A stretch of 40,706 bases of DNA from Lachnospiraceae bacterium (GTDB lineage: Bacteria > Bacillota > Clostridia > Lachnospirales > Lachnospiraceae): contig JAFXQR010000061.1 in NCBI GenBank assembly GCA_017526985.1, forward strand, positions 1-40,706. The letters run 5' to 3'. Below are positions 1 through 40,706 of this stretch, piece after piece; the stretch's first letter is position 1; the number at the start of each line of letters is the position of its first letter. The notes under the pieces are model-generated. The model saw only the letters and a program-made list of their open reading frames with translations. It made no database searches and was not told the origin of the DNA. The position numbers and the translations under genes were made by a program.

Positions 1-686
1 AGTTTGATCTGGACGGCAGGATCTTTGATGCGAGAGCGCAGATCACAGGTGATGACTATCTGGATCTGGCCGGCCTCTATTATGAATGGACAGTAGAAGA
101 TGAAGTGACGCTGGCAAACTGGGGCGGCGGCAATATGAAGGGCAATATGTACCGCAATATCAACGAGACCGGATATGTGGATCTGATCACCTGGTATGAT
201 GTGGAGATCGGCATTTCCTACTCTCTGTCTGTTGCAGCAGAAGATCTGGACGGCTTTGATATTCAGGCCATCGCAGAGCAGATGTACAATGCGGATAATG
301 AGCCGCTTTCCGGCTACAGCTTGAAGGACGATACGGAGTACTGTACTGAGCAGATTGAGATCGCGATGGCAAAGACACTCTCGGATACATATAAAGAATC
401 CGGAGCTGAGGCGGAATCGATCACGGTATATGTTGACAAGATCTATGACAGCGTAGCAGAGGCGGAGTGTGAACCGGTAGCAGAGCTGAATCTGGGTAAA
501 GATGCGGCAGCATTTGAGTGTCACTGCGAGATCGTACCTGCGGAAGGTGCGGATATCAATATCCTGATGGGATCGAACGGCGAACAGAATGAAGAAACCG
601 GCGTGATCACCGTATACCTCCTGGGTGTACTGACCACACAGTCCGACGGCAGCTATACGATCGAAGGTCTGGGAACCGGCTGGTAA
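1..686 (+). CDS. C-terminal part of an unknown protein (5' end outside the window)
   Basis: The reading frame is open from the window edge (first full codon at 3) to TAA at 684-686, so the gene starts upstream. The visible roughly 227 residues are acidic and soluble, rich in Asp, Glu and Tyr, with no membrane segment and no motif I recognise. The GTG at 105 is in frame, but the coherent sequence before it (FDLDGRIFDARAQITGDDYL) shows that it is internal. A strong terminator follows, so this is the last gene of its transcript. The composition would suit the extracytoplasmic part of a lipoprotein or secreted protein, but that cannot be judged without the N-terminus. Function unknown. Confidence 0.7.
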   Translation, partial: FDLDGRIFDARAQITGDDYLDLAGLYYEWTVEDEVTLANWGGGNMKGNMYRNINETGYVDLITWYDVEIGISYSLSVAAEDLDGFDIQAIAEQMYNADNEPLSGYSLKDDTEYCTEQIEIAMAKTLSDTYKESGAEAESITVYVDKIYDSVAEAECEPVAELNLGKDAAAFECHCEIVPAEGADINILMGSNGEQNEETGVITVYLLGVLTTQSDGSYTIEGLGTGW

Positions 687-712
687 AGAAAGATTCAGGT
701 ATTGGGGGATGA

Positions 713-743
713 ACGGCTCTGCCTTGCGGCAGGGCCGTTTTTA
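713..743 (+). terminator. Rho-independent terminator
   Basis: An 11-bp stem (ACGGCTCTGCC / GGCAGGGCCGT, one G-T pair) with a TTGC loop is followed by a T run. It lies 27 bases after the stop of the first gene and separates it from the envelope genes downstream. Confidence 0.9.
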
Positions 744-762
744 TGCTATGATTTAGGATTGG

Positions 763-820
763 AATTCTATGGATATAAAATTCTATGGATAGAATTTTTA
801 TGGACAGCAATTTTTAATAG
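763..820 (+). repeat. Short AT-rich tandem repeat in a promoter region
   Basis: Four degenerate units of 12-16 bp follow one another: AATTCTATGGATATAA, AATTCTATGGATAG, AATTTTTATGGACAGC and AATTTTTAATAG. The first two share 13 identical bases. The block fills most of the gap between the terminator at 713-743 and the ribosome site of the gene at 852, where a promoter would be expected. It could be a regulator-binding cluster or an expandable spacer; I see no clear -35/-10 pair. Confidence 0.5.
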
Positions 821-851
821 AGTTTTTTGAGGAGAGAAAGAAGGATATACT

Positions 852-1226
852 ATGCGGATCCGTTTGTTGAAAGGTGATCATAGCGCAAAGCTCCGGAAAT
901 ACCTGTTTCGGTTGGGCAGCTTTTTGTATTTTTCTGTTTGTTTTTTTAATCTGTTTACGGGATATGCGCACGCCTATATCGATCCCAGTGCGGTAACTTA
1001 TATGATCCAGGCGGTGGCAGCAGTAGCGATCGCGGCAGGAGCGGCGCTTACGGTATTCCGCCACAAGATCGCAGCATTATTCCGAAAAAACAAAGGCATT
1101 GCGAAACATCGGAAGATCCGGCTGAAGAATGGCTGGGAGTATCTTTTGGGCGAGGATAAAAATTCTAATAGGAAAGGCACCGGGACGAAGAAGAAGTATT
1201 CCGTGAAGGAGGATCTGTACCTATGA
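852..1226 (+). CDS. Small membrane protein coupled to the envelope fusion gene
   Basis: 124 aa. A basic N-terminus is followed by a hydrophobic segment (about 18-40) ending in YAHA, which could be a signal peptide or a membrane anchor. Then come AYIDPSAVTYMIQ, a second hydrophobic stretch (about 52-68) and a very basic C-terminus. From general recollection, small proteins with an AYIDP motif, two hydrophobic segments and a basic tail sit next to membrane phosphotransferase or sulfatase-like genes in Firmicutes; their function is not known to me. Its stop overlaps the start of the next gene (ATGA at 1223-1226), so translation is coupled and a partner role for the fusion protein is likely. A purine-rich ribosome site (AAGAAGG) precedes the ATG. 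Confidence 0.75.
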   Translation: MRIRLLKGDHSAKLRKYLFRLGSFLYFSVCFFNLFTGYAHAYIDPSAVTYMIQAVAAVAIAAGAALTVFRHKIAALFRKNKGIAKHRKIRLKNGWEYLLGEDKNSNRKGTGTKKKYSVKEDLYL

Positions 1227-4200
1227 TAGATCTGATCGGAAAATTCTTCGGTTTCTTTATGTATTACTGCTACCGTTTTCTTCAGGATTACGGTCTTTCG
1301 ATCATACTCTTTACACTGATCACCAAGATCATCCTGCTTCCTATCTCGATCATGGTGCAGAAGAACTCCATCAAGATGGTGCAGATGTATCCGGAGCTGA
1401 ACCGCATCAAGGCAAAGTGTTTCGGCAACAAGGATATGATCTCGGAGGAGCAGTATAAGCTTTATAAGAAGAATCATTATCATCCCATGCTGGATCTGGT
1501 GCCGGTCATTGCACAGCTTGTGATCCTGATGGGGGTGATCAATGTAATCTACCAGCCCCTGACCTATCTGCTGCAGATGGGGCAGGAGCAGATCGATGCA
1601 TGTCTTGCGGCATTTCAGGGGCTGACCGGGATCTCTCCGGAGGTTTCTTCTGTACAGATCCGGCTGATCTCCTGGCTGCATCAGGGGAACAGGGAGGCGT
1701 TTCTGGCATGGGTTCCGGATTATACGGCGGTACCTTTGGGGCAGGCGGAGGATATGGCACTGCTGGATCACAGCCTGGCTGAGTGGATGCGCTCCTTTAA
1801 CACTCCGGATCAGACGGACGCGATGATGGCGCTGAACCTGCACTTCTGCGGATTTGATCTGGGTCTGGTTCCGTGGGAAGCAAAGGGGATTTCTCTGCTG
1901 GTACCGGTGCTGGCAGCCGCCTCCTCATGGCTGATGTGTTTTACACAGAACCGCTCCAATGTATTGCAGAGCGAGCAAAGCAAAGCAAATCAGTGGACCA
2001 CATTGCTGATCAGTGTAGGTCTGTCTTTGTATCTCGGATTGTTTGTGCCGGCCGGTGTGGGCTTTTACTGGATCGTCAGCAATCTGTTCTCCATTGCGCA
2101 GATGTATCTGCTGAACTACTTCATCGATCCGAAAAAGTATATCGATTACGATGCGCTGGAAGAGAGCCGCAGGGAACTGGCGCAGATGCAGGCCCTTTCT
2201 TCCGGGGAGAAGAAGGAACGTTCCAAAGAAGAGATCGCAAAAGAAATCGCGGATTACAAGCGCTTTCTGGCATATCCGGCCAAGCAGATCGTCTTTTATT
2301 CCGAGAAGAACGGTTTCTATAAGTATTTCAAGGATGTGATCGAAGAAATCCTGGCGCATTCGGATGTGGTGATCCATTACATCACCAGTGATCCGAAGGA
2401 TGAAGTATTCGGGCTGGCTAGCGAACAGTTTCAGGTGTACTACATCAGCGAGACCAAGCTGATCGTGCTGATGATGAAGATGGATGCGGATGTGGTGGTA
2501 CTGACTATGCCGGATCTGCAGAAGTATCATATCAAGCGTTCCCTGGTACGGGATGATATCGAATATGTCTATATGGACCATGCGGTGGCCAGTGCCAATC
2601 TGACTCTGCGCAAGCATGCGCTGGATCATTTCGATACGATCTTTGCGACAAATGAAAAGATGGCGCAGGAGATCCGCATGATGGAGAAGGTGTACAACCT
2701 TCCGAAAAAGACCATCGTCAAATCCGGCTATTCCCTGATCGACAATATGATCGCAGCGTATCAGGAAGCGCACGGAGGGGAAGATGCGGCAGGCAGTTTT
2801 ATCGCGATGCAGCCCGAGATCCTGATCGCGCCGTCATGGCAGGAAGACAACCTGATGGACAGCTGCATCGAAGAGATGCTGGATGCGCTGGGCGGCGGGC
2901 AGTATCATGTCACGGTGCGTCCCCATCCCCAGTATGTGCGGCATTTTGAAGAGAAGCTGAATCTGCTGGCGAAGAAATACGAGGACAATCCGAACATCGA
3001 ACTGCAGACGGATTTCTCTTCCAACAAGACGGTGTTTGACGCGGATGTGCTGATCACCGACTGGTCCGGTATCGCATACGAATATGCCTTCACAACTTTA
3101 AAACCGGTACTGTTCATCAATACGCCGATGAAGGTGATGAATCCGGATTACAAAGAGATCGATGTGGTGCCTTTTGATATCGAAGCCAGAGATCAGGTGG
3201 GTATCTCTGTGGATCCGGACCGGCTGGACACTCTGGCAGATGTGGTCATGCGGCTGCTGACGGAGGAAGTATATTCCAAAGATGCGCTGAAAAAAGTGCG
3301 GGAAAATTACCTGTACAATGTGGGCAGCAGCGCGGAAGTGGGCGCAAAATATCTGCTGCATGAATTGGTCGAAGCGGCGAAGAAGGATGTCGCAGCGGAA
3401 GAGAATGAGCCGGTGCCGAAGAAAGCAAACGATGCCGGCAATGCTCAAAAGAAGGCTTCCAAATCGAAGAATGCACAGGTTTATTCCCCGGCCTGGATGG
3501 GACAGAATCTGATCGCCTCTTTTCGGAACCGTGTTTTGCTGTCGGCATTATTCCTGGCGTTACCGGTGATGATGGTGTGGATCTTAGGACCGCTGGAGAT
3601 CTATGCCGGCAATGTGGGCGAGCTGTTCTTCGGCACAGGAAATTTCTTCTGGATGTTCCTGGCAGCATCTGTAGCAGCGGTAGCGGTCGGAACTTTGATC
3701 CTTTCACTGCTTCCAGATAAGGTAAGATATGTACTGCATACCCTGATCTTTGCCGGGAGTCTGTGTTGCTATCTTCAGAATATGTTTATGAATCAGGATC
3801 TGATCAAGAGCGACGGCAGCAAGGTGGACTGGAGTCTTTACAGTGAGCATTCGTTCTATACGGTTATGGACTGGGTGTTCATCTTCTGTGCGATCGTAAT
3901 GATCACGCACCTTTTACCGAAGTTTATCGGGGTGATCTTGGCCGTTCTTGGGTCAGTATTTAGTTTATTGATAGGATATTATCCGCTTTCGGAGTCGATC
4001 GCTTTTCATGGGTGGCATCCGACGAAAGGATGGGTGATCACGGGGATTTACTGGATCTGTGTGGTGATCATTATTATTGCGAGCCGGGAGGGATCGATTA
4101 TTCGGAGAAGACCGGCAGTTACCGGTATCGTATCGAAGGATCCGGAAGGCGATCCGGAAAAGATCATGGCAGGGATCACGGCATTTCTGATACTGGTACA

Positions 4201-5485
4201 GACTGTTGCGGTTTTCAGTCTGCTTTTTACCAATCCGTATAGTGTGAAGAAAGAGAAGATGTATGCACTGTCCGGTGAGCAGGAGTTTTGTGTGGCGCCG
4301 GGGAAGAATATCATCGTGCTGATCCTGGACCGATACGGAAACATAACCTTTGAGAATATGATGGAGGAGGAGCCGACAACAGAGCAGGTCGTTCAGGATT
4401 TTAATGATTACGAAGATACCCGGGAATTGCACTATGCGTGGTATGGCCGGACAGGTTTGATACTCAAGGACTTTACCTATTACAACAATGCCAACAGCAG
4501 ATATAATTATACTTTTCCGTCGATCACACATATGCTGACGCTGGCGGATCCGATGTGCACTTCTACCACGACGGATCAGTATAAGGAACAGGCGTGGACC
4601 GAAACAGGAAGATCCCGGGAGTTTCATGATCTCTTGCAGGAGAAAGGATATACCTATCATTTCTATACCGGTTCCGGCAGTGCTATCTACAAAGATGCAG
4701 CATATCTGCAAGGCAGCATCGACAATGTGGAGGAGCAGAAGGATATTTCGTATAAGATCAATCACGGGTACATGTTTTATATTATGACCAAGTCCAGTCT
4801 GCTGAAATATGCGCCGTATCCGTTAAAGCCGTATCTGGAGATCCAGAGTTTCTACTATGACGGTATCGTATCTTTTGAAGGAATGGACACTTGTGTTTCT
4901 GATAACGGGGAGTATTATCGTATTTTGAAAGAACAAGGTCTCACGGTGGATGAGAGCATGGAGAACGCGCTGATCATCACGCACTTAAACGGCATCCACA
5001 ATCCGCTGACGATCAATGAAAATGCGGAATCTGTACCGGCGGACACCGTCACGACCATGCAGGTACAAAAGGGCCTGAATGTGATCCTGGAGGAATACCT
5101 GCAGCAATTGAAAGACCTGGGGGTATATGATGATGCGACCATCATCATCACCGCGGATCACGGTCAGTATCTGGATACACTGGATCTGCAGCCGATCTAT
5201 CTGATCAAGCCAGCGGGACAGACGCAGGAGTATATGCATGTGAATACCGCACCCATCAGCAGCGAAGATTTTCTGCCGACGGTTCTTACGCTGATCGGAG
5301 ACAAGGGGGCTTTTGATCAGGCTGACATCTTCGATTGGAAACCAGGGGAATATCGGGAGCGCGCTACCTCATACTTTAACAATGGTGAGGATAAATACCG
5401 TTACACCGGTGACCGTGGGGGGCTGACGGATGCAGTGAAACAGGGAATCGTTGAGCATTACTCGACCCAATATGACTGGAACTGA
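1223..5485 (+). CDS. Fusion: YidC-like insertase + CDP-glycerol glycerophosphotransferase + 7-TM LtaS/sulfatase-like domain
   Basis: 1420 aa in one uninterrupted frame. Residues 1-310 match the YidC/Oxa1 insertase core, with Lys35 at the position of the usual hydrophilic-groove Arg and a large insert at about 105-215. Residues 345-725 are a GT-B CDP-glycerol glycerophosphotransferase (TagB/TagF family), with VRPHPQ around His568 and TDWSG at 612-616. A Lys/Ala-rich linker leads to seven hydrophobic segments (about 771-1004). Residues 1028-1400 are an alkaline-phosphatase-superfamily domain of LtaS/sulfatase type: ILDRYGN (Asp1036), candidate nucleophile Thr1097, HLNGIH (His1254, His1259) and TADHG (Asp1312, His1313). 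The topology is consistent, because the transferase would be cytosolic and seven TMs place the last domain outside. I infer a role in making or modifying a glycerol-phosphate-bearing envelope polymer. The C-terminal domain might be a transferase or a hydrolase. Confidence 0.85.
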   Translation: MIDLIGKFFGFFMYYCYRFLQDYGLSIILFTLITKIILLPISIMVQKNSIKMVQMYPELNRIKAKCFGNKDMISEEQYKLYKKNHYHPMLDLVPVIAQLVILMGVINVIYQPLTYLLQMGQEQIDACLAAFQGLTGISPEVSSVQIRLISWLHQGNREAFLAWVPDYTAVPLGQAEDMALLDHSLAEWMRSFNTPDQTDAMMALNLHFCGFDLGLVPWEAKGISLLVPVLAAASSWLMCFTQNRSNVLQSEQSKANQWTTLLISVGLSLYLGLFVPAGVGFYWIVSNLFSIAQMYLLNYFIDPKKYIDYDALEESRRELAQMQALSSGEKKERSKEEIAKEIADYKRFLAYPAKQIVFYSEKNGFYKYFKDVIEEILAHSDVVIHYITSDPKDEVFGLASEQFQVYYISETKLIVLMMKMDADVVVLTMPDLQKYHIKRSLVRDDIEYVYMDHAVASANLTLRKHALDHFDTIFATNEKMAQEIRMMEKVYNLPKKTIVKSGYSLIDNMIAAYQEAHGGEDAAGSFIAMQPEILIAPSWQEDNLMDSCIEEMLDALGGGQYHVTVRPHPQYVRHFEEKLNLLAKKYEDNPNIELQTDFSSNKTVFDADVLITDWSGIAYEYAFTTLKPVLFINTPMKVMNPDYKEIDVVPFDIEARDQVGISVDPDRLDTLADVVMRLLTEEVYSKDALKKVRENYLYNVGSSAEVGAKYLLHELVEAAKKDVAAEENEPVPKKANDAGNAQKKASKSKNAQVYSPAWMGQNLIASFRNRVLLSALFLALPVMMVWILGPLEIYAGNVGELFFGTGNFFWMFLAASVAAVAVGTLILSLLPDKVRYVLHTLIFAGSLCCYLQNMFMNQDLIKSDGSKVDWSLYSEHSFYTVMDWVFIFCAIVMITHLLPKFIGVILAVLGSVFSLLIGYYPLSESIAFHGWHPTKGWVITGIYWICVVIIIIASREGSIIRRRPAVTGIVSKDPEGDPEKIMAGITAFLILVQTVAVFSLLFTNPYSVKKEKMYALSGEQEFCVAPGKNIIVLILDRYGNITFENMMEEEPTTEQVVQDFNDYEDTRELHYAWYGRTGLILKDFTYYNNANSRYNYTFPSITHMLTLADPMCTSTTTDQYKEQAWTETGRSREFHDLLQEKGYTYHFYTGSGSAIYKDAAYLQGSIDNVEEQKDISYKINHGYMFYIMTKSSLLKYAPYPLKPYLEIQSFYYDGIVSFEGMDTCVSDNGEYYRILKEQGLTVDESMENALIITHLNGIHNPLTINENAESVPADTVTTMQVQKGLNVILEEYLQQLKDLGVYDDATIIITADHGQYLDTLDLQPIYLIKPAGQTQEYMHVNTAPISSEDFLPTVLTLIGDKGAFDQADIFDWKPGEYRERATSYFNNGEDKYRYTGDRGGLTDAVKQGIVEHYSTQYDWN

Positions 5486-5515
5486 TCAAAAAACACACAA
5501 CAGGAGAGAACGGAA

Positions 5516-7111
5516 ATGAAAAAGCGAGCACTTGCACTGGCAATGACATTGACATTGCTGGCGGCCTGCGGGCAGGAAGAAAGCACCCGCGGAAAGATGC
5601 CGGCAGCAGAGGAAAAAGAAGAGCAGGAGACGGATGGAACCGTTGCGGAGACAACACCGGAAGCGGAGCCTACCGAAGAGGCAGTGCCGACGGAGGCAGC
5701 GGAAGAGAATCTTTGGCAGCCCTTATCCGACGCGGAACTGGCACATATTCAGGGCTATATGATCGATGCGGAGAACGGTTTTTTCCTGTCGGACTATTGC
5801 ACACCGGAAATGATCGACTGGAATGAAGTGTGCTACAATGGCGCGGGGATCGATCTGCCGATTTCGGACAAACTCTATGATGCGATCGAAGCGAAGGAAG
5901 AAGAGATCTATACGGATGTGACTGCCATCAGCAGCCAGGGCCTGAGAGAGTTTGTATTGCGGACGACCGGAACGGACTATGACATAGCACAGAATCCTTT
6001 GAACTGGCCTTATCTTGATGAGGAGGATGTTTATTATTCTCTGCACGGGGATACCAATTACCAGCCGATCGAACTGACAAAGGGCGAAGCGAACGGGGAT
6101 ATCTATCGTCTGTATTATGAACGATATGATTTCAATACCGATACTTACCGGGAATATGTGATGACGGCGCAGATCTCCGAAGATAATCAATGGATGTATC
6201 TGTCCAATCTGCCGTCGGATAAGCCTACGCAGGCAAGCCTTCTTTCGATGAGTTTTTATGCGGAAGAGGATAAGGCGGCAATGGATGGATATGCACCAAA
6301 GGATTATGTGGAGATTCCCGAGGAATTGTCTCCGGAACCCGAACCGTGGTATTGGGTGCTTTTATTTGCGCTGGAAGATGATACGCATATTGTGCTGCAC
6401 AGTGCGGACATCAGCACGGATATGGGTGAGGAGCTGGTGTGGAACAATATATTCCTGCCGGGGCAGGAACTGTATCAGACGGTACTGGATCGTGGGGAAT
6501 CCGTTGCGGTACGGGTGAATCTGCCGTGGAATCCGCGTATTCATTTAAGCGTGGACAGCGGAAACTTTTATGGGGAATATTTCTTCGGACAGGATAATTA
6601 TCGGCATCTGTGGACGGAGGAACGGCCGATGCCGGATATGCTGGTGATCGGACATGATTTTGTGGCTGAGGGACGCGGACCAAAGCCGCAGAATAACGTT
6701 CAGTTTTTCCGGATGATGGACGGGGACTGGATCTGGTTTGATCAAAACGGGGAGCCGGCAGCTGTGCTGTCATATCAGTTCAATCCGGGGCAGCTGGTGA
6801 TCCGGACCGGGGAGAATTATTATGAACTGTGGGTGAATATGGAGCATATTCTTGTGCCGGACAGTGCAGTCGCAGACGGGATCAGTCTTTCCTGTTATGA
6901 TACGGAGACCTTATCACAGTTTCCGACGGACGATTATGATCCGGATGCCCTGGGAGACTATCTGGTGGAAGTCTCTCATGCAAAGGGCCTGCAGACGATC
7001 ACACTGGTACAGGCCAATAACGGAGACGGGATCCTGTCTTACCTGATCCCCGGGGCAGATCATACAACAACATCGTTTACATTTACCAGATATATGGGTG
7101 TCAATGAATAA
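5516..7111 (+). CDS. Lipoprotein of unknown function
   Basis: 531 aa. A lipoprotein signal peptide with lipobox LAAC places the lipidated cysteine at residue 18. A Glu/Thr/Pro-rich, low-complexity linker (about 19-70) is followed by a mostly acidic, Tyr/Trp-rich extracellular region without a domain I recognise. AGGAGAG precedes the ATG. It starts 30 bases after the stop of the envelope fusion gene with no terminator between, so the two are probably cotranscribed and this protein may work at the outer membrane face with that system. Function unknown; it could be a binding or accessory protein. Confidence 0.75.
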   Translation: MKKRALALAMTLTLLAACGQEESTRGKMPAAEEKEEQETDGTVAETTPEAEPTEEAVPTEAAEENLWQPLSDAELAHIQGYMIDAENGFFLSDYCTPEMIDWNEVCYNGAGIDLPISDKLYDAIEAKEEEIYTDVTAISSQGLREFVLRTTGTDYDIAQNPLNWPYLDEEDVYYSLHGDTNYQPIELTKGEANGDIYRLYYERYDFNTDTYREYVMTAQISEDNQWMYLSNLPSDKPTQASLLSMSFYAEEDKAAMDGYAPKDYVEIPEELSPEPEPWYWVLLFALEDDTHIVLHSADISTDMGEELVWNNIFLPGQELYQTVLDRGESVAVRVNLPWNPRIHLSVDSGNFYGEYFFGQDNYRHLWTEERPMPDMLVIGHDFVAEGRGPKPQNNVQFFRMMDGDWIWFDQNGEPAAVLSYQFNPGQLVIRTGENYYELWVNMEHILVPDSAVADGISLSCYDTETLSQFPTDDYDPDALGDYLVEVSHAKGLQTITLVQANNGDGILSYLIPGADHTTTSFTFTRYMGVNE

Positions 7112-7127
7112 ACGGGAGGGCAAGAAA

Positions 7128-7754
7128 ATGGCAGAGAATGAGATCAGAGATAACAAAAATATGGAAGAGGCGGCAGATGCGGATGCCCTGAGCTGGGAGG
7201 AGATTCGCACAGAACATATCATCCGGAATGAGTGGATCGATTTTCGGCAGTGCGCCTTCCGCTTTCCGGACGGGACGGTCTTTGAGCCGTATTACAACTA
7301 CAGCCGCAAGGATTATGTGGTGATCGTGGCATCTGATACGGAAGGAAAGTATCTGTGTGTGCGCCAGTACCGGCAGGGCATCAAGCAGGTGACCACAGAG
7401 TTTCCGGCCGGCGGCATCGAGCGCAGGGACGGCAGGGAATACGGCGGTATGGACGGTCTGATGGCAGAGGACGGTATTGAAGCTGCCAAGCGTGAACTGC
7501 TGGAAGAGACCGGCTATGCCTCGGATGAGTGGGAACATTTACTCACGATCCCGTCCAATGCGACTATTGCGGATAACTACGCCCATCTGTATGTGGCGAA
7601 GAACTGCAAAAAAGTATCGGAACAAAATCTGGACAGTACGGAGTTTATCCGTGTGGTATCTCTGAGCGCCGACGAGATCGAGAAGCTCATCACGGAAGGC
7701 CGCTTTCAGCAGGCGGTACATGTGGCGGCTTGGTTTATGGCACAACGAAAATGA
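7128..7754 (+). CDS. NUDIX hydrolase, ADP-ribose pyrophosphatase-like
   Basis: 208 aa from the ATG at 7128, chosen because GGGAGG lies 8 bases before it; the in-frame GTG at 7098 lies inside the previous gene. The Nudix box is visible as E-AAKRELLEETGY at about residues 116-130, following a glycine-rich stretch, with the catalytic RELLEE core intact. The N-terminal strand (WIDFRQCAFRFPDG) and the PAGGIE motif are typical of ADP-ribose or nucleoside-diphosphate-sugar pyrophosphatases, which cleave NDP-X to NMP plus X-phosphate in the cytosol. The exact substrate cannot be read from the sequence. A terminator follows at 7784. Confidence 0.88.
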   Translation: MAENEIRDNKNMEEAADADALSWEEIRTEHIIRNEWIDFRQCAFRFPDGTVFEPYYNYSRKDYVVIVASDTEGKYLCVRQYRQGIKQVTTEFPAGGIERRDGREYGGMDGLMAEDGIEAAKRELLEETGYASDEWEHLLTIPSNATIADNYAHLYVAKNCKKVSEQNLDSTEFIRVVSLSADEIEKLITEGRFQQAVHVAAWFMAQRK

Positions 7755-7783
7755 TTTTCATCAGGGAAAAAGATCAAAATATC

Positions 7784-7835
7784 AAAGAAATCACCAAAAG
7801 ATTGATATATTTGCGGTGGTTTCTTTTGTTTTTAT
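7784..7835 (+). terminator. Rho-independent terminator after the NUDIX gene
   Basis: Arms AAAGAAATCACC (7784-7795) and GGTGGTTTCTTT (7815-7826) pair over 12 bp with one G-T and are followed by TTGTTTTT. The hairpin ends the envelope/NUDIX transcription unit ahead of the MATE gene. Confidence 0.85.
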
Positions 7836-7898
7836 GATTATAATAAGACAATATAAGAAGGGCAAAGAATGGCAAAAGAGTCATAGGAGAGCAGCTAT

Positions 7899-9320
7899 AT
7901 GGATGCAAAGACAAGCGTAAAAAAGCATAAGATCGATATGACGCAGGGGCCGATCATGAGGAACATTTTCCTCTTCGCGATCCCTATCGTCATCGGCAAT
8001 ATCCTGCAGCAGCTCTATACCACGGTGGATACCCTGGTCATCGGCAACTACTGCGGACATACTTCTCTGGCAGCGGTAGGCACCAGTGCACAGCCGGTGG
8101 AGGTGCTGCTGTGCATTTTTCTGGGCATCGGTACGGGCGTGTCCATCCTGATCTCGCAGTATATCGGCGCACAGCGTTCGGATAAGGTCAAAAACTGTGT
8201 GACCACGGCCAACAGTTTTGTTTATCTCTGCGGCATTCCCGTGGGGGTCCTCGGGTGGATCCTGACACCGGCGATCCTGGATTTTATGGGGGTTCCGGCG
8301 GATACGAGAGAAGCGGCGCAAATCTATACCCGGCTGGTCTTTTGCGGTGCGCTGGGCAATATCGGCTACAATATGAATGCCGGTATCCTGCGCGGGCTCG
8401 GGGACAGCAGCGCGTCTCTGTGGTTTCTGGTGGTGTCCTGTGTGGCCAATATCGTGCTGGATCTGACACTGGTGGCCGGCGTCGGGATGGATGTGAGCGG
8501 TGCGGCGTTGGCGACAAGTATAGCGATGTATTTATCCTGGTTTGTGAGTGTTGCCTATATCAAAAAGAAATTTCCGGAGCTTGGATTCACCCTGCTGCCG
8601 AAGAAACTGCATAAAGACGAGCTGCGCCGTATCATCGGCATCGGTCTGCCCATCGGATTGAATAATTCGCTCTATTCCTTCGGACATATGGCGCTGCAGA
8701 CACTGGTCAATGCGCAGGGCTCTGTCTTTATGGCGGGAGCATCCGTAGCCGGGCGCATCACCGGTGTGGCAGGTATCGCAGTGCAGGCGCTCTCGGCAGC
8801 AGCCACCACCTTTTCCGGACAGAACTACGGTGCGCAGCGGTACGATCGTCTGCGGGACGGGCATATCCGCATCCCTTTGGCAAACGGGCTGATCACCTTT
8901 GGTTTTGCGATGATGCTGATCGGATTCCGTGCACCCATCCTGCGTATTTTCAATAAAGACGAGATGGTGCTGATGTATGCCAACCGCTATGTGGTGGTGA
9001 TGCTTTTCTCCCAGTGGATCTACGCGATCTTTAATGTGATGATCTGTTTAGTAAACGGCACCGGCAAGGTGCGTTATACCACTATCGTCAATGTCCTGAT
9101 GCTGTGGGCAGTGCGCATCCCGGTAGCATCCCTGATCAATCGCTTTTATGACGGTACCTGGGTGATGCTCTGTTTCCCGATCTCTTTCAGTTTCGGACTG
9201 CTTTGTATGATCGGATATTATATCTTCTGTAAGAGCTGGCGGGAGATCCTGTTTCAGGATGTCATGCCGGAGAGATTCACGGATCGCTTTTCGTTTCTTC
9301 GTCTTCGCAAAAGCCCGTAA
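7899..9320 (+). CDS. MATE family efflux transporter
   Basis: 473 aa with about twelve hydrophobic segments in two homologous halves, the length and layout of MATE (NorM/DinF-type) exporters. The N-terminus (MTQGPIMRNIFLFAIPIVIGNILQQLYTTVDTLVIG) matches the family signature: a polar start, then a helix with QQLY and a membrane Asp. LGIGTGVSILISQYIGA and the NYGAQRYDRLR stretch before the second half are also typical. Such proteins expel cationic drugs or metabolites using a Na+ or H+ gradient; the substrate here is unknown. AGGAG precedes the ATG. It appears monocistronic, lying between two terminators. Confidence 0.93.
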   Translation: MDAKTSVKKHKIDMTQGPIMRNIFLFAIPIVIGNILQQLYTTVDTLVIGNYCGHTSLAAVGTSAQPVEVLLCIFLGIGTGVSILISQYIGAQRSDKVKNCVTTANSFVYLCGIPVGVLGWILTPAILDFMGVPADTREAAQIYTRLVFCGALGNIGYNMNAGILRGLGDSSASLWFLVVSCVANIVLDLTLVAGVGMDVSGAALATSIAMYLSWFVSVAYIKKKFPELGFTLLPKKLHKDELRRIIGIGLPIGLNNSLYSFGHMALQTLVNAQGSVFMAGASVAGRITGVAGIAVQALSAAATTFSGQNYGAQRYDRLRDGHIRIPLANGLITFGFAMMLIGFRAPILRIFNKDEMVLMYANRYVVVMLFSQWIYAIFNVMICLVNGTGKVRYTTIVNVLMLWAVRIPVASLINRFYDGTWVMLCFPISFSFGLLCMIGYYIFCKSWREILFQDVMPERFTDRFSFLRLRKSP

Positions 9321-9328
9321 TACAAAAG

Positions 9329-9366
9329 AAAAGCCTTTAGGATATCGGATCCCAAAGGCTTTTTAA
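9329..9366. terminator. Bidirectional terminator between convergent genes
   Basis: A perfect 10-bp inverted repeat (AAAAGCCTTT / AAAGGCTTTT) has a loop that can itself pair (GGAT/ATCC). The A run on one side and the T run on the other make it usable in both directions, for the MATE gene and for the convergent chemotaxis gene. Confidence 0.85.
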
Positions 9367-9383
9367 AAATATAGGTACGATAT

Positions 9384-11396
9384 TTATTTAAAGAACTGCA
9401 TTTCTGCAAGCAATTGTTCCGCTACATTCTTCAGTTCTTCTGCTGTGCCATGCAGTGTGCTTACGGTAGCGCTCATCTCTTCCATAGAGGCTGAGGTTTC
9501 TTCCGTGGCTGCCGCGTTTTCTTCGGAGATGGCCGAGAGGGAACTCATCGCATCCACCACCACATCTTTGGAAGCATCACAATCCTCTGCGGCCTGACGG
9601 ATGGTATCGATACCGGCTACTGTCCGGTTGATATCTGTGATCAGCGTTTCGATACTCTGCAGTGCCTCGGACAGTACTTCTCTTTGCATTTCCGTAGCCT
9701 TGTGCACTTCATCGGCCTGACGAACGGCTTTCTGCGATTCCTCCAGCAGCAGTTCCATTTCCTTGCGGATCTCGGTTGCCATATGGGAAGAGTCATCTGC
9801 CAGATGCCCGATCTCTTCGGCAACTACGGCAAAGCCTCTGCCGGCCTCACCTGCTCTGGCTGCCTCGATCGAAGCATTCAGTGCCAGCAGGTTGGTCTGG
9901 GATGCGATGGAGTTGATGGAGGTGACCTTTTTGCTGATCCGCTCTACAGCATCGCTGGTGGAACGGATCTTTTCGGAGATGCCATCGATGGCCACACTCA
10001 TTTCCTGAGAGGTAGCATCCAGTTTCTTCATCTGATCGGCAGTCTCTGTGCTGTTGGCGTTCATACCGCCGGCCATGGCTGCCAGGTTTTCCGCGCTTTC
10101 CGTGACATTCCGGATGTTATCGCTGATGCGCCCGGTATTTTCACTGGCGTGCTGGATCTCGTCTGCCTGCTGACCGGCGCCGGTCGCGATCTCCTGGATG
10201 GCCTTTGCCACATCTTCCGAAGTGATGGCCATCTGTCCGGCAGAATCTGCCAGTTCCTCCGAAGAAAGGGTCACCTTGCCGGCGGAATTTTTGATCTCTT
10301 CCACGATGTCGCCGAGTTTCTCAATCAGCGAATTGGCGGAAGCGATCATCCTGCCGAATTCATCCTTGCGACCGGTATAGCCGCGCACCTTCTGGAATTC
10401 GCCATTGGCCAGTTTGTCCAGCGTTTCGTTTAATACAGCGACCGGTTTGGTAAAGGAAGCTGCCATCCGCAGTGCGACGATACTGGCGATGGCAAGCATC
10501 ACTACACCCATTGCCACGATGATCAGAGAGGTGCTTTTGGCAGAGGCCATGGTTGCGTTGTAATCACGCTCCATTACGATCACCCAGCCGGTCAGTTCGA
10601 TGCGGCGGAAGGATACGATCATTTTCTTTCCGCCCTCGGTTCCGACATAGGTACCGCTTTCTTCTGATTGCGCGCGGGTAAAGTATTCCGCGCCGCTGCG
10701 ATCGTCCGGCTCATCTTCCGCCAGGATCTCGCGCTGCGAATCTGCCAGTACGGCACCGTCTCTTCCGCAGATCAGGATATGGCTGTCAGCACCGGCTTCT
10801 TCTGCGAGAAATGCATGGAGATAACCGATATCATACAGACGGGTGATCACGCCCAGGATCGTGCTGCCGTCATCGGCCTTGATCGGTACCGCCGGTACGA
10901 TGATGAGTCCGCCGGTGTCGTTGTTGATGGTTACATCCGAGATATAGTTATTGCCGGTCATTGCTTCCAGATAGTAATCCGTGGTAGACACATTTTCCAA
11001 AGGTCCCACGGAACGCACCATCATCTGGCCTCTTGGATCGATCAGCGCAGTGGGATTGTCATCCCCCAGATCCGCGTCGATCATCTGCAGGAAAGCCTTC
11101 ATCTCCTGAAATTTGGATGCCTGTACCGGTGCCGGTGACGAGAGATATTCCCGCATGGACGGAGTGGCCGCCACTGCCTGGATCGCGCTGATATTGCGAT
11201 TCAGCAGCCCGGTAAATTCACTCTCTACAATATCCAGCTGCTTGCTGTTGAGTGCTTCCGCGCTTTCCTGGGCCGTGCTGTTGGCGTTCATATAACTGAC
11301 GGCGATGGCGATCGCCAGCGGGATCGCACACACCAGCAACATCGCCAGGATAAGCTTTGTCTTGATACTTTTCTGCCTGCCTTTTTTCTCGCTCAT
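9384..11396 (-). CDS. Methyl-accepting chemotaxis protein
   Basis: 670 aa. The ATG whose first base is 11396 is chosen because GGAGGG lies 7 bases upstream; a TTG 15 bases earlier overlaps that ribosome site. TM1 spans about 15-35. An extracytoplasmic Cache-like sensor region (about 40-280) is followed by TM2 (about 283-305), a HAMP domain and a long coiled-coil signalling domain. The tip shows the hallmark [30 protein letters not shown]. It would relay binding of a ligand to CheW/CheA and so implies a motile host. The ligand is unknown; the sugar-uptake locus nearby makes a carbohydrate signal possible, but nothing in the sequence proves it. It is convergent with the MATE gene. Confidence 0.95.
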
Positions 11397-11451
11397 TTCG
11401 TAACCCTCCAATTCCTTGAAATAATCAAATTACTTATATTTGGAACATTAT

Positions 11452-12828
11452 TTATACCCCTTCAAAAAATCCGTTAAACTCACCGAAGTAGGTTTCTTCG
11501 ATCTTCCGGATATACAAGGTAGGTTTGCCGTCCTTTACATTCAGGACAAAGTGCATATTGCCCACATATTCGTCCAGGATCTGCGCGTACAGATATAAGC
11601 TGCCGTCCTTCTGCGGGAAGCCCTGGGTGTAGATCGTCTGCCGGTATTTCGGATCCCTGGTCTTGGCCGGTGCATCCAGTCCGTACGGGAAGACAAAGCG
11701 GTGTGCATCGGTGGTCAGGACCAGTTCATGATCGTTTACTTCCAGCGAGGTAAAACCGGATTTGTTGGGCTGTAATTCCCATTTGCCGAAGAGTGCGGTG
11801 TTTGCTGCAGGGGCAGCGCCGGCGGTCTGTTGCGGCAGTGTGGCGCCCAGATTTACCGGCACCGGATCGGCCTCCACGCCCAGCGTCAGAGCCACGCTGC
11901 GGATCTCATCCAGAATGTACTGCGTGCCGCCGCCCATCATTTGGGTATCCGCGGTGGTCACAAAGATCAGTTCCTGCTTCGGATAGATCAGTACATACTG
12001 GCCGCCCATACCGTACATCATGATACCGCCGTCCCGTACCATCCAGAACTGATAGCCGTAGCCCATCTTTTCATCCAGCGTTTTGCCGTCATGCAGGTTG
12101 GAGGTGTGATAGCTCATAGCATCTTTGATGAAGGCGGCATAGCGTTTCCAGAAGCTGCTGTCATAAATGCTGTCGGCACAGCCGCAGATGTCCGGGAAAT
12201 CACGATCCAGCGTGTCGTTATAAAGCGCCAGCAGCAGGCGTGCTACCTTCAGCAGATCCTCTGTGGTGCAGACCAGACCGGAACCGCCGATCTCACTGCC
12301 GAAGGGATCGCAGAGCACATGTGCTTTTTCGGAAAAGCCGATGGCATCGAGATATACCTCCCTTAAATAATCCAGGATTCCTTTGCCGCTTACTTTTTTC
12401 ACCAGAGCTGCCATGGTATGCGCGGAAGAAGTATCGTATTTAAAGATTATACCGGGACGGTGATCCGGCTGGGTGATAAAGAAGGATTCCACCCAGTTGG
12501 TCTTCATATTGATCTTGTAAGTCGTGGAAGCGTAGCAGGTACGCATGCCCAGCATATCTTTGAGCGTCATCGAGGCGAGGTACGGATGCGGATCGGCCGG
12601 GGTATATTCCGGAAAATATTTGATGATGGGATCGTCAAAAGAAATCCGGCCCTCCGAGATCAGCGCGCCCATAGCCAGTGCGGTAAACACCTTGGTAATG
12701 GAAAACATACGGTGAGGGTCCTTCTTCTGAAACATACCGAAGGTTTCGTCCTGCAGGATCTGTCCCTTTTGCCAGATCGTGATGCTGTGCATGGGAAACG
12801 GAAAAGCACTTGCGTTAAAATAACTCAT
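11452..12828 (-). CDS. Beta-lactamase-fold serine hydrolase
   Basis: 458 aa. The class C beta-lactamase/family VIII esterase/DD-peptidase fold is indicated by the Ser-x-x-Lys motif SITK at residues 43-46 (MFSITKVFTALA), followed by the usual L-EGRISFDDPIIKYFPEY stretch. A Tyr motif (YDTSSAHTMAALVKKVSGK) follows. There is no signal peptide, so it is probably cytoplasmic. A C-terminal beta-rich domain of about 120 residues follows the catalytic domain. The ribosome site is AAGGAGGG. It is divergent from the GH43 gene, sharing 121 bp of regulatory DNA, so a role as an esterase on acylated plant oligosaccharides is possible. A peptidase or lactamase role cannot be excluded. Confidence 0.85.
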   Translation of the reverse strand: MSYFNASAFPFPMHSITIWQKGQILQDETFGMFQKKDPHRMFSITKVFTALAMGALISEGRISFDDPIIKYFPEYTPADPHPYLASMTLKDMLGMRTCYASTTYKINMKTNWVESFFITQPDHRPGIIFKYDTSSAHTMAALVKKVSGKGILDYLREVYLDAIGFSEKAHVLCDPFGSEIGGSGLVCTTEDLLKVARLLLALYNDTLDRDFPDICGCADSIYDSSFWKRYAAFIKDAMSYHTSNLHDGKTLDEKMGYGYQFWMVRDGGIMMYGMGGQYVLIYPKQELIFVTTADTQMMGGGTQYILDEIRSVALTLGVEADPVPVNLGATLPQQTAGAAPAANTALFGKWELQPNKSGFTSLEVNDHELVLTTDAHRFVFPYGLDAPAKTRDPKYRQTIYTQGFPQKDGSLYLYAQILDEYVGNMHFVLNVKDGKPTLYIRKIEETYFGEFNGFFEGV

Positions 12829-12871
12829 AAGAACCCTCCTTACATATAAAGAAATATTGAAAACATTATGC

Positions 12872-12900
12872 TTGAAATAGAACTATTCCTAGTATATCAT
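12872..12900 (+). promoter_or_regulatory. Likely promoter of the GH43 gene with an internal dyad
   Basis: TTGAAA (12872-12877), a 17-base spacer and TATCAT (12895-12900) form a plausible vegetative promoter 50 bases ahead of the GH43 start. The spacer contains the imperfect palindrome GAAATAGAACTATTCC (12874-12889), a possible operator placed to affect both this gene and the divergent serine hydrolase. Confidence 0.5.
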
Positions 12901-12949
12901 GAATTGGGAAATTCACACAAGACATAGTTATTTCAGGGGGCAGTTTTCT

Positions 12950-14605
12950 ATGCTTTGGAAAGCGGATCTGGGCAACAACCGATATAAAAATCCGATCCTG
13001 TATACTGATTATTCCGATCCGGATGCGATCCGGGTAGGGAATGATTATTATATGACCGCATCTTCTTTTAATAATGTGCCGGGACTACCGATCCTGCATT
13101 CGAAGGATCTGGTGAACTGGGAACTGATCGGTTATGCGCTGCAGAAACTTCCGGAATTCCGATATCGGGATCCTATCCACGGATGCGGTGTGTGGGCACC
13201 GGCCATCCGTCATCATGATGGGATCTACTATATTTATTTCCCGATGCCGGACGAAGGCATCTATATGATCACGGCACACAATCCGGGCGGCAAATGGAGT
13301 GAGCCGGTAAAAGTTTATGACGGGGCCGGGTTTATCGATCCCTGCCCGTTTTGGGATGAAGACGGCAGGGCTTATCTGGTAAATGCCGTGGCCAAATCCC
13401 GTATCGGTTATAAAAGCGTACTGTATCTGTCGGAGATGAGTCCGGACGGAAAGAAACTGATCTCGGAGCCGGTGAAGATCTACGACGGTACAATGGATGG
13501 CAATGTGACCACGGAAGGTCCGAAACTTTATAAGAAATACGGCTATTACTATATCTTTGCGCCCGCCGGGGGCGTCAAGACCGGCTGGCAGGTGGTCTTG
13601 CGCAGCAAAGAGATCGGCGGACCCTATGAAGCGCGTATCGTAATGCGGCAGGGAACCACCGGTGTAAACGGACCGCACCAGGGCGCCTGGGTGGAGACAG
13701 CACAGGGCACGGACTGGTTCCTGCACTTCCAGGATGTGTTTGCGGCAGGGCGTATCGTGCACCTGCAGCCCATGCAGTGGACGGCGGATTTCTGGCCCAT
13801 CATCGGTCAGCCCGGCGTGTTGAGCGCCTTTGCGGGAGAACCGGTAACGGACTGGGTCAAGCCGGTCCGGACAGAGACGGAGAGCGAGCGTGAGACGCAG
13901 CGGGAACTGCGTTTTACGGATATCACCGGCAGACTGGTGCCGGGTTGGCAGTGGAATGCAAATCCTTCACCGGTATGGATGCAGCCGGCAGAAAACGGAG
14001 GTATCTATCTGACGGCGCTGCAGGTATCGTCCAGGCGGCCGCTGGCGGACTATCCCAATCTGCTGCTGCGCAAATGGGAAGCGCCGGCGTTTAAGGTGCA
14101 GGCGGATATGGATCTGACGGAGATGGCAGAAGGTACGGCAGCCGGTATGATGTCCATGGGACTTACCTATGGCGGTATCGCGGTGGAGAATATCGAGAAT
14201 GGCTGCCGCATCTGCAAGATCACCGGCACGCAGGTTTTTGATGCGGGTATGGTCTATGCGGATGAAAAACGGGAGTATATCCAGATCACCAGGGACATCG
14301 CGCAGAAGATCCGATTTACATTGGAAGTGATCCCCACCAACAATGTGGCAGCACTTTCCTACAAGCCGGAATATAAGGAAGGGGAAGAATCCAAGGTGCT
14401 GCATCCGGAGGAAGAGGTGCGTATTATAATGCAGGATCGCGGCGGCAGGGAGCTGGTACGGATCGCTGTGCCCGGATCGGCGGGCCGGTGGGTAGGTGCC
14501 AAGTACGGTTTCTTCCATGTCAAGATGGGACTGGATAAAAAATGGCAGGGGACAGAGACGGAAGAGATTGGCTGCGTAAAGATCTCGGATGTGATCCTGA
14601 CCTGA
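12950..14605 (+). CDS. GH43-family glycoside hydrolase (beta-xylosidase/arabinofuranosidase-like)
   Basis: 551 aa from the ATG at 12950, chosen because CAGGGGG lies just upstream; an in-frame ATG at 12899 has no ribosome site and overlaps the promoter. The five-bladed propeller catalytic domain (about 10-310) shows the GH43 triad: Asp23 in YSDPDAIRVG, Asp130 in FIDPCPFWDEDG and Glu189 in TTEGPKLYKKYGYYY. WAPAIRHHDGIYYIYF is also characteristic. The remaining roughly 220 residues form a beta-rich domain as in two-domain GH43 xylosidases. No signal peptide, so it acts inside the cell on imported oligosaccharides, removing xylose or arabinose side units. It sits just ahead of the sugar importer but has its own terminator. 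Confidence 0.92.
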   Translation: MLWKADLGNNRYKNPILYTDYSDPDAIRVGNDYYMTASSFNNVPGLPILHSKDLVNWELIGYALQKLPEFRYRDPIHGCGVWAPAIRHHDGIYYIYFPMPDEGIYMITAHNPGGKWSEPVKVYDGAGFIDPCPFWDEDGRAYLVNAVAKSRIGYKSVLYLSEMSPDGKKLISEPVKIYDGTMDGNVTTEGPKLYKKYGYYYIFAPAGGVKTGWQVVLRSKEIGGPYEARIVMRQGTTGVNGPHQGAWVETAQGTDWFLHFQDVFAAGRIVHLQPMQWTADFWPIIGQPGVLSAFAGEPVTDWVKPVRTETESERETQRELRFTDITGRLVPGWQWNANPSPVWMQPAENGGIYLTALQVSSRRPLADYPNLLLRKWEAPAFKVQADMDLTEMAEGTAAGMMSMGLTYGGIAVENIENGCRICKITGTQVFDAGMVYADEKREYIQITRDIAQKIRFTLEVIPTNNVAALSYKPEYKEGEESKVLHPEEEVRIIMQDRGGRELVRIAVPGSAGRWVGAKYGFFHVKMGLDKKWQGTETEEIGCVKISDVILT

Positions 14606-14637
14606 TCCGTTGTTAGAAAAAAACATAAAATTTTCAC

Positions 14638-14667
14638 AAAACCGGAGACAAAAGTTTCCGGTTTTTT
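14638..14667 (+). terminator. Rho-independent terminator after the GH43 gene
   Basis: AAAACCGGA (14638-14646) pairs with TCCGGTTTT (14657-14665) and runs into T residues. It isolates the GH43 gene from the transport operon. The remaining bases to the importer gene (about 14668-14860) are very AT-rich, with two close copies of TTTTGTGA near 14785-14800 and no gene that I can support. Confidence 0.88.
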
Positions 14668-14866
14668 CATGAAGCGGAGTTGTGCGATTATGACAAAAAA
14701 GCAGAAGAGAGTGATACATAATTAACAAACAAAGAATAAAAATGTATATGCAAATTGTGTATGATGATGGATTTAGATGTACTATTTTGTGATTTTTGTG
14801 AAATGAAAGAGTTTACATGCGGTAATTTATATGAAAAATACACATAATAATTGTGTAATTTTTCTG

Positions 14867-14922
14867 TTGCACGGAAAAACAATACATGATATATTGACAG
14901 AGTAAGAGTGAAAGCGCTTACA
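14867..14922 (+). promoter_or_regulatory. Importer promoter with CcpA/LacI-type operator at the start site
   Basis: TTGCAC (14867-14872), a 17-base spacer and TATATT (14890-14895) predict transcription from about 14902. The operator TGAAAGCGCTTACA (14909-14922) lies immediately downstream, where a bound repressor would block initiation or elongation. It fits the catabolite-response consensus and also the operators of local LacI-family regulators; the sequence does not separate these. The identical 14 bases recur at 18901. Confidence 0.75.
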
Positions 14923-14982
14923 GAATATAGGGGACGGTGCAGAGCAACCGTTAAGAAATTTTATTCCAAAAGGAGGAACAAA

Positions 14983-16680
14983 ATGAAAAAGAAGATCGTA
15001 TCAATGTTACTCTCTTCCGTGATGATCGTAAGCTCTCTGGCAGCTTGTACGAACAACAACGGCGGAGAAGGTGCAGGCACAGGCACTACCACCACGGTGG
15101 AAGTGAAGAATGAGGATGGGACTACCAGTACGGTAGAAGTAGAGAAAACTACTACCGGCGAAGTAAACGCTGAAACCGGCACTTATGAAGTAAAGGATCT
15201 GTACATCACCGTTGACGGTACTCTTACCGCAAATGTGGACAACGGACAGGACGCTTTTATTCAGCAGTGGGAAGAGGCAGTCAGCGCTAAGCTGGGCCAC
15301 GATGTGAAGCTGCACATCAATCAGCCGGATCACTCCGGATACGCTTCCAATGTAGCACAGATGCTGGCAACCGGTCAGCCGGGCGATGGTTCTTATCCGG
15401 ATGCTCTGATCATGAGTGCCGGTATGTTCCGTCAGTACGCAAACGAAGGTCTGCTTTGGGATATGGCTAAGGCTTATGACAATGCAGAGTTCCAGGCTCG
15501 TGTGACATTGCCGAGCGTAAACCTGAATATGCGTGATGCACAGGGACATCAGTATGGCTTCGCACCGACCTATGGTAACGGCTGCGTAACCTACATCAAG
15601 CAGTCTTGGCTGGATGCAGCAGGCAAGAAGATCGAAGATATCAAGACATTCGATGACTATTATGCACTGTTGAAGGATTTCACAAAGGATGGCCAGACCG
15701 GTGTCATCGCTGCCGGATTCGGTAAGCTGGACGAGGCTCCGTTCATCAACTATATGCCGGAATTCTGGCAGGGCGCTTATCCTTCCTTCTATCAGAAGCC
15801 GGGCACCACAGAGTGGATCGACGGTTTCCAGGAGCAGGCTACCATCGACGCACTGGACAGACTGGCAATGGCATATAAGGACGGCGTGATCGATAAGGAT
15901 ACCGAGGGTGCTTCCACAAAGATCGCTCGTGAGAAGTTCTTCTCCAACGACCAGAGCACTTCCGAAGGTGTATTTACTTACTGGGCTGGTACCTGGCTGC
16001 GTACACTGACCAACAACATGGAAAAGAACGATGTAGATAACGATCTGGGCGATGACAGACTGGTACAGCTGCCGCCGATCAAAGAGATCGAGGATACCTG
16101 GGGCGGTTACATCAACCGTGAAGCTCCGGTATGGGTAATCCTGGATGACGGTGATGGCAATGACCTTCGTGAGCAGGCAATCTTCGATGCACTGTTCGAG
16201 ACCATGCTGGACGGCGATACTGTACAGACTCTGTGGACCTACGGTGCTAAGGGTGTTCACTGGGATACCAAGGCAGAAGAGTTCGTGACCAACCCGGACG
16301 ATCCGGACAAGAGAAAAGAGTACAGCTATGAGGAAGGTGAGTTCCACCTGCTTCCGAGCCCGAACGACCCGAACTCCCTGTGGAAGAAGAATCACCTGGA
16401 TTCCGTCCTGGTAATCGCACCGCTGACCAACGGCTTCGTAGATAGCGATCCGCTGGTAGAGAAGGGTAACGAGTTCTTTACCACTCACTGCGTAGATGCT
16501 CCGCAGGCTCCGAGCAGCGAGATCTATACACAGTATGAGGCGGATCTGGCAACCGACAAGACCACCTGGATGAACAAGGTTGTAGCAGGCGAGATGACCG
16601 GTGCAGAAGCGATCGCAGAATATCAGGCGAAGTATGGCGATATCGCACAGCAGATCCTGGATGAGCTGAACGCAAAGTAA
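14983..16680 (+). CDS. Sugar ABC transporter substrate-binding lipoprotein
   Basis: 565 aa from the ATG at 14983 (AGGAGG seven bases before); an in-frame GTG at 14908 lies inside the operator. A lipoprotein signal with lipobox LAAC places the lipidated Cys at 22. A Thr/Val/Glu-rich linker (about 25-70) leads into a large extracellular solute-binding protein of the family paired with YteP/YtcP-type permeases (the LplA/YtcQ type). It captures oligosaccharides outside the membrane. Codon use is strongly biased (CTG, CGT, AAC, GCT), suggesting high expression. The two permease genes follow after 178 bases containing hairpins. No ATPase gene is present here, so a shared MsmK-type ATPase elsewhere is inferred. 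Confidence 0.93.
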   Translation: MKKKIVSMLLSSVMIVSSLAACTNNNGGEGAGTGTTTTVEVKNEDGTTSTVEVEKTTTGEVNAETGTYEVKDLYITVDGTLTANVDNGQDAFIQQWEEAVSAKLGHDVKLHINQPDHSGYASNVAQMLATGQPGDGSYPDALIMSAGMFRQYANEGLLWDMAKAYDNAEFQARVTLPSVNLNMRDAQGHQYGFAPTYGNGCVTYIKQSWLDAAGKKIEDIKTFDDYYALLKDFTKDGQTGVIAAGFGKLDEAPFINYMPEFWQGAYPSFYQKPGTTEWIDGFQEQATIDALDRLAMAYKDGVIDKDTEGASTKIAREKFFSNDQSTSEGVFTYWAGTWLRTLTNNMEKNDVDNDLGDDRLVQLPPIKEIEDTWGGYINREAPVWVILDDGDGNDLREQAIFDALFETMLDGDTVQTLWTYGAKGVHWDTKAEEFVTNPDDPDKRKEYSYEEGEFHLLPSPNDPNSLWKKNHLDSVLVIAPLTNGFVDSDPLVEKGNEFFTTHCVDAPQAPSSEIYTQYEADLATDKTTWMNKVVAGEMTGAEAIAEYQAKYGDIAQQILDELNAK

Positions 16681-16693
16681 TTCAAGTTTTCAC

Positions 16694-16828
16694 TCTTGCC
16701 TCTATCGGTACTCCTGGTAGAGGCAAGAATTTTCAAAAGACCGAAATCAAGGATTTAGAATCCGAAGTATCCAAGAAATTACTGATAAGCTGAAATGACG
16801 GCGGCCCGGAAGAAAGGGGCCGGGCTGT
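16694..16828 (+). promoter_or_regulatory. Intercistronic hairpins between binding protein and permeases
   Basis: TCTTGCCTCTA (16694-16704) pairs perfectly with TAGAGGCAAGA (16718-16728) and is followed by ATTTTC, a weak terminator-like tail. A second GC-rich hairpin (CGGCCCGG with CCGGGCTG, about 16802-16827) lies just before the permease ribosome site. Such structures commonly stop part of the transcripts or protect the upstream mRNA, giving more binding protein than permease. This is inferred from structure only. Confidence 0.6.
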
Positions 16829-16858
16829 TATGCGAGAAAAAAGGAAAGGAAAAAACTT

Positions 16859-17812
16859 ATGGACAAGAATAAGCCGTCCGTGAAAATAAGAAAAAAACCC
16901 TTAGGGCAGCGGATCAAAAACAATTTTGGTTTTTATCTGATGTTTCTCCCGGTTCTGCTTTTCGTAGTAGTCATTTACTACTGGCCGATGCTGGGTATCC
17001 GTTACTCCTTCTTTAGTTCCAAGATGGTTCGAGGCGGTGGTCTGGAATGGACATTTGTGGGGCTGAAACATTTTGAGACGATGTTTAAAGCGCCGGAATT
17101 CTGGACTGCGTTTAAGAATACATTGATCATTTCCATCGTGAAATTGTTACTGAACACTTTTGCGGCAGTTGTGATCTCGATCTTCCTGAATGAAATGACC
17201 AGCCTGTTCTGCAAGAAAGCAGTACAGACGATCATCTACCTGCCGCACTTTATGTCCTACGCGGTAGTAGCAGCGATCTTCACACTGTTCCTGTCCACCT
17301 CTTCTTCCGGTATGATCAACGAAACACTGAAGAGCTGGGGCTGGATCAAAGAAAGTATCGATTTTATGCACACATCCAAACTGTGGCGGCCGGTGTTCTA
17401 CATCGTCAACCTCTGGAAAGAGACCGGTTGGGGAACTGTCATCTTCTTTGCTACACTGTCCGGTATCAGCCCGGAACTGTACGAAGCTGCCGAGATCGAC
17501 GGTGCTACCAGACTGCAGAAGATGCGTTATGTAACACTGCCGGCACTGGCAAACACGATCATCATCGTGCTGATCCTGAATGTTGCGAAAGTACTCAACA
17601 TTTTTGAGCCGGTCTTCGTTATGTACAACAACCGTGTATTTGATGTATCGGATGTTATCTCGACCTACATCTATCGGAAGACCTTTATGACGGCAGTGCC
17701 GGATTACGGTTTCTCTACGGCGGTTGGTCTGTTCAAGTCACTGGTTGGTTGTGCTCTGATGCTTGGAAGCAACTTTGCATCCAAGAAGATCCGCGGACGC
17801 GGTATTATTTAA
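16859..17812 (+). CDS. Sugar ABC transporter permease (YteP/LplB-like)
   Basis: 317 aa with a basic N-terminus and about six membrane helices (first at about 25-45: FYLMFLPVLLFVVVIYYWPMLG). The EAA loop that contacts the ATPase reads ELYEAAEIDGATRLQKMRYVTLP, with the invariant Gly. It belongs to the LplB/YteP branch of carbohydrate permeases, whose B. subtilis members import rhamnogalacturonan-derived sugars. AAAGGAAAGG precedes the ATG. It pairs with the next permease 13 bases downstream and with the binding lipoprotein upstream. Confidence 0.95.
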   Translation: MDKNKPSVKIRKKPLGQRIKNNFGFYLMFLPVLLFVVVIYYWPMLGIRYSFFSSKMVRGGGLEWTFVGLKHFETMFKAPEFWTAFKNTLIISIVKLLLNTFAAVVISIFLNEMTSLFCKKAVQTIIYLPHFMSYAVVAAIFTLFLSTSSSGMINETLKSWGWIKESIDFMHTSKLWRPVFYIVNLWKETGWGTVIFFATLSGISPELYEAAEIDGATRLQKMRYVTLPALANTIIIVLILNVAKVLNIFEPVFVMYNNRVFDVSDVISTYIYRKTFMTAVPDYGFSTAVGLFKSLVGCALMLGSNFASKKIRGRGII

Positions 17813-17825
17813 GGAGGTTTGAAAA

Positions 17826-18749
17826 ATGGCTGAGAATGAAACAAAAAAAGTACAGGCCTCCGAAGCAGAGGAGAAACGCAGCACACCGAAGATCAATATG
17901 GTTGGAGAAAAAAAGCCTACCAAGATCAAGCTGTTTGATGTAGTCAACTATCTGGTATTTGCGATCCTGACACTGATCATCCTGATCCCGATCTGGAAGG
18001 TACTGGTAGACTCCTTCAGTGCCGTGGGTGTATACCAGTTCAAGCTGTGGCCGACAGAGCCGACGATCGGCGGTTACGCAACGATCCTGAAGACACAGAA
18101 GTTGTTCCGCCCGCTGCTGAACTCCTTCATCACCACCATCGTAGGTACCCTGTTGGGTCTGCTCCTTTGTACACTGGGTGGTTATGTACTGAACCAGTAC
18201 GATATGCCGGGCCGTAACGCAATGTCCTACTTCCTGATGGTAACCATGATCTTTTCCGGCGGTATGATCCCGGAATACCTTGTTATGAGACAGCTGGGAC
18301 TCGTCAACAATATGTGGATCCTGGTAGTAAAGCATGGTATGAATGTATACAACCTGGTGCTGATGAAGAACTTCTTCGAAGGCATTCCGGCATCCCTGTA
18401 TGAAGCAGCACGACTGGACGGCTGTTCACCGATGCAGATATTCTACAAGATCGTGCTTCCGCTTTCCAAAGCAGCGCTGGCTTCCATCGGTCTGATGTTT
18501 GCCGTGACCGTATGGAACGACTTCAGTACCGTACAGATCTACATCACCAATCGCGACCAGGTAAACTTCCAGTATATGCTGCGCGTAATGGTCATGGACG
18601 GCGATACGCCGACAACGGCATACAAGGTATCCCAGTCCACACTGTACTACTCCGGTATCGTATGTGCGATCCTTCCGTTTATGGTAGCATATCCGTTCCT
18701 GCAGAAGTACTTCGTCACCGGCGTAAATGTTGGTGCAGTCAAGGAGTGA
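17826..18749 (+). CDS. Sugar ABC transporter permease (YtcP/LplC-like)
   Basis: 307 aa. A hydrophilic, Lys/Glu-rich N-terminal extension of about 35 residues precedes six membrane helices. The EAA loop is SLYEAARLDGCSPMQIFYKIVLPLSKAAL, typical of the LplC/YtcP partner permease. AAGGAGG overlaps the previous stop region, so the two permeases are made together. It forms the second half of the membrane channel of the importer. A strong terminator follows, ending the three-gene transport operon. Confidence 0.95.
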   Translation: MAENETKKVQASEAEEKRSTPKINMVGEKKPTKIKLFDVVNYLVFAILTLIILIPIWKVLVDSFSAVGVYQFKLWPTEPTIGGYATILKTQKLFRPLLNSFITTIVGTLLGLLLCTLGGYVLNQYDMPGRNAMSYFLMVTMIFSGGMIPEYLVMRQLGLVNNMWILVVKHGMNVYNLVLMKNFFEGIPASLYEAARLDGCSPMQIFYKIVLPLSKAALASIGLMFAVTVWNDFSTVQIYITNRDQVNFQYMLRVMVMDGDTPTTAYKVSQSTLYYSGIVCAILPFMVAYPFLQKYFVTGVNVGAVKE

Positions 18750-18779
18750 TCCTCTTCGCAAATGCGAAAATTAATCCAC

Positions 18780-18810
18780 CCCCGGCCATCGCGGCCGGGG
18801 TTTTTGTTTT
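18780..18810 (+). terminator. Rho-independent terminator of the importer operon
   Basis: CCCCGGCC (18780-18787) and GGCCGGGG (18793-18800) form a perfect 8-bp GC stem around a five-base loop, followed by TTTTTGTTTT. Confidence 0.95.
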
Positions 18811-18865
18811 CAGCCAAGGGCAAAATACATAAGATACAAGGGCAAAATAAGGCAAATCCACATGA

Positions 18866-18921
18866 TTGACAAAAAGGCGCGGGCACCGTATAATTAAGAT
18901 TGAAAGCGCTTACAAAGGAGG
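18866..18921 (+). promoter_or_regulatory. Consensus promoter and operator of the acetylesterase operon
   Basis: TTGACA (18866-18871), exactly 17 bases, then TATAAT (18889-18894): a perfect vegetative consensus. The operator TGAAAGCGCTTACA (18901-18914) covers the expected start site and directly abuts the ribosome site AAGGAGG (18915-18921). Such a strong promoter needs tight repression, which the operator can provide. The RNA leader would be only about 26 bases. Confidence 0.9.
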
Positions 18922-18926
18922 CAGCC

Positions 18927-19712
18927 ATGGCTCGCATTATTTATGCCGGTGACAGTACGGTAACATTCAATAAGATCGCAACCTATCCGCAGATGGGACT
19001 TTCCCAGGGATTGCTTTTGTATTTAAAGGATGAAGTGGTGCTGCGCAGCTTTGCGATCAATGGCAGAAGCACCAAGTCTTTTATCGATCAGGGGCGTCTG
19101 GCGCAGATCGATGCATATCTGCAGGATAAAGGATCAGAAGAAGATTTCTTATTTATCCAGTTTGGACATAATGATGAGAAACAATCGGATGCGGCGCGTT
19201 ATGCGGCGGCATTTACCGATTATAAGGATAATTTAAAGCAGTTTATCGCGGTGGCAAGAAAGCATGGCGCCAGACCGGTGCTGTTTACGCCTATCGCGAG
19301 GCGCCTGTTTGATACCGATGGGAAGTTTTTGCCGGGCAGTCATACGGATTATCCGGAAGCGGTGCGGCAGGTAGCAAAGGAAGAAGATGTGCCCTGTATT
19401 GATATGACCACACTGACCGAGACCTATCTGTCCGTGATCGGTGATTTTGCTTCCCGTGGGATGTATGTGTATCCGAAGGATAATACGCACCTGGTGATGC
19501 AGGGGGCGATGGTATATGCCGGATTTATCGCGGACGGTCTGCGCAAGCTGGGGCATCCCTATGTGGACCTGCTGGTGGCGCGGGATGCAAAGACCGTGGA
19601 TGATGACGGGCTGCTTTCCGCAGATCCGTATATGCCGCTGGGAGATATCGGCAAACTGGAACAGATCAGTGACAATATTGATGCGGCATTTCACAACGAG
19701 ACAGAAGACTGA
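18927..19712 (+). CDS. SGNH/GDSL acetylesterase (rhamnogalacturonan acetylesterase-like)
   Basis: 261 aa from the ATG at 18927 (AAGGAGG just upstream). The SGNH blocks are clear: GDST with nucleophile Ser10, the Gly-containing block NGRST, FGHND with Asn82, and DNTHL with the Asp185/His188 pair. Block spacing and length match CE12 enzymes such as RhgT, which remove acetyl groups from rhamnogalacturonan. No signal peptide, so it works on imported oligosaccharides in the cytosol. It opens a seven-gene operon that also has GH105 and GH28 enzymes, which supports this substrate. The acetate released fits the presence of acetate kinase at the end of the operon. Confidence 0.9.
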   Translation: MARIIYAGDSTVTFNKIATYPQMGLSQGLLLYLKDEVVLRSFAINGRSTKSFIDQGRLAQIDAYLQDKGSEEDFLFIQFGHNDEKQSDAARYAAAFTDYKDNLKQFIAVARKHGARPVLFTPIARRLFDTDGKFLPGSHTDYPEAVRQVAKEEDVPCIDMTTLTETYLSVIGDFASRGMYVYPKDNTHLVMQGAMVYAGFIADGLRKLGHPYVDLLVARDAKTVDDDGLLSADPYMPLGDIGKLEQISDNIDAAFHNETED

Positions 19713-19763
19713 TACACGATGATACAGGGGACCTTTTTCGGGAAAAGGATATCAGAGTGATTG

Positions 19764-21578
19764 ATGATGCGTGGACTGAAAAAATCCGAACGGAAGCATT
19801 CACAGGAGCTGGAGCAGAAGTTCGTAAAATATTATAAGAAATACCCGGAGAATTCGCTGAAAGTACTGCTGGGTTTTTATAAGGGGCAGTACCATAAGTT
19901 TTTGATCAGTTGTTTCTTCTTTATGATCAAGCATTCACCGGCACTGTTCTCCTCACTGCTGATCGCCAATGTGATCAATGGTGTACTGGCAGGAGGCGAA
20001 GATGCAAAGCGCGCGATCTTTTTCAGCGTGGGCATCTGGCTTGGGCTTTTGACGATACATCTGCCGGCGAATTATCTGTATATGAAATACCGTGCCCGTG
20101 TGACAAGACAGACGGAAGCGGCTTTGCGGGGGGCATTGGTGCGGAAGCTGCAGGAGCTGTCCATCCCGTATCATACACAGGTACAGTCCGGGCGATTGCA
20201 GTCCAAGATCATCCGTGATGTGGAAGCGATCGAGACCTTATCGTCGCAGTTATTTATGAATGCCATGAACATCACCCTGAATATGGTGATCATGATCGGC
20301 ATCACGGCGGTGAAGAACCGCATTATCCTGGTGTTCTTTGTGCTGGTGGCACCCATTGCGTCGCTGACGATGGTGGCATTTCGCAAAAAGATCAGCAAAG
20401 AGAACCGGGACTTTCGTGTGGAGATGGAGAATACCTCTGCCAGAGTGATGGAAATGGTGGAAATGGTACCGGTCACGCGTGCGCATGCGCTGGAAGAAGT
20501 GGAACGCGAGCGCATGGAGAAGCAGTTGGAAGAGACTGCGGAAAAAGGATACCGGCTGGATATGGTACAGTCCAATTTCGGTGCGGTAGGCTGGGTGGTC
20601 TTTCAGGTTTTCCAGGCACTGTGCCTTGGTTTTTCCGGTTATCTGGCGCTGAAAGGCAAGATCCAGGTGGGCGATATCACCTTTTACCAGACCAGTTTTA
20701 CCACGGTGGTGAACCAGTTTACGGCGCTGATCAATCTGTTGCCGGTGCTGACCAAAGGTCTGGAATCGGTTAAGTCCGTAGGAGAAGTGCTCTCCTGCGA
20801 TGATGTGGAACACAACGAAGGCAAAGAAGAACTGACGAAGCTGTCAGGGGAATATGAATTCCGCAAGGTGTGCTATTCCTATCCGGATTCGGAAGGGGAA
20901 GTATTGAAAGACCTGAGCATGCGTGTAAAGCCTGGGGAGACGGTAGCCATCGTGGGCAGCTCCGGCTCCGGCAAGACGACGATGCTCAATATGCTGATCG
21001 GTTTTATGCTTCCGAAAGAGGGGCAGATCCTGGTGGACGGCAAGGACATCAGCGAGATCAATCTGAAGAGTTACCGGCGCTTCTTATCGGTGGTACCGCA
21101 GATGCCGCTGCTCTTTACCGGTACATTGCGTGACAATATCACATACGGTCTGGAGGGTGTTACGGAAGAGGAGCTGCAGAAGGCTGTGCAGGCGGCCAAT
21201 CTCTCGGAGATGGTGGCCAAGTTGCCGCAGGGCCTGGATACCATGCTGGAAGAACATGGTGCCAATTTATCCGGCGGACAGCGACAGAGGATCGCCATCG
21301 CCCGTGCCATTATCCGGGATCCGCAGGTGATCCTTCTGGACGAGGCAACCTCGGCGCTGGATGTGATCTCGGAAAAAGAGATCCAGGAAGCAATGCAGCG
21401 GCTGCAGAAAGGCCGCACCACCTTTATCGTGGCACACCGTCTTTCTACAGTGAAAAACGCGGACCGGATCGCGGTATTGTCGGCCGGTAAGATCGTGGAA
21501 GAAGGCAATTACGCGGAATTAATGGAGAGGAAAGGAATCTTCTATCATATGGAGAGCTTACAGGTGAGTCTGGCATGA
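19764..21578 (+). CDS. ABC exporter, fused membrane and ATPase domains
   Basis: About 604 aa. Six membrane helices (about 45-320) are followed by an ATPase domain: Walker A GSSGSGKTT with Lys404, signature LSGGQ from Leu502, Walker B VILLDEAT with Asp526/Glu527, and the switch His in IVAHRLST. It is an ABCB/MdlB-type half-exporter that would act as a homodimer; its substrate is unknown. The start is uncertain: TTG at 19761, ATG at 19764 and ATG at 19767 are all in frame. The only Shine-Dalgarno-like sequence (AAAAGGA, 19743-19749) lies far upstream and inside a CCTTTT/AAAAGG hairpin. The stop overlaps the start of the YesL-like gene. An exporter inside a sugar-use operon is unexpected. Confidence 0.9.
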   Translation: MMRGLKKSERKHSQELEQKFVKYYKKYPENSLKVLLGFYKGQYHKFLISCFFFMIKHSPALFSSLLIANVINGVLAGGEDAKRAIFFSVGIWLGLLTIHLPANYLYMKYRARVTRQTEAALRGALVRKLQELSIPYHTQVQSGRLQSKIIRDVEAIETLSSQLFMNAMNITLNMVIMIGITAVKNRIILVFFVLVAPIASLTMVAFRKKISKENRDFRVEMENTSARVMEMVEMVPVTRAHALEEVERERMEKQLEETAEKGYRLDMVQSNFGAVGWVVFQVFQALCLGFSGYLALKGKIQVGDITFYQTSFTTVVNQFTALINLLPVLTKGLESVKSVGEVLSCDDVEHNEGKEELTKLSGEYEFRKVCYSYPDSEGEVLKDLSMRVKPGETVAIVGSSGSGKTTMLNMLIGFMLPKEGQILVDGKDISEINLKSYRRFLSVVPQMPLLFTGTLRDNITYGLEGVTEEELQKAVQAANLSEMVAKLPQGLDTMLEEHGANLSGGQRQRIAIARAIIRDPQVILLDEATSALDVISEKEIQEAMQRLQKGRTTFIVAHRLSTVKNADRIAVLSAGKIVEEGNYAELMERKGIFYHMESLQVSLA

Positions 21579-22297
21579 GCGAAGGAAGAGGCTTTGGATT
21601 TATGCAGTTGGACAGTCCGTTTATGCGTTTCCTTGGAACGATAGCGGATCTGATGATACTGAATTTTCTGACGATACTTTGCTGTATCCCGGTGGTAACG
21701 GCCGGAGCATCCTTTACGGCCATGCATTATGTGCTGACCAAGATCGTGCGTAACGAAGAGGGCTATATTGCCAAAGCGTTTTTCAAAGCCTTTAAACAGA
21801 ATCTGCTGCAGGGCATCTTTCTCTGGATCGGTATGATCGGTGTTGGTGCGCTGTTGTATATGGACTGGGTGATCCTGAAGTCCAACAGTGACAAATTTCC
21901 GGCGGCATTGCTCATCCTGCTGTATGCGGCGGCATTGGTGATCTACCTGATCGCCTTGTATGTGTTCCCGGTATTGTCCCGCTATCATAATACGATCCGG
22001 GGAACACTGAAGATGTCCTTTTCCATGGCAGTGTTCGGGATCATCACACTGCGGACGATCCTGAACGGCGTGCTCTTCCTGGCACCGTTTGTGGTGCTGT
22101 GGTACGGCGGCTGGAATTCCATTCCGTTTCTGGTGGTCTTCTGTTTTACGGTACCCGGATATTTCCGTGCGATGCTGTATAACGGACTGTTTAAGAAATA
22201 CGAGCTGTCGCCGGAAGAACTGGCCAGAGAAGCGGAAGAAGCAAAAGAGAAACGCGCGGAACAGAAAAAGAAACTGGACCGCAATCGTTTTCATTAA
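21575..22297 (+). CDS. DUF624 / YesL-like membrane protein
   Basis: 240 aa with five or six hydrophobic segments. It opens with the family-typical LDSPFMRFLGTIADLMILNFLTILCCIPVVTAGAS and has a charged, Lys/Glu-rich C-terminal tail. DUF624 (YesL) proteins sit in pectin and rhamnogalacturonan gene clusters of Firmicutes next to YteP/YtcP-type transporters; their exact role is unknown. The ATGA overlap with the ABC exporter gene suggests translational coupling and perhaps a joint complex. It is likely cotranscribed with the isomerase gene 29 bases downstream. Confidence 0.88.
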   Translation: MSEGRGFGFMQLDSPFMRFLGTIADLMILNFLTILCCIPVVTAGASFTAMHYVLTKIVRNEEGYIAKAFFKAFKQNLLQGIFLWIGMIGVGALLYMDWVILKSNSDKFPAALLILLYAAALVIYLIALYVFPVLSRYHNTIRGTLKMSFSMAVFGIITLRTILNGVLFLAPFVVLWYGGWNSIPFLVVFCFTVPGYFRAMLYNGLFKKYELSPEELAREAEEAKEKRAEQKKKLDRNRFH

Positions 22298-22326
22298 GAA
22301 CAGGATTTTAGAAAGGGAACAGAAAA

Positions 22327-23169
22327 ATGCGTATCGGGATTCGTTTACATGATACCAAAAAATGTCCGTTAGCGGAACGGCTGCAGATCGTGAAACGCCA
22401 GGGATTTTCCTGCGTACACATCGCGCTGGGCAAGACCGACGGCCTGCCGAAAGAGACGGATGCACTGACGCCGGGCTATGCGTTGTGGCTGAAAAAAGTC
22501 TTTGCGGATGCGGAACTGGATATGGCAGTGCTTGGGAATTATCAAAACCTGGCACATCCCGATCCGGCAAAATTAAAAGAGATACAGCACCGTTACACTG
22601 CGCATCTGCGCTTTGCGGCATTGGCAGGCTGTGGTATGGTGGGGACCGAGACCGGTGCGCCGAATGAAGATTATCATTATGATAAAGAGGCCAATCACAG
22701 TGCGGAAGCATTGGAGATCTTTATCAACAATCTTCGGCCGGTGATCGCGGATGCGGAGCGTTTCGGCGTGATCCTGGCCATCGAGCCGGTGTATAAGCAT
22801 ATCGTGTGGAATCCGAAACGCGCCAGAGAGGTACTGGACCGCATTGCATCGCCGAACCTGCAGATCATCTTTGATCCGGTGAATCTGCTGGATCCGGACA
22901 ACCTGGACCACCGGGAAGAAGTGATCGAAGAGGCCATGGACCTGCTCTCTCCCGAGATCGCCATGATCCATTTGAAGGATTATGTACTGGAAGACGGCAA
23001 GATGAAGGCGGTGGGATGCGGTTTCGGCGAGATGGATTACAAAAAGATCGTGGAATTTGCCGAGACGAAAAAGCCCTTCATCCACGCAACCTTGGAAAAC
23101 ACATCACCGGAGACGGCGGAACAGTCGCGAAAAGTGATCGAGGAACTGATGAGTCAGTATCATAAATAA
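22327..23169 (+). CDS. Sugar phosphate isomerase/epimerase-like TIM barrel
   Basis: 280 aa of the xylose-isomerase-like TIM-barrel (AP endonuclease 2) fold. Probable metal ligands are Glu in LAIEPVY, Asp in IIFDPVN, His in MIHLKDY and Glu in ATLENT, in the usual order. These cytosolic enzymes isomerise or epimerise sugars or inositols; the substrate is not readable here. Between the esterase and the uronyl hydrolase it could process rhamnose- or uronate-derived products. AAAGGGA precedes the ATG at moderate spacing. Confidence 0.82.
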   Translation: MRIGIRLHDTKKCPLAERLQIVKRQGFSCVHIALGKTDGLPKETDALTPGYALWLKKVFADAELDMAVLGNYQNLAHPDPAKLKEIQHRYTAHLRFAALAGCGMVGTETGAPNEDYHYDKEANHSAEALEIFINNLRPVIADAERFGVILAIEPVYKHIVWNPKRAREVLDRIASPNLQIIFDPVNLLDPDNLDHREEVIEEAMDLLSPEIAMIHLKDYVLEDGKMKAVGCGFGEMDYKKIVEFAETKKPFIHATLENTSPETAEQSRKVIEELMSQYHK

Positions 23170-23241
23170 ATTATTGAAAAAGAACTACATAGCGGAAGCT
23201 TAAGAACAGACAGACCGTATATTCAAAACAAGGAGGTATTT

Positions 23242-24381
23242 ATGACAAACGAAACGAAGCAGCAGATCCAGGATTATATTGCATATCTGCTCAAAAATTC
23301 CAGTGCGGAGCGTCCCATGTGGAACAAAGAGATGATCCGTGAAAACAAGCCGAACAAGTGGAATTATATTGACGGCTGTATGATCACGGCCATCCTGCAG
23401 CTGTATGAGATCACGGGGGAACAGCATTATTTTGATTTTGCCAAAGAGTTTATCGATTTCTTTGTGGAAGAAGACGGCAACATCAAGACCTATAATGTGA
23501 AGGAGTATAACCTGGATAACATCAATACGGCCAGCAATCTGTTCCTGCTGTATGACAAGACCGGGGATGAGAAGTATAAGAAAGCACTGGATCTGGTGCG
23601 TACCCAGCTGGATACCATGCCGCGTACCAAGGAAAACAGTTTCTGGCACAAGGATATCTACCCGAATCAGGTGTGGCTGGACGGATTGTATATGGCAGAG
23701 CCGTTCTATATGCGCTATGAGACACGCTTCAACAAGATGGGCAAGTGCAACGATGTGATCCATCAGTTTGAGAATGTGGAGAAATATATGAAGGATCCCA
23801 AGACGGGATTGTACTATCACGGCTATGATGAAAGCCGTGAGATGTACTGGGCGGATCCGGAGACCGGCTGCAGCCCGAACTTCTGGCTGCGTGCGCTGGG
23901 CTGGTTTTCACTGGCACTGGTCGAGACGGCACAGGCAACGGATGAATCCTTGTATTATGAGAAACGCTATCTGCAGACCCTGCTGGAGAATCTGGTGGAT
24001 GCACTGCAGCCGTATCAGGATGCCAGTGGTATGTTCTATCAGGTGGTGAACCGTGCGGATGCGAAGGGCAACTATCTGGAGACTTCCGGTACCGCGCTGA
24101 TCGCATACGCTATTTTGAAGGCTGTGCGTCTGGGCTTTTTGGCGCCGCGCTATGCCAAGATCGGCGAGAAAGCCTTTGACGGCATCGTAGAAAAATACCT
24201 GTCCCGTAACGAAGACGGCCTGCTCAAGCTTTCCGGCATCTGTCTGGTAGCCGGCCTGGGTGGCAAGAACCACAGGGACGGTTCTCTGGACTATTACTTC
24301 AGCGAGCCGGTGGTAGAGAACGAAGCCAAGGGTGTCGCTCCCTTCCTGCTGGCATACACGGAAATGTTAAGAAGAGGGTAA
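23242..24381 (+). CDS. GH105 unsaturated rhamnogalacturonyl hydrolase (YteR-like)
   Basis: 379 aa with the (alpha/alpha)6 barrel sequence pattern of GH105. Candidate active-site acids are Asp92 in YNLDNINTA and Asp147 in QVWLDGLYM, matching the two conserved Asp of YteR. Further family stretches are NFWLRALGWFSLALVET and the C-terminal FLLAYTEM. The enzyme removes the 4,5-unsaturated galacturonyl residue that lyases leave at the non-reducing end of rhamnogalacturonan fragments. No signal peptide, so cytosolic. The ribosome site is AAGGAGG. Its stop is four bases from the GH28 gene, so the two are tightly coupled. Confidence 0.93.
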   Translation: MTNETKQQIQDYIAYLLKNSSAERPMWNKEMIRENKPNKWNYIDGCMITAILQLYEITGEQHYFDFAKEFIDFFVEEDGNIKTYNVKEYNLDNINTASNLFLLYDKTGDEKYKKALDLVRTQLDTMPRTKENSFWHKDIYPNQVWLDGLYMAEPFYMRYETRFNKMGKCNDVIHQFENVEKYMKDPKTGLYYHGYDESREMYWADPETGCSPNFWLRALGWFSLALVETAQATDESLYYEKRYLQTLLENLVDALQPYQDASGMFYQVVNRADAKGNYLETSGTALIAYAILKAVRLGFLAPRYAKIGEKAFDGIVEKYLSRNEDGLLKLSGICLVAGLGGKNHRDGSLDYYFSEPVVENEAKGVAPFLLAYTEMLRRG

Positions 24382-24385
24382 AGAT

Positions 24386-25984
24386 ATGGAATTTACGATC
24401 ATCGCGGTCGCGAATCGCAGCGTGACCATTGAGCGCAACAATAAAAGTGCCTACGAGACCGAGGTGCCCTGCCGCCTGCTGCTGAACGGCGAAGTGGTCA
24501 GGGAAACCACACAGAATGTGATCACGGTATTTGACCTGACACCGGACACCGAGTACGAACTGGTGATGGATACCGTAAGCGACAATGCTCCGGTAGGCCG
24601 GCGTTTCAAGAAGCGTTTCCGTACCAAGCCGGAGAGCATCCTGCTGGATGTTCGGACCTTTGGCGCTGTGGGCGATGGCGTGCATAACGATACCGCTGCA
24701 TTGCAGGCGGCGATCATGGCGTGCCCGGAGAACGGTACCGTATGGCTGCCGAAGGGGACCTATTATTCCGGTCCGCTGTTTTTCAAAAGCAATATGACCT
24801 TCTGGGTAGATGAGGGCGCAACACTTCTGGGGGATACCGACCGCAGCCATTATCCCGTTCTTCCCGGTATGGTACGCAATCTGTACCACAACGATGAAGA
24901 ATACAATATCGCTTCGTGGGAAGGCAATCCGCTGGACTGCTTTGCTTCCCTGATCACTGCGATCCATGTGCAGTATCTGGATATCATCGGACAGGGTGTG
25001 ATCGACGGCAATGCGCAGAACAGTGACTGGTGGGTGAATGCCAAGGTAAAGCGTACCGCATGGAGACCCAATACTGTATTTATCGCGCACAGCAAATATG
25101 TGCGTATGCAGGGCGTGACGGTACAGAATTCGCCGACATGGACGATCCATCCGTACTATTCCGATCATGTAGCCTTTATGAACCTGACCATCACCAATCC
25201 TTCGGATTCGCCCAATACCGACGGCTTCGATCCGGAGAGCTGTGTGGATGTGCTGCTGCTGGGGACAAAAATCTCCGTCGGGGATGACTGCATCGCCCTG
25301 AAGAGCGGCAAGCTGTATATGGCACGGTTCCATCACAAGGAGACCAGAAATGTGGTGATCCGTAACTGCCGCTTAGAGCGTGGGCACGGATCCGTCACGG
25401 TTGGTTCCGAGGTGGCCGGCGGCGTGAGCGGCGTGCATGTGAAACAGTGCATCTTTTCACAGACGGACCGTGGTGTGCGTATCAAGACCAGACGAGGCAG
25501 AGGTGAGCGCAGCGTACTGACGGATCTGACTTTTGAAGATATCAAAATGGACCGTGTGCATATGCCGGTGACCGTGAATATGTTTTATTTCTGCGATCCG
25601 GACGGGCACAGCGAGTATGTGCAGGACCAGAGCGAAAAAGAGGTGGATTATCGCACACCGTATATTGGACATATCAAGATAAAAGATGTAGAATGTACGG
25701 GTGTGGATTCTTCTTTTGTGTGCGCCTATGGCCTGCCGGAAGCGCCCATCGGCAAACTCACATTGAAGCGTGTGAATGTGAACTTCCTGCCGGAAGAAGA
25801 GCGGGTGGCGAAATGCCCGATCATGATGGATGGTTTTCCGGAGATGAAGGGCAACGGGATTTATTTGAAGAACCTGACCACGCTGGAGATCGAGGATGTA
25901 CGGATCGTCGGTAGCGCAAATACGGAAGCTACTCTGGAGAATGTGGAAGAACAGGACATCTCCAATCTGATTTTTGAAGAATAA
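24386..25984 (+). CDS. GH28 polygalacturonase/rhamnogalacturonan hydrolase-like enzyme
   Basis: 532 aa. A fibronectin-III-like N-terminal domain (about 1-85) is followed by a right-handed parallel beta-helix opening with FGAVGDGVHNDTAALQAAI. All GH28 active-site motifs are present: NTDGFD (Asn277-Asp279), GDDC (Asp300, Asp301), GHG (His334) and RIK (Arg365-Lys367). It hydrolyses galacturonic-acid-containing backbones; whether it is homogalacturonan- or rhamnogalacturonan-specific, endo or exo, cannot be decided here. No signal peptide, so it acts on imported oligomers, which favours an exo-type activity. It follows the GH105 gene after four bases. Confidence 0.93.
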   Translation: MEFTIIAVANRSVTIERNNKSAYETEVPCRLLLNGEVVRETTQNVITVFDLTPDTEYELVMDTVSDNAPVGRRFKKRFRTKPESILLDVRTFGAVGDGVHNDTAALQAAIMACPENGTVWLPKGTYYSGPLFFKSNMTFWVDEGATLLGDTDRSHYPVLPGMVRNLYHNDEEYNIASWEGNPLDCFASLITAIHVQYLDIIGQGVIDGNAQNSDWWVNAKVKRTAWRPNTVFIAHSKYVRMQGVTVQNSPTWTIHPYYSDHVAFMNLTITNPSDSPNTDGFDPESCVDVLLLGTKISVGDDCIALKSGKLYMARFHHKETRNVVIRNCRLERGHGSVTVGSEVAGGVSGVHVKQCIFSQTDRGVRIKTRRGRGERSVLTDLTFEDIKMDRVHMPVTVNMFYFCDPDGHSEYVQDQSEKEVDYRTPYIGHIKIKDVECTGVDSSFVCAYGLPEAPIGKLTLKRVNVNFLPEEERVAKCPIMMDGFPEMKGNGIYLKNLTTLEIEDVRIVGSANTEATLENVEEQDISNLIFEE

Positions 25985-26016
25985 TATTTTGATATATACG
26001 AAAGGGGAACAAGAAA

Positions 26017-27210
26017 ATGAACATCTTAGTAATCAACTGTGGCAGCTCTTCCTTGAAGTACCAGCTGATCGACTCCGAGACGGAGAATGTGCTGGCAAAA
26101 GGTCTGGTAGAGCGTATCGGCATCGAAGGAAGCTGCATTACCCACACCCCTGCAGGTAAGGACAAGGTCGTAAAGACGCAGCCCATGCAGGATCATAACG
26201 AGGCAGTGCGTCTGGTGATCGAGGCACTGATCGATCCGGAGCACGGTGTGATCAAGTCTCTTTCCGAGATCGGTGCGGTAGGACACCGCGTAGTACACGG
26301 CGGCGAGAAGTTCAAGACCGCAGTGAAGATCGATGATTCCGTGATCAAAGACATCGAAGATCTGAGTTCCCTGGCACCGCTGCACAATCCGGCCAACCTG
26401 ATCGGTATCCGTGCATGCGAGAAGAATATGCCGGGTGTTCCGCAGGCAGCAGTGTTTGATACCGCATTCCATCAGACCATGCCGCAGAAGGCATATATGT
26501 ATGGTCTTCCGTATGAATATTATGAGAAGTATAAGGTACGCCGTTACGGTTTCCACGGCACCAGCCATGATTTCGTATCCAACCGTGCCGCAGAGATCCT
26601 GGGCAAGGACCGCAAGGATCTGAAGATCATCGTTTGCCATCTGGGCAACGGCGCAAGTGTCTCTGCCGTAAAAAACGGTGAGTGCGTGGATACTTCCATG
26701 GGTCTGACTCCGTTGGAAGGTCTGATCATGGGTACCCGCAGTGGTGACCTGGATCCGGCGATCCTGGATTTCATCTGCCAGAAGGAAGGCCTGTCCATCG
26801 ACGAGATGAACACCGTGCTCAACAAAAAGTCCGGCGTATATGGTCTGTCCGGCGGCGTATCCAGCGACTTCCGTGATCTGACCGCAGCATCCAAGGATGG
26901 AAACAAGCTGGCGCAGATGGCACTGGAGACCTATTGCTATCATGTAGCAAAATACATCGGTTCCTATACCGTGGCAATGCAGGGCGTAGATGTGATCGCC
27001 TTCACTGCAGGCATCGGTGAGAACGATACCGGCGTACGCAAGGGTGTATGCGAATACCTGAAGTTTATGGGTGTGAACATCGATGAAGAAAAGATCATGA
27101 TCCGCGGCGAGGAAGTGACCGTATCCACTCCGGACAGCAAGGTAACCGTTATGGTGGTACCGACTAACGAAGAGCTGGCGATCGCAAGACAGACACTGGC
27201 GATCCTGTAA
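26017..27210 (+). CDS. ackA: Acetate kinase
   Basis: 397 aa, full family length. N-terminal NCGSSSLKY, HRVVHGGE, RRYGFHGTSHDFVSNRAA, CHLGNGASVSAV and the late AFTAGIGEND are the standard acetate kinase blocks. The enzyme converts acetyl phosphate + ADP to acetate + ATP, or the reverse, in the cytosol. It starts only 32 bases after the GH28 stop with no terminator or evident promoter between, so it appears to be the last gene of the esterase/GH105/GH28 operon. No phosphotransacetylase gene accompanies it here, which is unusual. Codon use suggests strong expression. Confidence 0.96.
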   Translation: MNILVINCGSSSLKYQLIDSETENVLAKGLVERIGIEGSCITHTPAGKDKVVKTQPMQDHNEAVRLVIEALIDPEHGVIKSLSEIGAVGHRVVHGGEKFKTAVKIDDSVIKDIEDLSSLAPLHNPANLIGIRACEKNMPGVPQAAVFDTAFHQTMPQKAYMYGLPYEYYEKYKVRRYGFHGTSHDFVSNRAAEILGKDRKDLKIIVCHLGNGASVSAVKNGECVDTSMGLTPLEGLIMGTRSGDLDPAILDFICQKEGLSIDEMNTVLNKKSGVYGLSGGVSSDFRDLTAASKDGNKLAQMALETYCYHVAKYIGSYTVAMQGVDVIAFTAGIGENDTGVRKGVCEYLKFMGVNIDEEKIMIRGEEVTVSTPDSKVTVMVVPTNEELAIARQTLAIL

Positions 27211-27230
27211 AAAGATGAAAAGACAAAACG

Positions 27231-27262
27231 ATACCCCCGGCAAACTGCCGGGGGTATTTTTA
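27231..27262. terminator. Strong terminator at the end of the carbohydrate operon
   Basis: A perfect 12-bp stem (ATACCCCCGGCA / TGCCGGGGGTAT) with a three-base loop is followed by TTTTTAT. The A-rich bases before it allow partial function in the opposite direction, for the convergent trkA-like gene. Confidence 0.95.
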
Positions 27263-28627
27263 TACGATATCATTTAAGATTCGGATCTTTTGTTTTCTGG
27301 GTGTCGCGATGATCACCTGATCACCCTTTTGGATCGTTGTATTACCGGAGGGAACGATCAGCTCGCCGTTGTGGAAGATGGCGGCGATCAGTACATTTTT
27401 CTTGATCTTAAAGGCTTTTTCCTTAAAAGCAATGTCCAGCAGTTTGAAATCGGCACCGGCTACCAGTTCGCGGATCTCGGCCTGGCCTTCGGCAACGATG
27501 TAGAACTTGCCCACTTCGTTCATGGTCTGGTCGCTGTCGTGGCGGCGGATAAAGCGCAGCGCGCGTAACGCGGCAGTTTCCACCGAAGATACCGTGATGT
27601 CGATATTGACTTTGTGCAGCAGCTGCAGGTGTTCCGGTACTTCCACATAAGTGATCACGCAGGGGATGTGGCAGGACCAGGAGAACATACTGATGACCAG
27701 GTTCTTTTCATCGCTGCCGTTTAAGGATACTACCATATCCATATCGGTCAGGTGTTCTTCCTTCAGGATCTCCAGCAGTTCGCCTTCACCGGTACACAGG
27801 ATACGGCTGTTGGGGAAACGCTCCATCAAAGCACGGCATTTGGCCGGGCGGTCTTCCAAAACGGTCACGGCATATCCGTCGTTGATCATCCGCTCCATCA
27901 GGCTTTCAGCGATACTGTTGCCGCCGACGATCATCACTTTTTTCACTTTCTGCCGGCGGATCCCCAGAGATTCCAGGGTTTCTGCAAATTCATTTTTGGA
28001 GATGACCACCGAAAGATTGTCTCCGGCTTCTACCACAAAATTGCCGTCCGGGATCGTGAGCTTGTCATTGCGCATCACGGCTACCACCAGCATATCCGCC
28101 TTGCTGGATTTTTTGATGTCCAGCAGGCTGCGGCCGCAGAGAACGGAATCCGGCAGGACATTCAGGTCCATGATATGGATGCCGTTTCTCCAGGAACCCA
28201 CCAGCTTGGTGTAGCCCGGCATACCGATATTGTCATAGATCTCATCCGCCACATCTTCCCGCGGCGTGATGATCATATCGATGCGGTATTCTTTTTTCAG
28301 TTCTTCGCGCTCTTTGACAAAGTCCGGCATGGTGATGCGGGCTGCGGCAAAGCGGGTACCCAGGTTTTTGGCCTGCATGCAGCTCAGCAGATTGATCTCG
28401 TCGATGGGTGTCAGACATACGATGGCATCTGCAGTCGTTGCACCTGCCGCGATCAAAGTTTCACGTGAAGCACCACTGCCCACGATACCGTTGACACTGT
28501 AACGATCCGTCACTTCGTTGATCAGTTTCCGGTCTTTGTCGATAACGACGATATCATAATTTTCCGATGCCATGGACGCGATCAGCATCAGTCCTGTGCG
28601 TCCCAATCCAACCACTATGACCTTCAT
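27260..28627 (-). CDS. trkA: TrkA-type K+ transport regulator with two RCK modules
   Basis: 455 aa built from two tandem RCK units. The first Rossmann fold starts at residue 1 with GLGRTG (7-12) and acidic VIDKD after strand 2. A second begins near residue 230 (KVMIVGGNSIAESL), and each is followed by a TrkA-C domain. Such proteins bind NAD(H) or nucleotides in the cytosol and gate potassium channels or transporters. GGAGGAG precedes the ATG. Its start overlaps the stop of the antiporter gene, so the partner here is probably that CPA1 protein rather than the usual TrkH, which is absent from the window. Confidence 0.9.
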   Translation of the reverse strand: MKVIVVGLGRTGLMLIASMASENYDIVVIDKDRKLINEVTDRYSVNGIVGSGASRETLIAAGATTADAIVCLTPIDEINLLSCMQAKNLGTRFAAARITMPDFVKEREELKKEYRIDMIITPREDVADEIYDNIGMPGYTKLVGSWRNGIHIMDLNVLPDSVLCGRSLLDIKKSSKADMLVVAVMRNDKLTIPDGNFVVEAGDNLSVVISKNEFAETLESLGIRRQKVKKVMIVGGNSIAESLMERMINDGYAVTVLEDRPAKCRALMERFPNSRILCTGEGELLEILKEEHLTDMDMVVSLNGSDEKNLVISMFSWSCHIPCVITYVEVPEHLQLLHKVNIDITVSSVETAALRALRFIRRHDSDQTMNEVGKFYIVAEGQAEIRELVAGADFKLLDIAFKEKAFKIKKNVLIAAIFHNGELIVPSGNTTIQKGDQVIIATPRKQKIRILNDIV

Positions 28628-29922
28628 TTCTCTCCTCCAACAGGCTTATAACTCATTCGTTTTGCCTTGTGTTTTTCCAAACCATAATATACACGGCGAA
28701 CGGTCAGCCCCTGTACCAGTACCGTGAAGAAAATCGTAACAAACGCGATGTTCAAAAAGATCTCGTAAACTTCTGCAGGCAGATAAGCCTCGGTCTCCAT
28801 AGCAAGCGCAAGGGAAAGACCGCCTTTTAATGCCGACCAGGTCATCAGGGCGACAAATTCCGGCAGGTTGTAATTGCCCGGGATATTGTGTCCCGTCAGA
28901 ACTGTGCTGATGCTGACGCCGGCTGCTCTGGAGAGGATCAGTGAGATCAGCGCCACCGGGACGATGATCGCGGCAAATTTACTGATGGATACGGTGAGTA
29001 CCACAAATCCGATCATAACAAAGAGCACACCGTTTAAGATGCCTTCCAGGATCTCCCAGAAGTCGGTGTAGAAATGGTGCGGATCGATCACATCCACCTG
29101 GCGTTTGATCTTGTCCATATTGTAGGAGAAGAAGAAACCGCAGATCACGGATGCCAGCACACCGGAAAAGCCTACATGTTCGCAGATCATATAGACCAGC
29201 AATACATTCAGAAGGGCGATCAGGATATTCCGGATCGGATCCCTTGAGATCTTGATCAGCTGGAACATCAGAAATGACATACCCAGAGCCACTACTACGG
29301 CCCCCAGAATCTCTTTGGTCAGCAGTACGGCTACATTGCTGTCACCGCTCTTGGTGATGATGGAGCGGACAAAGATGAACAAGGTAACGCCGATACCGTC
29401 ATTGAATAGGGACTCGTTTTCGATGACCGAGCAGACATTCTTGGACAAGCCGATCTTGTTTAAGATGCCCGTAGCGGCGATGGGGTCGGTGGGAGATACC
29501 ACGCAGCCCAGCAGTACGCAGGTCCAGAAATCCAGCGGCAGACCAAAAGCCATGGCAGCCAGATACATCAGTCCGCCGTAGAAGAAGGATGCGATCAAGG
29601 TCGTCAGAAAAGCCAGCAGGCAGATGGGACGCAGATTTGTTTTGAACTTGCCCATATTGACCTTGCTGGATCCGGCAAACAGCATAAAGCAGAGCATACC
29701 GTCCATCAGGTATTCCCGGAAATTAAAATCCCCCAGCTTGCCGATCAGGTTCTGCAGCGGTTCCATCGGGAAGACGGCGCGCAGCAGCAACAGGATCAGA
29801 GAGAGCAGGGATGAAAAAAAGATCAGGGCGATATCACTCTGAATGTGGAACAGTTTGTCATTCACGGTTCCGATGATCACAATATACGCTAAAACAACGA
29901 TTAAAAAGATTTGTATACTCAT
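28624..29922 (-). CDS. CPA1-family cation:proton antiporter (NhaP-like)
   Basis: About 432 aa from the ATG whose first base is 29922, with 11-12 hydrophobic segments. The CPA1 ion-binding region SPTDPIAATG (143-152) and the following ESLFNDGIGVTLF (170-182) are intact. It exchanges Na+ or K+ for H+ across the membrane. The start is uncertain: an in-frame ATG at 29970 would add 16 residues that do not look like the family. The chosen ATG has no ribosome site and lies only nine bases from a TATAAT, so a near-leaderless message is possible. The stop overlaps the trkA-like start (ATGA), implying coupled production. Confidence 0.88.
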   Translation of the reverse strand: MSIQIFLIVVLAYIVIIGTVNDKLFHIQSDIALIFFSSLLSLILLLLRAVFPMEPLQNLIGKLGDFNFREYLMDGMLCFMLFAGSSKVNMGKFKTNLRPICLLAFLTTLIASFFYGGLMYLAAMAFGLPLDFWTCVLLGCVVSPTDPIAATGILNKIGLSKNVCSVIENESLFNDGIGVTLFIFVRSIITKSGDSNVAVLLTKEILGAVVVALGMSFLMFQLIKISRDPIRNILIALLNVLLVYMICEHVGFSGVLASVICGFFFSYNMDKIKRQVDVIDPHHFYTDFWEILEGILNGVLFVMIGFVVLTVSISKFAAIIVPVALISLILSRAAGVSISTVLTGHNIPGNYNLPEFVALMTWSALKGGLSLALAMETEAYLPAEVYEIFLNIAFVTIFFTVLVQGLTVRRVYYGLEKHKAKRMSYKPVGGEK

Positions 29923-29931
29923 AACGCATCT

Positions 29932-29959
29932 ATTATACCATAAAGTGGAAAATACACAA
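29932..29959 (-). promoter_or_regulatory. Putative promoter of the antiporter/trkA operon
   Basis: On the minus strand TTGTGT (29954-29959), 16 bases, then a perfect TATAAT (29932-29937). The predicted start falls only a few bases before the ATG at 29922, leaving essentially no leader. The -35 box is weak. Confidence 0.5.
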
Positions 29960-29999
29960 GATGATCGCATTGCATTCCGATGTGGGCGGCGCGCGGCAG

Positions 30000-30044
30000 A
30001 TCACGAAATTCTTATATCCAAGACCTGCGTGTTCGTGATATAAT
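30000..30044 (+). promoter_or_regulatory. Likely promoter and dyad operator of the ior operon
   Basis: An extended -10 (TGA-TATAAT, hexamer at 30039-30044) precedes the iorA gene by about 80 bases. The inverted repeat ATCACGAA (30000-30007) / TTCGTGAT (30032-30039) brackets the -35 region and touches the -10, the position of a repressor site. No regulator gene lies beside it. Confidence 0.55.
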
Positions 30045-30124
30045 GAGAAATCGGCAGAGAGAATGGACAAGACAAAAGAGATAAGTTCCAATAAAACAAA
30101 AGGTAGCAGTTAAGGAGTTCATTT

Positions 30125-31912
30125 ATGAAGGAATATGTAATGGGAAACGGCGCGATCGCACTGGGCGCGCTGAAGGCCGGGGTGAATATCGCCTGCGGCT
30201 ATCCGGGGACACCTTCGTCCGAGATCATCGAGACACTGTCCAAATACCCGCATGAAGGGATGCATCTGGAGTGGTCGGTCAATGAAAAAGCTGCGCTGGA
30301 AGTGGCTTCGGCAGCGGCTTATGCAGGTGCGAGAGCACTGGTGACCATGAAGCAGGTGGGACTGAATGTTGCTTCCGATCCGCTCATGTCCCTGGCGTAT
30401 GTGGGCGTGGAAGGCGGCATGGTGGTGGTATCCGCGGACGATCCGGGGCCGATCTCGTCCCAGACCGAGCAGGACAGCCGGAGGTTTGCGGATTTTGCAA
30501 GGATTCCGGTTTTTGATCCTACCTCTCCGGAGGAAGCGTTTGAGATGATTCAGGATGCGTTTGCGTATTCGGAAAAGTATAAGACACCGGTGATCTTCCG
30601 GCCGACGACCCGTGTCTGCCACGGCTATGCGTCCATTGAAGCGTCGGATGCGTATCAGCCCAAGGCATTTGCCGGTTTTCAGAAAGATGCCGGCCGTTTC
30701 GTGATCTTCCCGCGGCTTTCCTATAAGAACCATGGAATGATCGAAGAGCGGAATGTACATATCGGAGAGGATTTTTCAGAATATCGTTTTAATACCGTGG
30801 AAGGTGCCGCTTCCGCAAAGGCGGTATTGGCCAGTGGAGTGAGCTATCGGTATGCGAAAGAGTTTTTAAAAGACCATCCGGAGGTGAAGCTGATCCGTGT
30901 AGCTACGGCATTTCCGCATCCGGAAGATTTCCTGCTGCGGGCGCTGGAGGGGGTGGAAGAAGTCCTTTGTCTGGAAGAACTGAGCCCCTATCTGGAAGAA
31001 ACCGTATTGAAGCTGGCAGGAAAACATAAGCTGACCGTGAAGGTATACGGAAAGCTGACCGGGCATGTGCCGGCTATGGGTGAAAACAGCGCCGACAGCG
31101 TGCGCGTGATCCTGGAGAACTATCTGGGCATTACGGCAAAAGACGCGGAGAAGGACGAGACACCGGCGCTCCCGGCCAGACCGCCGGTATTGTGTGCCGG
31201 ATGTCCCCACAGAGCATCGTTCTATGCGGTAAAACGAGCAATGACAGGGAAGAAGACCTATTATTGCGGCGATATCGGCTGCTATACCCTTGGTAATGCC
31301 ATGCCGCTGGATATGGTGGATACCTGCCTGTGTATGGGGGCCGGTGTGACCATGGCCCAGGGATTTTCCCATATGGATCACGAAGGCAAGGTCTTTGCGT
31401 TCATCGGGGATTCCACCTTTTTTGCATCGGGTATTACCGGTGTGGTCAATGCTGTTTATAATGAAGCAGATGTGACGATCTGCATCCTGGATAATTCCAC
31501 GACAGCCATGACCGGCCATCAGCCGCACCCGGGAACGGGCCGGAATATGATGGACCATATGACCGCTAAGATCAGCATTCCCAAAATCTTAGAGGGCATT
31601 GGTCTGACAAAGGTCGTGACTGTGGATCCGCTGGATCTGAAAGTTTCCATTCAGGCAGTACAGGAATGCGCGGATCTGCCGGGGGTGAAGGCAATCATCT
31701 TCAAATCGCCCTGTATCGCCATCGAAAAATCGACAAAGAAATGTGCGGTAACGGATGACTGCATCAACTGCAAGAAGTGTATCCGTGAAACCGGATGCCC
31801 GGCATTGTCCGTGGCAGACGGCAAGGTAGTGATCGATGCTTCCTTATGTACCGGCTGCAGTCTGTGCGCGCAGGTCTGCCCGGTAGGAGCGATAGGAGGT
31901 GCAGAGAGATGA
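30125..31912 (+). CDS. iorA: Indolepyruvate:ferredoxin oxidoreductase, alpha subunit
   Basis: 595 aa. An N-terminal pyruvate-ferredoxin-oxidoreductase-like domain (GNGAIALGALKAGVNIACGYPGTPSSEI) comes first. The thiamine diphosphate-binding half follows (CGDIGCYTLG, then GDSTFFASG with the distal LDNSTTAMTG). The C-terminal domain carries two [4Fe-4S] motifs: Cys546, 549, 552 and 558, then Cys575, 578, 581 and 585. With the beta subunit it decarboxylates aryl pyruvates to aryl-acetyl-CoA, reducing ferredoxin, in fermentation of aromatic amino acids. AAGGAG precedes the ATG. The stop overlaps the iorB start. Confidence 0.95.
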   Translation: MKEYVMGNGAIALGALKAGVNIACGYPGTPSSEIIETLSKYPHEGMHLEWSVNEKAALEVASAAAYAGARALVTMKQVGLNVASDPLMSLAYVGVEGGMVVVSADDPGPISSQTEQDSRRFADFARIPVFDPTSPEEAFEMIQDAFAYSEKYKTPVIFRPTTRVCHGYASIEASDAYQPKAFAGFQKDAGRFVIFPRLSYKNHGMIEERNVHIGEDFSEYRFNTVEGAASAKAVLASGVSYRYAKEFLKDHPEVKLIRVATAFPHPEDFLLRALEGVEEVLCLEELSPYLEETVLKLAGKHKLTVKVYGKLTGHVPAMGENSADSVRVILENYLGITAKDAEKDETPALPARPPVLCAGCPHRASFYAVKRAMTGKKTYYCGDIGCYTLGNAMPLDMVDTCLCMGAGVTMAQGFSHMDHEGKVFAFIGDSTFFASGITGVVNAVYNEADVTICILDNSTTAMTGHQPHPGTGRNMMDHMTAKISIPKILEGIGLTKVVTVDPLDLKVSIQAVQECADLPGVKAIIFKSPCIAIEKSTKKCAVTDDCINCKKCIRETGCPALSVADGKVVIDASLCTGCSLCAQVCPVGAIGGAER

Positions 31913-32490
31913 ATAAAGATATACTGATCTGCGGCGTCGGCGGACAGGGAACAGTCCTGGCATCCAGGATCATCGCGGCTTCCGCGATGACGGAAGGCAA
32001 TACGGTACATTCGGCCGAGACCATCGGTATGGCACAGAGAGGCGGCCCGGTGACCAGTCATGTACGGATCGGAGAGGCGGCATATTCGCCCCTCATCCCA
32101 CAGGGGAGCGCAGACCTGATCGTAGGATTTGAACCTTCGGAAGTGGTGAGAAACATCGGCTATCTGTCGGAGGACGGGATCGCGGTCGTCAATACCACAG
32201 CGATCAAACCGGTGACGGCATCCCTTTCGGATAGCGGCTATGACGGAACGGAAATGGTGGAGTATTTAAAGAAACGCGGCAACTGTATCTTCGTGGACGG
32301 TGCGAAGGAATGTGAGATGCTGGGTTCCGTGAAGTTTTTGAATATCCTGCTTCTGGGTGTGGCAGCAGGTTCCGGAAAGCTGGGGATCTCCGTCGATACC
32401 ATGCGCAGCGAGATCGAAAAGCGGGTACCGGAAAAGTTCCGGGAAGCCAATCTGCAGGCGTTTGATAAAGGGTGCGCGATCGCATCTTAA
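31909..32490 (+). CDS. iorB: Indolepyruvate:ferredoxin oxidoreductase, beta subunit
   Basis: 193 aa from the ATG at 31909, which overlaps the iorA stop (ATGA) and has AGGAGG upstream inside iorA. It is the gamma-domain-like subunit of the 2-oxoacid:ferredoxin oxidoreductase family: CGVGGQGTVLASRIIAASAM followed by ETIGMAQRGGPVTSHVRIG. Length is normal for IorB. It completes the aryl-pyruvate oxidoreductase with IorA in the cytosol. A paaK-like ligase gene follows after 36 bases. Confidence 0.95.
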   Translation: MNKDILICGVGGQGTVLASRIIAASAMTEGNTVHSAETIGMAQRGGPVTSHVRIGEAAYSPLIPQGSADLIVGFEPSEVVRNIGYLSEDGIAVVNTTAIKPVTASLSDSGYDGTEMVEYLKKRGNCIFVDGAKECEMLGSVKFLNILLLGVAAGSGKLGISVDTMRSEIEKRVPEKFREANLQAFDKGCAIAS

Positions 32491-32526
32491 GCAATAAACA
32501 GCATATCTTAACAAGGGGGAAAGATC

Positions 32527-33768
32527 ATGAAATTAAATGAAACACAGATCGCACAGGTGGATGCGCAGATCAAGCGTCTGATCAAGACCGACAGCTACTA
32601 TGGTAAGCTGTACCGGGAAGCCGGCATCACCGGTGTGAGTTCACAGGAAGATTTTGAAAAGCTTCCGTTCTCCAGTAAGGCAGATCTGCGAAATGCTTAT
32701 CCGCTGGGGATCCAGGCCGTTCCCGATGAAGAAGTGGTGCGTATCCATTCTTCTTCCGGTACCACAGGCAAGCCGGTCATCATCCCTTATACCGCAAAGG
32801 ATGTGGATGACTGGGCCGTTATGTTTGCGAGATGTTATGAGATGGCAGGTATCACCGAAAAAGACCGTCTGCAGATCACGCCGGGCTACGGCTTGTGGAC
32901 GGCAGGCATCGGTTTTCAGGCCGGCTGTGAAAAACTGGGCGCTATGGCTATCCCCATGGGACCTGGCAATACCGAGAAACAGCTGCAGATGATGGTAGAT
33001 CTGAAAGCTACCGTGATCTGCGCGACATCTTCCTATGCACTGCTGCTGGCAGAAGAGATCGAGCGCCGCGGTATGAAGGATCAGATCTTTTTGAAGAAAG
33101 GCGTGATCGGATCCGAGCGCTGGAGCGAAAAGAAGAGAGAGTATATCCACGACAAGCTGGGCATCGAGCTGTATGATATCTACGGCCTGACCGAGATCTA
33201 CGGTCCGGGTATCGGTATCAACTGTGATAAGCAGAGCGGAATGCATTATTGGGATGATTATCTGTACATCGAGATCATCGATCCGGTGACCGGGAAACCG
33301 GTGGAAGACGGCGAGGAAGGCGAGATCGTGATCACCACACTGGTGAAGGAAGGCGCTCCGCTGCTGCGTTTCCGTACCCACGACTTATCCCGAATCATTC
33401 CGGGCGAGTGCCCTTGCGGATGCAAGCATCCCCGACTGGACATCATCCGCGGCCGAAGCGACGATATGTTCAAGGTACACGGCGTGAATATGTTCCCGAG
33501 TCAGGTGGAAGAGCTGCTGGGACAGATCGACGGTGTTTCCAGTGAGTACAACATCAACATCGCACACGATGATGAGATCAACAAGGATGTGATCCTGATC
33601 ACTGCGGAAGCAGAGGGCCGTGTCAACTTTGAGAAGACCGGCAAGCTGATCTGCGAAGCGTTTAAGTCCAAGATGAATGTGACCCCGAGAGTGACCATCG
33701 TTCCGGTGGGTACTCTGCCGCGTTCGGAAAAGAAGACGCAGCGTGTCTTTGATCACAGAGAAGAATAA
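32527..33768 (+). CDS. Phenylacetate-CoA ligase-like enzyme
   Basis: 413 aa of the PaaK branch of adenylate-forming enzymes. The P-loop-like motif SSSGTTGKPVIIPYT (about 75-90), YDIYGLTEIYGPG and the hinge region IIRGRSDDMFKVHGVNMFP are characteristic, and the C-terminal lid ends in the usual RSEKKTQRV. It would link aryl acids to CoA with ATP hydrolysis, or run in reverse. Directly behind iorAB, a plausible use is conversion of aryl-acetyl-CoA to the free acid with ATP formation, as proposed for archaeal and clostridial pairs. That direction is inference. The ribosome site is AAGGGGGAAAG. Confidence 0.92.
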   Translation: MKLNETQIAQVDAQIKRLIKTDSYYGKLYREAGITGVSSQEDFEKLPFSSKADLRNAYPLGIQAVPDEEVVRIHSSSGTTGKPVIIPYTAKDVDDWAVMFARCYEMAGITEKDRLQITPGYGLWTAGIGFQAGCEKLGAMAIPMGPGNTEKQLQMMVDLKATVICATSSYALLLAEEIERRGMKDQIFLKKGVIGSERWSEKKREYIHDKLGIELYDIYGLTEIYGPGIGINCDKQSGMHYWDDYLYIEIIDPVTGKPVEDGEEGEIVITTLVKEGAPLLRFRTHDLSRIIPGECPCGCKHPRLDIIRGRSDDMFKVHGVNMFPSQVEELLGQIDGVSSEYNINIAHDDEINKDVILITAEAEGRVNFEKTGKLICEAFKSKMNVTPRVTIVPVGTLPRSEKKTQRVFDHREE

Positions 33769-33801
33769 AAAAGCTCCCATCGCAAAGGGATGGAAGCTGC
33801 G

Positions 33802-33840
33802 AAAGGCCGGAGGAAAGGAATTTCCCCGGTCTTTTTATTT
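33802..33840. terminator. Terminator between convergent paaK-like and acyltransferase genes
   Basis: AAGGCCGG (33803-33810) pairs with CCGGTCTT (33826-33833), with further pairing in the loop, and runs into TTTTATTT. A smaller hairpin (AGCTCCCAT with ATGGAAGCT) lies just before it at about 33772-33797. The T tail overlaps the end of the minus-strand acyltransferase gene. Confidence 0.85.
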
Positions 33841-34977
33841 GGAACTTTCTGCCTTCTTTTTTTCGGCGTTTTTGACGGCCTTATAGACCAGATCCGAGAG
33901 GAATTTGACTAGGACTGCGACAGCCGAAGTGATCACGATCTGCGCGGCAAACAGCAGCAGCAGGTTCTTGTTGGAAGACAGATCATAGTGTTTATTCGCG
34001 TAGATACAAGCCTGCCCGATCACGATATGGTGAAACAGGAAATAAGTGTAACTGTAGGCGGACAGTACATTGACCACCTTCATAAAACGGGGCATCTTCT
34101 TAAATACGCCCTCCAGTGTCAGGAAGATAAAGAAGGTGCCTATTGCCAGGATCACGATGGATGGCGTCATATCAATGGGCAGTTTGGAGGGATAGATCAG
34201 ATAGAATCCCAGCAGCGCCACACCGATGGCAGCTGTCCACTTGGGGATACGGTCCATGACTTCCACCAGAAACATACCGACGATAAAGTCGTAGATCTTG
34301 ATGGTAAAGTTGTTGTAGGACGGAACATCGTGCCAGGGCATATACTGATAGGTAGCCAGGGCGATGATGTAATAAACAGTCGCGATGATCAGCGTGAGGT
34401 TCCGGTGTTTGAGGATGCACTTGCGCAGCAGCGGGAACACGATGTACATAGGGATGAGACAGCCCAGGAACCATTCCCCCAGCATCAGCGTAAAGGTCGG
34501 GATGTTGAAGATGGAAAGGTATCCGTCCATGCCCAGCAGAGTGAAGATAAAGCATAAGGGCGAGGGTTTCACCCCGGTCAGGCTCTCAAAATAGACCGGA
34601 AATTCAAAGCCGATCAGAAATAGGTAGATGGAATATACAATGTAGGAAATGTAAAAGGGGATCAGGATCCGCAGGAACCGTCCCTTGTAAAAATCCTTTA
34701 CGGAGAAGTCGGCTTTCCGTTTGCTCGACATCATCAGCCCTCCGCCGGAGAGCATCAGAAACAATCCTACGCCGATGGCCGGGAAGTTCATATTCTGATT
34801 GGAATGCAGCGGTTCGATGGTCTCTTTGAGCCGGATCCCCTGTAACTGCAGTGTCACCAGCGTGTGATAATACACCACCCCCATCAGGGACAAAAGCCGC
34901 AGGACGCTGATAAACTCATAGCGCCCGGACCTGGCGGTGGTTGTGTTCGTATTCTTCTTGTTGGTATCTTCTGACAT
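33835..34977 (-). CDS. Acyltransferase 3 family membrane protein
   Basis: 380 aa from the ATG whose first base is 34977, chosen because AAGGAAG lies six bases upstream; an in-frame ATG at 35001 has AAGGA only two bases away. After a Thr/Asn-rich hydrophilic N-terminus there are about ten hydrophobic segments. The family signature is a first helix starting YEFISVLRLLSLMGVVYYH, with the conserved Arg and His, followed by GVGLFLMLSGGGLMM and a basic KDFYKGRFLRILIP. Such enzymes O-acylate exported polysaccharides or other envelope molecules. Substrate unknown. It marks the end of the core-like sequence before the AT-rich island. Confidence 0.88.
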   Translation of the reverse strand: MSEDTNKKNTNTTTARSGRYEFISVLRLLSLMGVVYYHTLVTLQLQGIRLKETIEPLHSNQNMNFPAIGVGLFLMLSGGGLMMSSKRKADFSVKDFYKGRFLRILIPFYISYIVYSIYLFLIGFEFPVYFESLTGVKPSPLCFIFTLLGMDGYLSIFNIPTFTLMLGEWFLGCLIPMYIVFPLLRKCILKHRNLTLIIATVYYIIALATYQYMPWHDVPSYNNFTIKIYDFIVGMFLVEVMDRIPKWTAAIGVALLGFYLIYPSKLPIDMTPSIVILAIGTFFIFLTLEGVFKKMPRFMKVVNVLSAYSYTYFLFHHIVIGQACIYANKHYDLSSNKNLLLLFAAQIVITSAVAVLVKFLSDLVYKAVKNAEKKKAESSK

Positions 34978-35137
34978 TTGTAGCTTCCTTACCTTTTTCA
35001 TTATCCTTACAAATCATACACTACTTTCACGGAAAAATACAGAGTTTTGTTGTGCGGGGCGGTTTTTTAGCAGGCTGAAAGCTGTGCAGTTATGGATGAG
35101 CAGGGGATACTGGAGACGGAGAAGAAACCGGAGCTTT

Positions 35138-35761
35138 TTAATCACGGTTCTCGAATGTCAGACGGTTGTGTTGGAGTGTGTCCGCAAGATAGAACATATC
35201 AAAAATGTCTTTGTATCGTGTCGAGTTCGGCCCAAATTTCAAAAGAGATCTGAGTTTTTCTGTGAACATTTGCTCTTTGGAGTTTATAAGTAGTGTTGCA
35301 CTACCATCATAGCAAGCAATATCGAAACAAAACTCGTCTTGCTCTATGTTGAGGTTTTTATGTACGCCAAGATCAATTTTACTCTCTATGGAATCGCCGA
35401 TATCATCCGAAATGATGACATAAACCCGTTTCCCATGATAATCTTGTTGCTTGAGTTCTGTTATTTTTCCGGTTTGACGAATATGAATGCCTTCAAGACA
35501 ATCAAGTTTCTTGATAAATTGTCGGATTGAATCATCACTAAGAGAATATCGGATAAAATCGATATCCATATCCTGCGTTGCTCTTCGCGCATCGTTGGAA
35601 ATGCTTCGCATCACAACGCCGCCTTTTATGGTAACATTCCTATTAAGAGAACTTTCTGAAATTGCTTTAAGGACAACATCCTGACATACCTTTGCTTCAG
35701 CATTGTCGTCAACATATCCATCTGAATTAGCCTTTCGGATCATTTCTTTTATCGTTGTCAA
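35138..35761 (-). CDS. abiEii: AbiEii-type nucleotidyltransferase toxin, possibly 3'-truncated
   Basis: 207 aa. The N-terminal nucleotidyltransferase core is evident: IKGGVVMRSI with Gly47-Gly48, then RRATQDMDIDF with acidic residues Asp64, Asp66 and Asp68. A C-terminal helical part contains KEQMFTEKLRSLL and YKDIFDMFYLA. AbiEii is the toxin of the AbiE type IV toxin-antitoxin and phage-abortive-infection systems. The TTG start at 35761 is supported by GGAGGT nine bases upstream, inside the antitoxin gene; the next ATG is at residue 7. The protein is shorter than most AbiEii proteins I recall, and its stop coincides with a composition change, so the C-terminus may be missing. Confidence 0.85.
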   Translation of the reverse strand: MTTIKEMIRKANSDGYVDDNAEAKVCQDVVLKAISESSLNRNVTIKGGVVMRSISNDARRATQDMDIDFIRYSLSDDSIRQFIKKLDCLEGIHIRQTGKITELKQQDYHGKRVYVIISDDIGDSIESKIDLGVHKNLNIEQDEFCFDIACYDGSATLLINSKEQMFTEKLRSLLKFGPNSTRYKDIFDMFYLADTLQHNRLTFENRD

Positions 35762-35763
35762 TT

Positions 35764-36306
35764 TTAAAATACCTCCATTTCAAGTGCGTCACTAATCATT
35801 TTGCTTCGCGGAAAGGTCTCCGCATAGTCCTGTATACGTTCAATATCAAGATCATAGATCAGATTCCTGTAATTTCCGATGATCTCCTTGTAATAGTCAA
35901 AAGGGAATTTATTCTTAAACCGTAGAAGTTCTATCAGCATTCTTTCTTTATCATAAATCCTGATAGTCGCGTCTCTTCGTTCTATGGTTGTAACACCAAT
36001 GTTTAGTAAATCGGAAAGAATGTAGTACTGATGGACACGGCTATCTTTAATGTAAATAGCGTGCTTGTCAGTTGCGAGATGGAATTCATCCGGAATGACA
36101 TCTGTAAGACCATGATAATAGAAAGCACTGTCCAGGGTAATAATAGCTTTAGGGTATTTGAATGCAATTATAGCCAATGTTGAAACATCGGGAATATCAG
36201 AATAGACGCCTTTTTCTAGTTGATATAGATTTCCTGCAGATATTTGTTTTTTAATTTGATAATCAGATTGCCATTTATGAAGGCAATCAGGATATGAATA
36301 TAGCAT
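35764..36306 (-). CDS. abiEi: AbiEi-type antitoxin and transcriptional repressor
   Basis: 180 aa. An N-terminal winged-helix-like segment (QIKKQISAGNLYQLEKGVYSD) is followed by the AbiEi C-terminal region (ALDSAFYYHGLTD-type motif, here ITLDSAFYYHGLTDVIPDEFH, and RIYDKERMLIELLRFKNKF). AbiEi neutralises the toxin and, in studied systems, binds two inverted repeats in its own promoter. Two matching 27-bp sites lie upstream here. GGAG precedes the ATG at about three bases. It overlaps the toxin gene's ribosome site, so both are translated from one message with the antitoxin first. Confidence 0.88.
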   Translation of the reverse strand: MLYSYPDCLHKWQSDYQIKKQISAGNLYQLEKGVYSDIPDVSTLAIIAFKYPKAIITLDSAFYYHGLTDVIPDEFHLATDKHAIYIKDSRVHQYYILSDLLNIGVTTIERRDATIRIYDKERMLIELLRFKNKFPFDYYKEIIGNYRNLIYDLDIERIQDYAETFPRSKMISDALEMEVF

Positions 36307-36327
36307 GATACTCCAATTGCAGCAAAC

Positions 36328-36432
36328 ATAGGCTAATTGTATAATTAGTCCTATATTTACTATAAAGATTCTTGGTTATTGGTTAATAACAATATTACAC
36401 TTATTATAGGCTTATTGACAATCGCGGCCTAT
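36328..36432 (-). promoter_or_regulatory. Two 27-bp operators of the abiE operon
   Basis: Sites at 36328-36354 and 36406-36432 each begin with ATAGGC and end with CCTAT in inverted orientation, and each is exactly 27 bp. Their left arms are ATAGGCTAATTG and ATAGGCTTATTG (11 of 12 identical). The second is embedded in a longer perfect repeat, ACTTATTATAGGC (36399-36411) with its complement at 36427-36439. Both lie ahead of abiEi, matching the known two-site autorepression of AbiE systems. A minus-strand -10 (TATAGT, 36359-36364) lies between them; no good -35 is visible. Confidence 0.8.
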
Positions 36433-36518
36433 AATAAGTATAATTGTATACGGTGAAACTATTATTGTCAATATTTACATCGCAAACACAGAATCTATTT
36501 TGTTTTTTAGCATATACC

Positions 36519-36710
36519 TCATATTGTTTCCCTTTCCTGTTCAGTATCAGAAAATCTTCTACCATCTATGAAAGTCATCGGGGCAACAATACCATGCACC
36601 GTTACTCCAATGCTATTCCTTGCCTTCGGAGCAGTCTTTACCTTTCGGGCATATGCGTCTAACTCCGCGGTGGTTGTATCTACTGTTGAAGAATTATCAA
36701 TTTTCGGCAT
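36519..36710 (-). pseudogene. Short remnant related to the fragment at 40386
   Basis: 63 codons from the ATG at 36710, starting 15 bases after the stop of the ribbon-helix-helix gene and without a ribosome site. Residues 8-31 (VDTTTAELDAYARKVKTAPKA) align with VDEATREIDGYVRGVKENPKA of the fragment at 40386-40598. From memory this pattern resembles the C-terminal tail of Rpn/PD-(D/E)XK nuclease-family transposases, but no catalytic part is present and I cannot confirm it. The rest (GVTVHGIVAPMTFIDGRRF) is unrelated to the other copy. Alternatively it is a real small protein made with the repressor. Confidence 0.45.
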
Positions 36711-36725
36711 ATCGTGTAGCTTTTT

Positions 36726-36902
36726 TCAATGATTTCGTCGTGTTTTCTTTGTGCCAGTCTTTTCCTCATAATCCCGGATAGCTTGACGGATAAGAAAGAT
36801 TACCTCGCCGTTGATGGAACGCCCATCGTATTCGGCTAATTCTTTTAATTTTGTATGCGTATCACTGTCGATACGAAGCCCCAAATGTTTATCTTTTTCC
36901 AT
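36726..36902 (-). CDS. Ribbon-helix-helix (Arc-type) DNA-binding protein
   Basis: 58 aa: a short strand (DKHLGLRIDSDT) is followed by two helices (HTKLKELAEYDGRSINGEVIFLIRQAIRDYEE). This is the Arc/CopG ribbon-helix-helix pattern with the G-S-N turn between the helices. AAAGGAG lies seven bases before the ATG (first base 36902). It is divergent from the serine recombinase, with 158 bp between, where TAAGTACA repeats provide likely binding sites. It is probably the repressor of itself and of the recombinase. It could also be the antitoxin of a lost toxin. Confidence 0.8.
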   Translation of the reverse strand: MEKDKHLGLRIDSDTHTKLKELAEYDGRSINGEVIFLIRQAIRDYEEKTGTKKTRRNH

Positions 36903-36926
36903 AGGTATTCTCCTTTGGTCTCAAAT

Positions 36927-36987
36927 TAAGTACACTTTAAGACTTGAAGATGCTATAATGTTCAAAATGTACTTAAAATAAGTACAT
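36927..36987. promoter_or_regulatory. Operator/promoter region between repressor and recombinase
   Basis: ATGTACTTA (36967-36975) and TAAGTACAT (36979-36987) form a perfect 9-bp dyad with a three-base centre. A third half-site, TAAGTACA, lies at 36927-36934. Between them is an extended -10 (TGC-TATAAT, hexamer 36954-36959) facing the recombinase. A repressor bound to these sites would control both divergent genes. Confidence 0.65.
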
Positions 36988-37015
36988 AAGATTTTTGGAA
37001 AGGATGTGATATTTC

Positions 37016-37044
37016 GTTTCTTGTTGCCTACTTTAAGTAAAAAC
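37016..37044 (+). repeat. Candidate recombinase site R1
   Basis: The first 19 bases, GTTTCTTGTTGCCTACTTT, match site R3 (37762) at 17 positions. The ends GTTTC and AAAAC make it an imperfect dyad of 29 bp, the size of a serine-recombinase crossover site. It lies just before the recombinase ribosome site. A diverged inverted copy (R2; TTCGTTTC and GTCTACT on the minus strand) lies at 37675-37696, right at the recombinase stop. Confidence 0.5.
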
Positions 37045-37060
37045 ATAAAGGAGGCATCAT

Positions 37061-37678
37061 ATGGAAAAATACGGTTACATCAGGGTATCGTCCAAAGATC
37101 AGAATCCGGAACGGCAGTACGAGGCTTTGATACGATACGGCATCGATAGGGAGAACATATTTGTAGATTACTTGTCCGGAAAGGATTTTAATCGGCCTCA
37201 GTACAAACGAATGCTGAAAAAGGCAAAAGAGGGCGATGTACTTGTCGTTAAGAGTATTGATCGATTAGGACGGAATTATGAAGAAATCATTGAGCAGTGG
37301 CGTTTGATTTGTCGGAAGAAAAAGATTGATATTGAGGTGCTCGATTTTCCGTTGTTGAACACCAATCAGACCAGAGACGGATTGACCGGGGTGTTTATAT
37401 CGGATATCACTTTACAGATTATGGCATATCTTGCCCAAACGGAGCGTGAAATGATACGGCAGCGTCAAGCGGAAGGCATAGCAATCGCAAAAGCAAAAGG
37501 GATTCGATTTGGAGCGGTTAAAAAGGAAGTGCCGGTATCGTTTCTTGAAAACTATCAATTATGGAAAAGTGGAAAAATATCATCGCGGGAAGCTGCAAAA
37601 CGATCGGGAATGAGTCATACGACTTTTTATCGACGATGTAAAGAATATGAAAATATTTGTGAAAATTGTACCAAATAG
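37061..37678 (+). CDS. Small serine recombinase (resolvase/invertase family)
   Basis: 205 aa. The catalytic domain opens with YGYIRVSSKDQNPERQ (nucleophile Ser10, Arg8) and contains VVKSIDRLGRNYEEI, with the conserved Arg residues, and AQTEREMIRQRQAEGIAIAKAKG, the E-helix. A short helix-turn-helix ends it (WKSGKISSREAAKRSGMSHTTFYRRCKEY). Length and layout match resolvases and DNA invertases rather than large phage integrases. It would cut and rejoin DNA at short dyad sites; related repeats lie directly on both sides of the gene. AAAGGAGG precedes the ATG. It is probably repressed by the divergent ribbon-helix-helix protein. Confidence 0.94.
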   Translation: MEKYGYIRVSSKDQNPERQYEALIRYGIDRENIFVDYLSGKDFNRPQYKRMLKKAKEGDVLVVKSIDRLGRNYEEIIEQWRLICRKKKIDIEVLDFPLLNTNQTRDGLTGVFISDITLQIMAYLAQTEREMIRQRQAEGIAIAKAKGIRFGAVKKEVPVSFLENYQLWKSGKISSREAAKRSGMSHTTFYRRCKEYENICENCTK

Positions 37679-37761
37679 TAGACTTTTTGAAACGAATTTG
37701 ATACAATTTAACTATAAAATTTGTATAAGGGAAAAATTTTCAAAGATTCAAAAAATCAGAT

Positions 37762-37787
37762 GTTTCCTGTTGTCTACTTTGCGAAAC
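37762..37787 (+). repeat. Candidate recombinase site R3
   Basis: GTTTCCTGTTGTCTACTTT followed by GCGAAAC: a 26-bp element with GTTTC/GAAAC ends, in direct orientation to R1 746 bases away. It lies between the recombinase and the cyclase-like gene, close to where that gene's promoter should be. Confidence 0.5.
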
Positions 37788-37841
37788 AATGTAAAAGGAT
37801 TGGCCTAAATTATAATTTTCTTGAGGAGGAGAGCTAAGAGT

Positions 37842-38588
37842 ATGGACAAAAATCAAGAGATATACAAGGAATTGATAAATGCATGTTACGAAGATTATGC
37901 TGTTTGTTTTGCTGATATTTTAGGAACCAAAGAATTATTGATTCAATCGAAAACTCCTTACGATGCGGGGTTTCCTGAAGCTATACTCAATGCTTTAGCA
38001 AACCAAGCGAACAGTATTGAAAAAATAAAGGTTGTACAGATATCAGACTGTATGTACATAATAACAAAAATAGAAAATATAGATGAAATGATTCGTTTTT
38101 TGGGATGTCTTATTTTGCAGTTATTTAATAGTAGTGAGCAAAGAATAAATTATACCGGTTCGAATCCTATAAATAATTGTGATATGCCAATATTTATGTT
38201 GCGTGGTGGAATAACGCGAGGGAAAGCAGTTTTTCTTAATGAGCAGAAAAATATTATAGGACCTGCTTTATGTAGAGCCTATGAAATTGAATGCCAAGAG
38301 GCAATTAAACCAAGAATTGTTTTGGATGGTAATATAATAGAGATATTTAGAAACCGAGAAGATATTTTCTCGATAGACGAAGATGGCAAATATTACTTTG
38401 ATTTTCTGAAATATTGGACGAGTCGAAAAGAAAAAATCAATCTGGATTGGATGATTCCGATTTTAGAGAATAAAATAAATAAATGCATAGAAGAGGAAAA
38501 GAAAAAAGAAAATGAGAAAAATGTGATAATAAGCAAAAAAGACAAATTTGAGTGGATGATAAAATATATTAGAGATAGAGTTAATTAA
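37842..38588 (+). CDS. Class III nucleotide-cyclase-like protein
   Basis: 248 aa from the ATG at 37842; a TTG at 37821 overlaps the AGGAGG ribosome site (37825-37830). The sequence follows the class III adenylyl/guanylyl cyclase fold: FADILG with Asp25, QISDCMYII with Asp69 (the two metal-binding Asp), RGGITRGKAVF (121-131), then IIGPALCRAYEIECQEAIKPRIV (138-160), which corresponds to the usual G-x-x-V-N-x-A-x-R block. The transition-state Asn and Arg of canonical cyclases appear replaced (Cys144, Glu148). The Lys/Glu-rich C-terminus looks coiled. The setting resembles Pycsar-type anti-phage cyclases, but this is inference; it could also be a non-catalytic relative. AT-rich, unlike the core genes. 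Confidence 0.6.
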   Translation: MDKNQEIYKELINACYEDYAVCFADILGTKELLIQSKTPYDAGFPEAILNALANQANSIEKIKVVQISDCMYIITKIENIDEMIRFLGCLILQLFNSSEQRINYTGSNPINNCDMPIFMLRGGITRGKAVFLNEQKNIIGPALCRAYEIECQEAIKPRIVLDGNIIEIFRNREDIFSIDEDGKYYFDFLKYWTSRKEKINLDWMIPILENKINKCIEEEKKKENEKNVIISKKDKFEWMIKYIRDRVN

Positions 38589-38667
38589 AACTATATCTAA
38601 GATGATAATAATGATAGGCCACAAGGTACAACATATGGATAAGTCAAATAGGTAGGGAGGTATTGAT

Positions 38668-40020
38668 ATGGGATTATTAGGTGGTTTGTTGAATGCGGCT
38701 TCTGAGTTTGCTAAAAATACAGCCGAATACTATGAGAGTGAGCAAAAGAAAAACGCATTGATGGATGCTTCTGCTGTACCTGTTGCCGAAATACACAAGC
38801 GTTTAAAAAATGCTGGATTATCACTTGTTCCTGAGAATGAGGTTGAAGAATGGCGATATAATTGTATTACGGGAAATAAGGAATACTTCGAAGAAAACAC
38901 GGATTATAAATATTATATAGATGAATATGGGATGAATCCTATAATGTATCAGGTGCTTGGGAAAGAAATTTGGCATTTTAATACATCATATAATTATGCT
39001 AATAAAAATATATGGGGACATAGGGAGGGGGATATTAGGCTGATTTCAAGAAATCGCTATTATGAAGAGTCGTATCATAATTTAAACATAAAATATGGAG
39101 AAAAGTTCAAAAGACTTCAAATATCATATCTTAGGAATCTTGCAGAAGAAGATCCTCAGTTCAAAAAAGTATATTTAGAAATTAGAGAAAAAGATATATG
39201 CACAGAATTAATGCGTAAGGAGGGGATTCTTCGAATAAAAGCAAGGACTCAAGCTGAATTATTGGAGAAAGATGAGTTTGAAAATGATAAAGAATATGAA
39301 GAGAGAAAAAGAAATTATTATGCAAATTTTCTCGAGGAGAATGATGCTATAACGACGGATGCTGATTATATATATGAAGTAAAAGAAGTGGCGAGGAAAC
39401 GCGCAGAAGATGATTATAATGCGTTTATGAAGACAGAAAAAACAAAACTGTCGTTATTGGACGAGAAAAAATTGACTTTGCTTCATATGTATATAGCTCC
39501 ACCAATTGCATGGAAATTTAAAAGATATGATGCTAATGAAGAAAAAATATATTTTATGGAATCTGAGGCAATATCATTTAGTCCTTTTGGATATTCTATA
39601 AACCGTGAGATAGCAAGAGAAATAAAAAATAATCCCAAGAATGTGTGCTGGAATTACAAGTATTACAGTACAGATTATGATCCTTTGAAATTTCGTATAG
39701 AAATTGAAATAGTAGTTCCGGACGATAACACTATAGTTCCAAATAAAAAGGCCTCTATTGTTATAGAAAAAAATATATTTATAGATGATCAGGTAGTTTT
39801 ATATAATAAACTTTCCAAAATGTCATTATTTGAAGCTATTATAGAATGGCAATATTACTTAGAAAACCCTCAACCGTATGATTATGATATATATCACCGT
39901 AACATAACTGATCGATTGAAAGGAGCATCCCGAAAAGAATTAGAACAGTATTATAATAATAAAGAAATAATGTTTAAAATTAGAAATATTATTGAAAATT
40001 GCATTAATGGGAAAATGTGA
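38668..40020 (+). CDS. Unknown protein paired with the cyclase-like gene
   Basis: 450 aa; I recognise no family. It starts with a Gly/Leu-rich amphipathic helix (MGLLGGLLNAASEFAKN), and a charged, helical middle contains DEFENDKEYEERKRNY (from about residue 202). A more globular Tyr-rich C-terminal part follows (about 260-430, with strands such as FRIEIEIVVPDDN). There is no signal peptide, no clear membrane span and no TIR-like or nuclease motif. GGGAGG lies seven bases before the ATG. It follows the cyclase-like gene by 79 bases with no terminator, so they probably form one operon, and it is the natural candidate effector or partner. Very AT-rich, with ATA/AGA/TTA codons. Confidence 0.65.
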   Translation: MGLLGGLLNAASEFAKNTAEYYESEQKKNALMDASAVPVAEIHKRLKNAGLSLVPENEVEEWRYNCITGNKEYFEENTDYKYYIDEYGMNPIMYQVLGKEIWHFNTSYNYANKNIWGHREGDIRLISRNRYYEESYHNLNIKYGEKFKRLQISYLRNLAEEDPQFKKVYLEIREKDICTELMRKEGILRIKARTQAELLEKDEFENDKEYEERKRNYYANFLEENDAITTDADYIYEVKEVARKRAEDDYNAFMKTEKTKLSLLDEKKLTLLHMYIAPPIAWKFKRYDANEEKIYFMESEAISFSPFGYSINREIAREIKNNPKNVCWNYKYYSTDYDPLKFRIEIEIVVPDDNTIVPNKKASIVIEKNIFIDDQVVLYNKLSKMSLFEAIIEWQYYLENPQPYDYDIYHRNITDRLKGASRKELEQYYNNKEIMFKIRNIIENCINGKM

Positions 40021-40385
40021 CCTCTTGAATTTCAAGTGTCAAAAAACGATAGGATACTTTATACAGAATTGTTGAGGATATTAATAAATATGTTAGGGGA
40101 TATGATTTTATTTCTCTAGAAATTGTTATACTCGTTGTGGTATGCTAGTTCCTTTTCTGTTAGCTCGAATTGGATATTTCGTTACTATGAGGAAAAATCA
40201 CGCATATGTTGTTATTATTGATTTAGTAGAGAATAATACAAGCAGTTTATATGGGCTACTAAGGTCAATGATATTCTAGAATTGTTGAAGGATACTGTGT
40301 ACCGTTACAATATAGACAAAGGGCGATAAAAACTGACAAGAACCGGCTCAAGGGGACGAAAGGAGGTAGTCAATCCGTACAAAAT
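40021..40385 (+). other. Intergenic, AT-rich stretch without a convincing gene
   Basis: It contains only short open stretches: 45 codons from the ATG at 40142 and 30 codons at 40237-40329, in different frames and without ribosome sites. These may be decayed coding sequence. AAAGGAGG at about 40360-40367 is a good ribosome site but lies 18 bases before the next ATG. From about 40330 the composition becomes richer in G+C. Confidence 0.5.
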
Positions 40386-40598
40386 ATGCTAAACTATCTG
40401 CAGGAGAGTAAAGCTACTTCGGTGGTAGATGAGGCCACCAGAGAGATAGACGGCTATGTTCGGGGCGTAAAGGAGAACCCGAAAGCAGAGGAGGCGTATA
40501 TTGTCAAACCGCACGCTGTGGGCGGAGGAAAATGCGGATTGTTTTCGGAGACTTTGCAGCTGAATCGCGGAATGATTTCGGCGGCCGCAGGATGCTAG
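40386..40598 (+). pseudogene. Gene fragment related to the one at 36519-36710
   Basis: 70 codons. The frame is also open for some distance upstream of the ATG, without a start. The opening (NMLNYLQESKATSVVDEATREIDGYV) resembles, from memory, the end of Rpn/PD-(D/E)XK nuclease-family transposases, and VDEATREIDGYVRGVKENPKA matches the minus-strand fragment at 36710. The conserved pattern breaks after EEAYI; the remaining roughly 30 residues are unlike it. The DNA from about 40500 to the window end (40706) is GC-richer, with small hairpins (such as GCGG/CCGC) and no other gene I can support. Confidence 0.4.
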
Positions 40599-40706
40599 CG
40601 GCGTAACCGCGGGTTCTCGCCGGTTTGTTTGAGCGGCAGATATTCTGCTGTTGAAACAAGGCCGTGAGAAGTGCCCACAGCCTTTGTACATTGATAGATG
40701 AATAAG

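Follow-up and report, generated by a model that had tools for sequence, protein, structure and literature searches.

The window analysed here, the whole of a 40,706-base contig from a 220-contig assembly, encodes P0001, a 248-aa protein (37842..38588, plus strand) whose class III cyclase fold is well supported. P0001 belongs to an apparently uncharacterised family that is widespread, occurring on plasmids, conjugative elements, viral contigs, and chromosomes. The interest of the locus lies in this family, whose members keep the metal site, share conserved charged residues that differ from the usual ones, are carried by mobile elements, and sometimes lie beside defence genes. A preliminary description had proposed that P0001 and the downstream P0002, a 450-aa protein without detectable relatives (38668..40020, plus strand), form a new two-gene defence system; this specific claim is unproven. 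Our best explanation is that P0001 is a divergent, mobile-element-borne class III cyclase-fold enzyme with a predicted product that would serve the element or its host in conflicts, P0002 being a possible responder. We give this joint reading slightly less than an even chance of being correct.

The fold assignment rests on profile and fold matches to adenylyl and guanylyl cyclases, including Rv1625c, CyaC, CyaB, and a mammalian C2 domain, and it bears out the cyclase-like character proposed in the preliminary description. Fold matches span residues 7-194 of the P0001 model; the region beyond, where the model has a C-terminal helix at 223-247 outside the cyclase core, was barely tested. In a profile alignment, the stretch GDAVNVASRMES of the class III cyclase 1yk9 is placed against GpAlvkAYelEs of the P0001 family. 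The profile-profile test took 14 of 18 class III loci, the other four being without a motif required by the script. Searches of the PDB with the single sequence returned nothing credible and those with a 6-row profile fared likewise, while the matches of a 49-row profile, taken at E values up to 10, also include two unrelated designed proteins. P0001 is not recognised by Pfam, NCBIfam, or PADLOC models (0 Pfam families at E 1). It has the fold, the motif order, and the two metal aspartates in common with the class III cyclases of PF00211, but the family is without their Asn/Arg pair (77/77 sequences) and holds other residues fixed instead; P0001 also differs in its extra C-terminal helices and in having no Pfam match. 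An entry with no function assigned, phrog_23933, matches residues 16-247 of P0001 (E 5.1e-13), and unlike this PHROG entry the P0001 family is also found on plasmids and chromosomes.

By homology, Asp25 (codon 37914..37916, plus strand) and Asp69 (codon 38046..38048, plus strand) are the first and second metal-binding aspartates. Both positions align with the metal-Asp motifs of 1yk9, Asp25 being in register with the class III DIxGF motif, and aspartate occupies them in 76/77 and 77/77 family sequences, respectively. They lie 44 residues apart in P0001 and 43 to 89 residues apart in relatives, apart from one row with a distance of 19 that is possibly misaligned. The preliminary description was right that both aspartates are kept and that the canonical Asn/Arg pair is missing, as the 1yk9 profile alignment puts Cys144 and Glu148 at the two positions. 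Across the family, the Asn position holds N in 8/77 sequences and V or I in 60/77, the Arg position holds E in 35/77 and R in 2/77, and N and R occur together in none of the 77. The absence of the pair is therefore a property of the family and not decay of the P0001 copy. Near-fixed residues are R121 (76/77), E150 (73/77), P157 (75/77), R158 (74/77), W238 (72/77), and K235 (76/77), the last of which (codon 38544..38546, plus strand) lies in the C-terminal helix outside the cyclase core. D25, D69, R121, E150, R158, and K235 co-occur in 71/77 sequences, P0001 among them. Five duplicate loci and five hits shorter than 200 aa were left out of this 77-row count, which also lost members in L030, L044, L075, and L108 that the gene caller missed. 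The canonical Asn and Arg serve known class III cyclases in stabilising the transition state; with these residues gone, the P0001 family may carry out another reaction or none.

P0001 and P0002 lie where the GC content of the window drops from about 0.50 to 0.29-0.39 across 35-40 kb, the AT-rich stretch running from about 35 kb to 40.3 kb. The same stretch also carries the AbiE system and the recombinase that had been described. On the opposite strand are genes for an AbiEi-type antitoxin (35764..36306, minus strand; PADLOC AbiEi, E 7e-83) and an AbiEii-type toxin (35138..35761, minus strand; PADLOC AbiEii, E 2.6e-104), and a ribbon-helix-helix (Arc-like) protein is encoded at 36726..36902 on the minus strand (Pfam PF03869, E 2e-5, above the cut-off). 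The small serine recombinase, of the resolvase family, occupies 37061..37678 on the plus strand (Pfam PF00239, E 1.7e-31). The two open reading frames were confirmed, P0001 with an ATG at 37842 behind a Shine-Dalgarno sequence GAGGAGG (37823-37829) and P0002 with an ATG at 38668 behind AGGGAGG (38654-38660). The earlier view of the two genes as one operon stands as plausible only: they are on the same strand, 79 bp apart, and no terminator-like site was found in 36300-40706; the 27 promoter-like matches in that interval are near the shuffled level (20.7, sd 4.4). Searches for repeats bounding the island found only short, chance-like ones. The flanking acyltransferase gene is retained in two related genomes (L153 and L154), where other genes adjoin it and no P0001-like or P0002-like sequence is present beside it. 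The AbiEii open reading frame is 207 aa long from a TTG start and covers positions 2-200 of the 265 in the model, so that its C-terminal end may be absent. At the right end of the contig (40350-40706), pieces recur with 83-100% identity on four other contigs of this genome (C187, C138, C140, and C25), and they differ from place to place as in a mosaic dispersed repeat.

P0002 was described earlier as lacking a known effector domain, and the models of Pfam, PADLOC, NCBIfam, and PHROG indeed fail to match it, the Pfam count being 0 families at E 1. No credible relative was found in overlapping sets of 194, 391, and 348 genomes, nor in genome contigs, viral contigs, plasmids, or phages, where the contig scans detect close relatives only. 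None of the 1364 ORFs surrounding other P0001 family members resembles it. Three weak matches (E 0.001-0.006) cover 55-95 of its 450 residues in stop-containing stretches and were taken as chance. A single-sequence model of P0002 was uninformative (pLDDT 40.8) and too poor for comparison with a fold library. The assignment of P0002 as an effector is a guess made from its position. These results do not sustain the proposal of a two-gene system, since P0002 is unlike every ORF near the family and the neighbours of the family are varied. The pair is not found together elsewhere, but only because P0002 is found nowhere else; conservation of the pairing cannot be shown for an orphan gene with no detectable relative.

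The P0001 family itself is distributed broadly but patchily. P0001 used alone as a query matched in 2 of 194 relatives' genomes, and a 9-row profile matched in 20 of 397 same-family genomes, the own genome being included in both counts. Pattern scans yielded 50 loci in genomes of several phyla together with nine viral contigs, and 47 of these 59 loci supplied the 48 proteins of the A5 set. A plasmid search with P0001 returned 20 records, all of them with less than 80% coverage of the query, and a phage collection searched with P0001 gave no match. The highest identity to P0001 seen in the alignments is 29%. P0001 forms a long branch in the tree, joined to L102 in a join that the program flagged as possibly false. 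No description of the family was found among the literature matches listed, although absence from print is not claimed.

Some family members adjoin defence genes, and the family may have a role in conflicts. The neighbour scan took in 95 of the 97 immediate neighbours, leaving aside two near-duplicates of L028, together with two further genes of L054, and the first 25 of 156 PADLOC families and of 117 Pfam families were listed. At L054, a member is followed closely on the same strand by genes for a 221-aa protein, QatC, and QatD, with only a few bases between one and the next (L054:7962-11295). No QatA was recognised beside this member, no QatA-specific model having been used, and the run may be a Qat-like variant that includes a cyclase-fold protein; the window itself is without Qat genes. 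MmeI/type IIG enzymes are neighbours at L070 and L072, whose near-identical members count as one case. GmrSD adjoins the member at L106, HNH and type I specificity proteins lie near that at L112, a RES protein lies 287 bp from that at L057, and L029 has a weak AbiU2-type HEPN neighbour under the Pfam cut-off. Defence-gene enrichment near the family is not claimed because there is no background rate for PADLOC defence matches. The HEPN-type motif RNxx[AILVF]H, picked post hoc, occurs in 7/49 close same-strand neighbours compared with 8/770 other genes; without a WYL protein and an MmeI enzyme among the 7 and one gene among the 8 that was taken as part of a restriction locus, the counts are 5/47 and 7/769 (p 3e-4). 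We treat this as suggestive only, as the motif was post hoc and not all five proteins are established as HEPN. Two other candidates were set aside. The DpdF match beside L102 is a 573-aa protein whose sequence suggests a DNA topoisomerase belonging to a conjugation module, and it was not counted as defence (Topoisom_bac appears once among the neighbour Pfam families listed), and the SIR2-like neighbour at L067 has motifs seen by eye only, Pfam giving just DUF7755 there (E 0.0098).

How the chemistry of P0001 should be read depends on what the altered active site means. The missing Asn/Arg pair, absent from all 77 sequences, would fit a family of non-catalytic pseudo-cyclases that act as nucleotide-binding sensors or scaffolds. 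We regard this as distinctly unlikely, since loss of the metal site would be expected in a dead family whereas the metal aspartates and four more charged residues are retained together in 71/77 members despite 19-28% identity to P0001. It is even harder to credit, and we consider it very unlikely, that P0001 is a true Pycsar cyclase producing cUMP or cCMP and that P0002 is its novel effector. PADLOC contains Pycsar models, and 0/49 family members matched, even at E 1, any PADLOC model whose name is Pycsar-like, the six families that were matched bearing other names. The likeness to PycC consists of the class III fold, the metal aspartates, and the spacing between them: PMC11224242 gives a spacing of 44 for EaPycC and AnPycC and places the aspartates of two PycC enzymes at D102/D146 and D62/D106, and the comparison with P0001 was made against these published positions. 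That P0001 adjoins a gene without known relatives also agrees with a Pycsar-type arrangement. However, Pycsar has a TM or TIR partner, and none was seen in the window by Pfam and hydropathy, the fold of P0002 not being predictable. Hydropathy shows no TM segment in P0002, and Pfam gives it neither a TIR nor a nucleotide-binding domain; that no TM or TIR effector is seen here had also been stated in the preliminary description. PycC does not appear by name among the profile and fold matches listed, which excludes nothing. Pycsar membership of P0001 is not shown.

The surroundings of the family bear on a different set of explanations. Among 80 members (six duplicate loci removed), 45 lie within 100 bp of a same-strand gene encoding at least 80 aa and 35 lack such a neighbour. 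Members also occur inside the conjugation module around L102, beside repC (L011) and ParA (L024), and on viral contigs. Together with the lack of any P0002-like sequence among the 1364 nearby ORFs, this would suit P0001 as a stand-alone accessory of mobile elements, that is, a regulator or a counter-defence protein making, binding, or depleting nucleotides, with P0002 as unrelated cargo of the same island. We find this possible though rather unlikely; P0001 and P0002 are adjacent on the same strand at a distance of 79 bp, and some relatives lie in tight operons with defence genes, as at L054. Other members have ordinary neighbours, namely HisA (L064), a PPDK-like enzyme (L060), a thiaminase-like binding protein (L049), and an epimerase (L113). 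Those beside metabolic genes (HisA, the PPDK-like enzyme, and the epimerase) might suggest that P0001 simply serves host housekeeping, but the patchy occurrence in 20/397 same-family genomes, the presence of the family on plasmids and viral contigs, and the differing GC content of the island here make such a role scarcely credible.

We return to P0001 as a divergent, mobile-element-borne enzyme. The loss of the transition-state residues weighs against this preferred reading, as do the 35/80 members without a close same-strand neighbour, the many whose neighbours are ordinary genes or belong to mobile elements (HisA, PPDK-like, ParA), and the position of K235 outside the cyclase core. P0001 is probably active, and the other near-fixed residues may act in catalysis. 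Class III cyclases work as head-to-tail dimers, and by analogy P0001 would form a head-to-tail dimer that binds an NTP and two metals at D25/D69. R121, E150, and R158, perhaps with K235, would replace the work of the lost Asn/Arg pair, and the enzyme would make a nucleotide product or perform related NTP chemistry. In conflicts, this product would benefit either the mobile element or its host, and P0002 may respond to it, a step that we hold to be doubtful and for which adjacency is the sole evidence. In a bolder form, the family would be signalling enzymes with an active site rewired around R121, E150, R158, and K235, an exchangeable module of conflict loci feeding HEPN-like, possible SIR2-like, Qat-like, and restriction effectors and, in this window, a new effector type in P0002; we think this unlikely. 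With the almost invariant metal site of its family, P0001 is a direct candidate for a new enzyme that produces a nucleotide in conflicts around mobile elements and phages. If P0001 makes a signal, the chemistry and the effector range of mononucleotide defence signalling would widen.

Several arrangements of family members are recorded here as separate observations. In L113, which belongs to the window's own genus, the gene 35 bp upstream of the member encodes a 347-aa protein that carries RNSLAH as its motif (L113:812-2793). In L108, a protein similar to it, of 367 aa and with RNTMAH, is encoded downstream of the member at a distance of two larger genes (L108:6613-7713). The members at L118:3065-4357 and L108:3380-4663 are about 430 aa long, of which about 170-200 aa form an N-terminal extension. 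Two family copies lie about 7 kb apart at L104:1097-9473, and two members stand in a back-to-back tandem at L073:7200-8732.
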